Positions 1 through 64,000 of a stretch of 64,000 nt of DNA are shown here, piece by piece (position 1 is the stretch's first letter; each line of letters begins with the position of its first letter). The notes under the pieces are model-generated. The model did no database searches and was not told the origin of the DNA. It was given only the letters and a program-made list of their open reading frames with translations. The stretch covers positions 124,001 through 188,000 of the forward strand of contig NZ_JACHGU010000001.1 of NCBI RefSeq assembly GCF_014202435.1, written 5' to 3'. Origin of the DNA: Pseudoxanthomonas broegbernensis. GTDB taxonomy: Bacteria; Pseudomonadota; Gammaproteobacteria; Xanthomonadales; Xanthomonadaceae. A program made the translations under genes and the position numbers.

Positions 1-475
1 CCTCCATCTGGTACAGCTTGGAGCCGTCCTCGTATTCGTCCGCCAGGAAGTCGCGGCCGGCGACCAGGCGCAGGCCGAAGGTGTCCAGCAGGCCGGGATG
101 GGTGTCGTACTTGGCCGCGCTCAGGGTCGGGTTCACCTGGTCGGGCGACAGCGACAGCACGGTGTTGGACCCATGGCCGTGGAACGGCACCTGGTTGGCG
201 ACGGTGGCGCTGGCCACGCCGGGGATGGCGCGCAATGCGGCCAGGTCCTCGGCGGTGCGCGCGTCGGCGTCGGCGCGGCTGCCGATGCCGCCCAGCCGGA
301 TCTGCAGCAGTTCGCTCTCGGCGATGCCGCTGGGCTGGCCGATGTTGTCCAGCCGCTGCGAGACCAGGAACAGCGCATTGCACAGGATCGCGCAGCTCAA
401 CGCGATCTCCAGGACGATCAGCGCGGTGGCGATCTGGTTCTTGCGCAAGGTGGAAAGGATGGGGCGGATTTCCAT
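1..475 (-). CDS. MacB/FtsX-type ABC transporter permease, second permease gene (3' end outside window)
   Basis: The reading frame opens with ATG at 475 on the minus strand and stays open to the left edge, so only about the first 158 residues are visible. It starts with a short basic segment (MEIRPILSTLRKNQIA) followed by one hydrophobic helix (residues about 15-40). A periplasmic MacB-like core follows, containing GLRLVAGRDF, a typical motif of the MacB periplasmic domain. It lies 48 bp downstream of another FtsX-type permease in the same direction, after an ATPase and a membrane-fusion protein. The four form one efflux or lipoprotein-type ABC system with a split, two-gene permease. Substrate is unknown. 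Confidence 0.85.
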   Translation of the reverse strand, partial: MEIRPILSTLRKNQIATALIVLEIALSCAILCNALFLVSQRLDNIGQPSGIAESELLQIRLGGIGSRADADARTAEDLAALRAIPGVASATVANQVPFHGHGSNTVLSLSPDQVNPTLSAAKYDTHPGLLDTFGLRLVAGRDFLADEYEDGSKLYQME

Positions 476-523
476 GGCGGCGGTCTTTTCCGGTTTTCCT
501 CCCCGCTCGGGGGAGGGGGCGGG

Positions 524-1839
524 TCATTGGGATTTGAGCTGGATGGCCGGGGTCACCTGCATGGCCCGCCATGCCGGGAGCGCTCCGGCCAGCATGCTGG
601 CGGCGACCGCCAGGACGAAGGTCAGCGCCAGCATCGGCAGGTCGATGTGCGCCAGCGCGGCGTAGCCGGTTGGCCGCTGCCTGACCGCCCACAGCCCGAT
701 CAGCGCAAACCCCAGGCCCACCAGGCCGCCGGCCAGGCCGATGGCGCCGGCTTCCATCAGGCATTGCTTGAAGATCTCCGCCCGGGTGGCTCCCAGTGCG
801 CGGCGCACGCCGATCTCGCCGCTGCGGCGCAGGAACTTGGCCAGCAGCAGGCCGACGGTGTTGAGCAGGCACACCAGCAGGAAGCCGAACGCCAGCCACA
901 GTTGCAGGCGCACGTCGCCCGGCACGATCCGGTGGTGGTCCAGCCACTGCATCACGTTGCGCAGCCGGGTGTTGGGCGGGCGCTCGAAGCGGCCGGCGTC
1001 CCTTTGCTGGGCGGAATACTGGTCCAGGTAGGCCTTGAATTCCCCCGCCTGCGCGGGCCGCTCCAGCTCCACCCAGTACTGCACCCAACTGCAGGGCTTG
1101 TTGAGGGCGGTGTAGTCGCCGCTGACCGGCTGGTGGCTGAAGCAGTTCATCAGGCCGCTGCGGTTGAGGTGCAGGTCCACCGCGGTCTGGAACGGGACGA
1201 AGACCTGCTCGGTGTCGCCGAAGCTGCGCATCCACAGGTTGTAGAAATGCGGTTGCGGCGCCCATGCATCGAGCACGCCGACGACCTGGAACGCGTGGCC
1301 GTCGATGCGCAGCTCGCGGCCGGTGCTGTCCGCGCCGCCGAACAGCTTCTCGTTCAGCTCCGGCGCGATCACCGCCACCCGCGCACGCGCCGCGTCGTCC
1401 CCGGCCGACCAGCCCCGCCCGTGGCGGAACGGGACCTCGAACATGGCGAAGAAGTCCGAGGAGGTGAAGTGCATCGACACCGAGAACGGCTTGAGCGTGC
1501 GCCCGTCCGGATGGACGATGCCGTTGCCGCCGGCCATCATCGCCTGCCGCCGCGCCCGTTTCTGGCGCAGCAGTTCCTCGGCGTCGAAACGGGTCAGCAT
1601 CCGCTCCGGCTCCTCCCCGGGCACGCGGTTGGCGGCCGGGCGCGGGTCGAGCTGGACGACGAACAGGCGCTTGCTCTTGCCGGGTATCGGGTCGCCGGAC
1701 AGCACGTGGAACACGGTCAGCGTGGTCATGCACGCGCCGATGCCCAGGGCGATGGCCAGCACCATCAGCGCGGTCAGCACCCGGTTGCGGCGGAAGCTGC
1801 GCAGCGCCAGCAGGGAGTAGTAGCCGAACAGGGCCCGGT

Positions 1840-1843
<4 letters not shown>
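524..1843 (-). CDS. MacB/FtsX-type ABC transporter permease, first permease gene
   Basis: 439 residues, inner-membrane permease of a MacB-like ABC transporter. The N-terminus has one transmembrane helix (about residues 20-45, with LALRSFRRNRVLTALMVL). A long periplasmic domain follows, then a C-terminal three-helix FtsX domain containing NTVGLLLAKFLRRSGEIGVRRALGATR, split here as NTVGLLLAKFLRR and SGEIGVRRALGATR. The start at 1843 is chosen because it overlaps the upstream ATPase stop by four bases (ATGA), which suggests translational coupling. The same frame is open further upstream, but that part is a shadow of the ATPase gene. Substrate is unknown; families of this type export macrolides, peptides or small toxins. 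Confidence 0.9.
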
Positions 1844-2562
<719 letters not shown>

Positions 2563-2615
2563 GACGGGATTCCTGTGTGTCGTGATCGGGAGTTGGGGAA
2601 TGGGAAGCGGGTTCT

Positions 2616-3884
2616 TCAGTTGATCGCCACGCGCTGCGCGTCGCCGAACTGGTCGGCGCCGGAGACGACGATGCGCTCGCCCTCGCGCAGGCCGGAGACG
2701 ATCTCCACGTAGCCCAGGCTGCTGACGCCGGTCTGGATCGGGCGGCGCTGGGCACTGCGCCCGTCCACCACCCAGGCCCAGTGGCCGCCGTCCTGCTCGA
2801 CGAACGGCCCGCGCTCGACCATCAGCACGTCCTTGCGGGTGTCCAGCACGATCCGGGTCGACAGGCGCTGGTTCTGGCGCAGGCCCGGCGGCTGCCGGCC
2901 CTGGTCGAAGCGCAGGCGCGCGTTGACCTCGCCGTCGACCACTTCCGGGGAGACCGCCGAGACCTTGGCCGGGTATTGCCGGCCCTGGCTGGTGACCTGG
3001 GCCGGCACGCCGATGGCCAGGTCGCGGGCGAAGCTCTCCGGCACCCGGATCTCGACCTCGAACTCGCGCAGGTCCACCACGCTCAGGATCGGCGCGTTGA
3101 TCGTCACGTTGGTGCCCTGGGCGATCTGCACCTGGCCGACCTGGCCGTCGAACGGGGCGCGCAGGGTCAACGCCTCCACCTGACGCCGCAGCTCGGCCAC
3201 CACCGCCTGCTGGCGGTCGGCGAGCAGGCGCTTGTTGCGCGCGTCCAGCACCGCGCCCTGCGCCTGCAGGCCGGCGTCGCTCTGCGCGGCCTGCAGGCCG
3301 ACGTCGGCCTTCTTGAGCTCGTCCTGGGCGCGGGCCAGCTCGTTGTTGGAGACCGCGCCGCCGGCATGGGCGCGCTCGTAGCGTTCCAGGTCGCGCTGCG
3401 CGGCGGTGTGGTCGATCCGGGCCTGGTCCAGTGCCTTGCGCGCGTTGAGCCGGGCGATCTGCGCATCCAGTTGCGCGCGGCTGGCCTCGGCCTCCATGCT
3501 GGCCAGGGTCGACTCCTCCTGCACCAGCTTGCTGCGCAGCTCGGGGCTGTCGATCACCGCCAGTTCCCGGTCCTTCTCCACCACGTCGCCGGCCACCACC
3601 TTCAGCGTCACCGTGCCGCCGGCGATGGCGTACAGGGTGGGGCTGTTGGCGGTGATGACCTTGCCGTCGGCGGAGATGTCGCGCACCAGGTCGCCGCGCG
3701 CGACCTGGGCGATGCGGATGCGCGAGGCGTCGTAGGAGCGCGAGCCGGCGCCCCAGCCGGCCACCACCCAGCCCAGCAGCGCCAGCGCGGCCATCGCCCC
3801 GGCGGCCGGCCACAGCCAGCGGCGCCAGGCCGGGCGGGGCGTGGTGGAGAGCGGGCGGTCCTGGGCGGAGGTGTCGGGGATCAT
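2616..3884 (-). CDS. Periplasmic adaptor (HlyD/MacA-like membrane-fusion protein) of the ABC efflux system
   Basis: 422 residues. A single N-terminal transmembrane helix lies at about residues 22-45 (WLWPAAGAMAALALLGWVV). A biotinyl-lipoyl-like half motif, a long coiled coil (about 105-215, rich in A, E, Q and R), the second lipoyl half (TLRAPFDGQVGQV) and a beta-barrel domain follow. This is the standard adaptor architecture that bridges an inner-membrane permease to an outer-membrane channel. The start is the ATG at 3884; the frame extends further upstream but without a credible initiation site. It is the first gene of the four-gene leftward transporter operon. No outer-membrane channel gene is visible in the window. 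Confidence 0.9.
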   Translation of the reverse strand: MIPDTSAQDRPLSTTPRPAWRRWLWPAAGAMAALALLGWVVAGWGAGSRSYDASRIRIAQVARGDLVRDISADGKVITANSPTLYAIAGGTVTLKVVAGDVVEKDRELAVIDSPELRSKLVQEESTLASMEAEASRAQLDAQIARLNARKALDQARIDHTAAQRDLERYERAHAGGAVSNNELARAQDELKKADVGLQAAQSDAGLQAQGAVLDARNKRLLADRQQAVVAELRRQVEALTLRAPFDGQVGQVQIAQGTNVTINAPILSVVDLREFEVEIRVPESFARDLAIGVPAQVTSQGRQYPAKVSAVSPEVVDGEVNARLRFDQGRQPPGLRQNQRLSTRIVLDTRKDVLMVERGPFVEQDGGHWAWVVDGRSAQRRPIQTGVSSLGYVEIVSGLREGERIVVSGADQFGDAQRVAIN

Positions 3885-4103
3885 CGCGGTTCGTGGTGGG
3901 GGTTCGCGGTCAAGCAACGCATGCACCGTGCCAATTCCAAGTGATTGATCCGGAATGGTTTGCGTGGCCGGCCCAGGTGTCCGTGGTGTCCGCCGGACGT
4001 GGCGCGGACAGGAGGGCGCATCCGCGGGCGCGGGCGCGGCCCGGCCTGTCTGCCGCATGTCCGCGGCATGGCCTGCGCGGGGCGGGGCATGTCCGGCCTC
4101 CGG

Positions 4104-4109
4104 TAGAAT
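4104..4109 (+). promoter_or_regulatory. Putative -10 box TAGAAT upstream of glmS
   Basis: TAGAAT lies 28 bp before the glmS ATG in the sequence CGGTAGAATCGG. No convincing -35 hexamer is present at 16-18 bp. The same TAGAAT box followed by C or G recurs ahead of several other genes here, which supports it as the local sigma-70 -10 form. No glmS ribozyme is expected in this lineage and none was seen. Confidence 0.35.
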
Positions 4110-4137
4110 CGGCGCCCTGCTTCCGTTGGAATACGAC

Positions 4138-5994
<1,857 letters not shown>

Positions 5995-6128
5995 GCCCGG
6001 CTCTTCCGGCCGCGGGCCAGGGCGCGCGCCGCCGGGCGGGTCCCTGCGTGCGTTCCGCCATCCGTCGTGTTCTCTCCGGAGCCGGCATAGGGGCATGATG
6101 GACGAAGATCTACTTGGAGAGGTGCGCC

Positions 6129-6677
6129 ATGGTGGCTAAGAACAAGCCGTCCGATGAACGCGAATCCAGCGCCGAGGCCGCGCTCGTGGACGACGTGGAC
6201 GCCCGCGCGGTGCAGGCGCTCATAGGCTTCAGGCTGCGGATGGCCCAGGTGGCGGTGTTCCGCGACTTCGTGGAAACGCTGCGCCCGCTCGACCTGCGCC
6301 CCAGCCACTACGCGGCGCTGAAGCTGATCGCCACCAATCCCGGGCTGCGCCAGCAGCGCCTGGGGGAAACCCTGGAGATCAAGCGCCCGAACCTCGTCCT
6401 GCTGGTGGCCGACCTCAAGCGGCGCGGCTGGCTGGAGCGCCGCCGCAGCCGCAGCGACATGCGTTCCTATGCGCTGCACCTGACCGCCAAGGGCAGCGAC
6501 CTGGTGGCCGCGGCGGATGCCGCCCACGAAGTGCACGAGGGGCGCCTGCGCCGACTTCTGGGCAAGGACCTGGAGCGTTTCTGCCGGGCATTGGACCTGA
6601 TACGCATCGATCTGACCGGCGGTCGGGCCCGGCGCGGGGCCACCGGGAACTCCTCGGCCACCCGCGCCGCGCCGTAG
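6129..6677 (+). CDS. MarR-family winged-helix transcriptional regulator
   Basis: 182 residues. The centre shows the MarR winged-helix layout: a helical lead-in (LRPSHYAALKLIA), recognition-helix segment RLGETLEIKRPNLVLLVADL, and a wing with RRGWLERRRSRSDMRSYALHLT. The start at 6129 is preferred over the upstream TTG because GGAGAGG lies 7 bp before it. The C-terminal 20 residues are low-complexity R, A, G and T. Ligand and targets cannot be inferred, since it stands alone between glmS and yggS. Confidence 0.85.
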   Translation: MVAKNKPSDERESSAEAALVDDVDARAVQALIGFRLRMAQVAVFRDFVETLRPLDLRPSHYAALKLIATNPGLRQQRLGETLEIKRPNLVLLVADLKRRGWLERRRSRSDMRSYALHLTAKGSDLVAAADAAHEVHEGRLRRLLGKDLERFCRALDLIRIDLTGGRARRGATGNSSATRAAP

Positions 6678-6825
6678 CCTGGCCGCTCGTCGACGCAGGG
6701 CGCCTGCCGGCACCGGCGGCGGAAGCCCATGTTCCGCCATGCTTGCGCGGCAACTGAGAAGCGGCGGGCGGGCGCCGGGGACGGCCGCCGCCTGACACGC
6801 ACGGTCCCGGGCGCTACGCTTGGGC

Positions 6826-7611
6826 ATGGATTCCGAACGCCCTCCCTACGCCACGGCCTGCAGCGTCGACGATTTCCGGCGCAACCTGGAGGCGGCGCGC
6901 GCGCGCATCGCCGCCGCCTGCATGCGCGCCGGGCGCGATCCGTCCGGGGTGCGCCTGCTCCCGGTCAGCAAGACCGTGCCCGAGGCGCGCCTGCGCCTGG
7001 CCTACGCCGCCGGATGCCGCGAACTGGGCGAGAACAAGGTCCAGGAGGCGCAGGGCAAGGCCGAGGCGATGGCCGACCTGACGGACCTGCGCTGGTCGGT
7101 CATCGGCCACCTGCAGACCAACAAGGCCAAGCACGTGGCGCGCTTCGCCAGCGAGTTCCAGGCGCTGGACAGCCTGCGCGTGGCCGCCGCGCTCGATCGC
7201 CACCTGCAGGCCGAAGGGCGCGCGCTGGACGTGTTCGTGCAGGTCAACGCTTCCGGTGAGGCCAGCAAGTTCGGCCTGGCCCCGGAGGACGTGGCCGGCT
7301 TCGTGCGCGAGCTGCCCGCGTTCGCGTCGCTGCGCGTGCGCGGGCTGATGACCCTGGCCCTGATGTCCAGCGATCCGGACCGGGTGCGCCCCTGCTTCGC
7401 CCTGTTGCGCGGGCTGCGCCAGCGTTTGCGCCAGGAGGCGCCCGACGGCATCGGCATGGACGCGCTGTCGATGGGCATGTCCGGGGATTTCGAACTGGCC
7501 GTCGAAGAAGGCGCGACCGTCGTGCGCATCGGCCAGGCCATTTTCGGTGCGCGCGCACTGCCCGACAGCCACTACTGGCCGGAGCCCGGGCGCGGTTCCG
7601 AAGGCGGCTAG
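6826..7611 (+). CDS. yggS: YggS/PROSC-family PLP homeostasis protein
   Basis: 261 residues, a cytosolic single-domain PLP-binding protein of the alanine-racemase-fold type III family that buffers pyridoxal phosphate and affects amino-acid pools. The PLP lysine is K49 in LLPVSKTV. Other family motifs are ELGENKVQEA, WSVIGHLQTNKAK and DALSMGMSGDFELAV. It is longer than E. coli YggS at the N-terminus. The ATG at 6826 is taken as start, with a TTG two codons earlier as the alternative. In many gammaproteobacteria yggS sits next to pilT or proC; that context is absent here. Confidence 0.95.
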   Translation: MDSERPPYATACSVDDFRRNLEAARARIAAACMRAGRDPSGVRLLPVSKTVPEARLRLAYAAGCRELGENKVQEAQGKAEAMADLTDLRWSVIGHLQTNKAKHVARFASEFQALDSLRVAAALDRHLQAEGRALDVFVQVNASGEASKFGLAPEDVAGFVRELPAFASLRVRGLMTLALMSSDPDRVRPCFALLRGLRQRLRQEAPDGIGMDALSMGMSGDFELAVEEGATVVRIGQAIFGARALPDSHYWPEPGRGSEGG

Positions 7612-7724
7612 CGGGCCCGCAGCCCGGTGGATCGCCGCCGGAGCGGAGCGGGCCGGATGCGTCCCGCGCATCCGCGTGCCTTGGGCCACGTGGCAGCCCC
7701 GCCTGCAGGCGCGGTGGGGGCAAG

Positions 7725-7730
7725 TAGAAT
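7725..7730 (+). promoter_or_regulatory. Putative -10 box TAGAAT
   Basis: TAGAAT in the context AAGTAGAATCGAG, 27 bp before the ATG of the PLP enzyme at 7758. It matches the form and spacing of the boxes before glmS, cobT and the lipoprotein at 61132. No clear -35 is visible. Confidence 0.35.
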
Positions 7731-7757
7731 CGAGGCATCCCCGTTCGAGTTCCCGCC

Positions 7758-8861
7758 ATGACCCAGCGCGACTGGGTGGCCGCCGCCATCCACAAGATCG
7801 AGGCCGACTTCAACCGCTCGGCCGATACCCACCTGATCCCGCTGCCGCTGCCGGCCTGGCCGGACATCGACGCCTACCTCAAGGACGAATCCAGCCATCC
7901 CACCGGCAGCCTCAAGCACCGCCTGGCGCGCTCGCTGTTCCTGTACGCGCTGGCCAACGGCTGGCTGCGCGAGGGCAGCACGGTGGTGGAGGCCTCCAGC
8001 GGCTCGACCGCGGTGTCGGAGGCCTATTTCGCCCGGCTGCTGGGATTGCCGTTCATCGCGGTGATCCCGGCCTCCACCTCGCCGGAGAAGATCGCCGAGA
8101 TCGAGTTCCACGGCGGGCGCTGCCACCTGGTCGAGAGCGCGTGCTCGATCAACGCCGAATCGGCGCGGCTGGCGCGCGAGACCGGCGGCCACTTCATGGA
8201 CCAGTTCACCTACGCCGAGCGGGCCACCGACTGGCGCGCCAACAACAACATCGCCGAGTCGATCTTCAAGCAGATGGCGCAGGAGCCGCATCCGGTGCCA
8301 GCGTGGATCGTCTGCGGCCCGGGCACCGGCGGCACCAGCGCCACCCTGGGGCGCTACGTGCGCTACCGCCAGCACGACACCCGGGTGCTGTGCGCCGACC
8401 CGGAGAGCTCGGTGTTCTTCGACTACTACCGCGGCGCCCGCGAAGGCCGCGCCGACCCGTCGCTGGCGCGGACCGGCGGCTCGCGCATCGAGGGCATCGG
8501 CCGGCCGCGGGTGGAGCCCAGCTTCATCGCCGGCTGCGTGGACGCGATGCTGCAGGTGCCCGATGCGCTGAGCCTGGCGGGCATGCGCCACGTCAGCGCG
8601 GTGCTCGGGCGGCGCGTGGGCGGCTCCACCGGGACCAACTTCGTCGGCGTGCTGCATGCGGCCCGGGCCATGCACGAGGCCGGGCAGGGCGGCTCCATCG
8701 TCAGCGTCCTGTGCGACAGCGGCGAGCGCTACGCGCACAGCTACTACAACCCGGAGTGGTATGCGCACCAGGGCATCGACGTGGCCGGCGCCGACCGTGC
8801 CATCGCCGCGGCCGTGGCCGGCGCCCCGTTGCCGCCCCTGCCGAGTTGCGGCCCGTCGTAG
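7758..8861 (+). CDS. PLP-dependent cysteine synthase-family enzyme (Cds1-like cysteine desulfhydrase candidate)
   Basis: 367 residues, fold type II PLP enzyme. The Schiff-base lysine is K53 in [10 protein letters not shown]; the substrate loop [10 protein letters not shown] is at 78-87 and the phosphate cup is [10 protein letters not shown]. This sequence pattern, with SLKHR rather than the NPSxSVKDR of CysK/CysM, fits the Cds1-like branch, some members of which release H2S from cysteine. The exact reaction cannot be fixed from sequence. It is monocistronic, with a TAGAAT -10 box just upstream. The C-terminus is rich in Ala and Pro. Confidence 0.85.
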
Positions 8862-8924
8862 GGCGCCGGGTACAGCCGGCGGTCGCCATGCCGGCGCGCC
8901 GGACGTTGCCGGTTCCCGATCCGC

Positions 8925-8950
8925 TCGCCGACCGGAGTCGGCTCCTGCAG
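8925..8950 (-). repeat. GTAG/REP-like palindromic repeat
   Basis: Read on the minus strand this is CTGCAGGAGCCGACTCCGGT followed by CGGCGA: a GC-rich imperfect inverted repeat ending in GGAGCCG. It matches the repeats at 14337, 31511, 46235 and 46326 and lies in the 209-bp gap between the PLP enzyme and prlC. Elements of this type are common in Xanthomonadaceae and Pseudomonas intergenic regions. Confidence 0.55.
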
Positions 8951-9070
8951 GGGGAATGCGGGGCTCGCGGGCCCACCGGTTGATTTTCCGGGCCGCCGTG
9001 CGCATCTGTACCCGATGGGCCGGCGCGCGTGCGCCGCGCCGCTCGATCCGTACCGTCTACCGAGGCCTCC

Positions 9071-11149
9071 ATGGACAATCCCCTGCTCGACTTCTCCGGC
9101 CTGCCGCGCTTCGATGCGATCGGCGCCGAACACGTCGGCCCCGCCATCGATGCGTTGCTGGCCGAGGCGCAGGCCGCGGTGGTGGCCGCGGAGAACGTCG
9201 CGCCGGTCACCTGGGACAGCTTCCTCGCCCCGCTGGAGGACGCCACCGAGCGGCTGTGGCGGGCCTGGGGCCAGGTCGGGCACCTGCAGGCGGTGGTCAA
9301 TACGCCCGAGCTGCGCGAGGCCTACAACGCCAACCTGCCCAAGGTGACCCGTTTCGGCAGCGCGCTGGGCCAGAACCTGGCCCTGTTCGCGCAGTACAAG
9401 GCGCTGGCGGCCTCGCCGGAATACGCCGGCTACGATGCCGTCCGCCGCAAGGTGGTGGAGAACGCGCTGCGCGACTTCCGCCTGGGCGGCGCCGAGCTGG
9501 ACGATGCGGCCAAGGCGCGGTTCTCGGCGGTGCAGGAGGAGCTGGCGGCGCTGTCGGCCAGGTTCTCGCAGAACGTGCTCGACGCCACGGACGCGTTCGC
9601 GCTGTACGTGGAGGACGAGGCGCGGCTGGCCGGGCTGCCCGCCGAGGTCGTGGCCGCCGCGCGCGCGGCCGCGGATAAGGACGGCCGCGCGCCGGGCAAG
9701 CGCCGCGGCTGGAAGCTGACCCTGCAGATGCCCTGCTACCTGCCGGCGCAGGCCTATGCCGACGACCGCGGCCTGCGCGAGGCGCTGTACCGGGCCAACG
9801 GCCTGCGCGCCTCCGAGGCCGGCCCGGCCGAGCTGGACAACAGCGGCCACATCGGCCGCATCCTCGAGCTGCGCGCCGAACTGGCCGCGCTGCTGGGCTT
9901 CCCCAGCTATGCCGAATACTCGCTGGCGACCAAGATGGCGCAGTCGTCGGCGCAGGTGCTGGAGTTCCTGCGCGACCTGGCCGGCCACGCGCTGCCGTTC
10001 GCGCGCCGCGACCGCGCCGAACTGGAAGCCTTCGCCCGCGACGAAATGGGCCTGGACGAACTCCAGCCCTGGGACCTGGGATACGCCAGCGAGAAGCTCA
10101 AGCAGGCCCGCTACAGCTATTCCGAGCAGGAGGTGAAGCGCTACTTCACGGAGGCACGCGTGCTGGCCGGCCTGTTCGGCGTGATCGAGTCGCTGTACCG
10201 GGTCGTGGTGAAGCCGGACAGCGCGCCGGTGTGGCACGAGGACGTGCGCTTCTACCGCGTCGAGGACGGCGACGGCCGTCTGCTCGGCCAGTTCTACCTG
10301 GACCTGTACGCGCGCGAAGGCAAGCGCGGCGGCGCCTGGATGGACGACTGCCGCAACCGGCGGGCCAAGGCTTCCGGCACGCAGACCCCGCTGGTGTACC
10401 TGGTCTGCAATTTCGGCAAGGGCGTGGACGGCAAGCCGGCCACCTTCGGCCACAACGAGGTCACCACCCTGTTCCACGAGATGGGCCATGGCCTGCACCA
10501 ATTGCTGACCGCCATCGGCGAGCTGCCGGTGGCCGGGATCAACGGTGTGGAGTGGGACGCGGTGGAACTGCCCAGCCAGTTCATGGAGAACTTCTGCTGG
10601 GAGTGGGAACGGGTGCGGGCGATGACTGCGCACGTGGATACCGGGCAGCCGCTGCCGCGCGAGCTGTTCGAGAAGATGCTGGCGGCGAAGAACTTCCAGA
10701 GCGGCATGTTCACCGTGCGCCAGTTGGAGTTCGCGCTGTTCGACATGGAGCTGCACAGCCGCTTCGAGCCGGCCCGGGACAGCGTGCTGCGGCTGCTGGA
10801 GCGGGTGCGCGACGAGGTGGCGGTCAACCGCGCCCCGGCCTGGCATCGCTTCCCGCACCAGTTCAGCCACATCTTCGCCGGCGGCTACGCGGCCGGCTAC
10901 TACAGCTACAAGTGGGCCGAGGTGCTCAGCGCCGACGCCTACGCCGCGTTCGAGGAAGCCCCGGACCGGCTTGCCGAGACCGGTGCGCGCTTCCTGGCCG
11001 AGGTGCTCTCGCGCGGCGGCAGCCGCAGCGCGCTGGAGAACTTCACCGCCTTCCGCGGCCGCGCGCCGAGCATCGACGCGCTGCTGCGGCATAGCGGCAT
11101 GGGGAAAGGCCAGTCCCGCGATGCGGACCCGGTCCCCGAAGTCCGCTGA
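9071..11149 (+). CDS. prlC: Oligopeptidase A-type M3 zinc metallopeptidase
   Basis: 692 residues, close to E. coli PrlC/OpdA (680). A cytoplasmic thimet-family oligopeptidase that degrades short peptides, including cleaved signal peptides. The zinc motif HEMGH is at residues 469-473, followed by the third-ligand region GVEWDAVELPSQFMENF and the substrate-binding segment IFAGGYAAGYYSYKW. The N-terminus MDNPLLDFSGLPRFDAI matches the family. The start is ATG 9071 in frame; the 14 upstream codons are not family-like. It converges on fabB. Confidence 0.97.
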   Translation: MDNPLLDFSGLPRFDAIGAEHVGPAIDALLAEAQAAVVAAENVAPVTWDSFLAPLEDATERLWRAWGQVGHLQAVVNTPELREAYNANLPKVTRFGSALGQNLALFAQYKALAASPEYAGYDAVRRKVVENALRDFRLGGAELDDAAKARFSAVQEELAALSARFSQNVLDATDAFALYVEDEARLAGLPAEVVAAARAAADKDGRAPGKRRGWKLTLQMPCYLPAQAYADDRGLREALYRANGLRASEAGPAELDNSGHIGRILELRAELAALLGFPSYAEYSLATKMAQSSAQVLEFLRDLAGHALPFARRDRAELEAFARDEMGLDELQPWDLGYASEKLKQARYSYSEQEVKRYFTEARVLAGLFGVIESLYRVVVKPDSAPVWHEDVRFYRVEDGDGRLLGQFYLDLYAREGKRGGAWMDDCRNRRAKASGTQTPLVYLVCNFGKGVDGKPATFGHNEVTTLFHEMGHGLHQLLTAIGELPVAGINGVEWDAVELPSQFMENFCWEWERVRAMTAHVDTGQPLPRELFEKMLAAKNFQSGMFTVRQLEFALFDMELHSRFEPARDSVLRLLERVRDEVAVNRAPAWHRFPHQFSHIFAGGYAAGYYSYKWAEVLSADAYAAFEEAPDRLAETGARFLAEVLSRGGSRSALENFTAFRGRAPSIDALLRHSGMGKGQSRDADPVPEVR

Positions 11150-11243
11150 ACGAACTTCGGGCCCCGCGCATCGGCTTCCGAATCCCCCGCGGCTTCGCCG
11201 CGCCGCCTTTGCCAAAGGAGGCTCTTCTTGCGGATGGACCCGC

Positions 11244-12458
11244 TCAGGCCCGCGCGAACACCAGCGTGCCGTTGGTCCCGCCGAAGCCGAAGCTGTTGGA
11301 CATCACCAGGTCCAGGCGCGCGTCGCGGCTCTGGCGCACGATCGGGAAGCCCTCGGCCTGCGGGTCGAGGTTCTCGATGTTGGCCGAGCCGGCGATGAAG
11401 CCGTCGCGCATCATCAGCAGGCAGTAGATCGCCTCGTGCACGCTGGCCGCGCCCAGCGAGTGGCCGGACAGCGCCTTGGTCGAGGACAGCGGCGGCACCT
11501 GCGCGCCGAACACCTCGCGCACCGCGGCCAGCTCGGTGATGTCGCCCAGCGGGGTGGAAGTGCCGTGGGTGTTGAGGTAGTCGACCTTGCGGCCCTGCAT
11601 CCCTTCCAGCGCCATGCGCATGCAGCGCACCGCGCCTTCGCCGGACGGGGCGACCATGTCGGCGCCGTCGGAGGTCACGCCGTAGCCGACCAGCTCGGCA
11701 TGGATGCGCGCCCCGCGCGCCACCGCGTGGTCCCAGTCCTCCAGCACCAGCATGCCGCCGCCGCCGGCGATGACGAAGCCGTCGCGGCCGGCGTCGTACG
11801 GCCGCGAGGCCGCTTCCGGACGGTCGTTGAACGCGGACGACAGCGCGCCCATCGCGTCGAACATCACCGTCATCGTCCAGTCCAGGTCCTCGCCGCCGCC
11901 GGCGAACACGATGTCCTGGGCGCCGTGGCGGATCAGGTCGGCGGCCGCGCCTATGCAGTGCGCCGAGGTCGCGCAGGCCGCGCCGATCGAATAGCTCAGG
12001 CCCTTGATCTTGAACGCCGTGGCCAGGTTGGCCGACACCGTCGAGCACATCGTGCGCGGCACCATGTACGGGCCCACCTTGCGCACGCCGCGCGCGCGCA
12101 GCAGGTCGGCCGCCTCCACCTGCCAGCGGCTGGAGCCGCCGCCGGAACCGGCGATCAGGCCGGTGCGCGGGTGGCTGACCTGCGCCTCGTCCAGGCCGGC
12201 GTCGGCCATGGCGTCGCGCATGGACACGTAGCTGTAGGCGGCCGCATCGCTCATGAAGCGCTTGAGCTTGCGGTCGATGGCCGCGTCCAGGTCCAGCTCG
12301 ACCGGGCCGCCGACCTGGCTGCGCAGCCCGCGCTCGACCGAGTCGGGCAGGGTGCGGATGCCGGCGCGTCCCTCGCGCAGCGAGGCGGACACGGTATCCA
12401 GGTCGTTGCCCAGGCAGGAGGCGATGCCCATGCCGGTGATCGCGATGCGACGGCTCAT
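11244..12458 (-). CDS. fabB: 3-oxoacyl-[acyl-carrier-protein] synthase I
   Basis: 404 residues, condensing enzyme that elongates cis-3-decenoyl-ACP in unsaturated fatty-acid synthesis. The catalytic triad is visible: Cys162 in [10 protein letters not shown], His298 in [10 protein letters not shown] and His333 in SGHSLGAAS, essentially the E. coli FabB numbering. The start at 12458 lies 2 bp after the fabA stop, and the fabA-fabB pair is the classical anaerobic unsaturated fatty-acid module. Downstream of the stop (11150-11243), facing prlC, is the intergenic element CAAAGGAGGCTCTTCTTGCG with a GC-rich neighbour, a sequence type often seen between genes in this family. Confidence 0.98.
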
Positions 12459-12460
12459 GC

Positions 12461-12976
12461 TCAGAAGTTCTCGGTAGAGGTGAACAGGCCCACGCGCAGG
12501 TCCTTGGCGGTGTAGATCTCGCGGCCGTCGACGGACATGCGGGCGTCGCCCTGGGCCATCACCAGCTTGCGGTTGATCACGCGGCTGATGTCGATCTCGT
12601 AGGTCACCAGCTTGGCCTTGGGCAGCACCTGGCCGGTGAACTTGACCTCGCCGCAGCCCAGCGCGCGGCCGCGCCCGGGCGCGCCCAGCCAGGTCAGGTA
12701 AAAGCCGACCAGTTGCCACATGGCGTCCAGGCCCAGGCAGCCGGGCATCACCGGGTCGCCGATGAAGTGGCACTGGAAGAACCACAGGTCCGGGCGGATG
12801 TCGAGTTCGGCGCGGATGAAGCCCTTGCCGTGCGCGCCGCCGTCGTCGTTGATCTCGACGATGCGGTCGAACATCAGCATCGGATCGGCGGGCAGGCGGG
12901 CGTCGCCGGTGGGGAACAGTTCCCCGCGACCGCTGGCGAGCAGTTGTTCGCGGGTGAACGAGGATGCGCGATTCAT
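12461..12976 (-). CDS. fabA: 3-hydroxydecanoyl-[acyl-carrier-protein] dehydratase/isomerase
   Basis: 171 residues, the usual FabA size. It dehydrates 3-hydroxydecanoyl-ACP and isomerises trans-2 to cis-3 decenoyl-ACP, the branch point to unsaturated fatty acids. Catalytic residues are His70 ([15 protein letters not shown]) and Asp84 (LGLDAMWQ), at the same positions as in E. coli. It is the first gene of the fabA-fabB operon. Its upstream region (12977-13209) is a local AT-rich island shared with the divergent dinB and holds the inverted repeat listed separately. Confidence 0.98.
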
Positions 12977-12995
12977 GCAGAGTCCGGGGGAGAAA

Positions 12996-13007
12996 ACGCT
13001 AAAGCGT
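12996..13007. promoter_or_regulatory. Inverted repeat ACGCT-AA-AGCGT upstream of fabA
   Basis: A perfect 5-bp inverted repeat with a 2-bp centre, 20 bp upstream of the fabA ATG and next to an AT-rich stretch (13020-13045). In other proteobacteria fabA-fabB is controlled by TetR-like repressors (FabR, DesT) at palindromes near this position, with AGCG-type half sites. This one is a candidate operator by position only. Confidence 0.3.
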
Positions 13008-13209
13008 GCCTGAGGGATGACGTTTCAATCAAATGTTTGGACATACGCCGGCGTGTGTTGGGTGGGGGCGGCCAGGCGGGAACGGTGGCCGGCGGCGGTC
13101 CGGGCTGGCGGCCCGGTCGGCGTGTATCCGGTGGCACGGGCACCGGGCGCGGGGCGCGCCCCCGCAAGGTACACCTCTTTGCGCGCCCCACGGCGCAGAA
13201 TAGGCACGC

Positions 13210-14325
13210 ATGGACCTGCAGGCCGCGCCGCCGCGCAAGATCATCCACGTCGACATGGACGCGTTCTACGCGTCGGTGGAGCAGCGCGACGACCCTTCGC
13301 TGCGCGGGCGCCCGGTGGTGGTGGCCTGGCGCGGCGCGCGCTCGGTGGTGTGCGCGGCCTCGTACGAAGCCAGGAAGTTCGGCGTGCGCTCGGCGATGCC
13401 GGCCGTGCGCGCCGAGCGGCTGTGCCCGCAGGCGGTCTTCGTGCCGCCGGATTTCGCCCGCTACAAGGCCGTGTCGCGGCAGGTGCGCGAGATCATGCTC
13501 GCCCATACCGACCTGGTCGAACCGCTGTCGCTGGACGAGGCCTACCTCGACGTCACCGTGCCCCGATCGGCCCTGCCCAGCGCCACCGCCGTGGCCGAGG
13601 CGATCCGCGCCCGGATCCGCCGGGACACCGGGCTCACCGCCTCGGCCGGAGTGGCGCCCAACAAGTTCCTGGCCAAGATCGCGTCGGACTGGAACAAGCC
13701 CGACGGCCTGTTCGTGATCCGCCCGCGGCAGGTGGAGCGCTTCCTCACGCCGCTGCCGGTCGGGCGCATTCCCGGCGTGGGCCGGGTGATGCGGGGCAAG
13801 CTGGAAGCCCTGGGCATCGCCACCGTCGGCGACCTGCGCGGGATGCCGCTGGAAGAACTGCAGCGGCGCTTCGGCAGCTTCGGCGCGGCCTTGTACCGCC
13901 GCGCGCGCGGGATCGACGAGCGCCCGGTGGAGCCGGACCAGCCGGTGCAGTCGGTCTCCTCCGAGGACACCTTCGCCCAGGACCTGCCGCTGGACGCGCT
14001 GGCGCCGGCGATCCGGCAACTGGCGGCGAACACCTGGCAGGCGGCGAGGAAGACCGACCGGGTGGCCCGCACCGTGGTGCTCAAGCTCAAGACCGCCCAG
14101 TTCCGCATCCTCACCCGCAGCCACACGCCGGAACAGCCGCCGGCCTCGGCCGGCGAGCTGGCGGAACTGGCGGTGGCGCTGCGCGACCGGGTCGCGCTGC
14201 CGGCGCAGACGCGCTATCGCCTGGTCGGCGTCGGCCTGTCCGGCTTCCGCGAGCCGGAGGAAAGGGTGCCGCAGGGCGAACTGTTCGATCCGGGCCCGCC
14301 GATGGGCGCGTCGGTGAAGCGATAG
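13210..14325 (+). CDS. dinB: DNA polymerase IV (Y-family translesion polymerase)
   Basis: 371 residues (E. coli DinB 351). Catalytic acidic residues lie in IIHVDMDAFYASVEQ (Asp15) and in PLSLDEAYLDV (Asp109, Glu110). GIPGVG-like helix-hairpin-helix sequence (RIPGVGRVMRGKLEALG) and the little-finger domain follow. The C-terminus QGELFDPG resembles a beta-clamp binding motif (QxxLF). It carries out low-fidelity bypass synthesis after DNA damage. No LexA-type box was recognised in the 230 bp upstream. Confidence 0.97.
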   Translation: MDLQAAPPRKIIHVDMDAFYASVEQRDDPSLRGRPVVVAWRGARSVVCAASYEARKFGVRSAMPAVRAERLCPQAVFVPPDFARYKAVSRQVREIMLAHTDLVEPLSLDEAYLDVTVPRSALPSATAVAEAIRARIRRDTGLTASAGVAPNKFLAKIASDWNKPDGLFVIRPRQVERFLTPLPVGRIPGVGRVMRGKLEALGIATVGDLRGMPLEELQRRFGSFGAALYRRARGIDERPVEPDQPVQSVSSEDTFAQDLPLDALAPAIRQLAANTWQAARKTDRVARTVVLKLKTAQFRILTRSHTPEQPPASAGELAELAVALRDRVALPAQTRYRLVGVGLSGFREPEERVPQGELFDPGPPMGASVKR

Positions 14326-14336
14326 GAAATCGGGGC

Positions 14337-14358
14337 GCCGGCTGAAGCCGGCCCCTCG
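14337..14358 (+). repeat. GTAG/REP-like palindromic repeat
   Basis: GCCGGCTGAAGCCGGCCCCT is a near-perfect inverted repeat 11 bp after dinB, between dinB and the convergent DUF2218 gene. It could act as a transcript-end hairpin and belongs to the same repeat family as the elements at 8925, 31511 and 46326. Confidence 0.5.
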
Positions 14359-14415
14359 CGGAAAAGGCGGTGCCCGCACTCGGCCGCGCGGAGGCGGCCG
14401 GTGCGCCGGGCCGGC

Positions 14416-14724
14416 TCAGTCCCGCCAGTCGAACGCCAGGGTCTCGTCGCGTGCAAACCGCTGCAGGTGCGATTCGATCACCTGCTGCAGCCGGGCCAGC
14501 CCGGCGGCATCCGCGTGGACCACGCGGATCGCCAGGGCATCGCCCTCCACGTCGAAATCGGCCGTGGCCGCTTCGGCGAAGGGGATATGGGCATGGGTGT
14601 CGCTGTCGCGCCGCAACTCGAACTTGTGGCGCCAGTGGTTGCAGAGAGTGCGCAGGAGGCGTGCGGCGTCGTTGGAGGCCACGGTCGTGCGGCTGGCGGG
14701 CATGGGGGGCATCCCGGGAAGCAT
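14416..14724 (-). CDS. DUF2218 domain-containing protein
   Basis: About 102 residues. The body matches the DUF2218 family: a T-V start, LLRTLCNHWRHKFEL, THAHIPFAEA, and a C-terminal LQQVIESHLQRFAR. The family is small, cytosolic and of unknown function, and is often found near siderophore or iron-uptake genes. Here the next gene on the same strand is btuB, 128 bp upstream. The start is uncertain: ATGs at 14724, 14712 and 14703 are all possible and none has a clear ribosome-binding site. The frame extends to 14817, but the extra residues are low-complexity. Confidence 0.75.
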   Translation of the reverse strand: MLPGMPPMPASRTTVASNDAARLLRTLCNHWRHKFELRRDSDTHAHIPFAEAATADFDVEGDALAIRVVHADAAGLARLQQVIESHLQRFARDETLAFDWRD

Positions 14725-14851
14725 TGGGGGAAACCGAGTATAGGCTCGGCCCGCCGCGCCACCGCCGCCACCTGCGCAATGCTGCGTTACGCCCCGGCGG
14801 CGCGCCCGCCCGGCCATGCGCGGCGGGCGGGCGTGCCGGGGCGGCGGTGGA

Positions 14852-16714
14852 TCAGCGCGCCGACTGCCAGCGCAGGTTCAGCCCGTACTCGCGGCCCGGC
14901 TGGTTGTACCAGGCGATGGTCTCGTACCGGCGGTCGAACACGTTGCTGGCCCTGGCCTGCAGGGTCCAGTCCCGGGCCAGCGCGTATTCCACGCGCAGGT
15001 CGACGGTGCCGTGGCCGGCCAGGCGCGTACCGTTGGCGACGTCGTCGTAGCGGTGGCTGGCGCCCTTGGCGCTGATGCCCAGCTTCAGCGCCCCGAACGC
15101 GCGGTCCAGGTCCACCCGCCCGGTGTTGCGCGCGCGCCGCGGCAGCCAGTTGCCGTCGTTGATGCCGTCGCTGTCGTTGCGCGGGTCGACATGGCTCAGC
15201 TCGGCGTTGATCTGGACGCCGGCCAGGGTCGCGAAGCCGGTCAGCTCGGCGCCGCGGAGGCGCGCCCGGTCGATGTTCACCAGGTTGAAGCCCACGTCGT
15301 AGCCGATCATCCGCTCGATCCGGGTATCGAACACGTTGAAGGTCCAGTTCCACCCGTCGCCGTACTGGGCCACGCCCAGGTTCGCGCTGCGCGATTCCTC
15401 CGGCCGCAGGTCCGGGTTGCTGAAGCCGGGGTAGTACAGGTCGTTGAAGGTCGGCGCCTTGAAGCCGGTGCCGGCGCTGGCGGTCAGGCGCCAGCCGTTG
15501 CCCAGGGCCAGCCCGTAGCCCAGGCTGCCGGTGCTGTGGTTGCCGAACTGCTCGTTGTCGTCGTTGCGCACGCTGGCCTGCAGGGTATGCGCGCCGAAGC
15601 GGCCCTGGTATTCGACGAAGCCGCCCAGGTTGTCGCGGTTGTCGGCGTCGAAGGCGGTGGTGCTGGTGATGCGGTCTTCCTGCCAGTCCAGCCCGGCGCT
15701 GAGCAACTGGTCGCTGCCGAAGCCGACGTCGGCCTGCAGCGAGGCCTGGTCGCGGCGGGTATCGAAGACGCTGACCAGGCTGCGCGCGCCGCCCTCGGCG
15801 AAGTAGCTGTCGGCATCGTCGTTGCCGCGGCCGAACTGGGCGCGCAGCGCCACGCGCTCGCCGGCCTGCCAGTCCAGCCGCCCGCCGAGCACCTGCTGGC
15901 GATTCTCGGCTTCGTTGCCGCCGAACACGCTGCCGTCGTACTCGTTGAAGCTGCTGGCGTCCAGCAGGTGGCCTTCCACGCGCAGCGTGTCGGTCAGGGC
16001 CAGGCCGGCGCGCAGGTTGACCGATGCGTTGCGGTAGCCGTCGCGGTCGGGCTCGTCGGCGAAGCAGCCCGCGCCCCAGCCGGCGGCGGTGCCGCGGCAG
16101 GCGTCGATGCCGTCGGTTTCCTGGTAGCCGGCGCGCGCGGAGACCCAGCCGCGCTCGCCGCGGTTGGACAGCCCGGCGCTGGCCTGGCGCAGGCCGTGGC
16201 TGCCCACGCCCAGGGCCACGTCCTGGCGCAGGCCGGGGCCGGCGGCGCGGGTGAACACCTGGATCACGCCGCCGATGGCCTCCGAGCCGTACAGGCTCGA
16301 ACGCGGGCCGCGCACGATCTCCACCCGCTCGATCTGGTCGATCGGCAGGTCCTGCAGCGCCGGCATGCCGCTGCTGACCGAGCCGACCCGCATGCCGTCC
16401 ACCAGCAGCAGCACGTGGTCGGACTCGGTGCCGCGCAGGAACAGCGAGGTCAGCTTGCCGGGGCCGCCCTGCTGGGTGAGGTTGATGCCGGCGCGGCCCT
16501 GCAGCAGGTCCGGCAGCGAGATGGCCTGGCTGCGCTCGATCGCGGCGCGGTCGATCACCTGCACCGGCACCAGGCTGTCCTCGACGGCCACCTCGGTGCG
16601 GGTGCCGGTGACCACGACCCCGTCCAGGTCGGTGGCCGCCTCGCGGGCGAAGGCCGGCGCGGCCAGCAGGGCCACGCCCACGGCGAGGGAAAGGGGAAGG
16701 TACTGCGGCTTCAT
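14852..16714 (-). CDS. btuB: TonB-dependent vitamin B12 receptor
   Basis: 620 residues, outer-membrane cobalamin importer. A 23-residue signal peptide (MKPQYLPLSLAVGVALLAAP to AFA) is followed by a TonB box-like DGVVVTGTR. A plug domain comes next (LLQGRAGINL, LFLRGTESDHVLLLVDGMRV, VEIVRGPRSSLYGSEAIGGV), then a 22-strand barrel ending in a terminal aromatic-poor strand (YGLNLRWQSAR). The start at 16714 is set by the signal peptide; 71 upstream in-frame codons lie inside the riboswitch leader. It is controlled by the cobalamin riboswitch and sits back to back with cobT-cobC-cobS. Confidence 0.96.
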   Translation of the reverse strand: MKPQYLPLSLAVGVALLAAPAFAREAATDLDGVVVTGTRTEVAVEDSLVPVQVIDRAAIERSQAISLPDLLQGRAGINLTQQGGPGKLTSLFLRGTESDHVLLLVDGMRVGSVSSGMPALQDLPIDQIERVEIVRGPRSSLYGSEAIGGVIQVFTRAAGPGLRQDVALGVGSHGLRQASAGLSNRGERGWVSARAGYQETDGIDACRGTAAGWGAGCFADEPDRDGYRNASVNLRAGLALTDTLRVEGHLLDASSFNEYDGSVFGGNEAENRQQVLGGRLDWQAGERVALRAQFGRGNDDADSYFAEGGARSLVSVFDTRRDQASLQADVGFGSDQLLSAGLDWQEDRITSTTAFDADNRDNLGGFVEYQGRFGAHTLQASVRNDDNEQFGNHSTGSLGYGLALGNGWRLTASAGTGFKAPTFNDLYYPGFSNPDLRPEESRSANLGVAQYGDGWNWTFNVFDTRIERMIGYDVGFNLVNIDRARLRGAELTGFATLAGVQINAELSHVDPRNDSDGINDGNWLPRRARNTGRVDLDRAFGALKLGISAKGASHRYDDVANGTRLAGHGTVDLRVEYALARDWTLQARASNVFDRRYETIAWYNQPGREYGLNLRWQSAR

Positions 16715-16844
16715 GGATGTCTCCTGGCGTCGCGCGCTCCCGCGCGAACGTTGGCTTGGGGGTTGCCGAGGAGAGGAATGCCGACGGAGGGAGCCATGCA
16801 TGCACGGCGCGCTGCCGCCGCCATGCCCTCCGCATCGCAACCAG

Positions 16845-17062
16845 TCGTCTTCCGGGCCGGTCTCCGGGCTCGCAGGCCGGAAGGCGCGCTGCCTTCCCCA
16901 TCCGGGCGCCTTCCCATGCGCATGCACAGTGGCGTCGTGCCCAGATGGTCCTGCCTACCGTTGCGGGGGCAGCGCCGGAATGCCCGGCAGGCGGCCGTCG
17001 CGGCCGCGCCCGGGGTCACCGGCTTCCCGTTTCAACCCGCCGCGCGAGGCTGCAGGTCACCC
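16845..17062 (-). ncRNA. Cobalamin (AdoCbl) riboswitch controlling btuB
   Basis: On the minus strand, in order, the leader shows GTTGAAACGGGAAGCCGGTG, then GCGCTGCCCCCGCAACGGTA, then GCCACTGTGCATGCGCATGG with GGGAAGG, then the B12 box AGCCCGGAGACCGGCC near 16856-16872. These are the conserved core elements of the cobalamin riboswitch in the correct order. It ends about 130 nt before the btuB ATG. Known members repress btuB translation or transcription when coenzyme B12 is plentiful. The boundaries given are approximate. Confidence 0.93.
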
Positions 17063-17128
17063 GAAAGTGCGCGCAGTCTATGCGATCGGCCGGGTGCCGG
17101 CAAAAGCGGGTGGCGCCGGCGCGGGGGC

Positions 17129-17134
17129 TAGAAT
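17129..17134 (+). promoter_or_regulatory. Putative -10 box TAGAAT upstream of cobT
   Basis: TAGAAT in GGGCTAGAATGCCG lies 30 bp before the cobT ATG. This suggests that the cob operon has its own short leader and is not under the btuB riboswitch, which is read from the other strand. No strong -35 is visible. Confidence 0.4.
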
Positions 17135-17164
17135 GCCGGCCGTTTCCGCGTTCCTGGGCCGCCG

Positions 17165-18238
17165 ATGATCCCCGCCTGGCTCCACCGTCCCTGCCGCCCG
17201 GTTTCCGACGCTTACCGGCAGCAGGCCCTGGCGCGGCAGTCGCAGTTGACCAAGCCCGCCGGCGCGCTGGGCCGGCTGGAGGCGGTAGCGGTGGAACTGG
17301 CCGGCCTGCAGGGCCGTGCGCGGCCGCGCGCGGCGCGGGTGCCGGCGCTGCTGTTCGCCGCTGACCACGGCATCGCCGCGCAGGGCGTGTCGGCCTACCC
17401 GGCCGAGGTGACGGTGCAGATGCTGCGCAACTTCGTCGGCGGCGGCGCGGCGATCTCGGTGCTGGCGCGCGAGCTGGGGCTGCCGCTGCGGGTGCACGAC
17501 GTCGGCACCCTGGCCACCGAGGCGATCGACGGCGTGGTCGCCGACAAGTGCCGGCGCGGCACCGCCGACTTCAGCGCCGGCGAGGCGATGGATGCGGCGG
17601 CGCTGGCGCATGCGCTGGACGCCGGCCGCCGCGGGCTGGATGCCGCCTGCGCCGCGCCTGCCGACCTGCTTCTGCTGGGCGAGATGGGCATCGGCAACAC
17701 CGCCTCGGCCAGCGCCCTGGCCGCGCTGCTGGGGCCGTTGCCGCTGGCCGAGGTGGTCGGCGCCGGCAGCGGCCTGGACCCGGCGCGGCAGCGGCACAAG
17801 CAGGCGGTGCTGGAACGCGCGCTGGCGCTGCATGGCGAAGCGGTGGCGCGATCGTCCTGCCCGGTGCCGGAAGCGCTGCGCCGCGCCGGCGGGCTGGAGA
17901 TCGCCGCCCTGGCCGGGGCGATGGTCGCCGCCGCGCAGCAAGGCACGCCGGTGCTGGTGGACGGCTTCATCGTCTCGGTGGCCGCGCTGGCCGCGGTGCG
18001 CCTGAATCCGGGCGTGCGCGACTGGCTGCTGTTCTCGCACCGCTCGGCCGAGCGCGGCCATGCGCGCGTGCTCGATTGCCTGCGGGCCGAGCCTCTGCTG
18101 CAGCTCGACCTGCGCCTGGGCGAGGGTTCCGGCGCGGCGGTGGCGCTGCCGCTGCTGCGCCTGGCCTGCGCCCTGCACAACGGCATGGCGACCTTCGCCG
18201 AGGCGGCGGTGGCCGGCCGCGACGGACACGCCGCGTGA
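17165..18238 (+). CDS. cobT: Nicotinate-nucleotide--dimethylbenzimidazole phosphoribosyltransferase
   Basis: 357 residues (Salmonella CobT 356). It activates dimethylbenzimidazole to alpha-ribazole phosphate for the lower ligand of cobalamin. Visible motifs are KPAGALGRLE near the start, FAADHGIAAQGVSAYP, GEMGIGNTASASAL, and the C-terminal catalytic-glutamate segment LRLGEGSGAAVALPL. It is the first gene of cobT-cobC-cobS, and its stop overlaps the GTG start of cobC. Together with BtuB this looks like a salvage/nucleotide-loop assembly module. Confidence 0.97.
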   Translation: MIPAWLHRPCRPVSDAYRQQALARQSQLTKPAGALGRLEAVAVELAGLQGRARPRAARVPALLFAADHGIAAQGVSAYPAEVTVQMLRNFVGGGAAISVLARELGLPLRVHDVGTLATEAIDGVVADKCRRGTADFSAGEAMDAAALAHALDAGRRGLDAACAAPADLLLLGEMGIGNTASASALAALLGPLPLAEVVGAGSGLDPARQRHKQAVLERALALHGEAVARSSCPVPEALRRAGGLEIAALAGAMVAAAQQGTPVLVDGFIVSVAALAAVRLNPGVRDWLLFSHRSAERGHARVLDCLRAEPLLQLDLRLGEGSGAAVALPLLRLACALHNGMATFAEAAVAGRDGHAA

Positions 18239-18822
18239 TCCTGGACCTGCTCCGCCACGCCTCCACCGGCCGCGCCGGCCATCTCGACGGCCGCAGCGAT
18301 CCGCCGCTGTCGCCCGGGGCCTGCGACGCCCCGTGCGCAGGCTATGCGGGACTGGACTGGTCGCGGGTGGTCGCCTCGCCGCGCCGGCGCGCGCGCGATA
18401 CCGCGCAAGCGCTGGCCGCTCCGCGCGGGCTGCCGGTGGAACTGGACGAAGGCTGGGCCGAACTCGATTTCGGCCAGTGGGACGGCCGTTCCGGCAGCGA
18501 ACTGCCGGCGGCGGCCGTGGCCGCCTTCCACGCCGATCCGCTCGCCCACCCGCCGCCGGGCGGCGAGCCGTGGGATGCCTTCGCCCGCCGCATCGAAGCA
18601 CGCCTGCGTGGGTTGCTCGAAGGCGATGCCGGCGATGCCGCGCCGGTGTTGGTGGTCAGCCATGGCGGGCCGTTGCGCATGGCGCTGTCGCAGGCGTGCG
18701 GCTGGCCGCTGGCGCAGGCCTGGACGCTGCGGCTGGATTACGGCAGCCGCCTGCGCCTGCGCGTGGAGGCCGGAGGCGATGGCCGCCTGTGGGGCGAGCT
18801 GCTGGAGCTGCAGCAGCCATGA
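18235..18822 (+). CDS. cobC: Alpha-ribazole phosphatase, histidine phosphatase family
   Basis: 195 residues. The start is a GTG at 18235 overlapping the cobT stop by four bases (GTGA), so translation is probably coupled. The phosphohistidine motif appears as LLRHASTGRAG near residue 5 (family RHG, here RHA). It also has the conserved ASPRRRARDTA, ELDFGQWDG and VVSHGGPLRMAL with the second catalytic His. It removes phosphate from alpha-ribazole-5'-phosphate or adenosylcobalamin phosphate. RHA in place of RHG is a mild deviation; position between cobT and cobS supports the call. Confidence 0.9.
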   Translation: MILDLLRHASTGRAGHLDGRSDPPLSPGACDAPCAGYAGLDWSRVVASPRRRARDTAQALAAPRGLPVELDEGWAELDFGQWDGRSGSELPAAAVAAFHADPLAHPPPGGEPWDAFARRIEARLRGLLEGDAGDAAPVLVVSHGGPLRMALSQACGWPLAQAWTLRLDYGSRLRLRVEAGGDGRLWGELLELQQP

Positions 18823-19556
18823 TCCTGCGCCAGATCGTCCTGGCGGTGCAGTTCATGACCCGGCTGCCGACGCCGCAGGTGCGCGACTTCCGCGCCGACG
18901 ACCTCACCCGCAGCGCGCGCTGGTTCCCGCTGGTGGGCCTGCTGATCGGCGCGCTGCTGCTGGCGCCGCTGTGGGCGCTGGACGCGCGGCCGGCGCTGGC
19001 GGCGGTGCTGGCGCTGCTGCTGTGGGTGTGGGTCACCGGCGCCCTGCACCTGGACGGGCTGGGCGACGTGGCCGATGCGTTCGGCGCGGCGCACCGCAGC
19101 CCGGAGCGCTTCCTGGAAGTGCTCAAGGACCCGCACCTTGGCGCGTTCGGCATGGTCGCCATCGCCATGCAGTTGCTGCTCAAGGGCGTGCTGCTGTTCG
19201 AACTGTCCGGATCGCCCTGGCCATGCGGCATCGTGCTGCTGCCGGCCTGGTGCCGCTGGTCCACGTTGCTGTGGAGCCGGCGCCTGCCGCCGCTGCAGGC
19301 AGCGGGCATGGCCGAGCGCTTCGCCTGGCGGCTGGGGGCGGGCGCGCTATGGAGCTGGGCGCTGCTGCTCGGCGCGCTGAGCCTGTGGCTGGCGCCGCCG
19401 CTGCTGCTGGCGCCGTCGTTGGCGATGCTGGGCGTGGGCTACTGGCGGAGCCGGCTGGGCGGCATTTCCGGCGACTGCCTGGGGGCGGGCATCGAAGCGA
19501 TGGAGACGCTGCTGCTGCTGGCGCTGGTTCTCGGCGCACTGCTCTTCATGGGCTGA
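18819..19556 (+). CDS. cobS: Adenosylcobinamide-GDP ribazoletransferase
   Basis: 245 residues, polytopic inner-membrane cobalamin synthase that joins adenosylcobinamide-GDP to alpha-ribazole. Family motifs are VQFMTRLPTP at the N-terminus, HLDGLGDVADAFGA (metal-binding Asp-rich segment), KDPHLGAFGMVA and GGISGDCLGAGIE near the C-terminus. The ATG at 18819 overlaps the cobC stop by four bases. No cobU/cobP gene lies next to it, so the preceding GTP-dependent step must be encoded elsewhere. Confidence 0.97.
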   Translation: MILRQIVLAVQFMTRLPTPQVRDFRADDLTRSARWFPLVGLLIGALLLAPLWALDARPALAAVLALLLWVWVTGALHLDGLGDVADAFGAAHRSPERFLEVLKDPHLGAFGMVAIAMQLLLKGVLLFELSGSPWPCGIVLLPAWCRWSTLLWSRRLPPLQAAGMAERFAWRLGAGALWSWALLLGALSLWLAPPLLLAPSLAMLGVGYWRSRLGGISGDCLGAGIEAMETLLLLALVLGALLFMG

Positions 19557-19676
19557 GCGGCGTCGGCGCTCGGCAAGCGTTGCAGGAAGTGGCGATGCGG
19601 AGGCCACACGGGCTTGTGCAGGCATGCCCGCCAATCACGGATGAACGGGCTGCATCGTGGCGCCTGCGCGGGCTCA

Positions 19677-20084
19677 TCAGGCAGGGCGGTCGCCGCCGTC
19701 TTCCGCGTCCGGGGAGGTTTTTTCCTGCTCGCCGGCGCGGCTGCTGCCGTCCTCCTCGGCGTTGCCGCCGTAGAAGGCCGTGGTGGTCACCGGCCCGCCC
19801 ACCGGGCGGCCGCGCGCCGCTGGCAGCGCGGCGCTGGCCTCTTCCACTTCGGCCAGCAATTGTTGCCGGCGCGCCTCGGGAACGTCGTGCCAATGGCAGT
19901 CCTGCAGCGCGCCTTCCAGCGCGTAGAGCAGGTTCAGGCTGGGCCGGAAGCCGGCGCGCCGGACCCTGACGAAGGCCTGCACCGCACCGGCGGCCGCCAG
20001 GTCCTGCGCGCTGCGCAGCCCCACCTGGCGCAGCCAGGCCGCGCTCTTGGGGCCGATGTTGCGCAGCGTGTCGGTGCCGCTCAT
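19677..20084 (-). CDS. TfoX C-terminal domain protein
   Basis: 135 residues. Residues about 5-85 match the TfoX/Sxy C-terminal helix-hairpin-helix-like domain (LRNIGPKSAAWLRQVG, NLLYALEGALQDCHWHDVP). The N-terminal TfoX domain is absent. A 45-residue acidic, low-complexity tail follows. Stand-alone TfoX_C proteins are common and of unknown function; competence control cannot be assumed. The start overlaps the stop of the upstream GAF-domain gene by four bases. Confidence 0.85.
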   Translation of the reverse strand: MSGTDTLRNIGPKSAAWLRQVGLRSAQDLAAAGAVQAFVRVRRAGFRPSLNLLYALEGALQDCHWHDVPEARRQQLLAEVEEASAALPAARGRPVGGPVTTTAFYGGNAEEDGSSRAGEQEKTSPDAEDGGDRPA

Positions 20085-20566
20085 CGCAGCGCCTGCACGT
20101 AGGCCGCGGCGATCGCTTCCAGGCCGTGCTGGTCGTCGGCGTCGAACCGGTCCGGCTGCGGGCTGTCCAGGTCGAACACGCCGACCAGTTCGCCGCCGCG
20201 CAGCAATGGCACCACCAGTTCCGAACGCGACGCCGAGTCGCAGGCGATGTGGCCGGGGAAGGCGAACACGTCGGCCACGCGCTGGGTCGCGCGGGTGCTG
20301 GCGGCGGCGCCGCACACACCCTTGTCCAGCGGGATGCGGATGCAGGCCGGCAGGCCCTGGAACGGGCCGACCACCAGTTCGGTGCCGTCGTAGAAGTAGA
20401 AGCCCACCCAGTTCAGCGCCGGCAGCGCGTGGTACACCAGCGCCGAGAGGTTGGCCGCGTTGGCGACGCGGTCGTGCTCGCCGTGCATGAGGGCGCGCGC
20501 CTGTTCCAGCAGTTGCGCGTAGCGCTCAGGCTTGCTGCCGCTCAGGGGGATGGTGGAGAAGGACAT
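20081..20566 (-). CDS. msrC: Free methionine-(R)-sulfoxide reductase, GAF-domain type
   Basis: 161 residues, a single GAF domain of the fRMsr family that reduces free methionine-R-sulfoxide. Characteristic segments are NWVGFYFYDG, LVVGPFQGLPACIRIPLDKGVCGAAA and PGHIACDSASRSELVVPL. These contain three cysteines (in PACIRI, GVCGAA and HIACDS), matching the family's catalytic and resolving Cys residues. The protein ends GLEAIAAAYVQALR. It is coupled to the TfoX_C gene and divergent from bioD. Confidence 0.92.
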   Translation of the reverse strand: MSFSTIPLSGSKPERYAQLLEQARALMHGEHDRVANAANLSALVYHALPALNWVGFYFYDGTELVVGPFQGLPACIRIPLDKGVCGAAASTRATQRVADVFAFPGHIACDSASRSELVVPLLRGGELVGVFDLDSPQPDRFDADDQHGLEAIAAAYVQALR

Positions 20567-20613
20567 GCGCGCATGTTACCCCGCTGCCGGCGCGTCGTTG
20601 CCGATGCCGGGCG

Positions 20614-20619
20614 TATCAT
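20614..20619 (+). promoter_or_regulatory. Weak -10 candidate TATCAT in the bioD upstream region
   Basis: TATCAT in GCGTATCATTCAGG is the only AT-rich hexamer in the 190-bp divergent region between msrC and bioD. It lies 138 bp before the bioD start, so a long leader would be implied. Little more can be said. Confidence 0.25.
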
Positions 20620-20756
20620 TCAGGGCCGATGATCCAGGACACAAGCCGTGCGTGCGCCTTGCCGGCGATCCGGCCCGGCGACGCGCACGCCCGATGGATC
20701 GCCTCTCCGCGCGCCGCACCGGCCGCGCTGCCGCGCCCCCCGCAACCGGAGCCTCC

Positions 20757-21440
20757 ATGCCTGCAACCGTGACCGACCGACTCTACGTGACCGGCACCGA
20801 CACCGGCGCCGGCAAGACCCTGGCCAGTTGCACCCTGCTGCACGCCCTGCGCGCGCGCGGCCTGCGCGCGGTGGGGATGAAGCCGGTCGCCAGCGGTTGC
20901 GCACGCACGCCGCAAGGGTGGCGCAACGAGGACGCGCTGGCGCTGCAGGCCGCCAGCCACCCCTCACCGGCGTACGACGACCTCAATCCGTTCGCGCTGC
21001 CCGAGCCGCTGGCGCCGGAACTGGCCGCGCGCGCGGCCGGCGTCGAAGTCGCGCTGCCGCCGCTGCTGGGGGCATTCGAGCGCCTGCGCGCGCAGGCCGA
21101 CGTGGTGGTGGTCGAGGGCGTGGGCGGCTGGGCCGCGCCGTTGGCGGTCGATCTGGACCAGTGCGACCTGGTGCGCGCGCTGCGCCTGCCGGTGGTGCTG
21201 GTGGTGGGGATGCGGCTGGGCTGCCTCAACCATGCGCGCCTGAGCGCCGCGGCGATCGCGGCCGACGGCGGCGCACTGGTTGGCTGGATCGCCAGCGAGG
21301 TCGACCCGGGCATGGCCTGCCGCCGCGAGAACCTGGAGCTGCTGTCCGCGCGGTTGTCCGCGCCCTGCCTGGGCCACCTGCCGTACGTACGCGACCCGCA
21401 GCCGTCCGCGCTCGCCGTCCGCCTGTCGCCGCCGGCCTAG
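20757..21440 (+). CDS. bioD: ATP-dependent dethiobiotin synthetase
   Basis: 227 residues (E. coli BioD 225). It closes the ureido ring of dethiobiotin from DAPA, CO2 and ATP. The P-loop is TGTDTGAGKT (residues 12-21). Further motifs are AVGMKPVASG, NPFALPEPLAPELAA, VVEGVGGWAAPL and LVVGMRLGCLNHARL. The start is chosen at ATG 20757; upstream codons in frame are not family-like. It is monocistronic here and is not clustered with the other bio genes. Confidence 0.97.
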   Translation: MPATVTDRLYVTGTDTGAGKTLASCTLLHALRARGLRAVGMKPVASGCARTPQGWRNEDALALQAASHPSPAYDDLNPFALPEPLAPELAARAAGVEVALPPLLGAFERLRAQADVVVVEGVGGWAAPLAVDLDQCDLVRALRLPVVLVVGMRLGCLNHARLSAAAIAADGGALVGWIASEVDPGMACRRENLELLSARLSAPCLGHLPYVRDPQPSALAVRLSPPA

Positions 21441-21470
21441 GCACAGCCGCGCCAGGCTTGGCGGAAACGC

Positions 21471-21513
21471 AAAAAAAAAGGACCCGGCAGCGGGAGGGGA
21501 GGCTGCCGGGTCC
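21471..21513 (-). terminator. Rho-independent terminator after the phasin gene
   Basis: A perfect 12-bp stem (GGACCCGGCAGC paired with GCTGCCGGGTCC) encloses a 10-nt loop. On the minus strand it is followed by nine consecutive T residues (the A run at 21471-21479). It lies 56 bp after the phasin stop, and bioD ends at 21440 on the other side. It is a textbook terminator for the leftward transcript. Confidence 0.93.
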
Positions 21514-21569
21514 TGGCTTTGCGCGGCGGGAGGGAGCCGCGCAAATTCGGTTGAACGTGGAGCGGAAGA

Positions 21570-21959
21570 TCAGCGCTTGGCGGCCTTGGCCACCTTGGCG
21601 ACCGTGGCTTCGGCCTGGTCGGTGGCGGCTTCGAACTGGTTCTTGGCCAACTGGCCGAGCGCCTCGGTGGTCTTGAGGGTCAGGCCGAACACTTCCTGGC
21701 CGGCGGCGGCAACGCGCTCGGCGTTGTCGCGGGCGACCTGCAGGGCCTTCGGCCACAGGGTCTTGTAAGCCTCGAGGTCGCGGGCCTCGGCGAGCTCGCC
21801 CAGGTAGCTGGTGGCCGCGTCGACGTTCTTCTCGAACGTGCGCAACTGCACCCCGAACACCGTCTCGGCGCTTTCCAGGGCCAGGCGGTTCACGCGCGCG
21901 GCGGCAGCGGCGAACTGATGAGTGTAAGCGCTGAACTGGTCGTTGAACTGGTAGGACAT
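21570..21959 (-). CDS. Phasin family protein
   Basis: 129 residues, almost entirely helical. It has the phasin_2 layout: N-terminal FNDQFSAYTHQFAAAAARVNRLALE (quoted as FNDQFSAYTHQF and ARVNRLALE), LRTFEKNVDAATSYLGELAE, and an amphipathic Ala/Lys-rich tail (ATVAKVAKAAKR). Phasins coat polyhydroxyalkanoate granules. No pha genes are in the window, and in this family such proteins are also found without a polyester role. It has its own good promoter and terminator, so it is a strongly expressed single-gene unit. Confidence 0.88.
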   Translation of the reverse strand: MSYQFNDQFSAYTHQFAAAAARVNRLALESAETVFGVQLRTFEKNVDAATSYLGELAEARDLEAYKTLWPKALQVARDNAERVAAAGQEVFGLTLKTTEALGQLAKNQFEAATDQAEATVAKVAKAAKR

Positions 21960-21998
21960 GGCGTACTCCGTGCGGGATTTACCTCTATGGTGCGACGC

Positions 21999-22027
21999 AG
22001 CATACGGCAGCTTTTGCTGCAATGCAA
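21999..22027 (-). promoter_or_regulatory. Sigma-70 promoter of the phasin gene
   Basis: On the minus strand TTGCAT, a 17-bp spacer and TATGCT give a good sigma-70 match. The predicted start point is about 33 nt before the ATG at 21959, and CGGAG just before the ATG can serve as ribosome-binding site. The region is visibly AT-richer than its surroundings. Confidence 0.65.
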
Positions 22028-22168
22028 CACCGCAAGGCGAAATTCTTCAGGAATTCTTGGAAACGCTGAATAATCAATGCGTTGAGCGCAAGAAAAAGGG
22101 CGCCGAACCCCGTGCCCGGCCTCCCGGCTTGAGGCCGCCGCGATTTTCCGCGTCGCCTTGCCGGCAGA

Positions 22169-22522
22169 TCAGCCGCGGTAGCGACAGCCGGAGGTGCAGG
22201 TCTCGTGGACCACCACTTCGCTGAGCAGGGGCAGGGCCGGCTTGAGGCGGTCCCAGATCCACATCGCCAGGCGCTCGCTGGTGGGGTTCTCCAGCCCTGG
22301 GACGTCGTTGAGGCAGTGATGGTCGAGCTGGTCGTACAGCGGCTCGAACGCGGCCTTGATCTGGGCGAAGTCCATCACCCAACCGGTGTGCGCGTCGGGC
22401 TGGCCGGACACGTGGATCTCCACCCGGAACGAATGGCCGTGCAACCGCGCGCACTTATGGCCGGCGGGCACGTGAGGCAGGCGGTGCGCCGCCTCCAGGG
22501 TGAAGACCTTGAAGATATCCAT
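22169..22522 (-). CDS. queD: 6-carboxytetrahydropterin synthase (queuosine pathway)
   Basis: 117 residues, a T-fold enzyme converting dihydroneopterin triphosphate to 6-carboxytetrahydropterin for queuosine and other deazapurines. Zinc ligands are His13 (EAAHRLP), His28 and His30 (RLHGHSF). The catalytic Cys is Cys24 ([10 protein letters not shown]), His68-69 lies in [10 protein letters not shown], and a conserved Glu lies in [15 protein letters not shown]. The length matches the short QueD group. It is divergent from the Fur-type promoter at 22.58 kb. Confidence 0.95.
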
Positions 22523-22577
22523 CCGTGCATTGTCGGCCGCGGCCAGGGGGACGGCAATCGAGGGAGGGTCTTCACAT

Positions 22578-22606
22578 GTTGTAAATGATTCTCAACAGCG
22601 TATAAA
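22578..22606 (+). promoter_or_regulatory. Promoter with overlapping Fur-like box upstream of the DUF4198/TonB operon
   Basis: TTGTAA (22579-22584), a 16-bp spacer and TATAAA (22601-22606) form a sigma-70 promoter. Inside it TGTAAATGATTCTCAACA resembles a Fur box (compare the half site AATGATTCTCA). Overlap of box and promoter fits iron-dependent repression. The start codon follows 85 nt later at 22691. The predicted regulon is the four genes 22691-28426. Confidence 0.65.
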
Positions 22607-22690
22607 CTGCGCACCTCGTTCACTGCCAGCCGTTCGGAGCCGATCCGAAGCGCCAGCGCTCTTCGTCTGTCGCTTGAGGAAGGTATCCGC

Positions 22691-23500
22691 ATGAAGCTCT
22701 CCCCGTCGCTTGCGCTGGCCGTGGCCGCGCTGTTCCCCGCCGTGTTCCTCCCCGGCACGCTGCAGGCGCATACGCCCTACCTGGCCCCCTCCGAATTCGC
22801 CCCGCGTGCCGGGTCCACCGTGACCCTGGACGCCTCCTTCGCCGAGACCTTCTTCGTGCCGGAAGTGGCTTTCGACAACGGCAGCTTCGAGGTGACCGGC
22901 CCGGACGGCGCCAGGACCGTCCCCGATACCGTGCAGGTGCTCAAGACCCGGACCGTGGTCGAGCATCGGCTGGTCGGCGCGGGCACCTACCGGGTCGGCA
23001 CCGGCCACCGCCTGGGCGCGGTGTTCCGCACCTGGGAACTGGACGGCAAGACCCAGGGCAGCCGCGACGCGGCCCAGCCGCTTCCGGCCGGGGCGAAGCT
23101 GCTGTCCCACTTCCAGTCGCGCACGCGCGCGGAGACCTACCTGACCGTGGGCGCGCCCGACCGCGCCGCGCTGCGGCCGCACGGCGAAGGCCTGGAACTG
23201 GTGCCGCTGACCCACCCGGGCGACTTGTACGCCGGCGAGCGCTTCGAGTTCGAGGTGCGCTTCGACGGCCGGCCGCTGGCCGATCACAAGGTCGAGATCG
23301 TCGAGGCGGTGTGGACCTCCGACCGCAAGCCGGCCGAGGTCTCGCTGCTGACCGACGCGCAGGGCCGCGCCGCCTTCAACCTGGACCGGCCCGGCACCTG
23401 GGTGGCGCTGGTGCGGCATCGCGCGCCGGCGCCCGCCGGTGCCGCCGCGCCGGAGTACAGCCACGGCTACACGCTGACCTTCCGCGTGCTCGAGCAATAA
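22691..23500 (+). CDS. DUF4198 domain-containing periplasmic protein
   Basis: 269 residues with a signal peptide (MKLSPSLALAVAALFPAVFL to LQA). The mature protein begins with His (HTPYLAPSEF), a typical metal-ligand position in this family. The DUF4198 body has two Ig-like halves: LVGAGTYRVGTGHR and later YAGERFEFEVRFDGRPL, ending in ALVRHRAP. DUF4198 proteins are periplasmic and repeatedly sit beside TonB receptors for metal or heme; some relatives are annotated in nickel/cobalt transport. It is the first gene of the Fur-box operon. Confidence 0.88.
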   Translation: MKLSPSLALAVAALFPAVFLPGTLQAHTPYLAPSEFAPRAGSTVTLDASFAETFFVPEVAFDNGSFEVTGPDGARTVPDTVQVLKTRTVVEHRLVGAGTYRVGTGHRLGAVFRTWELDGKTQGSRDAAQPLPAGAKLLSHFQSRTRAETYLTVGAPDRAALRPHGEGLELVPLTHPGDLYAGERFEFEVRFDGRPLADHKVEIVEAVWTSDRKPAEVSLLTDAQGRAAFNLDRPGTWVALVRHRAPAPAGAAAPEYSHGYTLTFRVLEQ

Positions 23501-23530
23501 CCCGCTCCACTTCCGACAAGGGGAAAGACC

Positions 23531-24448
23531 ATGCATCCCATCGCTTCCAGTGTCCTCGCGCTGGCGCTTGCCGCCTGTCTGGCACCGGCATCCGCGCAGG
23601 CGCCGGCCGCCGCCGAGGCCGGCGGCCGGCAGGCGTTGCGCCCGGCCGAGAACCATCGCGCCGCGCCGTCGTCGTTCCTCGAACAATTCGACGAGGACAA
23701 GGACGGCAAGGTCGACGCCGCCGCGTTCGAGGCTTTCCGCCGCGCGCGCTACGCCGCTACCGACGAGGACGGGGACGGCAGCGTCGACGTGGAGGAATAC
23801 GTCAACGAATACGCCGGGCGCCTGGACCGCAGCATGGAGGCCGCGCGCGCGGGCCAGGTCAGGCAGACCCACACGCGCTTCGCCGCGCTGGACCGCGACC
23901 GCGACGGCTACGTGAGCCGCGCCGAGTACGACGCCTCCGGCGAGCGCGCCTACGCCGCCTACCTGGAAAGCGCGGGCAAGCCGCAGGCGCCGGTGCGCAT
24001 GGGCGTGGCCAGCCGCGACCCGATCGGCATGCCGACCACGCACAGCCGCGCCGGCATGCTGGCCATGTACGACCGCGATGGCGATGGCGAGGTCCCGCGC
24101 GCCGAGTACGACGCCGGGCGCGCCGAGGCCTTCGCCCGCATCGATGCCGATGGCGACGGCCGCCTGGACAAGGACGAGTACCTGGCCGAGTTCGAGGACC
24201 GCCTGGACCGGCAGATCGCCGCCCGGCGCGAGGCGGCGCTGCAGCAGGCGCGGGTGCGCTTCGGCGCGCTGGATGCCGGCAAGGACGGCCGCGTGTCGTG
24301 GGACGAGTACGCCGCTTCGGGCAAGCGCCTGTTCGAGCGCGCCGACGTGGACGGCAACGGCACGGTCGACGCCGCCGATGCGGCGGCCGCGCCGCCGCCG
24401 CCGGCCGCCGCCCCGCATCCGCACGCGCCGGCCGCCGCCGCGCGCTGA
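23531..24448 (+). CDS. Secreted multi-EF-hand protein (seven loops)
   Basis: 305 residues with a signal peptide (cleavage probably after ASA at about 22). Seven 12-residue EF-hand loops are visible, starting at about residues 54 (DEDKDGKVDAAA), 78 (DEDGDGSVDVEE), 121 (DRDRDGYVSRAE), 181 (DRDGDGEVPRAE), 205 (DADGDGRLDKDE), 248 (DAGKDGRVSWDE) and 272 (DVDGNGTVDAAD). The C-terminus is a Pro/Ala/His tail. It should bind calcium in the periplasm. It lies 30 bp after the DUF4198 gene with its own ribosome-binding site and is probably part of the iron-responsive operon; its role there is unknown. Confidence 0.88.
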   Translation: MHPIASSVLALALAACLAPASAQAPAAAEAGGRQALRPAENHRAAPSSFLEQFDEDKDGKVDAAAFEAFRRARYAATDEDGDGSVDVEEYVNEYAGRLDRSMEAARAGQVRQTHTRFAALDRDRDGYVSRAEYDASGERAYAAYLESAGKPQAPVRMGVASRDPIGMPTTHSRAGMLAMYDRDGDGEVPRAEYDAGRAEAFARIDADGDGRLDKDEYLAEFEDRLDRQIAARREAALQQARVRFGALDAGKDGRVSWDEYAASGKRLFERADVDGNGTVDAADAAAAPPPPAAAPHPHAPAAAAR

Positions 24449-24473
24449 ACGGCCGACGGGAGGAACGAAGACG

Positions 24474-25952
24474 ATGCATGCCCCAGGGGCCGGCGCATGG
24501 GGGCTGGTGCTGGCCTGCGCCATGGTGCCGCACGCCGGCGCGGTGGAGCGCTTCCATCGCGAGCCGGTGCTGGGCACCTCGCTGGAACTGCAGGTGGCCG
24601 GCACGGACGCGGCCACCGCCCAGCGCATGCTGGCCGAGGCGCTGGACGAGATCGCGCGGCAGGACGCCGTGCTCAGCGGCTGGCGCGCGGACAGCGCGCT
24701 GGCGCGCCTGAACGCGGGTGCCGCCGATGCCGATCCGCCCGCCGCGCTGCGCGAGGTGCTGGTGGCGTGCGAACAGTGGCGCGCGCGCACCGCCGGCGCC
24801 TTCAGTTGCCGGCTGGGCGCGCTGGCCGGGCGCTGGCGGCAGGCCGAGGCGGAGGCGGCGCTGCCCGAGCGCACCGCACTGCGCCGGGCGGCGCGGGCGA
24901 TCGACGCGGCGCGGTTCGACCCGCAGGCGCCGGCGCTTGCGCTCCCGGACGGCGTGCGCATGGACGTGGACGGACTGGCCAAGGGCTACATCCTCGACCG
25001 CACGCTGGAACGGCTGCGCGCGCGGTTCCCGCAGGTGCGCGGGATCGCGCTCGACATCGGCGGCGATGGCGCCTACTGGGGCGAGGGCGACGATGGCCGG
25101 CCATGGCCGGTGGTCGTCGCCGACCCGGCCGCACCGGAGGACAACGGCGACAGCCGCGGCATCGCCCGCCTGCGCGTGCGCGCGGGCGCGGTGGCCGCCA
25201 GCGGCCATTCCAGTCGCGGCTACCGCGTGGGCCGGCGGCGCTTCAGCCACATCCTCGATCCGGCCGACGGCTGGCCGGTCGTCTATGCACCCTCGGCCAC
25301 GGTCGTCGCGCCGGACGCGGCCACCGCCGACGCGCTGGCCACGGCACTGACGGTGATGCCCATCCGCGACGGCCTGGCGCTGGTCGATGGCCTGCCCGGG
25401 GTGGCCGCGCTGATCGTGGGCGAGCAGGGCGTGCCCTTCGCCTCCGCGCGCTGGTCCGAACACCTGGACCCGGCCTTCGCCGGCACGGTGCCGGCGCGGC
25501 GCGCGCAGCCGTGCCGGTTGCAGGTCGACTACCAGATCCCCGGCATCGAGGCCGACCGCTACCGCAACCCCTACCTGGCGCTGTGGATCGCGCGCGCCGA
25601 CGGCACCCCGGTGCGGCAACTGCTGGTGCTGGGCGATCGCGGCCGCTGGCTGGGCGAACTGCCGGCCTGGTGGCGCCACTACGGCCGCAACGACCCGGCC
25701 GCCGCGCAGGGCATCGCCCGGCCCACGCGCAGGCCCGGCGCCTACCGCGTCGGCTGGGACGGCCGCGACGATGCCGGGCGCGCCGTCGCGGCGGGCGCCT
25801 ACGTGCTGCATGCCCAGGCCGCGCGCGAGCACGGCGGCCGCGAATCGCTGCACCTGCCTTTCGACTGGAGCGCGCAGGCGCGCGCGGCCTCGGCGCGGGG
25901 CCATGCCGAGATCGGGCGGATCGACCTGCGCCCGGTCTGCCGGACCGACTAG
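24474..25952 (+). CDS. Fusion of ApbE-type FAD:protein FMN transferase and DUF2271
   Basis: 492 residues with an N-terminal signal sequence (ending near AGAVERF). Residues about 25-330 are an ApbE domain: LGTSLELQV, VDGLAKGYILDR, GIALDIGGDGAYWG and SHILDPADGWPV, with VVAPDAATADALATAL. Residues about 340-490 are a DUF2271 domain (PYLALWIARADG, GRWLGELPAWWRHYG, YRVGWDGRDDAGR, AAGAYVLHAQAAREHGG). ApbE attaches FMN to exported redox proteins; DUF2271 proteins accompany periplasmic ferric-reductase systems. GGAGG lies 11 bp before the ATG at 24474. The fusion sits between the EF-hand gene and the TonB receptor. Confidence 0.9.
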   Translation: MHAPGAGAWGLVLACAMVPHAGAVERFHREPVLGTSLELQVAGTDAATAQRMLAEALDEIARQDAVLSGWRADSALARLNAGAADADPPAALREVLVACEQWRARTAGAFSCRLGALAGRWRQAEAEAALPERTALRRAARAIDAARFDPQAPALALPDGVRMDVDGLAKGYILDRTLERLRARFPQVRGIALDIGGDGAYWGEGDDGRPWPVVVADPAAPEDNGDSRGIARLRVRAGAVAASGHSSRGYRVGRRRFSHILDPADGWPVVYAPSATVVAPDAATADALATALTVMPIRDGLALVDGLPGVAALIVGEQGVPFASARWSEHLDPAFAGTVPARRAQPCRLQVDYQIPGIEADRYRNPYLALWIARADGTPVRQLLVLGDRGRWLGELPAWWRHYGRNDPAAAQGIARPTRRPGAYRVGWDGRDDAGRAVAAGAYVLHAQAAREHGGRESLHLPFDWSAQARAASARGHAEIGRIDLRPVCRTD

Positions 25953-26083
25953 CGGGACGCCGGCACGGCCGGCGCCCGGTTCCCAGCGACGCGAGGCCAC
26001 GCACGTGGCGAATACCGCAGCCAGGAAGTGCCCGCCAAGCGGCGGGAATGCCTTTCCCCACTTCCAACCTGCGGAGTTCCACC

Positions 26084-28426
26084 ATGAAGACATCCCACAC
26101 CCTGCTCGCCCTGGCCATCGGCGCCGGCCTGGCGGCGGCGGCCCATGCCGAGCCTGCGGCCACCGCCGCGACCGACGGCGCCAGTACCCTGGACGCCATC
26201 CAGGTGCACGGCGAGCGCGAGAAGGCGCGCTCGGCCAACCAGAACGTCACCGTGCTCGGTGCCCGCCAGCTCGAGGACGAGATGGCGCAGAGCATGGAGG
26301 ACCTGACCCGCTACATCCCCGGCGTGAGCATCGCCGACCTGGGCCGCTTCGGCGACAACGGCTTCAACATCCGCGGCATCGAGGGCGACCGGGTGGCGAT
26401 GACCATCGACGGCCTGAGCATGGCCGAGGGCCTGGAGACCGCGCGCAGCTACGAGTTCTTCCGCGCCGGCCGCGGCGGGGTGGACATCGACTCGCTCAAG
26501 AGCGTGGAGGTGGTCAAGGGCGCCGACTCCATCGGCGCCGGCAGCGGCGCGCTGGGCGGGGCGGTGATGTTCACCACCAAGGACCCGGCCGACTACCTCA
26601 AGGCCCAGGGCAACGACACCTACGGCAGCCTCAAGCTGGGCTACACCGGCTACAACGAAGAGAAGCTGGGCTCGTTCACCCTGGCCAACCGCAGCGGCAT
26701 CGTCGAGTCGATGCTGGTCTACACCCGGCGCAAGGCCCACGAGGCCGAGGCCTGGTACGACAGCACCGAGGCGCAGATCGGCAGTGCCCGCCGCCTGCCC
26801 GACCCGATCGACCACGACAGCACCAACGTGCTGGGCAAGATCGACTTCGTCATCGGCCAGGCGCACCGGCTGGGCGTCGTCTACGAGCGCAACCGGGTGG
26901 AGAACCTGGTCGAGAACCTCACCCGCGTGGCACCGCCCAGCTACATGGAGCGCTGGGGCGAGGACAGCAACGACCGCGACCGCTACGGCCTGCGCTACAC
27001 CTGGTCCGCCGGCAACGCCGCCTTCGACACCCTGGAGGCGAAGATCGACCGCCAGGAGACCGAGAGCCGCGGCATCACCCGGGTGCTGACCGGTAGCGGC
27101 ACCTCGGCCAACCCCACGCCCACGCCCGGCACCACGCCCTGCACCCCGGCGCTGCCCTGCGACCGCGCCGAGGACCGCTCGACCGGACAGGTGCTGGACC
27201 GGGTGGCGCTGGACTTCGACAAGCGCGCCGGCGCCCATGCGCTGGCCTACGGCGCGGCCTGGCAGCAGCGCGACATCGACTTCACCGCCATCGACTACCG
27301 CTGGAACAACGCCGGTGAGCTGGACACCGCCACGATCGACCCGGCGCAGGTGCCCGGCACCGAGGCGACCTCGTGGAATCTTTACCTGCGCGACCGCATC
27401 GCCCTGCACGACGACCGCGTGCGCCTGACCCTGGGCCTGCGCTACGACCGCTACGACTACTCGCCGCGGTTGAGCGAGACCTTCGGCGATGACACCGGCA
27501 CGGTGCGCGACGTCAGCTTCTCCGCGCCGAGCGGTCAGGTGGGCATCAGCTACGAGTTCCTGCCCAGCCAGTCGCTGTGGTTCCAGGCCGGCCGCGGCTT
27601 CCGCGCGCCGACCACCGGCGAGATGTACGCACCGACCAGCACCGCCATCATCGACGAGGTGGCCACCGGCAATGCCGTGGAAGTGCCGACCAGCGCGGCC
27701 AACCCGGACCTGGAGGCGGAGACCAGCCTCAACCTGGAGCTGGGCTACCGCTGGGAGAGCGAGAACGCGCGCCTGGGCGTGTCGGTGTTCCGCGACCGCT
27801 ACGAGGACTTCATCGAAAGCGTGCGCCTGACCGCCAACCCGGGCACCGAGTACCGGACCTGTACCCGCGGCGTGTGCACCACCCGCCTGGGCTACGACTA
27901 CAACACCCTGGCCAACGTCGGCCAGGTCACGGTGAAGGGGGTGGAGCTGGAGGGCCTGTGGCGGCTGGGCGAGGCCTGGCTGCTGCGCGCGGTCGCCTCG
28001 CACAGCCAGGGCGAGCAGAAGGACGGCAGCCCGCTGGACAGCATCAATCCCGACCGCGGGCTGCTGGGCCTGAGCTGGCAGGGGCTGGACAACCGCCTGC
28101 GCATCACCGGCAACCTGACTCATGCGCTGGCCAAGAAGCGCGGCGACGTGCATATCGAGCCGGACGTCTTCGGCGCGGTGGCCGAGCCGTTCCTGAGCGA
28201 GGCCTACACCGTGGCCGACCTGTTCGGCAGCTTCCAGTTCAACGAGCGCCTGCGGGTCAACGCGGGCGTCTACAACCTGTTCGACGAGAAGTACTACCAG
28301 TGGGCGCGGATCCGCAACGTGACCCGTGGCGACTTCTACCTGTACGGCTATGCCACCGACGAGGGCATCGGCCGCTACAGCGAGCCGGGGCGCAACTTCC
28401 GCGTGTCGCTGAGCTGGGCGTTCTGA
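26084..28426 (+). CDS. TonB-dependent receptor, heme/hemoglobin-transferrin type
   Basis: 780 residues. Signal peptide MKTSHTLLALAIGAGLAAAA ending HA is followed by a TonB-box region (STLDAIQVHGERE). The plug has GVSIADLGRFGDNGFNIRGI (DNGFNIRG is typical of hemoglobin/heme receptors), MTIDGLSMAE and VEVVKGADS with GSGALGGAVMFTTKDP. The barrel contains the FRAP-like RGFRAPTTGEMY and an NPDLEAETSLNLELG segment, ending in the terminal Phe strand FRVSLSWAF. It is the last gene of the Fur-box operon. An in-frame extension upstream belongs to another frame of the ApbE gene. Confidence 0.93.
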   Translation: MKTSHTLLALAIGAGLAAAAHAEPAATAATDGASTLDAIQVHGEREKARSANQNVTVLGARQLEDEMAQSMEDLTRYIPGVSIADLGRFGDNGFNIRGIEGDRVAMTIDGLSMAEGLETARSYEFFRAGRGGVDIDSLKSVEVVKGADSIGAGSGALGGAVMFTTKDPADYLKAQGNDTYGSLKLGYTGYNEEKLGSFTLANRSGIVESMLVYTRRKAHEAEAWYDSTEAQIGSARRLPDPIDHDSTNVLGKIDFVIGQAHRLGVVYERNRVENLVENLTRVAPPSYMERWGEDSNDRDRYGLRYTWSAGNAAFDTLEAKIDRQETESRGITRVLTGSGTSANPTPTPGTTPCTPALPCDRAEDRSTGQVLDRVALDFDKRAGAHALAYGAAWQQRDIDFTAIDYRWNNAGELDTATIDPAQVPGTEATSWNLYLRDRIALHDDRVRLTLGLRYDRYDYSPRLSETFGDDTGTVRDVSFSAPSGQVGISYEFLPSQSLWFQAGRGFRAPTTGEMYAPTSTAIIDEVATGNAVEVPTSAANPDLEAETSLNLELGYRWESENARLGVSVFRDRYEDFIESVRLTANPGTEYRTCTRGVCTTRLGYDYNTLANVGQVTVKGVELEGLWRLGEAWLLRAVASHSQGEQKDGSPLDSINPDRGLLGLSWQGLDNRLRITGNLTHALAKKRGDVHIEPDVFGAVAEPFLSEAYTVADLFGSFQFNERLRVNAGVYNLFDEKYYQWARIRNVTRGDFYLYGYATDEGIGRYSEPGRNFRVSLSWAF

Positions 28427-28443
28427 GGTCGGGGCGGGCAAAT

Positions 28444-28473
28444 GCGAACGGCAGCCCTGTGGCTGCCGTTCGC
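28444..28473. terminator. Convergent-gene hairpin between the TonB receptor and the helicase
   Basis: A perfect 13-bp stem (GCGAACGGCAGCC / GGCTGCCGTTCGC) with a 4-nt CTGT loop lies 18 bp after one stop and 26 bp before the other. There is no strong T tract on either strand. It probably ends or protects both convergent transcripts. Confidence 0.6.
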
Positions 28474-28498
28474 GTCCGTACCGGTTTTCCGCGGCGCG

Positions 28499-29902
28499 TC
28501 AGCGCGTGGCGTCGCGTCGCGGCCCGCCGCCGCCGGGGTTGCCGCCTCCACGCCGCCGCCCGCGGCCGGCCTCGGCCGGCTTGCGCGCGGCCTCGCGCGG
28601 CCCGCCGTGCGACTTGGCGCCGGCATGCGCATGGCGCTGGCCATCGCCGCCGCCGGCATGCGGACGGCGGCCGCGGCCGCCACCGGGCTTGCGCGGGGCG
28701 CGCTCGCCGCCGGGCACCTCGGCCTTGCCCGGGGCGCTGTTGCCCCAGCGGATCGGCACCTGCGGCTCGAAGCCGGGCAGGTCGCGGATCTCCATGTCGC
28801 GGTCGAGCAGGCGCACGATCTGGCGCAGCAGCTTGGCGTCCTCCTGCGAGACCAGCGACAGCGCCTCGCCGCTGGAACCGTTGCGGCCGGTGCGGCCGAT
28901 CCGGTGCACGTAGTCCTCGGCCACCATCGGCAGGTCGTAGTTGATCACCCGCGGCAACTGGTCGATGTCGATGCCGCGCGCGGCGATGTCGGTGGCCACC
29001 AGCACCTTGACCTTGCCCGACTTGAAGTCGCCCAGGGCGCGCTGGCGCTGGCCCTGGCTCTTGTTGCCGTGGATCGCGGCGGCCTGCACCCCGGACTTCT
29101 CCAGGAACGTGGCCAGCTTGTCGCTGCCGTGCTTGGTCTTGGCGAACACCAGGGTCTGCACCCGCGCATCGGCGGCCAGCAGGTGCAGCAGCAGTTCGCG
29201 CTTGCGCGCGGCGTCGACCGGGTGCACGCGGTGGGAGATGTTCTCGGCCACCGTGTTCTGCGGGGTGACCTGGACCTGGCGCGGGTTGCGCATGAACTCC
29301 ATCGCCAGTTGCTTGATGCTTTCCGGGAAGGTGGCCGAGAACAGCAGGGTCTGCCGGTTCTGCTTGGGCAGCTTGGCCAGGATGCGCTTGATCGAGGGCA
29401 GGAAGCCCATGTCGAGCATGCGGTCGGCCTCGTCCAGCACCAGCACTTCGATGCCCGACAGGTCGACGCTGCGGCGCTCCATGTGGTCGATCAGGCGGCC
29501 GGGGCAGGCGACCAGCAGGTCCACGCCGCGGCGCAGCGCGTCGAGCTGGTTGCCCATGCCCACGCCGCCGTAGATCACGGCGCTGGGGATGCGCAGGTGC
29601 TTGCCGTAGCCGCGCAGGCTGTCGTGCACCTGGGTGGCCAGTTCGCGGGTGGGGGTGAGGACCAGCACGCGCGGCTTGCGCGGGCCGTGGCCCACCGCCT
29701 GCGGGGCGGTGCCCAGGTGCTGCAGCAGCGGCAGGCCGAAGGCGGCGGTCTTGCCGGTGCCGGTCTGGGCGCCGGCGAGCAGGTCGTGGCCCTCCAGCAC
29801 CAGCGGGATGGCCTGCTGCTGGATCGGGGTGGGGGTTTCGTAGCCCTGTTCGGACAGGGCACGCAGCAGGAAGGGCGCCAGGCCCAGCGATTCGAATGAC
29901 AT
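28499..29902 (-). CDS. rhlE: DEAD-box RNA helicase, RhlE type
   Basis: 467 residues. Motifs in order are the Q motif (FESLGL with TPTPIQQQAIP), Walker A AQTGTGKT (45-52), PTRELA, DEAD (157-160), SAT (189-191), and HRIGRTGR near residue 340. The C-terminal 60 residues are a Gly/Arg/His-rich basic tail (GRGRRPHAGGGDG, RRRGGGNPGGGG), as in RhlE proteins that act on ribosome assembly or RNA decay. The start at 29902 (MSFESLGLAP) matches the family, and the 44 upstream in-frame codons are rejected. The gene has a long non-coding region upstream. Confidence 0.95.
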   Translation of the reverse strand: MSFESLGLAPFLLRALSEQGYETPTPIQQQAIPLVLEGHDLLAGAQTGTGKTAAFGLPLLQHLGTAPQAVGHGPRKPRVLVLTPTRELATQVHDSLRGYGKHLRIPSAVIYGGVGMGNQLDALRRGVDLLVACPGRLIDHMERRSVDLSGIEVLVLDEADRMLDMGFLPSIKRILAKLPKQNRQTLLFSATFPESIKQLAMEFMRNPRQVQVTPQNTVAENISHRVHPVDAARKRELLLHLLAADARVQTLVFAKTKHGSDKLATFLEKSGVQAAAIHGNKSQGQRQRALGDFKSGKVKVLVATDIAARGIDIDQLPRVINYDLPMVAEDYVHRIGRTGRNGSSGEALSLVSQEDAKLLRQIVRLLDRDMEIRDLPGFEPQVPIRWGNSAPGKAEVPGGERAPRKPGGGRGRRPHAGGGDGQRHAHAGAKSHGGPREAARKPAEAGRGRRRGGGNPGGGGPRRDATR

Positions 29903-30442
29903 CTTGGAAAACTCCGTGGCAACGTCCCGCAGGCGCATGCCTGCAGGCTGATCGGTATCGATCGGTGGCTCGGAGCGTTCCCGTGAACCGCGCTGCGAGA
30001 AGGGGACGACCGGCAGGTGCCGGTCCGATTGCATGGCGGAAGGCGTCGGAGTGAGACGGGCGCCGGACGGATCCGGCGCGGACCGGCCCCGGAGGGAAAC
30101 GGACGGCCGCAGGCAATCAGGGCGCGGATTCTACGGGATAGCGCCCGCAAGCGCGAATCCCGTGGCCCCGGCCCCCGCGTGCGCGAGGGGTGCCATTCAG
30201 CAGCGGTCCTGCGCGCAGGCGGGTCTTGGCGCATGGTGCGGGAGCCGGATGGGACGGGGCGATCGGCATATCGTCCACTTGCCGTTCCTGGCTTCGGGAC
30301 CGTGCGGGGCCATTCCCGGCTCCGCGGGCGGCTGGAGTCGGCGGCCGTCTGCAAGGTTTGTCGCCCGGAATGCGTTTCATATGAAACGAAGTCCGTGAAT
30401 TCCGTACAATCGCCGTTCCAGCCCCCGGGAGCACACGCCGCG
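29903..30442. other. 540-bp gene-free region between the helicase and the FAA hydrolase gene
   Basis: No credible coding frame was found: the ORFs here are Arg/Pro/Gly-rich shadows without homology signals. The right end holds the FAA hydrolase promoter and palindrome (listed separately). The left part would be the 5' leader of the helicase mRNA. It contains the AT-richer inverted element GATCGGTATCGATC near 29948-29961. Long leaders are known for some DEAD-box helicase genes, but nothing here proves one. Confidence 0.6.
30373..30410 (+). promoter_or_regulatory. Operator palindrome plus -10 box upstream of the FAA hydrolase gene
   Basis: CGTTTCATATGAAACG (30373-30388) is a perfect 16-bp palindrome in a GC-rich background. 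TACAAT (30405-30410) lies 33 bp before the ATG. The place where a -35 box should be (about 30382-30387) is inside the palindrome and reads TGAAAC, a poor match. That arrangement suits regulator-dependent transcription. The half site GTTTCA is of the kind bound by IclR-family regulators, which often control aromatic catabolism. Confidence 0.6.
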
Positions 30443-31432
30443 ATGAAGCTCGCAACCCTCAAGGAAGGCGGCCGCGATGGCACCCTCGTGGCGGTCTCGC
30501 GCGACCTGGCCCGGGCCGTGCGCGCCACCGGCGTCGCCGCCACCCTGCAGCAGGCGCTGGACCAGTGGCAGCATGCCGCGCCGCGCCTGGATGCCCTGGC
30601 CCGGGCGCTGGAGGCCGGCACCGCGGCGGAGGCCTTCGACCTGGACGTCCACGCCCTGGCCGCGCCGCTGCCGCGCGCCTACGAGTTCGTCGACGGCAGC
30701 GCCTACCTGCCGCACGTGGAGCGCGTGCGCCGTGCCCGCGGCGCCCAGGTGCCGGAGAGCTTCTACACCGACCCGCTGATGTACCAGGCCACCAGCGCCG
30801 GGTTCCTCGGCCCCCGCGAGCCGGTGCGCGCGATCAGCGAGGACCACGGCATCGACCTGGAGGCCGAGATCGTGGTGGTCACCGACGACGTGCCGATGGC
30901 GGTGACGCCGGAGCAGGCCGCCGGACATATCCAGTTGGTCGGTCTGGTCAATGACGTCTCCCTGCGCAACCTGATCCCGGGCGAACTGGCCAAGGGCTTC
31001 GGCTTCCTCCAGTCCAAGCCGCGCTCGGCGCTGTCGCCGGTGTTCGCCACCCCCGACGAACTGGGCGAGGACTGGCGCGGCAACAAGCTGCACCTGCCGC
31101 TGCTGACCCACGTCAACGGGCGATGGTTCGGCGCGCCGGAGGCCGGCGAGGACATGCAGTTCGACTTCGCCCGGCTCGTCGCCCACGCCGCCCGGACCCG
31201 GCCGCTGGCCGCCGGCACGCTGGTGGGCTCGGGCACCATCGCCAACCAGGACGTGTCCCGCGGCGCCTCGTGCTTCGCCGAGCGGCGCACGGTGGAGGCG
31301 CTGCGCGACGGCGCGCCGAGCACCCCGTTCCTGAAGTTCGGCGACACGGTGCGCATCGAGATGCTGGACCGCGCCGGGCGCAGCCTGTTCGGCGCGATCG
31401 AGCAGCGGATCGAGCGCCAGCCGCTGCCGTAG
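30443..31432 (+). CDS. Fumarylacetoacetate hydrolase family protein
   Basis: 329 residues, bacterial short-type fumarylacetoacetase. Motifs include DGSAYLPHVERVRRARG, SEDHGIDLEAEIVVVTDDVP (metal-ligand acidic residues), GLVNDVSLRNLIP, KGFGFLQSKPRSALSPV, GSGTIANQDVSRGASC and FLKFGDTVRIEML. It hydrolyses fumarylacetoacetate to fumarate and acetoacetate at the end of tyrosine/homogentisate degradation. The next gene, maiA, supports that role. It is preceded by a palindromic promoter. The start at ATG 30443 (MKLATLKEGG) matches the family. Confidence 0.93.
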   Translation: MKLATLKEGGRDGTLVAVSRDLARAVRATGVAATLQQALDQWQHAAPRLDALARALEAGTAAEAFDLDVHALAAPLPRAYEFVDGSAYLPHVERVRRARGAQVPESFYTDPLMYQATSAGFLGPREPVRAISEDHGIDLEAEIVVVTDDVPMAVTPEQAAGHIQLVGLVNDVSLRNLIPGELAKGFGFLQSKPRSALSPVFATPDELGEDWRGNKLHLPLLTHVNGRWFGAPEAGEDMQFDFARLVAHAARTRPLAAGTLVGSGTIANQDVSRGASCFAERRTVEALRDGAPSTPFLKFGDTVRIEMLDRAGRSLFGAIEQRIERQPLP

Positions 31433-31510
31433 CAGTCACCGGCGGCGGGCGTGCCGGTGCATGGAGAGGCCGGCTTCGACCGCCGCCCAGGCGTCATTGC
31501 CGGCCCGTAT

Positions 31511-31534
31511 CGCCGGCCGGGGCCGGCTCCTACA
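31511..31534 (-). repeat. GTAG-type REP repeat
   Basis: On the minus strand it reads TGTAGGAGCCGGCCCCGGCC followed by GGCG: GTAG plus a GGAGCCGGC palindrome. It lies in the 136-bp gap between the FAA hydrolase and maiA. The TACA at its end creates an apparent TACAAT box for maiA, so a promoter call there is not safe. It is the clearest copy of the repeat family in the window. Confidence 0.65.
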
Positions 31535-31568
31535 ATCGTGTCGTGAAGGCCAGGGCAGAGAGTGCGCG

Positions 31569-32240
31569 ATGTCGACCGAACTCCAGCTCTATACCTACTG
31601 GCGCTCCAGCGCCGCCTATCGCGTGCGCATCGGCCTCGGCCTCAAGGGGCTGGAGTGCGTGCAGCAGCCGGTGCACCTGCTTGAGGGCGGCGGCCGCCAG
31701 CACGCGCCCGACTACGCCGCGCTCAACCCCCAGCACCTGGTGCCGGTGCTGATGCACGGCCGCCGCGCGGTGCGGCAGTCGCTGGCGATCCTCGAATACC
31801 TGGACGAGGCCTGGCCCGACCGCGAGCCGCTGTTGCCGGACAGCGCCCGCGACCGCGGCCGCGTCCGCGCGCTGGCGCAATTGGTGGCCTGCGACGTGCA
31901 CCCGCTCAACAACCTGCGCGTGCTGCAGTTCTTCGAGCGGCAATGGAACGTGCCGCGGGACGAGCGCGACGACTGGGTGCGGCACTGGATCGGGGAGGGC
32001 ATGGGCGCGTTCGAGGCGCTGGTCGCGGACGATCCGTCCACCGGCGAGTTCTGCCATGGCGACGCGCCCGGCCTGGCCGACTGCTGCCTGGTGCCGCAGT
32101 TGTACAACGCGCGCCGCCATGGCATGGACGTGGCGGCCTGGCCGACGCTGGCGCGGATCGAGCGGGCCTGCCTGGCGCTGCCCGCGTTCCGTGCCGCCGC
32201 GCCCGAGGCGCAGCCGGACGCCCCGCCGCAGGTGGCGTGA
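31569..32240 (+). CDS. maiA: Maleylacetoacetate isomerase (glutathione-dependent)
   Basis: 223 residues, zeta-class GST fold. The N-terminal thioredoxin-like domain has YTYWRSSAAYRVRIGLGLKG, the SSxxYRVRIAL motif diagnostic of maleylacetoacetate isomerase, and NPQHLVPVL. The C-terminal helical domain has CDVHPLNNLRVLQF and GLADCCLVPQLYNARR. It isomerises maleylacetoacetate to fumarylacetoacetate using glutathione, feeding the hydrolase upstream. The ATG at 31569 is chosen; the 36 upstream in-frame codons overlap the REP element. Confidence 0.95.
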   Translation: MSTELQLYTYWRSSAAYRVRIGLGLKGLECVQQPVHLLEGGGRQHAPDYAALNPQHLVPVLMHGRRAVRQSLAILEYLDEAWPDREPLLPDSARDRGRVRALAQLVACDVHPLNNLRVLQFFERQWNVPRDERDDWVRHWIGEGMGAFEALVADDPSTGEFCHGDAPGLADCCLVPQLYNARRHGMDVAAWPTLARIERACLALPAFRAAAPEAQPDAPPQVA

Positions 32241-32285
32241 TGCCCGCCGGCCCGGCATTCGCCGGGACGGTGGCCCGGGCGGCCT

Positions 32286-33419
32286 TCAGCCGAAGCCGTG
32301 GGTGATGGACGGCGAGGCCGGGGCGTTGAGATCGGCGTAGGGGTCGTGCTCGCCGTCGGCGCCTTCGGACAGGCGGAACTTCAGCGCCAGGCCGTCGCGC
32401 GAGTCGGCCGCGCGCAGCGCCTCCTCCTGCTCGATCTGGCCTTGCTTGACCATCCGGAACAGGCACTGGTCGAAGGTCTGCATGCCTTCCTCCAGCGAGG
32501 CCTCCATCGCCTGCTTGATCTCGTGCACCTGGCCGCGGCGCAGCAGGTCGCGGATCAGCGGGGTGTTGATCAGCACCTCGCTGGCCGGCAGGCGGCGCTC
32601 GTCCATGCCCTTGACCAGGCGCAGCGAGACCACCGCGCGCAGGTTCAGCGCCAGGTTCATCAGGATGTTCTTGTGCGCGCTCTCTGGGAAGAAGTTGAGG
32701 ATGCGCTCGATGGTCTGGTCGGCGTTGTTGGAGTGCAGCGTGGCCAGGCACAGGTGGCCGGTCTCGGCGAAGGCGATGGCCGCCTCCATGGTGGTGGCGT
32801 CCAGGATCTCGCCGATCAGGATCACGTCCGGCGCCTCGCGCATGGCGTTCTTCAGCGCGTTGTGGAAGGCGTGGGTGTCCAGGCCCACCTCGCGCTGGTT
32901 GACGATCGACTTCTTGTGCCGGTGCAGGTACTCGATCGGGTCCTCGATGGTGAGGATGTGGCCGGTGATGTTGCTGTTGCGGTGGTCGATCATCGAGGCC
33001 AGCGCGGTGGACTTGCCCGAGCCGGTGGAGCCGACCAGCAGCACCAGCCCGCGCGGGGTCATGATGATGTCCTTGAGCACCTGCGGCAGGTTCAGCTCCT
33101 CGATGGAGGGGATCGCGCTGCGGATGGCGCGGATCACCATGCCGACCTCGCCGCGCTGCTTGAACACGTTGACCCGGAAGCGCCCGGAGTCCTGCAGGGC
33201 GATGGCCATGTTCATCTCCAGGTCGCGCTCGAACTGCGGCACCTGGCCCTCGTCCATCAGCGAGTAGGCGATCTTCTTCACCATCCCCGGCGGCAGGCCG
33301 GTATTGCCCAGCGGGTAGAGCTTGCCCTCGATCTTGATGTAGACCGGCGCCCCGGTGGTCAGGAACATGTCCGAGGCGTTCTTCTCGGTCATCAGCTTCA
33401 GGAAGTAGCCGATATCCAT
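32286..33419 (-). CDS. pilU: Type IV pilus ATPase PilU
   Basis: 377 residues, hexameric retraction-associated ATPase of type IV pili. Motifs are Walker A GSTGSGKST (130-138), the Asp box ILTIEDPIEYLH, Walker B DVILIGEILDATTM and the His box HLCLATLHSNNADQT. The C-terminus EHDPYADLNAPASPSITHGF is longer than in PilT and is typical of PilU. pilT normally precedes pilU in this family; the gene upstream here (divergent) is a DUF4398 protein, so pilT must lie elsewhere. Confidence 0.93.
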   Translation of the reverse strand: MDIGYFLKLMTEKNASDMFLTTGAPVYIKIEGKLYPLGNTGLPPGMVKKIAYSLMDEGQVPQFERDLEMNMAIALQDSGRFRVNVFKQRGEVGMVIRAIRSAIPSIEELNLPQVLKDIIMTPRGLVLLVGSTGSGKSTALASMIDHRNSNITGHILTIEDPIEYLHRHKKSIVNQREVGLDTHAFHNALKNAMREAPDVILIGEILDATTMEAAIAFAETGHLCLATLHSNNADQTIERILNFFPESAHKNILMNLALNLRAVVSLRLVKGMDERRLPASEVLINTPLIRDLLRRGQVHEIKQAMEASLEEGMQTFDQCLFRMVKQGQIEQEEALRAADSRDGLALKFRLSEGADGEHDPYADLNAPASPSITHGFG

Positions 33420-33524
33420 TACGCGACGATCCCCACGTGTTTGAATGGTCCGCAACCGCGGCGTTGCATGCGCGGCGCCGGCTTCCGACAATGGCCGCGA
33501 CCTTCCGGATGCGGCCTTCCCCAA

Positions 33525-33920
33525 ATGAACGATCCTAGCTTCGCACACTTCCGGCGACGCCTGTATGCGCTGGCGGTCGCTTCGGTGCTGTCGGTCACGG
33601 CCCAGGCCCAGGCCCTGCCCGAGGTGCAGCGCGCCGAGCAGGCGGTCATGCAGGCCCAGCAGGCCGATGCCGACCACTACGCGCCCGACCTGATCGGTGC
33701 GGCCCGGCAGGCGCTGGTCCAGGCCCAGGCCGGGGCCGCCTCGCGCAGCCGCACCGACCGCCGCCAGGCCGCCGCGCTGGCCGAGCGCGCCGCCGCCGAT
33801 GCCGACCTGGCCCGGGTGCGCAGCGAGCAGGCCCGTGCCGAATCCGCGCTGCGCCAGCGCCAGGGCGAGATCGCCGAGCTGCGGCAGCGGCTGGGCCTGG
33901 ACGGGGAGGGCGCGCCATGA
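33525..33920 (+). CDS. DUF4398 domain-containing exported protein
   Basis: 131 residues with a signal peptide (LYALAVASVLSVTAQAQA). The rest is one helical, Ala/Gln/Arg-rich DUF4398 domain (VQRAEQAVMQAQQADADHYA, LIGAARQALVQAQAGA) likely to form a coiled coil. Its function is unknown; such proteins are commonly encoded next to an OmpA-like partner. Its stop overlaps the start of the next gene by four bases, so the two are translated together. Confidence 0.8.
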   Translation: MNDPSFAHFRRRLYALAVASVLSVTAQAQALPEVQRAEQAVMQAQQADADHYAPDLIGAARQALVQAQAGAASRSRTDRRQAAALAERAAADADLARVRSEQARAESALRQRQGEIAELRQRLGLDGEGAP

Positions 33921-34816
33921 GGCCCCTTTCGATGTCGGCCCGGGCACTGGCGCTGGCCGCCGGCCTGCTGTGGCTGGCCGCACCCCCGGCCCGGGCGGCC
34001 GAGGATGCCGAGGCCTCGCGGCTGCAGGCGCGGCTGGCCGCGCTCCAGGGCGACCCGGTGCAGGCGCGGCTGGGCATCTACGAGCGGCTGGACGCGCAGC
34101 AGGCCGTCGCCGCCCTGGCCAAGGCCCGCCGCGCCGAGCGCGCCGACGCGCTGTACCTGGCCGAGCGCCGGGTGGAGATTGCCGAGATCGCCGCCGGCAA
34201 CGAGGCCGCCCAGCGCGAACTGGTCCGCCTGGACATGCAGCGCAGCGAACTGCTGCTGGAGGCCAGCCGGCGCGAGGCCGAGCGTGCACGCCGCGAGAGC
34301 GAGCGCCTGCGCATCCAGGCCCAGATCCAGGCCGAGGAGGCCGAGCGCCTGCGCATGGCCGCCGAGGCCGAGGCCGCCGCCCGCAGCGAGGTCGAGGAAG
34401 CGCTGGGCAAGGCCACCGGCCGCCAGACCGCGCAACTGAGCGCGGCCCGGCGCAAGGAGGCCGAACTGGCCCGGCAGGAGGCCGAGCTGGTTTCCGGCAA
34501 GAAGCTGCCGCCGTCCCGCTTCGAGGGCCAGGGCGAGGTCTTCGTCCTGCCGGGCGATGCCTACGGGCCCGGCAAGGCGGCGCTGAGCGCGTCCGGCAAG
34601 TCGGCGGCGTCCGCGCTGGCCGTGTACCTGCAGATCGGCAAGCGCGGAGTGCGGATTGCCGCATGGGACAACGACGCCAAGACCGCCCAGGCGCGTGCGG
34701 CGGCGTTGCGCGACGCCCTGGTGGAGGGCGGCGTGCCGGCCGCGCGGATCAAGGCCGAGGGCCGGCGCGGCGCGGCCACGGCCAAGCGCTCGGCCGAGGT
34801 GACGCTGGCGCCATAG
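33917..34816 (+). CDS. Exported coiled-coil protein with degenerate OmpA-like C-terminal domain
   Basis: 299 residues. A signal peptide (about residues 1-27, ending ARA) is followed by a long charged coiled coil (about 60-190, repeated EAERARRESERLRIQ and EAERLRMAAEAEA). The C-terminal 95 residues have the layout of an OmpA peptidoglycan-binding domain (FVLPGDAYGPGKAALSASGK, YLQIGKRGVRIAAWDNDAKT, ARAAALRDALVEGGVPAARI). The usual NRRVE-type end is changed to AKRSAEVTLAP and key Asp/Arg positions are not all clear. It probably works with the coupled DUF4398 protein at the cell envelope. Confidence 0.75.
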   Translation: MRPLSMSARALALAAGLLWLAAPPARAAEDAEASRLQARLAALQGDPVQARLGIYERLDAQQAVAALAKARRAERADALYLAERRVEIAEIAAGNEAAQRELVRLDMQRSELLLEASRREAERARRESERLRIQAQIQAEEAERLRMAAEAEAAARSEVEEALGKATGRQTAQLSAARRKEAELARQEAELVSGKKLPPSRFEGQGEVFVLPGDAYGPGKAALSASGKSAASALAVYLQIGKRGVRIAAWDNDAKTAQARAAALRDALVEGGVPAARIKAEGRRGAATAKRSAEVTLAP

Positions 34817-34912
34817 GGGCGTTCCGGCGGGATCGGCGGGCGCGTTCCGGCCTCGGTCTCGTGCTGTCATGGGACCTCCACGGCCGCCGGTCGCAAATCG
34901 GCGCAAGGCGGC

Positions 34913-34941
34913 TTGCCGCTGCCCATCGGGTGGAGTAGGGT
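34913..34941 (+). promoter_or_regulatory. Sigma-70-like promoter of the candidate small RNA
   Basis: TTGCCG (34913-34918), a 17-bp spacer and TAGGGT (34936-34941). The predicted start is near 34948, exactly at the 5' edge of the first hairpin of the RNA candidate. No coding sequence starts downstream before the terminator at 35094. Confidence 0.45.
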
Positions 34942-34947
34942 CGATTC

Positions 34948-35129
34948 TCCAGAGGGTGCTTCTGCCCTTTGGACGACCGGAGCCACTGCCGATGCAGCCA
35001 TCCGTTCCGCCAGAGGAGACCGCCGCCGGGTTTCGCACCCCGACCGGCGGTGTCCGCCAGAGTGGAAGCGCATCGGACCCGTTCCGTCCCGACAACGCCC
35101 CGGCCGCAAGGTCCGGGGCGTTCGTTTTT
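34948..35129 (+). ncRNA. Candidate small RNA (about 180 nt) with own promoter and terminator
   Basis: Three hairpins lie in line between two genes. Hairpin 1 is CCAGAGGG / CCCTTTGG (34949-34972), an 8-bp stem with one G-U pair. Hairpin 2 is CCGCCGG / CCGGCGG (35023-35050) with the C-rich loop GTTTCGCACCCCGA. Hairpin 3 is AACGCCCCGG / CCGGGGCGTT (35094-35122) followed by CGTTTTT, an intrinsic terminator. A -10/-35 pair lies just before hairpin 1. No ORF in the interval looks real. C-rich loops are typical of Xanthomonas regulatory RNAs such as sX13, but the sequence is not recognised. Alternatively this is a terminated leader for the DUF465 gene. Confidence 0.5.
35094..35129 (+). terminator. 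Rho-independent terminator (3' end of the small-RNA candidate)
   Basis: A perfect 10-bp stem, AACGCCCCGG with CCGGGGCGTT, a 9-nt loop and CGTTTTT on the plus strand. It lies 278 bp after the previous coding gene and 60 bp before the next start, so it most likely ends a separate transcript. Confidence 0.88.
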
Positions 35130-35189
35130 CCGCCGGCCAGGCTGGCCGGACCACGTGGAATGGACGCGCCACTCCCAGGAGGTGCATAC

Positions 35190-35405
35190 ATGTTCGAAGG
35201 GCAACCGCAGGACCAGATCGATGCGCTGATGAAGCGAGACCCCGAGTTCAAGCAGCTCTACCAGCGGCACCGCCTGCTGGACAAGAAGGTGATGGACGCC
35301 GAGCTCGGCGTGCTGCCGATCGACACCAACACCCTCGGCCAGATGAAGCGCGAGAAACTGGTCGCCAAGCAGCGCCTGCTGCGCATCTACGACCGCGACC
35401 ACTGA
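35190..35405 (+). CDS. DUF465 (YdcH-like) small protein
   Basis: 71 residues. The DUF465 pattern is clear: FKQLYQRHRLLDKKVMDAEL followed by a helical Lys/Arg segment (MKREKLVAKQRLL), forming a short helical hairpin. Function is unknown. The start at 35190 has a near-perfect AGGAGGT 6 bp upstream, so the frame's longer version is rejected. It lies between the small-RNA terminator and the cystathionine beta-synthase gene. Confidence 0.88.
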   Translation: MFEGQPQDQIDALMKRDPEFKQLYQRHRLLDKKVMDAELGVLPIDTNTLGQMKREKLVAKQRLLRIYDRDH

Positions 35406-35584
35406 CGGCCCGGCGGCCTCCCGCCGCGGGCGGCGGTGGCGGCTTCGTGCGCCGCGCCGCCGCCGCCCGTGCCGCGTTCCGGCGCACGCCGCCGCGGCCG
35501 TGGCGGCCCCTACCTGACGCCGACGCCGCTTCCGGCGGATAATCCAGGTTCCGCTGCGTCCGCGCGGCACCGCCACCCGGAGCG

Positions 35585-36964
35585 ATGATGGCCCCGCATG
35601 CCTCCGTGCTCGAACTGATCGGGCGCACGCCCATGGTCAAGGCCCGGCGCCTGGACACCGGCGTCTGCGAGCTCTACCTCAAGCTGGAGAACGCCAACCC
35701 CGGCGGTTCGATCAAGGACCGCATCGGCCTGGCGATGATCGAGGCCGCCGAGCGGCGCGGCGAACTCGCGCCGGGCGCCACCCTGGTGGAAGGCACGGCC
35801 GGCAACACCGGCATCGGCCTGGCCCTGGTGGCGCAGCAGAAGGGCTACAAGCTGATCCTGGTGGTGCCGGACAAGATGAGCCGGGAGAAGATATTCAACC
35901 TCCAGGCCATGGGCGCGCAGGTGGTGCTGACCCGCTCGGACGTGGGCAAGGGCCACCCGGACTACTACCACGACCTGGCCGCGGCCATCGCCGCGCGCAC
36001 GCCCGGCGCCTACTTCGTCAACCAGTTCGGCAACCCGGACAACCCCGCCGCGCACGAGGCCGGCACCGGGCCGGAGATCGTCGAGCAGATGGGTGCGGTG
36101 GGCGGGTTCGACGCGATCGTCTTCGGCTGCGGCAGCGCCGGCACCATGACCGGCCTGTCGCGCTGCTTCGCGCGGATGGCGCCGCAGGTGGAGCTGGTGC
36201 TGGCCGACCCGGCCGGCTCGATCCTGGCCCAGTACGTCAACGAGGGCACGCTCAGCGACCACCTGGGCAGTTGGATGGTGGAAGGCATCGGCGAGGACTT
36301 CCTGCCGTCCATCGCCGACTTCGGCCGGGTGAAGAAGGCCTATTCCATCACCGACGCGGAGAGCTTCCACGCCGCGCGCGAACTGCTGGCCAGGGAAGGC
36401 ATCCTCGGCGGCTCCTCCACCGGCACCCTGCTGGCCGCGGCGCTGAAGTACTGCCGCGAGCAGGCCGCGCCGAAGAAGGTCGTGGTACTGGTGCCGGACA
36501 CCGGCAACAAGTACCTGTCGAAGATGTACAACGACGACTGGATGCTGGACAACGGCTTCCTGGAGCGCCCGCGCCACGGCGACCTGCGTGACCTGATCCT
36601 GCGCCCGCACAGCCGCAACGACACCATCGTGGTCGGTCCGGACGACCTGCTGGTCACCGCCTACCAGCGGATGAAGCTGTACGACGTCTCCCAGTTGCCG
36701 GTGATGGAGGACGGGCAACTGGCCGGCATCGTCGACGAGAGCGACGTGCTGCTGCACGTCTACGGCGACGAGGCCCGCTTCCGAGACCCGGTGCGCACCG
36801 CCATGGTCAGCAAGCTCGACCGCCTGGACGTGAACTCGCCGATCGAGGCGCTGCTGCCGGTGTTCGACCGCGGCCAGGTGGCCATCGTGACCGACGGCGA
36901 GCGCTTCCTCGGCCTGATCACCCGCATCGACCTGCTCAATTACCTGCGGCGGCGGGTGCAGTAG
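35585..36964 (+). CDS. cbs: Cystathionine beta-synthase
   Basis: 459 residues. An N-terminal PLP fold type II domain carries Lys44 in NPGGSIKDRIGL, EGTAGNTGIGLAL and GGSSTGTLLAAALK. A C-terminal pair of CBS regulatory domains (about 335-459) contains YDVSQLPVMEDGQLAGIVDE and RGQVAIVTDGERFLGLITRIDLL. It condenses homocysteine with serine to cystathionine. The heme-binding N-terminal extension of animal enzymes is absent, as usual in bacteria. The second Met codon is an equally possible start. It lies 63 bp before the partner gene for the next step. Confidence 0.95.
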   Translation: MMAPHASVLELIGRTPMVKARRLDTGVCELYLKLENANPGGSIKDRIGLAMIEAAERRGELAPGATLVEGTAGNTGIGLALVAQQKGYKLILVVPDKMSREKIFNLQAMGAQVVLTRSDVGKGHPDYYHDLAAAIAARTPGAYFVNQFGNPDNPAAHEAGTGPEIVEQMGAVGGFDAIVFGCGSAGTMTGLSRCFARMAPQVELVLADPAGSILAQYVNEGTLSDHLGSWMVEGIGEDFLPSIADFGRVKKAYSITDAESFHAARELLAREGILGGSSTGTLLAAALKYCREQAAPKKVVVLVPDTGNKYLSKMYNDDWMLDNGFLERPRHGDLRDLILRPHSRNDTIVVGPDDLLVTAYQRMKLYDVSQLPVMEDGQLAGIVDESDVLLHVYGDEARFRDPVRTAMVSKLDRLDVNSPIEALLPVFDRGQVAIVTDGERFLGLITRIDLLNYLRRRVQ

Positions 36965-37027
36965 GGCGCATCGCCTTCCCGGCAAGCCGCAATCGCATCC
37001 GTATCCCAGACCATCATCGAGGAATCC

Positions 37028-38206
37028 ATGGCCGAACACGCGCCTGCCGAAGACCGTCCGCTCTCGTTCGCCACCTTGGCCATCCACGGCGGGCAGTCGC
37101 CCGATCCCTCCACCGGCGCGGTGATGCCGCCCATCTACGCCACTTCGACCTACGCGCAGAGCAGCCCTGGCGAGCACCAGGGCTTCGAGTACTCGCGCAC
37201 CCACAATCCCACCCGCTTCGCCTGGGAGCGCTGCGTGGCCGCGCTGGAGGGCGGCAGCCGCGGCTTCGCCTTCGCCTCGGGCCTGGCCGCCACCTCGACC
37301 GTGCTGGAACTGCTGGACAGCGGCGATCACGTGCTGGCGATGGACGACCTGTACGGCGGCAGCTACCGCCTGTTCGAGCGCGTGCGCCGGCGCAGCGCGG
37401 GGCTGGACTTCGGCTTCGTCGACATGACCGACCTGGCCGCGTTCGAGGCCGCGATCACGCCCAGGACGCGCCTGGTCTGGATCGAGACCCCGACCAACCC
37501 GATGCTCAAGATCGTCGACATCGCCGCCGTGGCCGCGATCGCGCGCAGGCGCGGCCTGCTGGTGGCGGTGGACAACACCTTCGCCTCGCCCGCGCTGCAG
37601 CGCCCGCTGGAACTGGGCGCGCACCTGGCGGTGCATTCGGCCACCAAGTACCTCAACGGGCATTCGGACATGGTCGGTGGCGCGGTGGTGGCCGGCGATG
37701 CCGACCTGGGCGAGCGCATCGCCTTCCTGCAGAACGCGGTCGGCGCGGTGCAGGGCCCCTTCGACAGCTTCCTGGCCCTGCGCGGCGCCAAGACCCTGCC
37801 GCTGCGCATGCGCGCGCACTGCGACAATGCGCAGGCCCTGGCGGAGTGGCTGCAGGCGCATCCCGCCGTGGAGAAGGTGATCTATCCGGGGCTGGCCTCG
37901 CACCCGCAGCATGCGCTGGCAGGGCGGCAGATGCAGGGTTTCGGCGGCATCGTCTCGGTGGTGCTGAAGGGCGGCTTCGAGGCCGCCAAGCGCTTCTGCG
38001 AGCGTACCGAGCTGTTCACCCTGGCCGAATCGCTGGGCGGCGTGGAAAGCCTGCTCAACCATCCGGCGGTGATGACCCACGCCTCGGTGCCGGTGGAGCG
38101 GCGCGAGCGGCTGGGGCTGAGCGATGCGCTGGTGCGGCTGAGCGTGGGGATCGAGGACGTGGCGGACCTGCGCGCCGATCTGGATCGGGCGCTGGCTTCC
38201 GCGTAG
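37028..38206 (+). CDS. Cystathionine gamma-lyase / gamma-synthase family enzyme
   Basis: 392 residues, fold type I PLP enzyme of the Cys/Met metabolism family. The PLP lysine is K207 in VHSATKYLNGHSD. Other motifs are PPIYATSTYAQ, YSRTHNPTR, FASGLAATST, DNTFASPALQRPL and FTLAESLGGVESLLNHPAVMTHA. Lyase and synthase activities cannot be separated by sequence inspection. Position directly after cystathionine beta-synthase favours the lyase role, giving a homocysteine-to-cysteine reverse transsulfuration pair. Confidence 0.93.
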   Translation: MAEHAPAEDRPLSFATLAIHGGQSPDPSTGAVMPPIYATSTYAQSSPGEHQGFEYSRTHNPTRFAWERCVAALEGGSRGFAFASGLAATSTVLELLDSGDHVLAMDDLYGGSYRLFERVRRRSAGLDFGFVDMTDLAAFEAAITPRTRLVWIETPTNPMLKIVDIAAVAAIARRRGLLVAVDNTFASPALQRPLELGAHLAVHSATKYLNGHSDMVGGAVVAGDADLGERIAFLQNAVGAVQGPFDSFLALRGAKTLPLRMRAHCDNAQALAEWLQAHPAVEKVIYPGLASHPQHALAGRQMQGFGGIVSVVLKGGFEAAKRFCERTELFTLAESLGGVESLLNHPAVMTHASVPVERRERLGLSDALVRLSVGIEDVADLRADLDRALASA

Positions 38207-38261
38207 GCAAGCCCTCCGGTGTGCCTTCCTCCTCCGGCGGCGCGATGCTCCGGGCGGTGTG

Positions 38262-38801
38262 TCAGCCGCCCTTGGCTTCGGTGAGCAGCTTGCAGGGGAC
38301 GGCGATCCCGTCGTGTCCGGCGGTGCCCAGCGTGTCCCAGTAGAAGGCGCAGGCCAGCAGGTTCTCCGGCGTGCTCTTGCGGCCGGAGGTGGTGTTCACC
38401 ATGACCTGCGGCTGGCCGACGATCTGGTCCAGGCGGCTGCGGTCCACCGCCGACTCGGGCACCTCCACCACGCCGCTGCCATCGAGCTCGAACACTTTCT
38501 TGCCCAGTTCGATCATGCCCAGCTCGTTCGGCGTGAGGGTGGCCTCGGGCGCCGGGTCTCCGCCGTAGACCACTTCCACGCGCACGCTCTCGCCGCTGGC
38601 CTTGAGCTTCTGCTCGGCGGCCGGAGACAGCGTCACCTCCACCTTGAGTGCGGCCACTTCCTTGGGCGGCGCCGGAGCCTGTTCCTGGGCGGCTGGAATG
38701 CCGGTTTCTTCCGCAATGGCGTCGTCGTCCGCTTCGCGGCGGGCGCAACCGGAGGCGACGAGGCCGAGCAACAGGCAAAGGGCGAGGGTCTTGGTGTTCA
38801 T
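38262..38801 (-). CDS. Small lipoprotein at the end of the type II secretion operon (candidate pilotin)
   Basis: 179 residues. A lipoprotein signal with lipobox LVASGC (Cys at about 19) is followed by an acidic Pro/Ala/Gln linker and a compact domain of about 130 residues (LKVEVTLSPAAEQKLKASGE, AVDRSRLDQIVGQPQVMVNT). Two Cys near the end (LLACAFYWDT and AVPCKLL) could form a disulfide. It begins 22 bp after the gspD stop in the same direction, so it is probably cotranscribed. I do not recognise the family. Operon position and lipidation suggest assistance of the secretin, which is inference. Confidence 0.75.
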   Translation of the reverse strand: MNTKTLALCLLLGLVASGCARREADDDAIAEETGIPAAQEQAPAPPKEVAALKVEVTLSPAAEQKLKASGESVRVEVVYGGDPAPEATLTPNELGMIELGKKVFELDGSGVVEVPESAVDRSRLDQIVGQPQVMVNTTSGRKSTPENLLACAFYWDTLGTAGHDGIAVPCKLLTEAKGG

Positions 38802-38823
38802 GGCGTGCTTGGAAGGCCGGGTG

Positions 38824-41013
38824 TCAGGGGCGTGACGGAGCGTAGGACGGCGGGAGTGCCGCGGGCGTGGAGCGAGGAAGCATGGGCGCGGGTACCGGAT
38901 AGGGCGGCGGTTGCGGCGCCAATGCCTGATCCAGGTCGAGCAGGTCGAAGCGCTCGATCACCGCCTGGCTCAGCTCGGTCGCGCGGTCGTCGGTCTCGAC
39001 GATGTAGGGCACGATGATGAGGACCAGTTCGGTGCGGTTCTTCTTGATCGACTTGTTCTTGAACAGGCTGCCCAGCACCGGCACGTCCTTGAGCAGGGGA
39101 ATGCCCGAGTCGCTGTTGGTGGTGCGGTCGGAGATCAGGCCGGCCATGACCACCGAGCCGCCGTCGCGCAGGGTGAGCGAGGTGTTGAGGCTGCGATTGA
39201 AGATCGAGGGCGAGTTGGCGGTCGCGCCGTCGTCCAGGGGCAGCGCCTCGCTCACTTCCTGGCTGATGTCCAGGTCGATGCGGTCGTCGGAGTAGACGGT
39301 GGGCTTGATGCTCAGGATGATGCCGGTCTTGCGGTACTGGATGGACTGCAGCAGGTTGGTGTTGCCATCGGTCTGCTGGTTGGAGGTGGTGGTCATGGTC
39401 ACCGTCGGCACCTCGGTGCCGACGTCGATGTTGGCCTCGCTGCCGCTCTTCACCAGCAGCCGCGGGGTGGACAGGATGCTGACCCGGTTGTCGTTGGCGA
39501 AGGCGGTCAAGGCCACCCGGTTCTGGCCGGCCACGTCGAGCAGGTAGGTCAGGCCGTTGCCGGACGCGCCCGGAGACGCCCCGCCCGACCCGGTGCCCTT
39601 CCAGATGCTGCCGTCGAACCGCCCGAACCCGCCCTTGGCGAACCAGCTCAGGCCGTATTCGTTGTCGTCGTTGAGGGTGACCTCGGCGATGGTGACCTCG
39701 ATCATCACCTGGCGCGGGGCCCGGTCCATCTGCTTGATCAATGTCAGCAGACGCTCCCATTGCGCCGGATCGCCCTGGTAGATCAGGGCGTTGCGGGGTT
39801 CGTCGACCATGATGCCGGAGGTGGCGATCGGGCTGCGGGAGGGCGCACGCGCCGGAGTTGCGCCGCCCGCGTTCGGGTCGGTTGCGCTTGTCGCCGCCGC
39901 ATTCGTGCTCTGCTCCTGGCTGCGGATGCTGGAGGTGAGGACATCGGCGATGTCCTTGGCCTTGGTGTTGCGCACCTGGTAATAGAACATCGACTGGGTG
40001 CCGGCGTGCTGGCTCGGCCGGTCCAGTTCGCGCGCCCAGGCCACCGCGTAGTCCATCGTCTCCTGGCTGGCGGCGAACACGATCACCGAGTTGGCCGCCG
40101 CGATCGGCAGCACGATCACGCTGGAGGGCGATCCGGCCGTGCGGTTGGCGCTGTAGCCCTGCAGGTTGAGTACGTCGGTCAGGCGCGCGGACAACTCGTC
40201 GGCCGTGAGGAACGCCGGTTCCAGGCGGGTGCTGATGCGGCCGCGCATCAGCGGGCGGTCGAACACGCGCAGCGCCTCGATGGCCTGGCGCACCTGGCTG
40301 GGGCGGCCATTGATGAGGATCGCGTTGCGCGCGGTCTCCTCGGTGACCTTGAGTTCCGAGCCGAACAGGGTGTTGAGCCAGCGCACCGCGTCGCCGCTGC
40401 GGATGACCTCCAGTTCGATCATCTGGAACACCGGGCGATGGCTCATCGGGACGCTGGGCAGCGCCTTGCCGCTGATCACCAGCGGGGGCACGGCCGAGCC
40501 GCCCTTCGGCGCCAGGCGCAGGTTCACCAGCCGGCCTTCCACGCTCACCGCCACGCCGTATTCGGCCAGCACCTGGCGGGTGAGGTTGAACAGCTCGGCC
40601 GGCCTGAGGTTGTCGGCGCTGTTGAGGGTCACCAGTTCCTGCAGCGAGGCCACCTGCGGCTCGATGTTGACGCTCAGGCCCAGGATGTTGCCGAACACCT
40701 CGTTGGCCAGCACCGGCACCGGCAGGTCCTGCACGTTGACGCTCACCGGAGTGTTGCCCAGCGGCGGAAGCGCATCGCCGCTGTCCAGGCTGGCGGTCGC
40801 CGAACTGGACATCTCCACCCGCGGGGTGACCGTCTGGGTCAGCTCGGTGGGGGCCAAGCGGTTGCCCACCGGCTCGGCGTCGAGCGAGGCGGCGGGCTTG
40901 GCGGGCAGCGCCAGCGGCGGCGGCACCGTGACCTTCTGCGACGTGCTGGCGCAACCGGCGAGGAGGGTGATGGCGAAGACGGCCAGGCCGATCGCACTGC
41001 GTGACGGGATCAT
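38824..41013 (-). CDS. gspD: Type II secretion system secretin (lipoprotein, XpsD-like)
   Basis: 729 residues, outer-membrane multimeric channel of the type II secretion system. The signal ends in lipobox TLLAGC, so the secretin is itself a lipoprotein, as in Xanthomonas XpsD. N0-N3 domains span about 85-450 and include a Ser/Pro/Ala-rich insertion (about 395-425). The secretin core carries the family end motif VPVLGSLFKNKSIKKNRTEL followed by VLIIVPYIV. The S-domain-like tail is Pro-rich. It is the penultimate gene of the leftward operon, 10 bp after gspN. Confidence 0.95.
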   Translation of the reverse strand: MIPSRSAIGLAVFAITLLAGCASTSQKVTVPPPLALPAKPAASLDAEPVGNRLAPTELTQTVTPRVEMSSSATASLDSGDALPPLGNTPVSVNVQDLPVPVLANEVFGNILGLSVNIEPQVASLQELVTLNSADNLRPAELFNLTRQVLAEYGVAVSVEGRLVNLRLAPKGGSAVPPLVISGKALPSVPMSHRPVFQMIELEVIRSGDAVRWLNTLFGSELKVTEETARNAILINGRPSQVRQAIEALRVFDRPLMRGRISTRLEPAFLTADELSARLTDVLNLQGYSANRTAGSPSSVIVLPIAAANSVIVFAASQETMDYAVAWARELDRPSQHAGTQSMFYYQVRNTKAKDIADVLTSSIRSQEQSTNAAATSATDPNAGGATPARAPSRSPIATSGIMVDEPRNALIYQGDPAQWERLLTLIKQMDRAPRQVMIEVTIAEVTLNDDNEYGLSWFAKGGFGRFDGSIWKGTGSGGASPGASGNGLTYLLDVAGQNRVALTAFANDNRVSILSTPRLLVKSGSEANIDVGTEVPTVTMTTTSNQQTDGNTNLLQSIQYRKTGIILSIKPTVYSDDRIDLDISQEVSEALPLDDGATANSPSIFNRSLNTSLTLRDGGSVVMAGLISDRTTNSDSGIPLLKDVPVLGSLFKNKSIKKNRTELVLIIVPYIVETDDRATELSQAVIERFDLLDLDQALAPQPPPYPVPAPMLPRSTPAALPPSYAPSRP

Positions 41014-41023
41014 CGGGCTTCCT

Positions 41024-41503
41024 CTACTCCGTATCGGGTGTGCCGGCGCTGCACGGGCCGGAAGTACGGATGGGTTGGGAACGGTGGAGCTGGTAGACGA
41101 GCGTGCAGGCGCCGCGCTCGACGGTTGCGGTGTCGCCCTCGATGGCGGCCAGGCGGCTGCCGTCGGGGAGCGTGGCGCCGGGTTCCAGGCGGAAGCTCTG
41201 CTTCTGCTTGCCCGGGGTCACCACCAGCGCCACTGGCTGGGGCGTCTGCAGGATGCCGGCCAGGCGCCATTCCTGGCTTGCCTGGCCGTCGCCATCGGCG
41301 CCTTTTTCGCCCAGCCAGCGGACCTGCCCGGCCCGGGTCACCGCGTCCCGCGGCAACCGCTCCAGGGCATCGGCCGGCAGCGTCCATTCCGCCGCGTCCT
41401 CGCGGCTCTTGGGGATCGGCGGCGGCGGCCACGCGGCGCCCAGGGCCACGCCCGTGGCGGCGCCTGCGGCCAACAGCAACACCGTGCGTCCGCGCCGGGT
41501 CAT
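41024..41503 (-). CDS. gspN: Type II secretion protein N (XpsN-like, GspC functional analogue)
   Basis: 159 residues: a short cytoplasmic start, one transmembrane helix (TVLLLAAGAATGVALGAAW, about 7-25), then a periplasmic domain resembling a GspC homology region (EWRLAGILQTPQPVALVV, SRLAAIEGDTATVERGACTL). In Xanthomonas the GspC role is taken by XpsN, encoded just before xpsD exactly as here. It would connect the inner-membrane platform to the secretin. The start at 41503 overlaps the gspM stop by four bases. Confidence 0.82.
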   Translation of the reverse strand: MTRRGRTVLLLAAGAATGVALGAAWPPPPIPKSREDAAEWTLPADALERLPRDAVTRAGQVRWLGEKGADGDGQASQEWRLAGILQTPQPVALVVTPGKQKQSFRLEPGATLPDGSRLAAIEGDTATVERGACTLVYQLHRSQPIRTSGPCSAGTPDTE

Positions 41504-42099
41504 GGCTGCGCCCCGGCGCCGGACGCGGGCAGGCGGTAATAGGCGTTCATGCCGATGGAGGCATTGGGGTTGCTGTCGCTGCGGATGTCCAGCGATTCGA
41601 TCACCACGAGGTCGCGGCCGCCTTCGACCTGGCGGGCGATGTTCAGCGCCTCGCGCGGGCTCATGCCGCCGCGCAGGGTGGCGCGCAGGCGCACCACGCC
41701 GGGCAGCGCCTCCACCGGCGCGGTGCCTTCCACCGCAGTGCGCACCTTCTGCGGGTCCGAGGTGCTGTTGGCCAGGCTCTGCAGCCAGCTCTGCAGCGCG
41801 GCCTGGGCCGCGCCGGGCGTGTTGGCCGGCGGGATCTGCGCCAGCAGCGCCTCGCGCAGGGCGGCCGATTCCTTTGCTCGGGCCAGCCACACGTCCTGGC
41901 CCTGCAGCGCCTTGATCCGGCGCAGCTTGACCTCCTCGTCGATGGCCTGCTTCTGGGCCTGGGTGCGGACCTGCTCCAGTCCCTGCAGCACCAGCAGCGC
42001 GGCCAGCGCGGCGATCGCCAGCAACGCCCAGCGCAGCCAGGGAGTGGCGTCCAGTTGCCGGCGCAGTTGCGCGGCCAGCGGCGAGGCGGCCAGGTTCAT
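41500..42099 (-). CDS. gspM: Type II secretion protein M
   Basis: 199 residues. One transmembrane helix near residues 22-40 (WLRWALLAIAALAALLVLQG), a coiled-coil segment, and a ferredoxin-like periplasmic domain (VVRLRATLRGGMSPREALNI, ARQVEGGRDLVVIESLDI). It belongs to the GspM/PilO-like platform partner family that binds GspL. It overlaps the gspL stop and gspN start by four bases each. Confidence 0.85.
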   Translation of the reverse strand: MNLAASPLAAQLRRQLDATPWLRWALLAIAALAALLVLQGLEQVRTQAQKQAIDEEVKLRRIKALQGQDVWLARAKESAALREALLAQIPPANTPGAAQAALQSWLQSLANSTSDPQKVRTAVEGTAPVEALPGVVRLRATLRGGMSPREALNIARQVEGGRDLVVIESLDIRSDSNPNASIGMNAYYRLPASGAGAQP

Positions 42100-43220
42100 G
42101 GAGCCGCCGGCCCGGTGGCGGGGAGGACGCTGGCGCGGATCACGACCTCGCCGCTGCGCGTGAGCAGGTCGGTGGTGACATCGGCGAACATCGGCGATTC
42201 CTCCCAGGTGGCGACCAGCTTCTGCGGATCGGCATCCGGCATGGCCAGGGTCACTTCGATACGCTCGGGCGTGGGTTGGTTCCACTGGCGGATCTGCCAG
42301 TCGCGCCCCGGCAGCAGGCGTGCGGCTTCGGCCAGCAGCACGACGGAGCTGCGGCCGTTGTGCAATGCGAGTACCTGGGCGATGGAGGCCATGTCGCGGT
42401 CGCTGCTCTCGCGCGCGGCCAGGATGCGCTTGAGCGGCTCGTCCAGCGCCTCGGCCGCCTGCTGCGCGCGCCAGATGTCGATCCGGCTGCGCAGGATGCT
42501 GCCCAGTTGCACCGAGGCTACCAGCACGACCACCAGGCCCAGCCCCAGGGCCGCGCGCGGCAGGTGGCGCTCCAGGCCGGACAGCCCGGACAGCGCCATC
42601 CGCGGCCGGCCGCGCCGGCTCCAGGGCTGGCGGGCGAGCGCGGCGGGCAACGCCTGCGGCGCGCCGGCCGAAGCCTCGCCCGGCAGGCCGGCCGATCGCA
42701 GGAACGCCTGCCATTCCGCGGCCGAAGGCGCGGCCGGCCACCAGCGGTCGGCCACCAGGCGCGCATTGCGCCATACCCGGGCCTCCACGCCGTCGTGCAG
42801 CTCCAGCAACTCGATTCCGTCGTCCCCGGTCCCGGTGGCGCCGGCGTACAGGGCCTCGGGCACGAACTCGGTCCGGCGCGCGTGCACGCCGCGCTCGGCC
42901 AGCAGCCCCTGTACCCGCGAACGCGACCAGTACCATGCCGCGCCCTGGCCGTCCGCTTCCCAGGCCACGCCGAACTCCGGGTCCGGGAACGGCGCCGCGC
43001 GGCGCACCGCCAGCGCGGCGAGATTGCGGCGTTCCTTGTCCGGCGCCTTGCTGGCGTCCACCCGGACGAACAGGCACAATCCCCGCGCGACCAGGCAGAC
43101 GAGCGCATCGCCGCCGCCGCCTTCAAGTGCGTGGTTCGACTCCGTTCCCAGCAGCATCCTGCGGGGCAAGAAGCGGCGTTGCAGGCGCTTCAGCCACGGC
43201 ATCATCGGATTCGTCGTCAC
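42096..43220 (-). CDS. gspL: Type II secretion protein L
   Basis: 374 residues if the GTG at 43220 is used. A cytoplasmic actin-like/PilM-like half (about 1-220, with RVDASKAPDKERRNLAALAV, WYWSRSRVQGLLAERG) is followed by one transmembrane helix (about 222-245) and a periplasmic domain. It anchors the GspE ATPase to the membrane. With this start it overlaps gspK by 98 bp. Internal starts at 43205, 43202 and 43157 would shorten the overlap to 83, 80 or 35 bp. No start has a strong ribosome-binding site. Confidence 0.85.
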   Translation of the reverse strand: MTTNPMMPWLKRLQRRFLPRRMLLGTESNHALEGGGGDALVCLVARGLCLFVRVDASKAPDKERRNLAALAVRRAAPFPDPEFGVAWEADGQGAAWYWSRSRVQGLLAERGVHARRTEFVPEALYAGATGTGDDGIELLELHDGVEARVWRNARLVADRWWPAAPSAAEWQAFLRSAGLPGEASAGAPQALPAALARQPWSRRGRPRMALSGLSGLERHLPRAALGLGLVVVLVASVQLGSILRSRIDIWRAQQAAEALDEPLKRILAARESSDRDMASIAQVLALHNGRSSVVLLAEAARLLPGRDWQIRQWNQPTPERIEVTLAMPDADPQKLVATWEESPMFADVTTDLLTRSGEVVIRASVLPATGPAAP

Positions 43221-44223
43221 GCGGAAGGATGACCTCGTAGTCGATCTGCCAGGGCGGTCCGCCGTCGGCGAGCGGCGTCAGGCGCCAGTGCGCAAGCCTT
43301 TTCGCGCCGAAACGGCGATCCCGCAGGATAAGGTTGCCGGATATGTTTGGAAAGAGGGTCAGGCTCTCTTCCATGAACGGCGTGATGGGAAAGGACTGGC
43401 GCAGCGTCCAGAACGAGGTGATCGGCATCTGCCGGCGCATCGCCGCCAGGCGCTGGGCCTGTTCGTGGTCCATGCCCGGGATCAGGGCCAGGACCTCGAC
43501 CGGAGCGCTGTTCACGTTGATCGTCGCCCCGCGCCGGGTGGTGAGCGTGCGCAGCAGTTGGCCGTCGTCCAGCCCTTCCAGCAGCCGGTCCCATTCCAGG
43601 ATGCGCCGGAACTCCAGCGGCGTGGCCACGGCGCGGTTGGTCGGGGGCGGGCGGCCATGCTTGAGGTATTCGTCCTCCTCCGCGCCGCCCAGCCGGTGCA
43701 GCGAGTCCGGGTCCTGGTAGTCCAGGCGCTTGGCATCCAGGTCGTTCCAGATGCCCGACGGCGCGCCGCGGGATGCATAGAACGCATGAACGATGCTCGG
43801 CGACATCCAGTTCGGGTTCAACAACCCGCGGTCGTCCTGCAGCGCGAACTGCGCATCGCCCAGCCCGCGGTAGAACGACCCGTCCAGGCGGATCTCGTTG
43901 CCCAGCGGCAACGCATGGCTGCCTTCGTCGTCGTCGTCGAGCATGGCCAGGGTCACCGGCGCGGTCGCCTGCGGCACCAGCCCGCCGATGTTGCGGCGCT
44001 GGGTGGCCAGCATGTACAGCACCGTGTCCTGGGTCGAGCGCATGTCCAGTTCGCCCTGGAAGCGGTCGATCTCGTCCTGGGCCTCGGCCACGGCACGGCT
44101 GCCGGAGGCGGCCACCGCCGCGGCCAGCAAGGTGAGCACCACCAGCAAGGTCAGCACGATGACCAGGACGAAGCCGCCCTGTCGGCGTGCGGGCCGGGCC
44201 GGGTCAGTCCTGCTCGGCTTCAT
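43123..44223 (-). CDS. gspK: Type II secretion minor pseudopilin K
   Basis: 366 residues. A prepilin-type leader ends in RRQGG, with cleavage before FVLVIVLTLLVVLTLLAA. Glu at position +5 is missing, which is normal for GspK. The large GspK body shows LQDDRGLLNPNWM, ATPLEFRRILEWDRLL and the helix-hairpin-helix-like NVNSAPVEVLALIPGMDHEQA. It caps the tip of the pseudopilus. The ATG at 44223 overlaps gspJ by 20 bp. Confidence 0.93.
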   Translation of the reverse strand: MKPSRTDPARPARRQGGFVLVIVLTLLVVLTLLAAAVAASGSRAVAEAQDEIDRFQGELDMRSTQDTVLYMLATQRRNIGGLVPQATAPVTLAMLDDDDEGSHALPLGNEIRLDGSFYRGLGDAQFALQDDRGLLNPNWMSPSIVHAFYASRGAPSGIWNDLDAKRLDYQDPDSLHRLGGAEEDEYLKHGRPPPTNRAVATPLEFRRILEWDRLLEGLDDGQLLRTLTTRRGATINVNSAPVEVLALIPGMDHEQAQRLAAMRRQMPITSFWTLRQSFPITPFMEESLTLFPNISGNLILRDRRFGAKRLAHWRLTPLADGGPPWQIDYEVILPRDDESDDAVAEAPATPLLAPQDAAGNGVEPRT

Positions 44224-44788
44224 AGGGCATGACTACCGGGTTGCGGATGCCGACGATGCTCGCGCTCCACAGGCGCTGCTCGCCGGTGTCGCCGGCCAGG
44301 CGCAGGACCACGGCGGCCGGCAGGTGGTCGTGCAGGCCCAGCGCCGGCGGCCATTGCGGGTGGAAGGCGCCTTCCTTGTCCAGGTAGGAAAATTCGGCGC
44401 GGGCCACGCGCTCCAGCGGCAGGGCCAGCGAGCGTCCGCCTTCCTCTATCTCCAGGTGGACCCCGCCGCCGGAAGGCACGGCCTTCCACGCCACCGGGGT
44501 GGCTCCGCCCTGGGTATCGAGCAGGGGCTGCAGGGTGACGCCGGAAAACCCGGTCGCGTCCCCGGAGAACGCCTCCTCCTGGATCGGCATGAGCGCGCGC
44601 ACCGACGATTCCAGCCAGCCGCGGGTGAGCGAGGCCTGGCGCGTCTGCGCGGTCAGGCCGTTGATCGCCGCGTCCGCGCGCCGCCATTGCCCCAGCGACT
44701 GGAAGCCGATGGCCAGGGCCATGCCGGCGATGATCAGCACCACCAGCATCTCCAGCAGGGTCAGGCCCGAGGCGCGCCGGGACGTCAT
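44204..44788 (-). CDS. gspJ: Type II secretion minor pseudopilin J
   Basis: 194 residues. The prepilin peptidase site is RRASG followed by LTLLEMLVVLIIAGMALAIG, with Glu at +5. The C-terminal domain matches GspJ (RVARAEFSYLDKEGAFHPQW, LPAAVVLRLAGD). It is part of the pseudopilus tip complex with GspI and GspK. The start abuts the gspI stop with a one-base overlap. Confidence 0.92.
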   Translation of the reverse strand: MTSRRASGLTLLEMLVVLIIAGMALAIGFQSLGQWRRADAAINGLTAQTRQASLTRGWLESSVRALMPIQEEAFSGDATGFSGVTLQPLLDTQGGATPVAWKAVPSGGGVHLEIEEGGRSLALPLERVARAEFSYLDKEGAFHPQWPPALGLHDHLPAAVVLRLAGDTGEQRLWSASIVGIRNPVVMPYEAEQD

Positions 44789-45222
44789 TATTCGGCCTCC
44801 AGGTTCGGCGGTCGCACGACTTCCCAGCCGGCCCTGCGCAGGTCGAACCGGCGCATGGGCCGGCCGTCGCGCAGCACTTCCACGTCCATCCGGTAGAGGA
44901 TGAAGTCGAATTGGGTGGGCAGGCCGATGCGGCTCAGGCCGGGCCTGCGTTCGGTCAGCGGCCGCGACCGCCAGCGCACGGCCAGGGGCGCGGCCAGCCG
45001 CTCGCCGTCCGGTTCGGCCATCGGGTTGATGTCCTCCACCAGCGCCAGCGCGGCGCGCGCATCTTCGAGCGCGAGCGCTTGTGCCTGGGCGCGGTTCAGC
45101 GCCAGGGTGGACGTGGACAGCCAGCTATACAGCGCCAGCAGGGACGTGGCCATGATCACCATCGCCACGATCGCCTCCAGCAGGGTGAACCCTCCCTGGG
45201 CCGCCCGCCCGCGACGGTTCAT
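44788..45222 (-). CDS. gspI: Type II secretion minor pseudopilin I
   Basis: 144 residues. The leader is AAQGG with cleavage before FTLLEAIVAMVIMATSLLAL, Glu at +5. A short globular domain follows (LEDARAALALVEDINPMA, DFILYRMDVEVLRDGRPMRR). The start at 45222 overlaps the gspH stop by four bases. It is the core organiser of the GspI-J-K tip in known systems. Confidence 0.92.
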   Translation of the reverse strand: MNRRGRAAQGGFTLLEAIVAMVIMATSLLALYSWLSTSTLALNRAQAQALALEDARAALALVEDINPMAEPDGERLAAPLAVRWRSRPLTERRPGLSRIGLPTQFDFILYRMDVEVLRDGRPMRRFDLRRAGWEVVRPPNLEAE

Positions 45223-45659
45223 GAGCGGCCCGCGCCCGCGGGTTCCCGCCGCACCCGGCAGAACGGCGCCTCGATGCGGAACGGCAGCGCCTGCCGCGGC
45301 GTGACCAGTACCCCGTCGGCGTCCGAGCAGGCGCCGTTGGCGCGTACCGTCAGCGGGTTGCGCATCTGCAGGCGCCAGCCCTCGGGCAGTGGCAGCAGGT
45401 CCGTGCCCGCGGTGCCGGCGTCGGCATCGGCCGGGGCGTCCGCCGCCGGTGGCGGGGTCGCCAGTTCCAGGGCCCGGCCTTCGTTGCGGGCGCGCAGCGA
45501 CAGCGCGGCGATGGCCTGCATCACCCGCTCCACCTCGTCGGCCTCGCGCCAACTGGCGATCATGCGGTAGCCGGCCGGCGCCACCATGCTCGTGGCCAGG
45601 GCCAGCAGCGCCACCACCACCAGCATTTCCAGAAGCGTATAGCCCCGGGCCGGGATCAT
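45219..45659 (-). CDS. gspH: Type II secretion minor pseudopilin H
   Basis: 146 residues. The leader is very short (MIPARG), with cleavage before YTLLEMLVVVALLALATSMV, Glu at +5. The globular part includes a variable Ala/Asp/Pro-rich loop (ADAPADADAGTAGTD) and two to three Cys (GACSDADG, APFCRVRR). The start at 45659 overlaps the gspG stop by four bases. Confidence 0.9.
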   Translation of the reverse strand: MIPARGYTLLEMLVVVALLALATSMVAPAGYRMIASWREADEVERVMQAIAALSLRARNEGRALELATPPPAADAPADADAGTAGTDLLPLPEGWRLQMRNPLTVRANGACSDADGVLVTPRQALPFRIEAPFCRVRREPAGAGRS

Positions 45660-46111
45660 TGCGTGGGCAGTTGGCCGATGTCGGCGTCGTTGCCCTCGCC
45701 GCCGGCCTGGCCGTCCGCGCCGAAGGAATACAGGGTGATGGCGTGATGGCCGGACGGGCGCGGCGAGTACTGGTAGGGGTTGCCCCAGGGGTCCTGCGGA
45801 ACGCCGTCCTCCAGGTACGGGCCTTGCCAGCGCTGGCCTACGGCTTGGTCGGCCGGCCGCGAGGTGAGCAGTTGCAGGCCTTCCTCCTGGGTGGGGAAGC
45901 GGCCCAGGTCCAGGCGCATGGTCTCCAGCGCTCCGCGCAGCATCCGCACCTGGGTCTCGGCGGTCTGCACCTTGGCCTTGTCGGCCTGGCGGAACAGGCG
46001 TGGGCCGACCAGGCCCATGATCAGGCCGATGATGACCAGCACCACGATCATCTCCAGCAGCGTAAAGCCGCGTACGGCGCGGCGGGAAACGGACGGGAGG
46101 CGCTTGCGCAT
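45656..46111 (-). CDS. gspG: Type II secretion major pseudopilin G
   Basis: 151 residues, the major pseudopilus subunit. The leader RRAVRG is cleaved before FTLLEMIVVLVIIGLIMGLV, Glu at +5. The body has the calcium-binding GspG signature (LDLGRFPTQEEGLQLLTSRP, GPYLEDGVPQDPWGNPYQYS). It is the first gene of the leftward gspG-H-I-J-K-L-M-N-D run. Its upstream region (46112-46400) is shared with the divergent wzm and contains two REP-like repeats. Confidence 0.96.
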   Translation of the reverse strand: MRKRLPSVSRRAVRGFTLLEMIVVLVIIGLIMGLVGPRLFRQADKAKVQTAETQVRMLRGALETMRLDLGRFPTQEEGLQLLTSRPADQAVGQRWQGPYLEDGVPQDPWGNPYQYSPRPSGHHAITLYSFGADGQAGGEGNDADIGQLPTQ

Positions 46112-46234
46112 GCGGGGAATCCGGATAAGGCCTGGAAGCGCGTGATTCTAGCGCCAAGCTCTGGCTCCAGGCTGTACGGCCGCCCCGGCGGCCCTCATCC
46201 CGGCACGCGGATCGTTCCACGGCTCCGGAGCCGT

Positions 46235-46260
46235 GTCGGCGGCTGAAGTCGATTCTTACA
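46235..46260 (-). repeat. GTA(A)G/REP-like palindromic repeat
   Basis: On the minus strand it reads TGTAAGAATCGACTTCAGCC followed by GCCGAC. It is a more divergent copy of the repeat seen at 31511, located in the divergent gspG/wzm intergenic region. Confidence 0.5.
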
Positions 46261-46325
46261 GATTGAGGAAGCCGGGTGGCCGGCCCCCTCCCGGCACGCC
46301 GTCGTTCCGCCGCTCCGATGCCGGA

Positions 46326-46350
46326 TCGCCGACCGAAGCCGGCTCCTGCG
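46326..46350 (-). repeat. REP-like palindromic repeat
   Basis: On the minus strand it reads CGCAGGAGCCGGCTTCGGTC followed by GGCGA, nearly the same as the copy at 8925. It is the second repeat in the gspG/wzm gap, 66 bp after the first and in the same orientation. Confidence 0.55.
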
Positions 46351-46400
46351 GCAGGCCGTGCCCGGCCTGCTACCCTTCGCGTTTTTCCTGCGCGCACAAA

Positions 46401-47204
46401 ATGCCGATCCCCACCCCCCGGCGCCTGGCCGAGCTGGCTTCCCTCTGGCGCACCCTGGTCGTACAGGATCTGGCCATCCGCTACCGCGGCACCCTGCTGG
46501 GGCGGGTCTGGCCGGTGCTGATGCCGCTGCTGATGCTGGCATTGTTCGGCTTCATGTTCGGCGTCATCTTCCGCTCGCGCTGGCCCGGGGTGGCCGAGGA
46601 CGACCACCTGGGCTTCATCCTCAACCTGTTCACGGGGCTGCTGGTCCATGGCGTGCTGGCCGAGGCGATCGGGCAGGCGCCCACCCTGATGCAGCGCAAC
46701 AGCAACTTCGTGCGCAAGATGGTGTTCCCGCTGCCCGTGCTGGTGGCGGTGCCGGTGGGCGCGGCGCTGGTGCATGCGGCCATCGGCTTCGCGCTGCTGG
46801 TGGCGATCAACGGCCTGTTCGGCAGCGGGCTGCACCTGTCGGCGCTCGCGGTGCCGCTGGTGCTGGTGCCCTACCTGGTGCTGCTGTACGGCCTGTCCCT
46901 GGTGTTCGCGGCGCTTGGGGTGTACGTCCGCGACCTGGGCCAGGTGGTCGGCGTGCTGGTGACCGCGATGCTGTTCACCGGTGCGGTGTTCTTCCCCGCC
47001 AACCTGGTGCCCGCCGCGCTGGCCGGCGTGGTCCGCTTCAACCCCATCACCTGGCCCATCGACGCGGTGCGCGGCTGCCTGCTGCGCGGGCAGTGGCCCG
47101 ATCCGCTGGCCTTCGGCCTTTATTCGCTGGCGGCGGTGGCGGTGCTGCTGGTCGGGCTGTGGGTCTTCTCCCTGCTGCGCCGCGGCTTCGCCGACCTGCT
47201 GTAG
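46401..47204 (+). CDS. wzm: ABC-2 type polysaccharide/O-antigen exporter permease
   Basis: 267 residues with six predicted membrane helices. Family features are an N-terminal amphipathic stretch with QDLAIRYRGTLLGRVWPVLM, YVRDLGQVVGVLV, TGAVFFPANLVP and FNPITWPIDAVRG. It is the membrane half of a Wzm-Wzt exporter for lipid-linked polysaccharide. The start at 46401 (MPIPTPRRLAEL) is chosen; the longer frame covers REP sequence. The matching ATPase (wzt) is not adjacent but 6.2 kb downstream, with gspE, gspF and the surface protein between them. Confidence 0.92.
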   Translation: MPIPTPRRLAELASLWRTLVVQDLAIRYRGTLLGRVWPVLMPLLMLALFGFMFGVIFRSRWPGVAEDDHLGFILNLFTGLLVHGVLAEAIGQAPTLMQRNSNFVRKMVFPLPVLVAVPVGAALVHAAIGFALLVAINGLFGSGLHLSALAVPLVLVPYLVLLYGLSLVFAALGVYVRDLGQVVGVLVTAMLFTGAVFFPANLVPAALAGVVRFNPITWPIDAVRGCLLRGQWPDPLAFGLYSLAAVAVLLVGLWVFSLLRRGFADLL

Positions 47205-47279
47205 GGCGCCCTTGGGCGCGACACCCCCGCGCCGATGTACCACAATGCCGTTTTCCGACTTCCAGGTCCCTCCCTCGCG

Positions 47280-48989
47280 ATGAACGCCATGCCCGCACCG
47301 CTGGATGCCCCGCTGCTGCTGGGGCAGTTGCTGCTGGAGCGCGGCGCGATCCGCCAGGCCGACCTGGACCGCGCGCTGGAACTGCAGGGCGGCGTGGGCG
47401 GCCGCATCGGCAGCTTGCTGGTGCGCATCGGCGCGCTCTCGGAAGACCAGTTGATCGAGGCGCTCTCGGCGCAGTTGCGGTTGCCCGTGGCCGGGCGCGA
47501 GCTGCCTCTGCCGGCGGGCCTGGCCGACTGGCGCCTGCCCGGCGGCGCCGACGTGGCCCTGGACTGGATGCAGGACCGCGACGTGCTGCTGTGGGAGGAC
47601 GACCAGGGCCGGGCCTGGTGCGCCAGCCGCGATCCGCTCGATTCGGAGCTGCTGGAAGCGCTGGCCTACCTGTGGCCGCAGCGCGCCATCGGCATGGTGC
47701 TGGCGCCCAGCCAGTTGCTGGAGCGCACCCTCGACACCCTCGTCCAGGAGCAGCGCGGCGGCGACGCCTGGGCCAGCGACGACGTGCGCCACCTGCGCGA
47801 GCTGGCCGAGGAGGCGCCGGTGGTGGAACTGGTCAACAGCCTGCTGGCTCAGGCGGTGGAGCAGCGCGCCTCGGACATCCACCTGGAGCCGGAGGAAAGC
47901 CAGTTCGTCGTGCGTTTCCGCATCGATGGCGTGCTCTATTCGCGCCTGCGCCTGCCGCGCGAGCGCTTCAACGCGGTCGCATCGCGCCTGAAGCTGATCT
48001 CGGGCATGGACATCGCCGAGCGCCGCCTGCCCCAGGACGGCCGCCTCAGCGTGCGTGCCAGCGGCCAGGCCATGGACATCCGCGCCTCGGCGCTGCCGGG
48101 CGTGCACGGCGAATCCATCGTCCTGCGCCTGCTGCCCAAGGAGCGCAAGGACCTGGGCCTGGAACGCCTGGGCATGGCGCCGGACCACCTGCACATCCTG
48201 CGCGGCTGGAGCCGGGAGGCGCACGGCATCGTCCTGGTCACCGGTCCCACCGGCTCGGGCAAGTCGACCACGCTGTACGCCACCCTGGCGGCCAGCAACG
48301 ACGGCATGAAGAAGATCATCACCGTCGAGGACCCGGTCGAATTCCAATTGCCCGGCATCACCCAGATCCAGACCCAGGCCGACATCGGCCTGACCTTCGC
48401 CAGCGTGCTGCGTTCGATCCTGCGCCAGGACCCGGACGTGATCATGGTCGGCGAGATCCGCGACCGGGAGACGGCCGAGATCGCCATCCAGTCCGCGCTC
48501 ACCGGCCACCTGGTGCTGTCCACGGTGCACACCAACGACGCGCTCGCGGCCTTCACCCGGCTGATCGACATGGGCGTGGAGCCGTTCCTGGTCGCCACCC
48601 CGCTCAAGGGCGTGCAGGCCCAGCGCCTGGTGCGCCGGCTGTGCCCGCATTGCGCGCGGCCCGCCCAGGTGCTGCCCGACGCCATCGTGGAGGAGACCGG
48701 ACAATGGGCGGCGCGCGTATACGGCGCCGACGCGCCGCCGGCGAAATGGATGGAAGCGGTTGGCTGCCCGCGCTGCCAGAACACCGGCTACCAGGGCCGC
48801 GTCGGCATCTACGAGCTGGTGCCGGTGGACGAGGCCATGCAGCAGGCGGTGGTGTCCGGCGCCACCCACCCGCAGTTGCGGGCGATGGCGCGCGAGCGCG
48901 GCTTCCGCTTCCTGCGCGAGGACGGCCTGCTCAAGGCCTGGCAGGGCATCACCACGGTGGATGAAGTGTTGCGGGTGACGGCGGTCTGA
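47280..48989 (+). CDS. gspE: Type II secretion ATPase E
   Basis: 569 residues, cytoplasmic motor of the secretion system. N-terminal GspE/N1E domain (about 15-170), then the catalytic core: Walker A GPTGSGKS (322-329), Asp box ITVEDPVEFQL, Walker B PDVIMVGEIRDRETAE, His box GHLVLSTVHTNDA. The zinc-binding tetracysteine motif has CPHC (455-458) and CPRC (496-499). It lies 75 bp after wzm in the same direction and overlaps gspF by one base. Its partner genes gspG-D are on the opposite strand. Confidence 0.96.
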   Translation: MNAMPAPLDAPLLLGQLLLERGAIRQADLDRALELQGGVGGRIGSLLVRIGALSEDQLIEALSAQLRLPVAGRELPLPAGLADWRLPGGADVALDWMQDRDVLLWEDDQGRAWCASRDPLDSELLEALAYLWPQRAIGMVLAPSQLLERTLDTLVQEQRGGDAWASDDVRHLRELAEEAPVVELVNSLLAQAVEQRASDIHLEPEESQFVVRFRIDGVLYSRLRLPRERFNAVASRLKLISGMDIAERRLPQDGRLSVRASGQAMDIRASALPGVHGESIVLRLLPKERKDLGLERLGMAPDHLHILRGWSREAHGIVLVTGPTGSGKSTTLYATLAASNDGMKKIITVEDPVEFQLPGITQIQTQADIGLTFASVLRSILRQDPDVIMVGEIRDRETAEIAIQSALTGHLVLSTVHTNDALAAFTRLIDMGVEPFLVATPLKGVQAQRLVRRLCPHCARPAQVLPDAIVEETGQWAARVYGADAPPAKWMEAVGCPRCQNTGYQGRVGIYELVPVDEAMQQAVVSGATHPQLRAMARERGFRFLREDGLLKAWQGITTVDEVLRVTAV

Positions 48990-50191
48990 TGGCCAGCTTC
49001 CGGTTCAAGGCGGTCAACGCCGAGGGCGCGAGGCTGGATGGCGAGATCGCCGCCGCCGGCGAGCGCGAGGCCGCGCGGCTGCTGGAGCGCCGCGGGCTGT
49101 CGGTACTGGCCCTGGAACCGGCCGCCGCCGCGCCGCGCGCACGCTTCGCCCGCGGCCGCCGCCTGAAGGACCGCGACATCGTCCTGGCCCTGCACGAGCT
49201 GGCGACGCTGCTGGCCTCGGGCGTGTCCCTGGCCGAGGCGGTGGCCGCGCAATCGCGCTCGGCCCACCACCCCCGCCTGCTGGCCGCGTTCGAGGCCGTC
49301 TCCACGGGCCTGCGCCAGGGCCAGCCGTTCTCGCAGGCGCTGCTGGACACCGGGCTGCCGCTGCCGGCCTATGTCGGCACCCTGGTGCGCAGCGGCGAGA
49401 AGGCGGGCCAACTGGGCAAGGCCGTGCAGGACGCGGTGTCGCAGATGGAATACGACATGCAGGTGCGCGGCGAGATCCGCCAGGCGTTGACCTACCCCAC
49501 GGTGCTGGTCGCCGCCGGCCTGGGCGCGGTGGTGATGATGTTCACCTTCGTCGTGCCCAAGTTCGCCGCCCTGCTGGACCGCGCCGACGACCTGCCATGG
49601 CTGGGCTGGGCGGTACTGAGTACCGGCATGTTCGCCCGCCAGTACTGGTGGCTGGTGCTGCTGGCACTGGCGGTTGCCGCCGTGTCGGTCTACCGTCTGC
49701 TGCGCGATCCGGCCGCGCGCGCGCGCGGCTACGAACGCCTGGAGCGCCTGCCCGTCATCGGCGCGTGGCGCATCGAGTCGGAGACCGCCGCCTGGGCGCG
49801 CATCCTGGCCACCCTGCTGGGCAACCGCGTACCGCTGCTGGACGCCCTGTCGCTGGCCCAGGCGGGGGTGCGCGCGCCCGGCCGCCGCGCCCGCCTGGAG
49901 GAGGTGGCCCGCAACGTGCGCGCCGGTGCCACCCTGGCCGACTCCCTGGAGGAGCAGGCCACCCTGACGGCCACCGGCTACAACCTGGTGCGGGTGGGCG
50001 AGCGTTCCGGCGAGTTGCCGGCCATGCTGCGCTCGCTGGCGCGCCTGTGCGAGGAATCGGGCCGGGCCCGCATGAAGCAGTTCCTGGCCCTGCTGGAGCC
50101 GGTGGCCATCCTGCTGATCGGCTCGGTGATCGGCGTGATCATGATCGGCATCATCCTGGCCATCACCAGCGCCAACGACATCGTCGTCTAG
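48989..50191 (+). CDS. gspF: Type II secretion inner-membrane platform protein F
   Basis: 400 residues. Two repeated GspF domains are visible: LHELATLLASGVSLAEAVAA with LVRSGEKAGQLG, and ARILATLLGNRVPLLDALSL with LVRVGERSGELP. Three transmembrane helices lie at about 170-195, 215-235 and 370-395. The C-terminus AITSANDIVV matches the family. The ATG shares one base with the gspE stop. It is followed by a likely terminator. Confidence 0.96.
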   Translation: MASFRFKAVNAEGARLDGEIAAAGEREAARLLERRGLSVLALEPAAAAPRARFARGRRLKDRDIVLALHELATLLASGVSLAEAVAAQSRSAHHPRLLAAFEAVSTGLRQGQPFSQALLDTGLPLPAYVGTLVRSGEKAGQLGKAVQDAVSQMEYDMQVRGEIRQALTYPTVLVAAGLGAVVMMFTFVVPKFAALLDRADDLPWLGWAVLSTGMFARQYWWLVLLALAVAAVSVYRLLRDPAARARGYERLERLPVIGAWRIESETAAWARILATLLGNRVPLLDALSLAQAGVRAPGRRARLEEVARNVRAGATLADSLEEQATLTATGYNLVRVGERSGELPAMLRSLARLCEESGRARMKQFLALLEPVAILLIGSVIGVIMIGIILAITSANDIVV

Positions 50192-50194
50192 ACT

Positions 50195-50236
50195 GCCCCT
50201 TCTCGTCGCCCCGGGCTGGCGGGGGGAGGGGCTTTT
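50195..50236 (+). terminator. Probable terminator after gspF
   Basis: GCCCCTTC (50195-50202) pairs with GGAGGGGC (50225-50232) with one G-U pair. Inside, CGCC pairs with GGCG. TTTT follows directly. It starts 4 bp after the gspF stop and separates wzm-gspE-gspF from the surface-protein unit. Confidence 0.6.
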
Positions 50237-50388
50237 GGTAAGCTCGCCCCACGTCGTGCATGCCGGCACGGCCTCCGTCGCGTACCGGGGAAGCGCCGCA
50301 CGGGGCATGGGTAAACCCGAAGGTTCGCCTTGAAACCGCCTGCCGGGGCGCACCGCACAGAATCGTGCGGCGGGGGACGGTGTTCTAC

Positions 50389-50417
50389 TTGACGGTCTGG
50401 TAAGGCCCGGTTAACGT
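50389..50417 (+). promoter_or_regulatory. Putative promoter of the surface-protein gene
   Basis: TTGACG (50389-50394), 17-bp spacer, TAACGT (50412-50417). The -35 matches consensus at five of six positions; the -10 is moderate. The predicted start near 50424 would give a leader of about 170 nt. Confidence 0.5.
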
Positions 50418-50423
50418 TCCGGC

Positions 50424-50594
50424 GTAGCTTGCGGTCGAAGGGTCCGGGGAGATGGCTTTTTCGTCTTGAAGGGTTCACGGAAGCGACCGGTTGCCAGAGG
50501 GCTAGCCCGACGGTACCGGGGATAGCAGGTAACCGGTAAGAGCTACTTGCAGTAACTAAATTTAGTTGCCTAAACCTCAATGGAGTTGATTCAT
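50424..50594 (+). promoter_or_regulatory. Structured 5' leader of the surface-protein gene
   Basis: CGGTCG (50432-50437) can pair with CGACCG (50484-50489). Alternatively ACCGGTTGCC (50486-50495) pairs with GGTAACCGGT (50528-50537) and encloses a GGGCTAGCCC hairpin. The two pairings share bases 50486-50489, so they exclude each other. The leader ends with the 14-bp palindrome AACTAAATTTAGTT (50554-50567) and a GGAG ribosome-binding site (50582-50585) 9 nt before the ATG. No known riboswitch core was recognised. The remaining gene-free part upstream (50237-50388) shows no clear feature. Confidence 0.5.
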
Positions 50595-52202
50595 ATGACG
50601 AAGTTCAACAAGAGCCTGCTGACCGCGGCCGTGGTCGGTGCTCTCGCACTGCCGGGCCTGGCGTCGGCGGCCGACCTGTCCTACGTGGCGGGCAAGCAGA
50701 TCTCGTTCGCCAAGGACCTGATCGTCAACGACGGCACCACCATCTACACCGCCAACGGCCTGCGCCTGACGGCGGAAGCCGCCGACGCTGCGCGTCTGGG
50801 CACGGTCGCCGGCGACGACATCACCGTCAAGGTCACCCTGACCAATGGCGCCAAGTTCGACACCACTGCCGATGCCCCGACCCTGGTCGCCGGCTTCCTG
50901 GAAGGCGTGCAGACCGGCGGTGCTCCCGTCGCGCTGGGTGCCGGTCCCACCATCGTCGGTACTCCGTACTACTCCACCAGCGGTCAGGAGTTGAACTTCA
51001 CCTACACCGCCACTGGTGCCGGTGTCGTCGGCGCTGCCGGTGACTTCTTCCTCGAACTGAACAGCCTGCAGATCACCAGCCTGGTGCAGGGCCTGTTCAC
51101 CGGCAACAGCGTCGGCGCGGAAATCACCGTGCAGAACTCGTCGGGCCAGCAGATCCTGGCATCGAGCGCCACCATCGCCACCTCCAAGTGGGGCCTGGCC
51201 GTCAGCGACGACACCAGCCTGGGCGACGCTAACAAGACCATCGACGTCGCGGCGACCCCGCGCAAGAGCCTGTTCTCGCCGACCGGTGCCGTGGGTGGCT
51301 CGGCTGGTGCGGCTGGCAACGGTTACTTCAACGCCGGTGCCCTGATCGTCGACATCGCCACGGCCGTGCCGGTCGGCGGCGGCGCCGAGACCTACATCAA
51401 CAACTACAGCGCCGTGGCTGCCTCGCCGCAGTACAACATCGTCGCGACGGCGGACATCACCGTCACCGTCACCGGCTCCGACCTGGATGCCTTCGACGGC
51501 GGCAACGTGTGGCTCGACCAGGTTGCCACCTGCGACAGCGGCGTGGACCTGGCGGGTACCGTCAGCGGCGCCGACGCCACCTTCACCAGCGATGCCAGCG
51601 ATCCGCTGTGGGCCAGCGTGACCGGTGCCCCTCCGGGCCCCTCGACCGTCTTCGTGTGCTTCGGCGCCCATGACGACGTCGAGATCAATGCCCAGGACCT
51701 GTCGGGTTCGGTCTCGGTCGACTACAAGCTGCCGACCCAGCGCGTCAACCCGCCGGCCGCTTCGTTCGCGCTGCTGCCGCTGCGCCTGAACGGCACCACG
51801 CTCTACTTCCAGAACGTGAACCCGGGTGACAACCCGACCGCCCAGTCGTTCCTGCGCCTGAGCAACCACAACACCCAGATCTGCCCGGTCACCATCGACG
51901 CCAAGGACGACAAGGGCCGCCTGAGTGGTGAGGTCAACCTGACCCTGAAGCCGCACGCTTCGGCCCAGCTGAACACCACGTTCCTGGATACCGGCTCGTT
52001 CCCGGCTGGCCTGGTCACCGAGACCGGTGCTGCTGGCGCGTTTGGCGACGGTGCGGGCAAGTGGTACGTCCGTGTGACCGCCGAGTGCACCAACTTCACC
52101 GCTTCGGCGCTGAACCGCAACAATGACTCCGGTACGGTCACCGACCTGACCCCTGAGAAGGGCAACGGCGCTCAGTGGTCCACCCCGACCGATCGCCTGT
52201 AA
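50595..52202 (+). CDS. Exported surface protein, S-layer-like candidate
   Basis: 535 residues. A Sec signal peptide (MTKFNKSLLTAAVVGALALP to GLASA, cleavage near 25) precedes a Gly/Ala/Thr/Val-rich, Lys-poor beta protein. Four Cys are near VATCDSG, VFVCFGA, TQICPV and AECTNF. The last 130 residues (FLRLSNHNTQICPVTIDAKD, LTLKPHASAQLNTTFL, GAGKWYVRVTAEC) resemble a beta-sandwich domain recurrent in exported proteobacterial proteins. A good ribosome-binding site, structured leader, strong terminator and T-ending Gly/Ala codons suggest high expression. Its place between gspF and wzt makes it a candidate cargo and surface-layer protein. The function is inferred; no S-layer anchor domain was recognised. 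Confidence 0.6.
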   Translation: MTKFNKSLLTAAVVGALALPGLASAADLSYVAGKQISFAKDLIVNDGTTIYTANGLRLTAEAADAARLGTVAGDDITVKVTLTNGAKFDTTADAPTLVAGFLEGVQTGGAPVALGAGPTIVGTPYYSTSGQELNFTYTATGAGVVGAAGDFFLELNSLQITSLVQGLFTGNSVGAEITVQNSSGQQILASSATIATSKWGLAVSDDTSLGDANKTIDVAATPRKSLFSPTGAVGGSAGAAGNGYFNAGALIVDIATAVPVGGGAETYINNYSAVAASPQYNIVATADITVTVTGSDLDAFDGGNVWLDQVATCDSGVDLAGTVSGADATFTSDASDPLWASVTGAPPGPSTVFVCFGAHDDVEINAQDLSGSVSVDYKLPTQRVNPPAASFALLPLRLNGTTLYFQNVNPGDNPTAQSFLRLSNHNTQICPVTIDAKDDKGRLSGEVNLTLKPHASAQLNTTFLDTGSFPAGLVTETGAAGAFGDGAGKWYVRVTAECTNFTASALNRNNDSGTVTDLTPEKGNGAQWSTPTDRL

Positions 52203-52250
52203 TCCAGGGCAGTCGTTCGGCCTGCAGCAACACCGCAGGCAAGCAACACG

Positions 52251-52282
52251 GGACGGGTGGCGCAAGCCACCCGTCCTTTTTT
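52251..52282 (+). terminator. Strong Rho-independent terminator of the surface-protein gene
   Basis: A perfect 11-bp stem, GGACGGGTGGC / GCCACCCGTCC, with a GCAA tetraloop and six T residues. It lies 48 bp after the stop and is one of the strongest terminators in the window, as expected for an abundant transcript. Confidence 0.95.
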
Positions 52283-52532
52283 GTGGGCCTTTGTCGGCCT
52301 TCTGCGGGCCGGAACCGCTGTCTCCCCCCGCAATCGCATCGGGTGGATGCCAGCGTTTCTTCCGTGGGAATGCCCTTTTCGTAGGAATGCCCCCGGCGCA
52401 CATGGCTTGTCCCGTCACAGGGCTGGAGGGCTTCGCGCTGGGGGGCTCCTGCCGACCCCCGGAGAGACGGCACCCTGTGATCGCTTCGTAGCATCGGAGC
52501 CCTGCGGTTGGGCGGCTCTGAAGTTAGTGCAA
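52283..52532. other. Gene-free stretch between two terminators
   Basis: No credible ORF. It contains a distant inverted repeat CACAGGG / CCCTGTG (about 52416 and 52473) enclosing a G-rich and C-rich pair (GGGGGGCTCC / CCCCGGAG), and a short direct repeat GGAATGCCC (near 52368 and 52385). No promoter-like pair was found, so it is left unassigned. Confidence 0.4.
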
Positions 52533-52556
52533 TAAAAAAGCCCGCTTGCGCGGGCT
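52533..52556 (-). terminator. Terminator of the leftward hypothetical gene
   Basis: Stem AGCCCGC / GCGGGCT with a TTGC loop. On the minus strand it is followed by TTTTTT (the A run at 52534-52539). It lies 31 bp after the stop at 52587. Confidence 0.88.
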
Positions 52557-52586
52557 CTATTCCGTGGACGGATGCCAGGTACCGCT

Positions 52587-53336
52587 TCAGGGCGCCTGCG
52601 GCGGCGCACCCACCTTGTCCTTGGTCTTGGACAATACGGCCGCATAGCGTTCCGCCTGCTTGAGCCATTCCTCGGCATAGGCGCGCAGGGCCGGACTATC
52701 CGCCTTGGGGCACTCGCGGTCCGCGGCGGTGCAACGGACTGCCAACAGACTCTCGGCTTCCTGCCGGATGCCCGGCCTGATCCTCTGGATCGAGACGCCG
52801 TGCTTGGCTTCCAGGCCTTTGGCCGCCTCTTCCAGAGCGGCCCGGTGTGCGGCGGCGATGCCGCTCTTGCCCTTGTACCAGGCCGGCCGGCCGGTGCCGT
52901 CGAGCAGTGCTTCGCCGCGCAGGGCCCAGGTCACCCGCATCTGCCAGGAGGCGTACTGGATCGCTTTGGACAGGCCCTTGGCTTTTTCGCTGGTGCAGTC
53001 CAGCGATGCCTCCGCGGCCACGGCCTGCCGCGCGGCCGCCTCCGGGTGCCCGGCCTGCCCGCCATGGGCGTTGAACCAGGCCAGGCGCTCCTGCGCCGTA
53101 GCGTCGAGGGCGGTACGGGCGGCCGGTTCAAGCCAGTGGCAGCGCTTGTCCAGCGAGAGCATCTGCTGCAGTTCCGCGTACTGGCGCGAGGCCAGTTGCA
53201 ACTGCTGGGTGGGATCGGCTTCGTCCGTGGCGGGCTTGGCCGTTTCCGCGTGGGCGCTGCCAAGGGCCAGGCCCAGGGCGGCGGTCAGCAGGCCCAGTGC
53301 GGGAGAGATGCGCCGAGAGGTGGGAATAGGCGACAT
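52587..53336 (-). CDS. Hypothetical exported protein
   Basis: 249 residues, not recognised. A signal peptide (about 1-33, with LGLLTAALGLALGSAHA) is followed by a largely helical, Ala/Lys/Gln-rich domain with four Cys (DKRCHWL, SLDCTSE, AVRCTAA, DRECPKA), enough for two disulfides. The start at 53336 is set by the signal peptide; the frame runs further upstream without support. It is a single-gene unit with its own terminator, transcribed away from wzt, inside the surface locus. A periplasmic role is likely, no more. Confidence 0.75.
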   Translation of the reverse strand: MSPIPTSRRISPALGLLTAALGLALGSAHAETAKPATDEADPTQQLQLASRQYAELQQMLSLDKRCHWLEPAARTALDATAQERLAWFNAHGGQAGHPEAAARQAVAAEASLDCTSEKAKGLSKAIQYASWQMRVTWALRGEALLDGTGRPAWYKGKSGIAAAHRAALEEAAKGLEAKHGVSIQRIRPGIRQEAESLLAVRCTAADRECPKADSPALRAYAEEWLKQAERYAAVLSKTKDKVGAPPQAP

Positions 53337-53454
53337 GGTTTCCTGGTGTCTGGGAAGGGGACGGCAATGATGCCTGAACCGGCTGCCCTCGGCATGGCGC
53401 GCGTCCTCGCGCCATATGCATGCCCGGGCCCGCACCGGTATCCTTGCCGGCTCG

Positions 53455-54765
53455 ATGAGCCGCTCCGACTCCGCCACTGCCGCTCCTCCCGCGCTGCGCG
53501 TCCGCGAGGTCGGCAAGACCTACCGTCTCTGGTCCACCCCGGCCAGCCGGCTGTGGGTGCCGTTGATGTACCGCGCCTCGGCCTGGCTGCGCCCGCTGCC
53601 GCCGCTGTCGCGCTGGCTGCAGCGGCATGCCGCCGCGCGGGTGCATTACCACCAGGCCCTGTCCGGGGTGGACTTCGAGCTTCGGCGCGGCGAGGCGCTG
53701 GGCATCATCGGCCACAACGGCAGCGGCAAGAGCACCCTGCTGCAGATCGTGGCCGGCGTGCTGGAGCCCACCGCCGGCAGCGTGGAAGTCCATGGCCGGG
53801 TGGCCGCGCTGCTGGAACTGGGCTCGGGCTTCAACCCGGAACTGACCGGCCGCGAGAACGTGCGGGTCAACGCCGCCATCCTCGGCCTGACGCCCACGCA
53901 GGTGCGCGAGCGGATGGACGACATCGTCGCCTTCGCGGACATCGGCGACTACATCGACGAGCCGGTCAAGACCTACAGTTCCGGCATGGCGTTGCGCCTG
54001 GCCTTCGCCGTGCAGGTGCATACCGACCCGGACATCCTGATCGTGGACGAGGCCCTGGCGGTGGGCGATGCGGCCTTCCAGGCCAAGGCCATGACCCGGA
54101 TCGACGAGATCCTGCGGCGCGGCACCACGCTGCTGTTCGTCGGCCACGACCTCAACGCGGTCAAGGCGTTCTGCCATCGGGCAATGCTGCTGGAGAAGGG
54201 GCGCATCGTGCTGCAGGGCCTGCCGGACGAGGTCATCACCGAATACCTGCACCGTACCCACAAGCGCGCGTTGCAGGCGCAGCAGGACGAGCGCGCCTCC
54301 TCGCTGGAGCGCATCGATGGCGGCTACGGCCTGCAGGACGCCTGCGTGGTCCAGGCCAGCGTCAACGGCGCGCGGCACACGGGCGTGCAGCACGCGGAGC
54401 GGCTGGAGTTCGTGCTGGACGTGCGCCGCAACAAGGATGTCGGCCATCCCTGCCTGATCTTCGACGTGCTCGACGGCCGCGGCCTGCAACTGACGGGGCG
54501 CCGCGTGGAACTGCCCCCGGGCGAGGGCGCGGCGCGGGTGTGCATCGGCCTGGACGCGTCTTTCCAGCAGGGCATCTACCGGATCCGCACGCGGGTGGTG
54601 GATTCGCCCGCGCTGGAACGCACCACGGTGCTGTCCCGGCAGGAAGGCTGGCTTTCGTTCGAGGTGGTGGACGACAGCCGCGCCCGCTTCACCGGCCTGT
54701 TTCCCGTGCCGATGGACATCCGGGTCGCGGACGGCGAAGGCGCCGCCGCCGGTAAGCCGGCATGA
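53455..54765 (+). CDS. wzt: ABC polysaccharide/O-antigen exporter ATPase with carbohydrate-binding C-terminal domain
   Basis: 436 residues. The nucleotide-binding domain starts VREVGKTYRLW and has Walker A GHNGSGKS (86-93), GFNPELTGRENVRVNAAILG (the Wzt/KpsT/TagH-type stretch), signature YSSGMALRLAFA and Walker B ILIVDEALAVGD. After residue 280 a Wzt-type C-terminal domain follows (LEFVLDVRRNKDVGHPCLIF, QQGIYRIRTRVVD), which in known systems binds the modified end of the O-chain. It powers the Wzm permease encoded at 46401. It heads a translationally coupled set: each of the next three genes overlaps its predecessor by four bases. Confidence 0.94.
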   Translation: MSRSDSATAAPPALRVREVGKTYRLWSTPASRLWVPLMYRASAWLRPLPPLSRWLQRHAAARVHYHQALSGVDFELRRGEALGIIGHNGSGKSTLLQIVAGVLEPTAGSVEVHGRVAALLELGSGFNPELTGRENVRVNAAILGLTPTQVRERMDDIVAFADIGDYIDEPVKTYSSGMALRLAFAVQVHTDPDILIVDEALAVGDAAFQAKAMTRIDEILRRGTTLLFVGHDLNAVKAFCHRAMLLEKGRIVLQGLPDEVITEYLHRTHKRALQAQQDERASSLERIDGGYGLQDACVVQASVNGARHTGVQHAERLEFVLDVRRNKDVGHPCLIFDVLDGRGLQLTGRRVELPPGEGAARVCIGLDASFQQGIYRIRTRVVDSPALERTTVLSRQEGWLSFEVVDDSRARFTGLFPVPMDIRVADGEGAAAGKPA

Positions 54766-55682
54766 GTCGCGGGCGGATGCTGTTCCACCGCGACGTCCAG
54801 GAATACACCGGGGGCCATGGCAAGGTCTGGGACTATTTCAACCATGCCCTTGCGCTGGGCTGGGACGCGCGGGTGTACCTGACCCCGGGCTCGCGGCGCG
54901 ACCGGGCCAACCCCTGGATGTCGGTACCCGGGCGGATCGAGCCGCAGTGGCAGCCCGGGCTGGCCGACGCGCTGTTCCTGGGCGGCCATGACTGGAGTGC
55001 GGTACCCGAAGGGACCGAACACCGGGTTCCGGTGATCAACCTGGTCCAGGGCCTGCGCCATGCGGATGCGGCTTTGCCCCTGCATGGCTACCTGGGCCGC
55101 CAGGCGCGGCGCATCTGCGTCGGCCAACCCGTGGCCGATGCGATCGGGGCGACGGGTCGGCTGCGCGGGCCGACCTGGGTGATCCCCGCCGCGCTGAACC
55201 TTCCGCCGGACGTGGCGGCGCAGGCGCATGGCGGGCAGGGCGTGTTCGTCGCCGCGCAGAAGAACCGCGCCCTGGGCCAGGAACTGGCTGCATCGCTGCG
55301 CGGGAAGGGCATCGAAGCGGTTCTGGCCGAGGAATGGATGCCGCGGCAGGACTACCTGCAAGCATTGGCCCGGGCGCAGGTGGCGGTGGTGTTGCCACTG
55401 CCCGCCGAAGGGTTTTTCCTTCCCGGGTTGGAGGCGATGGCGCTGGGATGTGCGGTGGCCATGCCCGATGCCATCGGCAATCGCCAGTACGCCATCGACG
55501 GCGTCAACTGCCTGATGCCCGCCGCCACGCCGGAGGCGATGGCGCAGGCGGTGGAGCGGATGCTGGGCGATGCGGCATTGCGTGCGCGGCTGCGGGCGGG
55601 CGGGCGGGAGACGGCCGCCGGGCACAGCCTGTCGGCTGAGCGCGAGGCCTTCGCCGCGGTCTTGGCGGACATGCAGCCATGA
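54762..55682 (+). CDS. Glycosyltransferase (GT4-like)
   Basis: 306 residues. The N-terminal half has the GT-B opening MLFHRDVQEYTGGHGKVWDY and PVINLVQGLRHAD. The C-terminal half has the GT4-type donor site region VAVVLPLPAEGFFLPGLEAM followed by ALGCAVAMPDAIGNRQYAID, with the E-x7-E-like acidic/glycine pattern, and a closing TPEAMAQAVERML. It probably adds one sugar to the exported polysaccharide. It overlaps wzt and the following sulfotransferase by four bases each. Confidence 0.82.
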   Translation: MSRGRMLFHRDVQEYTGGHGKVWDYFNHALALGWDARVYLTPGSRRDRANPWMSVPGRIEPQWQPGLADALFLGGHDWSAVPEGTEHRVPVINLVQGLRHADAALPLHGYLGRQARRICVGQPVADAIGATGRLRGPTWVIPAALNLPPDVAAQAHGGQGVFVAAQKNRALGQELAASLRGKGIEAVLAEEWMPRQDYLQALARAQVAVVLPLPAEGFFLPGLEAMALGCAVAMPDAIGNRQYAIDGVNCLMPAATPEAMAQAVERMLGDAALRARLRAGGRETAAGHSLSAEREAFAAVLADMQP

Positions 55683-56524
55683 GTGGGCGCGACCTGGCCC
55701 TGACCGGCGTGCCGCGCTCGGGGACCACCCTGTGCTGCCACCTGCTCGGGAGGGCGCATCGCACCGTGGCCCTGTTCGAGCCGATGGAAGTGGCCCGGCT
55801 GCCGCGCGAGCGCTCCGCGGCGCTGGAGCAGGTCGCCGCCTTCTACGCCGATTCGCGCGCCTCGCTGGTGGCCGAAGGCACGGCCTGGAGCCAGCAGGTG
55901 GATGGGCGCGTGCCGGACAATCCCTTCGCCAGCCACCGCGCCGCCGATGGTCGCCGCCGGCACGAGGCCGAGCGAGGCCGCATCCGCCTGGATGCGCCGA
56001 TGGACCCCGGCTTCGCCCTGGTGGTCAAGCACAACGCCGCCTTCACCGCGCTGTTGCCGGAACTGGCGGACCGCTTCCAGACGTGCGCCATCGTGCGCAA
56101 CCCGCTGGCGGTGCTGGCGTCCTGGCATTCGGTCGACCTGCCGGTGTCGCACGGGCGCCTGCCCGCCGGCGAGCATTTCGATCCCGGGCTGGCGCGGCGC
56201 CTGGATGCCGAACCCGACCGCATCGCGCGGCAGTTGCTGATCCTGGACTGGCTGTTCGCGCGCTATGGGCGGTACCTGCCGCCCGAGCGCGTGCTGGCCT
56301 ACGAGGAGGTGGTGGCCAGCGGCGGCGCGGCGCTGGCCGCGGCGTTCGGCCTGCAACTGGAGCCGCAGCCCTTGCGCGAGCGCAATGCCAGCCGGCTCTA
56401 CTCGCCGCGCACCTGCGAGGAACTGGCGTTGCGCCTGCAGGGTGATCGCGGCGCATGGCGCTCGCGCTACGGCGATGCGGACGTGGAGGCGCTGCTGCAG
56501 CGCATGCGTGGGGAAGCGCCATGA
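55679..56524 (+). CDS. Sulfotransferase family protein 1
   Basis: 281 residues. The 5'-phosphosulfate loop is LTGVPRSGTTLCCHLLG (residues 7-23) and the 3'-phosphate segment is AIVRNPLAVLASWHSVDLP (about 137-155). These are the two PAPS-binding elements of the sulfotransferase fold. It would transfer sulfate from PAPS to a sugar, most likely of the polysaccharide built by the adjacent enzymes. Four-base overlaps on both sides show tight coupling to the glycosyltransferase and to a second sulfotransferase. Confidence 0.82.
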   Translation: MSGRDLALTGVPRSGTTLCCHLLGRAHRTVALFEPMEVARLPRERSAALEQVAAFYADSRASLVAEGTAWSQQVDGRVPDNPFASHRAADGRRRHEAERGRIRLDAPMDPGFALVVKHNAAFTALLPELADRFQTCAIVRNPLAVLASWHSVDLPVSHGRLPAGEHFDPGLARRLDAEPDRIARQLLILDWLFARYGRYLPPERVLAYEEVVASGGAALAAAFGLQLEPQPLRERNASRLYSPRTCEELALRLQGDRGAWRSRYGDADVEALLQRMRGEAP

Positions 56525-57279
56525 GCCCGCGCATCGGCTTCGTGGTCGGTGGCGTGCAGAAGGGCGGCACCACCGCCCTGGCCAATTTCATCGGCCAGCA
56601 CCCGCAGGTGCGCCTGCCGGCGGACAAGGAGGCGCACGTCTTCGACGCCCCCGGCTTCGACGAGGCCTGGGATGCGGCGGCAGTGGACCGCCGCTACCTG
56701 CCGCATTTCGGCGGCGCCCTGGACCGGGGCGCCCTGCATGGCGACGCCACCCCGATCTATTGCTTCTATCCGCGGGTGATCGAGCGCATCGCCCGCTACA
56801 ACCCTGCCATGCGCTGGATCCTGATCCTGCGCCATCCGGTGGACAGGGCCGTATCCCAGTACCGGATGGAACATGCGCGCGGCTACGACGCCTGGCCATT
56901 GTGGGCCGCGGCGCTGCTGGAGCGCTGGCGCGTGGCCGGGCGCTGGGACGATTTCGACTGCGATTCGCCCGTGCGGCACGTCACCTACCTTTCGCGCGGC
57001 GACTACGCTCGGCAGTTGGATGCGCTTTACCGCCATTTCCCGCGCGATCAGGTGCTGTTGCTGCGCAACGGGGAGCTGGCGGGCGCTCCGGATGAGGTGA
57101 TGGTCCGGGTGTGGCGGTTCCTGGGGCTGGCGCCGCCGCCGGTGCAGCCCACCTATGGGCGCGTCTTCGATGGCGGATACGCGCCGTTGCCGCAGTCGGC
57201 GCCGACCCGGCGCCTGCTCGGCCTGCTGCTGCGCCGGCCCATGCGTGAAGCGGCGCGGCGCCACGGCATCCACTGGTAG
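56521..57279 (+). CDS. Sulfotransferase family protein 2 (heparan/NDST-like type)
   Basis: 252 residues. The 5'-PSB loop is VVGGVQKGGTTALANFI (about 8-24) and the 3'-PB element is WILILRHPVDRAVSQYRME (about 100-118). Both are very close to the animal-type carbohydrate sulfotransferase pattern. Also typical are KEAHVFDAPGFDEAW and YLSRGDYARQLDALYRHFPR. It is a carbohydrate O- or N-sulfotransferase by family; the acceptor is unknown. It ends the coupled block wzt-GT-ST-ST. Confidence 0.9.
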   Translation: MSPRIGFVVGGVQKGGTTALANFIGQHPQVRLPADKEAHVFDAPGFDEAWDAAAVDRRYLPHFGGALDRGALHGDATPIYCFYPRVIERIARYNPAMRWILILRHPVDRAVSQYRMEHARGYDAWPLWAAALLERWRVAGRWDDFDCDSPVRHVTYLSRGDYARQLDALYRHFPRDQVLLLRNGELAGAPDEVMVRVWRFLGLAPPPVQPTYGRVFDGGYAPLPQSAPTRRLLGLLLRRPMREAARRHGIHW

Positions 57280-57416
57280 CACGCAGGAGCGCCTTGGGCG
57301 AGGTGGTCTTTCACGCCTTGGCCGGACCATCGCGCCGCGCTCCCGCCCAGGCGACGATCGGGCCTGATCGTGAGCAGAACCCAAACGCACGCACGGGGCG
57401 CGCAAGGGGGCTCGGC

Positions 57417-57422
57417 TATAAT
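57417..57422 (+). promoter_or_regulatory. Putative -10 box TATAAT upstream of the sulfotransferase-glycosyltransferase fusion
   Basis: A perfect consensus TATAAT in CTCGGCTATAATCACG, within the 256-bp gap 57280-57535 and 114 bp before the ATG. The -35 position is GC-rich and does not match. It suggests that the large gene starts a second transcript. Confidence 0.4.
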
Positions 57423-57535
57423 CACGCGCCGCCGATTGGGCCCGGGCTCCGATCCGGCCGGATCCCGGCCGCGACCACCGCGAACACGAGCGATCCCATG
57501 GCCCCTGGCGCCGAGCTTCCCACTCTTCCTTCCGC

Positions 57536-60500
57536 ATGTCGTCGATGACCGAATCGCCCGCGCCTGCCGTGGGGGCCGTCCGCGTGCCCCGCGCCCTGCT
57601 GGTACTGGGCATGCACCGCAGCGGTACCTCCGCGGTCGCCGGCGCCTTGCGCCTGGCCGGCGTGGACCTGGGCACCGACCTGATGGCGGCCGGACCCGAC
57701 AATCCGAAGGGATTCTGGGAGCACGCAGGGGTGGTGGCCATCCACGACCGCCTGCTGGCGGCTCTGGGGCGCGCCTGGAACGACCCACGGCCGCTGCCGC
57801 GGGACTGGTTGGCCTCGCCCGCCGCGGGCGCGGCTTCGGCTGCGCTGGAAGCCCTGCTGCGCGCCGAGTTCTCCGCCTCGCCCCTGTGGGCGGTGAAGGA
57901 CCCGCGCATGTGCCGCCTGCTGCCGCTGTGGTGGCCGGTACTGGCGCGCATGGGCGTGGCGCCGGCGGCGCTGTTCGTGCTGCGCCATCCCGACGAGGTG
58001 GCCGCATCGCTGGCGGCGCGCAACCAGTGGCCCGAAGGGCTGTCGCGCCTGTTGTGGATCCAGCACCTGCTGGATGCGGAGGAGACCACACGGAGGGTGG
58101 CGCGCACAGTGGTTCCGTATGCCTCGCTGCTGGCGGACGCACCGGGGACCCTGCGGCATGCGTTCGCGGCCGTGTCGGTGGACCTGCCCGAGCAGAAGGG
58201 TTCGCTCGAAATCGCGCTGGCCGGCTTCGTTTCCGCGGGCGATCGCCACCACATGGCTGCCACGGCCGAGGACGCGGACGCCGAGCTGGCGCAGCGCATG
58301 TACGAGGCGATGCGCGCGGACGCTCCCTGGAAATCGCTGCAGCCTTTACGTGCGCGTTATCTGGATGCGCAGCGGTTGTTCGGCGAGGCCATGGACGAAT
58401 GCGTCGGCCTGGAGGCGCGTGCGCATGCCGCGCTCGGCGACGCCCAGCGCCAGATCGAGCAGGCCCGGCCGCTGCTGGAAGAGCGCGAGCGCCTGCTCGT
58501 CGAGTTGGCCGAGCTGCAACGGGACCATCGCAAGCTGCACGATGTGCACCTCGACCTGCACGAGATGCACCGCGACCTGTACCAGGCGCACCTGGGCCTG
58601 CAGCGGGAGCATGAGGAACGGACCCGCTGGGCGCTGGACATGGATGCGGAGATCGCCCGGTGGCGCGGCGCGGTGGCGCCCCTGGGGCGGATCGAGGATG
58701 CCTGGGTGGATACCGGCTCGGCGGAAACGGCCGCCGAAGGCATCGACCGGCTGGCGACCCGCCACGACGAGTTGCACCGGTCGCGTAACGAGCTGGACGA
58801 GCGCATGCGGCTGATCCTGGGTTCGCGTTCCTGGAAGCTGACCCGGCCGCTGCGCGTCGCCGCCCGGCTGGCGCGAGGCGATTGGCGCGAAGTGGCCGAT
58901 GCCCTGCGCGCTTCGGGATTGTCGCGCTCGCGCTGGCTGGCGCCCTTGCGGCCGCTCGCGCGGCGCTGGCTGGCGCGCAAGGTCGAGGCCGCCACCGCCG
59001 AACCGCTGCCGCATGGCGCGGGACCGGCCGCGCAGAATACCGATGTCGGCGACCTTTCCTTCCCCGCATTCGACGCGCCGCGTGTGTCGGTCGTCATCCC
59101 CACCTACGGCAACCTGCCGTACACCGCCGCCTGCCTGCGCTCGATCCTGGCCCATCCGCCTGCGGTCGCCTACGAGGTGATCGTGGCCGAGGACGCGTCC
59201 GGCGATGCGGCCATCGGCCGGCTGCGCCAAGTACCGGGCCTGCATTACCACGAGAACCCGCAGAACCTGGGCTTCCTGCGTTCCTGCAACCATGCCGCGG
59301 CCCTGGCGCGCGGCGAGTTCGTGCTGTTCCTCAACAACGACACCGAGGTCACCGCGGGCTGGCTCGATTCGCTGGTGGCGGTGTTCGATCGCCAGGACGC
59401 CGGGCTGGTGGGCTCCAAGCTGGTCTATCCCGATGGCCGGCTGCAGGAGGCCGGCGGCATCGTCTGGAGCGACGGCAGCGCCTGGAACTACGGCCGCCTG
59501 GACGACCCGCGCAAACCTGCCTACAGCTATCTCAAGGAAGCCGACTACGTCTCCGGCGCCTCCATCATGCTGCGCAGGGCGGTGTTCGAGCGGCTCGGTG
59601 GCTTCGACGAGCGCTACGCCCCGGCCTACTACGAGGACACCGACATCGCCTTCCGGGTCCGCGAGCTGGGTCTGAAGGTGTACATGCAGCCGGCCTCGGT
59701 GGTGGTGCACCACGAGGGCGTGTCCAGCGGCACCGACGAGTCCACCGGGGTGAAGGCCTACCAGGCGGTCAACCGGGAAAAGTTCCTGGAACGCTGGCGG
59801 CCTACGCTGCAGGCCGGCCACTTCGCCAACGGCCAGCAGGTGTTCCTGGCGCGCGACCGCTCGCGCGACCGGCCGCACGTGCTGGTGGTGGACCACTACG
59901 TGCCGCAGCCGGACCGGGATGCCGGCTCGCGCGCGACCTGGCATGTGATCGCGATGCTGGTCGAGCGGGGGCACCAGGTCACGTTCTGGCCGGACAACCT
60001 GCGCCGCGACCCGGCCTATGCGCCGCCCTTGCAGCAGCTCGGGGTGGAGGTGATCCATGGGGGCGAGTACCGCGGCCGGTTCGACGCCTGGATGGCGGAA
60101 CACGGCCGCCACCTGCAGGCGGTGGTGCTCAACCGGCCGCACGTGTCGGTGAACTTCATCGATGCGGTGCGCAGGCACAGCCAGGCGCGCATCGTCTATT
60201 ACGGTCACGACGTGCACCACCTGCGCCTGCTCGAGCAGTTGCGCCTGCAGCCCGACGCGAAGCTGGAGGTCGAGGCCGCGCGCTTCCGCGCGATGGAGCA
60301 CGACCTGTGGCTGCGCTCGGACGTGGTCCTGTACCCATCCACCGACGAGACCGCGCACGTGCGCCAGTGGCTGCAGGACCGGGACGGCAAGGCGCTGGCC
60401 CGGACCGTGCCGCTGTTCGCCTACGAGCCGGTGCCGGATGCGCAGGTGCCCGGGCCCGGACAGCGGCGCGACATCCTCTTCGTGGCCGGGTTCGCGCATC

Positions 60501-60988
60501 CGCCGAACGTGGATGCCGCGCGCTGGTTCATGGGCGAGGTGCTGCCGCGGGTCAGGCGCGAGCTGCCGCAGGTGCGGGTGTCGCTGGTCGGTTCCAATCC
60601 CCACCCGGAGGTGAAGGCCATGGCCGGCGAGGGCGTGGAGGTCACCGGTTATGTCAGCGACGAGCGCCTGGCGGCGTATTACCGCAACGCGCGGGTGTCG
60701 GTAGCGCCGCTGCGCTTCGGCGGCGGGGTCAAGGGCAAGGTGCTGGAGAGCCTGCGCTTCGGCGTGCCCTGCGTCACCACGCCGACCGGCATGCAGGGCC
60801 TGGGCGGGGCGGCCGGCTTCATGCAGTCCAGCGCCGATGCCGACCGGTTCGCCGCCATGGTGGTGCGCCTGCTGCGGGACGACGACCATTGGTGCCGGAC
60901 CTCACAGGCCTCGCGCACGTTCATCACCGACCACTATTCCCCGCGCGCGTTGTGGGACGTGCTGTCGGCGGCGGTCGCGCAGCCCTGA
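57536..60988 (+). CDS. Trimodular sulfotransferase-GT2-GT4 fusion protein
   Basis: 1150 residues. Residues about 15-275 are a sulfotransferase-like domain with loop [20 protein letters not shown] and [17 protein letters not shown] helical/coiled-coil bridge (about 275-455) includes His-rich heptads ([20 protein letters not shown]). A GT2 domain (about 516-770) has [28 protein letters not shown] (the DxD-like motif), [19 protein letters not shown] and [12 protein letters not shown]4 domain (about 780-1150) has [20 protein letters not shown] and [20 protein letters not shown]. One protein could add two sugars and a sulfate. The second Met codon (57545) is an alternative start. Confidence 0.9.
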
Positions 60989-61105
60989 TGCAGGACGGCG
61001 GCAATGCTCATCCAATGGCAGGGGTTGGCGGCATGCACGGCGACCGCCACGCTGCGGCCCATGCCGACGGGGCCACGGTTCAGAAGGCCGGGCGGGGGCT
61101 GCTGC

Positions 61106-61111
61106 TAGAAT
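61106..61111 (+). promoter_or_regulatory. Putative -10 box TAGAAT upstream of the lipoprotein gene
   Basis: TAGAAT in TGCTAGAATCCACC, 20 bp before the proposed ATG at 61132. It matches the boxes before glmS, cobT and the 7758 gene. If used, the mRNA would have a very short leader. Confidence 0.35.
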
Positions 61112-61131
61112 CCACCGCCACCGATACGGGC

Positions 61132-61644
61132 ATGGACAGCATGCTGGCTGGTTTTCCGCCCAATGGCGCACGAACGACAGGTCCGGCCGGCTGCGTATCC
61201 GCCGCGGCCCTGTGCCTGTTGCTGGCCGCATGCTGTTCGGAGAACAGCCCCATCGTGCAACGGTTGCGAGCGCAGCAGGCCGCGGTGGAGCAGGCCGGGT
61301 ACGCCTCGAAGACACTGGCAGCGGAAGGCATGGAGTTCGCCGTCGATGCGCGCGAGGGCATCGAGTTGGTCCCGGAGGTCGTCGAAACCACCTGCGCCGG
61401 CGCAAGGAAAGCCACCGTGCGCATCTCCTGGAACGTGGCCCTGCCCGGCGTCGTGCGCGTGCGGGCAGAGGTGGGCGAGGGCGGCGACGCGGCCGTCTGG
61501 GCCGATGGCGGAGGCCAGGGGGCCGCGCTCACGGGTCCGTGGGTGGTGGACGGTACGGTTTTCGTGTTTTCCGACCTGGGCAGCGGCACGCGGCTGGGGA
61601 CGATCCGGGCCGTCGGTCTGCCGTGCTCGGGGGCCGCGCGGTGA
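61132..61644 (+). CDS. Small lipoprotein in the polysaccharide locus
   Basis: 170 residues, not recognised. The signal region has CVSAAALCLLLAAC with lipobox LLAAC (Cys about 33), directly followed by CSENSP. The mature part has a short helical stretch (RLRAQQAAVEQAG) and a beta domain (VETTCAGARKATVRISWNVA, PGVVRVRAEVGEGGD) resembling a small Ig-like fold. The ATG at 61132 is preferred for the signal; an ATG at 60988, overlapping the previous stop, would add 48 unlikely residues. It is coupled by a four-base overlap to the acyltransferase gene. Confidence 0.65.
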   Translation: MDSMLAGFPPNGARTTGPAGCVSAAALCLLLAACCSENSPIVQRLRAQQAAVEQAGYASKTLAAEGMEFAVDAREGIELVPEVVETTCAGARKATVRISWNVALPGVVRVRAEVGEGGDAAVWADGGGQGAALTGPWVVDGTVFVFSDLGSGTRLGTIRAVGLPCSGAAR

Positions 61645-62690
61645 GCGTGTCCGCCCGGGAGGGAGGGTCGGGCTGGCGGCTGCCGCAATTCGGTTTCGGG
61701 ACCTGCCGGCTGGTGCTGGCATCGCTCGTGGCCGCCTCGCACCTGTGGTCGGGCATGATCCATGGCTACGCCGCCTATGCGGTGTGGGCCTTCTTCGCGC
61801 TCAGCGGGTTCCTGATGACGCTGGTGCTGACCACCCGCTACGGGGTGGATCGCCGCGGCCTGGGGGCCTACGCGTTCAACCGCTTCATGCGCATCTTCCC
61901 GCTGTACTGGCTGGCCACGCTCATGGGGGTGGCCACCCTCTGGTACTACGGGCGCTGGGGCGTGGACTTGCGGCTGATCAACGGCGAGTTCTACATGCCC
62001 GCCAGCCTGCGCGAATGGAGCTACGTGCTGACCCTGTTCCCGGGCATCCACCGTGGCGGCCTTCCGGTGCCGGTATCCAACGCATTGGCGATCGAGGTGG
62101 GCTACTACATGCTCATGCCGCTGATGGCGCGTTCGCGCAGCACCGCCTGGTTCGCCGTGGCCGTGGCGGTGATGCTCAACCTGGAAATGGGCATCGTGGG
62201 CAGCTCTTTCGGCGAGCGCTACTCCACGTTCCTGCCGTGCATGCTGCCGTTCGCCGCCGGATCGCTGGCCTGCCACTACCGCGAAGCCCTGTCGCGATTC
62301 AGCATGCCGTGGACAAGCTCGCTGGCATGGCTGGCGCATGGGCTGCTGTGGCTGAAGTTTCCCCATTGGCCCTGGACGTGGGGGCTGTACGCCTCGGCGG
62401 TGCTGTCGGTGTGGATGGTGGTTTCGCTGCACCGGCAGCGGTCGGGCAAGGTCGATCGCCTGTTGGGTGACCTCAGCTACCCGGTTTACCTGATCCATAC
62501 CACCGTTGCGGCATGGTTCCTGTGCCTGTGCGGCGAGATCCGCACGCCTGCGTTCTTCCTCAAGGCGTTCGCGCTGACCCTGGCGCTGTCCTGGCTCATC
62601 GTGGCGCTGATCGACCGGCCGCTGTCGCGCATGAAGCGCAAGGCGCCCGGCGACACGCCCAATGGCGGCAGGATCGGGGGGCTGGCGTGA
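61641..62690 (+). CDS. Acyltransferase 3 family membrane protein (OafA-like)
   Basis: 349 residues, about ten membrane helices. It starts at GTG 61641 within the GTGA overlap. Family landmarks are the catalytic-type His in LVLASLVAASHLWSG, WAFFALSGFLMTLVL, FNRFMRIFPLYWLATL, and near the end DLSYPVYLIHTTVAAWFL. Such enzymes O-acylate exported polysaccharides, for example acetylation of O-antigen. The substrate here is presumably the polymer handled by wzm/wzt. It overlaps the next gene by four bases. Confidence 0.9.
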   Translation: MSVSAREGGSGWRLPQFGFGTCRLVLASLVAASHLWSGMIHGYAAYAVWAFFALSGFLMTLVLTTRYGVDRRGLGAYAFNRFMRIFPLYWLATLMGVATLWYYGRWGVDLRLINGEFYMPASLREWSYVLTLFPGIHRGGLPVPVSNALAIEVGYYMLMPLMARSRSTAWFAVAVAVMLNLEMGIVGSSFGERYSTFLPCMLPFAAGSLACHYREALSRFSMPWTSSLAWLAHGLLWLKFPHWPWTWGLYASAVLSVWMVVSLHRQRSGKVDRLLGDLSYPVYLIHTTVAAWFLCLCGEIRTPAFFLKAFALTLALSWLIVALIDRPLSRMKRKAPGDTPNGGRIGGLA

Positions 62691-64000
62691 AGCCAGCCCT
62701 CGCGCAGCGGCTCGTGCGGTGGGTTTCGTCGCACGGGCGGCATGGCCTGGCCGCAGCGCTGCCATTGTTGTGGGTGGCGCAGGCCATGGCGCTGTGGCGG
62801 CTGGACCGGCACGCGGTCGGGGTGGCGGCCGAAGCCTATGCCGGGGCGGGGAACATCCTGCTCAACGCGCTGCCCGGCTGGGCGTTCGCGTTGTGCCTGG
62901 CGGCGCTGACCCGGCGCCTGCTGTTCCCGCTGCTGGTGACCAGTGCGATCCAGGTCGCCGTCTATCTGGCTTCGCTCAAGAAGCTCGAGGTCCTCGGCAG
63001 CCCGTTCGCGCTGCAGGACGTGTACTTCCTCACCACGATCAATCGCGCGACCCTGGAGCTGTTCGGCTCCTATGTGGAGCATCCGGCGTGGTGGCTGGCT
63101 GCCACGGCCGGGTTCCTGGGGTTGTTGGCGGCATGCTTCTGGCTTGAGCGCCCGTGGTTCCGGTGGTTCGGCGCCGTCCAGGCCGTGCTGCTGCTCGCCA
63201 TGGGTGTCGCGCTGTATACGCTGGACGCCGGCAAGCAGCCCTGGGCATCGTTCTATGACGCCCAGCGCGTGCGCCCGTCGACGATGAGCCTGACCCCGGC
63301 GGTAGTGCGGTCCGGGCTGTTCAGCAGCCTGGTCTACAAGCACCTGCAGGCGCGGAACATGCGCTTCGAGATCGACGGCGATGCGCTGCGCGATGTGCTC
63401 GCCGGCCTGGAGCCGGCTCCAGCACGCCCGCTTGCGGCCAGCGCACCGCCGGATGTGGTGATCGTGCTCAGCGAATCGTTCATGGACCCGCGGATCCTCA
63501 ACGGCCTGTCCGCCACGCAGGACACCATCCCCGCCACGCGCGCGCTGATCGGTGCGGGCCACGGCGGTACGATGACGGTGCCGACGTATGGCGGGGGCAC
63601 GGTGCGGACCGAGTTCGAGGTGCTTACCGGCATGCCTGCCGAGGCCTTCCCGGACGCGTTCTATCCCTACGTGGATCTCGACCGCACGGTGCTGCCGTCG
63701 CTGCCGGGGCTGTTGCGCCGCCAGGGCTATGCAACCGTGGCGGTCCACGGAAATTCCGGGGCGTTCTGGAACCGGAGCGACACTTACGCGTCGATGGGTT
63801 TCGATCGTTTCGTGACCGGGCGCGAGTTCGCGCGGCGCGGGATGAAGCGGGAGGGGACCTGGTACTCCGACAGCGCGATGACCGACATCGTGCTGCAGGA
63901 ACTTGCGGAGCATGGCGGCCCGACATTCGTCATGGCGGTGAGCATCCAGAACCACGGCCCTTACACCACGCTCCCGAAGGACGTCGACCAGGGCGCCTGG
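62687..64000 (+). CDS. LTA synthase/MdoB-like phosphoglycerol transferase (3' end outside window)
   Basis: The frame starts at GTG 62687 (GTGA overlap with the acyltransferase) and is open to the right edge, 438 residues visible. Four or five N-terminal membrane helices are followed by an alkaline-phosphatase-superfamily sulfatase-type domain from about residue 255: VVIVLSESFMDP, the catalytic-Thr region PTYGGGTVRTEFEVLTG, VAVHGNSGAFWNRSDTYASMGFD (shown here as AVHGNSGAFWNRSD and YASMGFD) and VSIQNHGPY. Relatives transfer phosphoglycerol or phosphoethanolamine to polymers outside the membrane. The gene fits polysaccharide decoration. Confidence 0.88.
   Translation, partial: MKPALAQRLVRWVSSHGRHGLAAALPLLWVAQAMALWRLDRHAVGVAAEAYAGAGNILLNALPGWAFALCLAALTRRLLFPLLVTSAIQVAVYLASLKKLEVLGSPFALQDVYFLTTINRATLELFGSYVEHPAWWLAATAGFLGLLAACFWLERPWFRWFGAVQAVLLLAMGVALYTLDAGKQPWASFYDAQRVRPSTMSLTPAVVRSGLFSSLVYKHLQARNMRFEIDGDALRDVLAGLEPAPARPLAASAPPDVVIVLSESFMDPRILNGLSATQDTIPATRALIGAGHGGTMTVPTYGGGTVRTEFEVLTGMPAEAFPDAFYPYVDLDRTVLPSLPGLLRRQGYATVAVHGNSGAFWNRSDTYASMGFDRFVTGREFARRGMKREGTWYSDSAMTDIVLQELAEHGGPTFVMAVSIQNHGPYTTLPKDVDQGAW

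Follow-up and report, generated by a model that had tools for sequence, protein, structure and literature searches.

The locus lies in a 64,000-nt stretch of Pseudoxanthomonas broegbernensis DNA (NZ_JACHGU010000001.1, assembly GCF_014202435.1, positions 124,001-188,000, forward strand), hereafter called the window, in whose numbering all positions are given. On the + strand, a promoter can be read from the sequence, with the -35 element TTGCCG (34913-34918) separated by a 17-nt spacer from the -10 element TAGGGT (34936-34941), and the transcript would start at about 34947. The 5' hairpin UCCAGAGGGU-GCUUCU-GCCCUUUGGA (34948-34973), identified by covariation, stands at the start of this putative transcript. 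It is followed by a Shine-Dalgarno-like GGAG (34979-34982), 9 nt 5' of the start codon of a leader reading frame that begins MQPSVPPEETAAG and runs for 66 codons from the AUG at 34992 to the DUF465 gene (34992-35189), a frame recognized by its depletion of stop codons. Inside this upstream frame lies an intrinsic terminator (35094-35129), composed of a 10-bp stem AACGCCCCGG/CCGGGGCGTT (35094-35122) and a T-rich tail, and 60 nt separate the end of the T tract from the start of the DUF465 gene (35190-35405, +; PF04325, 46.5 bits against a Pfam cut-off of 25). DUF465 is followed on the same strand by genes for a cystathionine beta-synthase and a cystathionine gamma-synthase/lyase-like protein, the three together occupying 35190-38206. 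Between the terminator and the DUF465 start there is a further inverted repeat, GCCGGCCAGGCTGGCCGG (35132-35149), and by eye similar repeats occur at the same place in several Pseudoxanthomonas relatives.

A simple consensus scan of 34000-36000 picked up neither the promoter nor the terminator of the locus. Its limits were 9 of 12 bases for a promoter and 8 nt for a terminator loop, but, counted by hand, 7 of the 12 promoter positions agree with the consensus and the terminator loop is 9 nt long, so both fall outside. Because the scan is blind to the two elements, the case for them rests on conservation. Among 277 loci of at least 600 bases, the 257 that carried both the promoter and the DUF465 pattern were kept, giving 194 unique leaders. 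In these leaders, gathered by a promoter pattern that fixed TTG, TA and T with a gap of 16-18 nt, the gap is 17 in 189 and 18 in 5, and the -10 element reads TAGGGT in 158. The 5' hairpin shows double-sided changes in 6 of its 8 pairs, and its covariation score is 0.494, whereas shuffles give 0.201 and sliding the pairing gives no more than 0.123. A best 5' hairpin of -10 kcal/mol or better was found in 58 of 60 leaders versus 31 of 60 shuffled ones, with median energies of -15.1 and -10.4 kcal/mol, respectively. The 17-bp-spaced promoter and the hairpin at the predicted 5' end, both noticed in a preliminary description made from this sequence, are thus present and conserved.

To follow the element across genomes, we used a model (R1) of the promoter, the 5' hairpin and the next ~30 nt, built on 40 sequences; alignment A1 used 40 of 64 sequences. 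R1 matched 257 of 297 genomes of the Xanthomonadaceae, the family of the window, in 48 of 54 genera. Matches covered all 20 genomes of genus g7 and all 61 of genus g29, as well as 70 of 97 genomes in family f12; partly on grounds of kinship, we take these groups to be Xanthomonas, Stenotrophomonas and Rhodanobacteraceae, respectively. Across the order, 38 of 151 genomes matched, 24 of them inside the window's own family, and the named relatives with the locus include Pseudoxanthomonas, Lysobacter, Luteimonas, Thermomonas and Silanimonas. The P. broegbernensis genome holds one copy of the element, while two matches per genome were seen in at least 10 family genomes among those listed, in one of g29 and in two of f12. 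The preliminary description had suggested looking for conservation between the OmpA-like gene and the DUF465 gene in relatives. The order OmpA-like gene, element, DUF465, cystathionine beta-synthase was kept in all 20 loci inspected, from 20 genomes, and in 14 of 14 loci from other families of the order the element stands before DUF465.

Nine of the 194 leaders are short, at 58-135 nt (L071, L083, L084, L163, L165, L167, L168, L172 and L175), and in all of them the promoter and the 5' hairpin still precede DUF465. Eight of the nine are without a terminator-like hairpin of -9 kcal/mol; the scan did score one in L167, but it lies 6 nt from the ATG and overlaps the ribosome site of DUF465. R1 had no match in the genomes of six of these nine leaders. 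Among the 40 R1-negative genomes of the family, 20 were searched and DUF465 was present in 17; a promoter, in some cases diverged, was visible by eye in at least 16 of 18 loci from these genomes. Since the short leaders keep promoter and hairpin before DUF465 without the usual terminator, we take the promoter to be that of DUF465. The terminator is itself widespread, with 181 of the 194 unique leaders scoring a terminator-like hairpin in a structure scan (L167, one of the 181, is spurious by eye), and the terminator that the preliminary description placed 60 bp before the next gene is accordingly a regular part of the locus. The end of its stem lies no more than 40 nt from the DUF465 start in 117 of the 181, which leaves no room there for another promoter downstream of the terminator. 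As judged from these comparisons, DUF465 is most likely transcribed from this promoter, by way of the terminator; another promoter inside the leader body is possible.

Five long leaders are also without a scored terminator (L065, L066, L075, L161 and L166). In family f12, 21 of 35 leaders have a hairpin that reaches -12 kcal/mol or better and is followed by a T-rich tail, 13 of which end 24-36 nt before DUF465. Three leaders of that family (L299, L300 and L303) have very strong hairpins, at about -30 kcal/mol, which end 29-36 nt short of DUF465; in two of them the T tract is poor. Four metagenome genomes labeled 'Proteobacteria SZAS' (L073, L074, L078 and L079) carry a conserved GGAGC...GCTCC repeat in the leader body and a peptide start ending in P-E-H-R.

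The preliminary description had proposed a candidate small RNA with a C-rich loop, of the kind that Xanthomonas sRNAs such as sX13 use to bind G-rich ribosome-binding sites. A discrete RNA of about 180 nt is indeed likely, because promoter and terminator are conserved together, and several features suit a free-standing sRNA that pairs in trans with other messages and has DUF465 as an incidental neighbor: the fold of 34930-35135 is strong (-108.8 kcal/mol, z -4.8, matched by none of 200 shuffles), the 5' hairpin covaries, and the terminator-like hairpin recurs in the 181 leaders. By eye, a C-rich tract precedes the terminator in many Lysobacter, CTCCC or TTCCC occurs in the g7 alignment, and g7 has a long-range stem with a few double-sided changes. 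However, the loops in the predicted window fold are GCUUCU, UUUCGCAC and GCAA, none of them C-rich. The middle hairpin, for which a C-rich loop had been described, has the loop UUUCGCAC and leaves a single C of its CCCC unpaired; in seven other Pseudoxanthomonas, no predicted loop contains CCCC (L018 has ACCC). The C-rich-loop sRNA was therefore dropped, as the C-rich tract is seen by eye in some clades only, and sX13-like action finds no support in the predicted loops. A freestanding copy elsewhere was likewise discarded, since R1 has a single match in the window's own genome, and in the genomes of L071, L083 and L084 no second copy beyond the leader was found at E <= 0.01. No Rfam family matched the locus at gathering level in the window or in 14 relatives, and membership was rejected on weak matches, the best being the Bradyrhizobiaceae sRNA BjrC68 (E 0.047). 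The sole Rfam match at gathering level in the whole window is a Cobalamin riboswitch (16838-17079, - strand, 80.9 bits). With the short leaders, the constant place before DUF465 and the stop-free frame in the body also speaking against it, we consider the trans-acting sRNA unlikely, while the released RNA might still act in trans.

For the analysis of the leader frame, an ATG and a terminator of at most -9 kcal/mol were required; 173 leaders qualified, 172 of them were long enough, and these were reduced to 108 representatives less than 80% alike. From the AUG to the terminator (3757 codons), the leader frame contains 6 stops, versus 42 and 54 in frames 1 and 2 and versus 39.2 expected from dinucleotide shuffles (Poisson P 5.6e-11, with kinship ignored); the other strand of the same leaders has 29, 17 and 32. 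The statement in the preliminary description that no coding frame explains the interval is therefore contradicted by the frame open from 34992. The start was set as the first ATG 36-85 nt past the -10 element, which by eye is wrong in some leaders such as L124 and L261, and these two hold three of the six stops, a later ATG fitting the consensus context better; the other three stops lie 31-40 codons past the start. Seven leaders without an ATG were excluded from the count, and all seven have GTG at the start site; L203 has a GTG upstream of its assigned ATG. GGAG occurs at -17 to -5 of the start in 42 of 99 leaders, and GAG or GGA in 91 of 99.

The pattern reverses at the terminator. Inside it, stops number 15 in the leader frame versus 5 and 4 in the others, and after it 55 versus 23 and 25. 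Of the 108 representatives, 47 have the first stop of the frame between terminator and DUF465, 14 inside the terminator and 6 before it. The others reach DUF465 without a stop: 23, like the window, in its frame and 18 in another. Altogether 88 representatives, including the window, are open to the end of the terminator stem, and the AUG-terminator distance is narrow, with quartiles of 101 and 114 nt and 102 nt in the window. A frame that stays open up to the terminator, with stops allowed in or after it, is the pattern expected if ribosomes have to be able to cover the terminator. Outside the family the signal is weak at best: family f12 has 4, 6 and 12 stops in the three frames (19 representatives), and 14 loci of f12 and f3 gave 4, 0 and 5, so that comparison shows the full device only for the window's family. 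In the window, the leader frame joins DUF465 without a stop, and read-through together with leader translation would add a 66-residue extension to DUF465 (34992-35405).

Is the peptide itself the product? A real small-protein gene with its own terminator would explain the start codon with its GTG swaps, codon positions that are unequal as in coding DNA (G-first), and a protein-like composition, in which Asp, Gln, Glu and Val are enriched and Arg, Trp and Cys depleted relative to shuffles. It would also fit the loosely kept N-terminal pattern E/D-x-A-A at residues 9-12 and the synonymous excess in the first 15 codons (44 changes versus 32.6 expected in 43 separate pairs of relatives). In the same pairs there is no such excess beyond codon 15 (42 versus 37.5, with frame 1 giving 40 versus 34.6). 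The first 14 codons look coding-like in some other clades, whereas no coding pattern appears there in the Pseudoxanthomonas set that holds the window (synonymous to nonsynonymous 43:124 in frame 0 and 75:72 in frame 2) or in one Lysobacter set (27 to 99). Only 25 of 91 gaps come in threes (58 pairs), and in the 43-pair set 11 of 30 do so beyond codon 15 and 1 of 8 up to that codon. Yet, of the 14 among 43 pairs whose frame lengths differ by a non-multiple of three, 13 are open in both members. Moreover, the 88 frames that pass the whole terminator stem would leave the terminated RNA without a stop codon, and the leader part of the window frame, queried from one codon further upstream, had no match in Pfam or NCBIfam, Pfam matching the DUF465 part only. 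We therefore rejected a conserved small protein as a full account, since the frame is shifted by indels, the stop position varies and the N-terminal support is weak; a gene whose product is the peptide seems improbable to us. To judge from these alignments, evolution keeps the frame open as far as the terminator and loosely preserves an N-terminus with E/D-x-A-A, rather than conserving the peptide.

Comparison among relatives thus bears out the predicted promoter, 5' hairpin, terminator and stop-free frame and ties them to DUF465, and from this pattern we infer the transcript ends, translation of the leader frame, control of termination by ribosomes and the sensing of some signal. The short leaders, the 14 loci of other families, the scant room for another promoter and the stop-free frame all point to a 5' leader of DUF465 with premature termination. 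Accordingly, of the small-RNA proposal the conserved unit stands, with a discrete RNA of about 180 nt likely, and the element is probably better labeled a leader of DUF465 that carries an internal terminator and a frame free of stops and probably translated, possibly yielding an sRNA as by-product. We put at about even the chance that 34913-35189 comprises the DUF465 promoter and a 5' leader with coupled transcription-translation attenuation of the pyrBI type. Transcription would start near 34947, with the 5' hairpin capping the RNA, and the leader frame would start at the AUG 34992 and run stop-free into the terminator about 100 nt on. If no ribosome followed closely, the terminator would fold and release a ~180-nt RNA, in the window one without an in-frame stop codon; if the first ribosome were close behind RNA polymerase, it would cover the terminator stem and DUF465 would be transcribed.

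Several observations count against this mechanism. Synonymous changes show no excess beyond codon 15, most indels are not in threes, the Pseudoxanthomonas set has no coding pattern in its first codons, no general antiterminator was found, and the frame signal outside the family is weak at best. GGAG and AUG are both paired in the predicted window fold. Furthermore, the accessible part of PMC4824070 describes a ribosome as unlikely to catch RNA polymerase while less than 100 bp of a coding region have been transcribed, barring a coupling of the two by, for example, pausing; at the window's distance of ~100 nt, catching up would thus need help such as pausing. According to the same excerpt, a translating ribosome represses a terminator that lies close behind an ORF, with pyrBI as a steep case, and the parts of PMC5021804 at hand state that coupling across pyrL is required to prevent its terminator.

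The leader might also be a plain one, whose terminator sets a fixed low read-through of DUF465 without ribosome control and whose stop-free frame merely shields the RNA from Rho. Consistent with this, the terminator is absent in several lineages, no amino acid is enriched strongly enough to mark regulatory codons, and no general antiterminator was found to compete with the terminator (mean z -0.29 over 94 leaders versus shuffles), although in some g7 leaders 9 consecutive bases pair. Pairing of GGAG with bases 5' of the terminator is frequent in g1 and g7 folds and near zero in many other groups; being confined to some groups, it was dropped as a general feature. One leader set left out L026, L057, L070, L071, L075, L083 and L084, and the antiterminator and GGAG-pairing sets were also without L068. 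Nevertheless, a Rho shield alone would need neither the return of stops only at and beyond the terminator nor the narrow spacing between AUG and terminator, and we give the plain leader little credence.

Beyond the coupled attenuator, we tentatively consider, as a rather doubtful proposal, that the locus may be a family-wide sensor of ribosome-polymerase coupling, in which the absence of stops up to a terminator ~105 nt from the start is kept and the peptide is not. Expression of DUF465, and perhaps of the transsulfuration genes behind it, would then require ribosomes that keep up with polymerase, and every round in which they fell behind would free a stop-less RNA in need of ribosome rescue. 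If attenuation holds true, it would open a way into the function of DUF465, an uncharacterized protein, and most members of a bacterial family would possess a natural attenuator whose frame is kept open while its amino acids drift. It would also be a caution for the annotation of intergenic 'sRNAs', since a translated leader can likewise come with both promoter and terminator. Our search, which judged part of the listed papers by title, found no published description of the DUF465 leader locus; supplements of Xanthomonas sRNA catalogues and most subscription papers lay outside it, and an entry there is possible. The available portion of PMC2965389 does not name DUF465, and those of PMC7694677 and PMC6192180, on known Xanthomonas sRNAs, give no coordinates for comparison.

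Several known systems resemble parts of this arrangement. Here the leader ORF is short and is paired with a terminator; it is not ended before that terminator, no conserved antiterminator accompanies it, and its overall composition, the measure we used, is mildly skewed without a strong enrichment of any single amino acid that would suggest a run of regulatory codons. Cys is even depleted, although Cys/Met genes follow. Ribosome-mediated attenuators of the trp/his type likewise consist of a short leader ORF and a terminator, and thus share the parts and differ in the remaining features. In E. coli pyrBI, the pyrL frame ends beyond its terminator. As in our locus, a terminator there stands between the promoter and the first gene and inside a leader ORF that spans it; for pyrL, translation across the terminator prevents termination, as outlined in the accessible sections of PMC5021804 and PMC4824070; unlike pyrBI, the present locus has no known link to UTP or pyrimidines, its downstream gene is DUF465, and the frame of the ORF relative to DUF465 varies. 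The Xanthomonas sRNAs sX13 and sX6 are likewise short structured RNAs, from a related genus. The sX13 apical loops carry CCCC or CCCCC, according to the part of PMC3771888 available, whereas the predicted folds here have no CCCC apical loops and match no Rfam family; sX6 was first taken for an sRNA and later found to encode a protein, as reported in the portion of PMC5559785 at hand. Finally, the arfA messenger, as far as the accessible text of PMC3989581 describes it, becomes an RNA without a stop codon through a hairpin and premature termination inside its ORF, which is the fate proposed for the leader RNA of the window; in arfA the peptide itself is the product, whereas here another gene follows.
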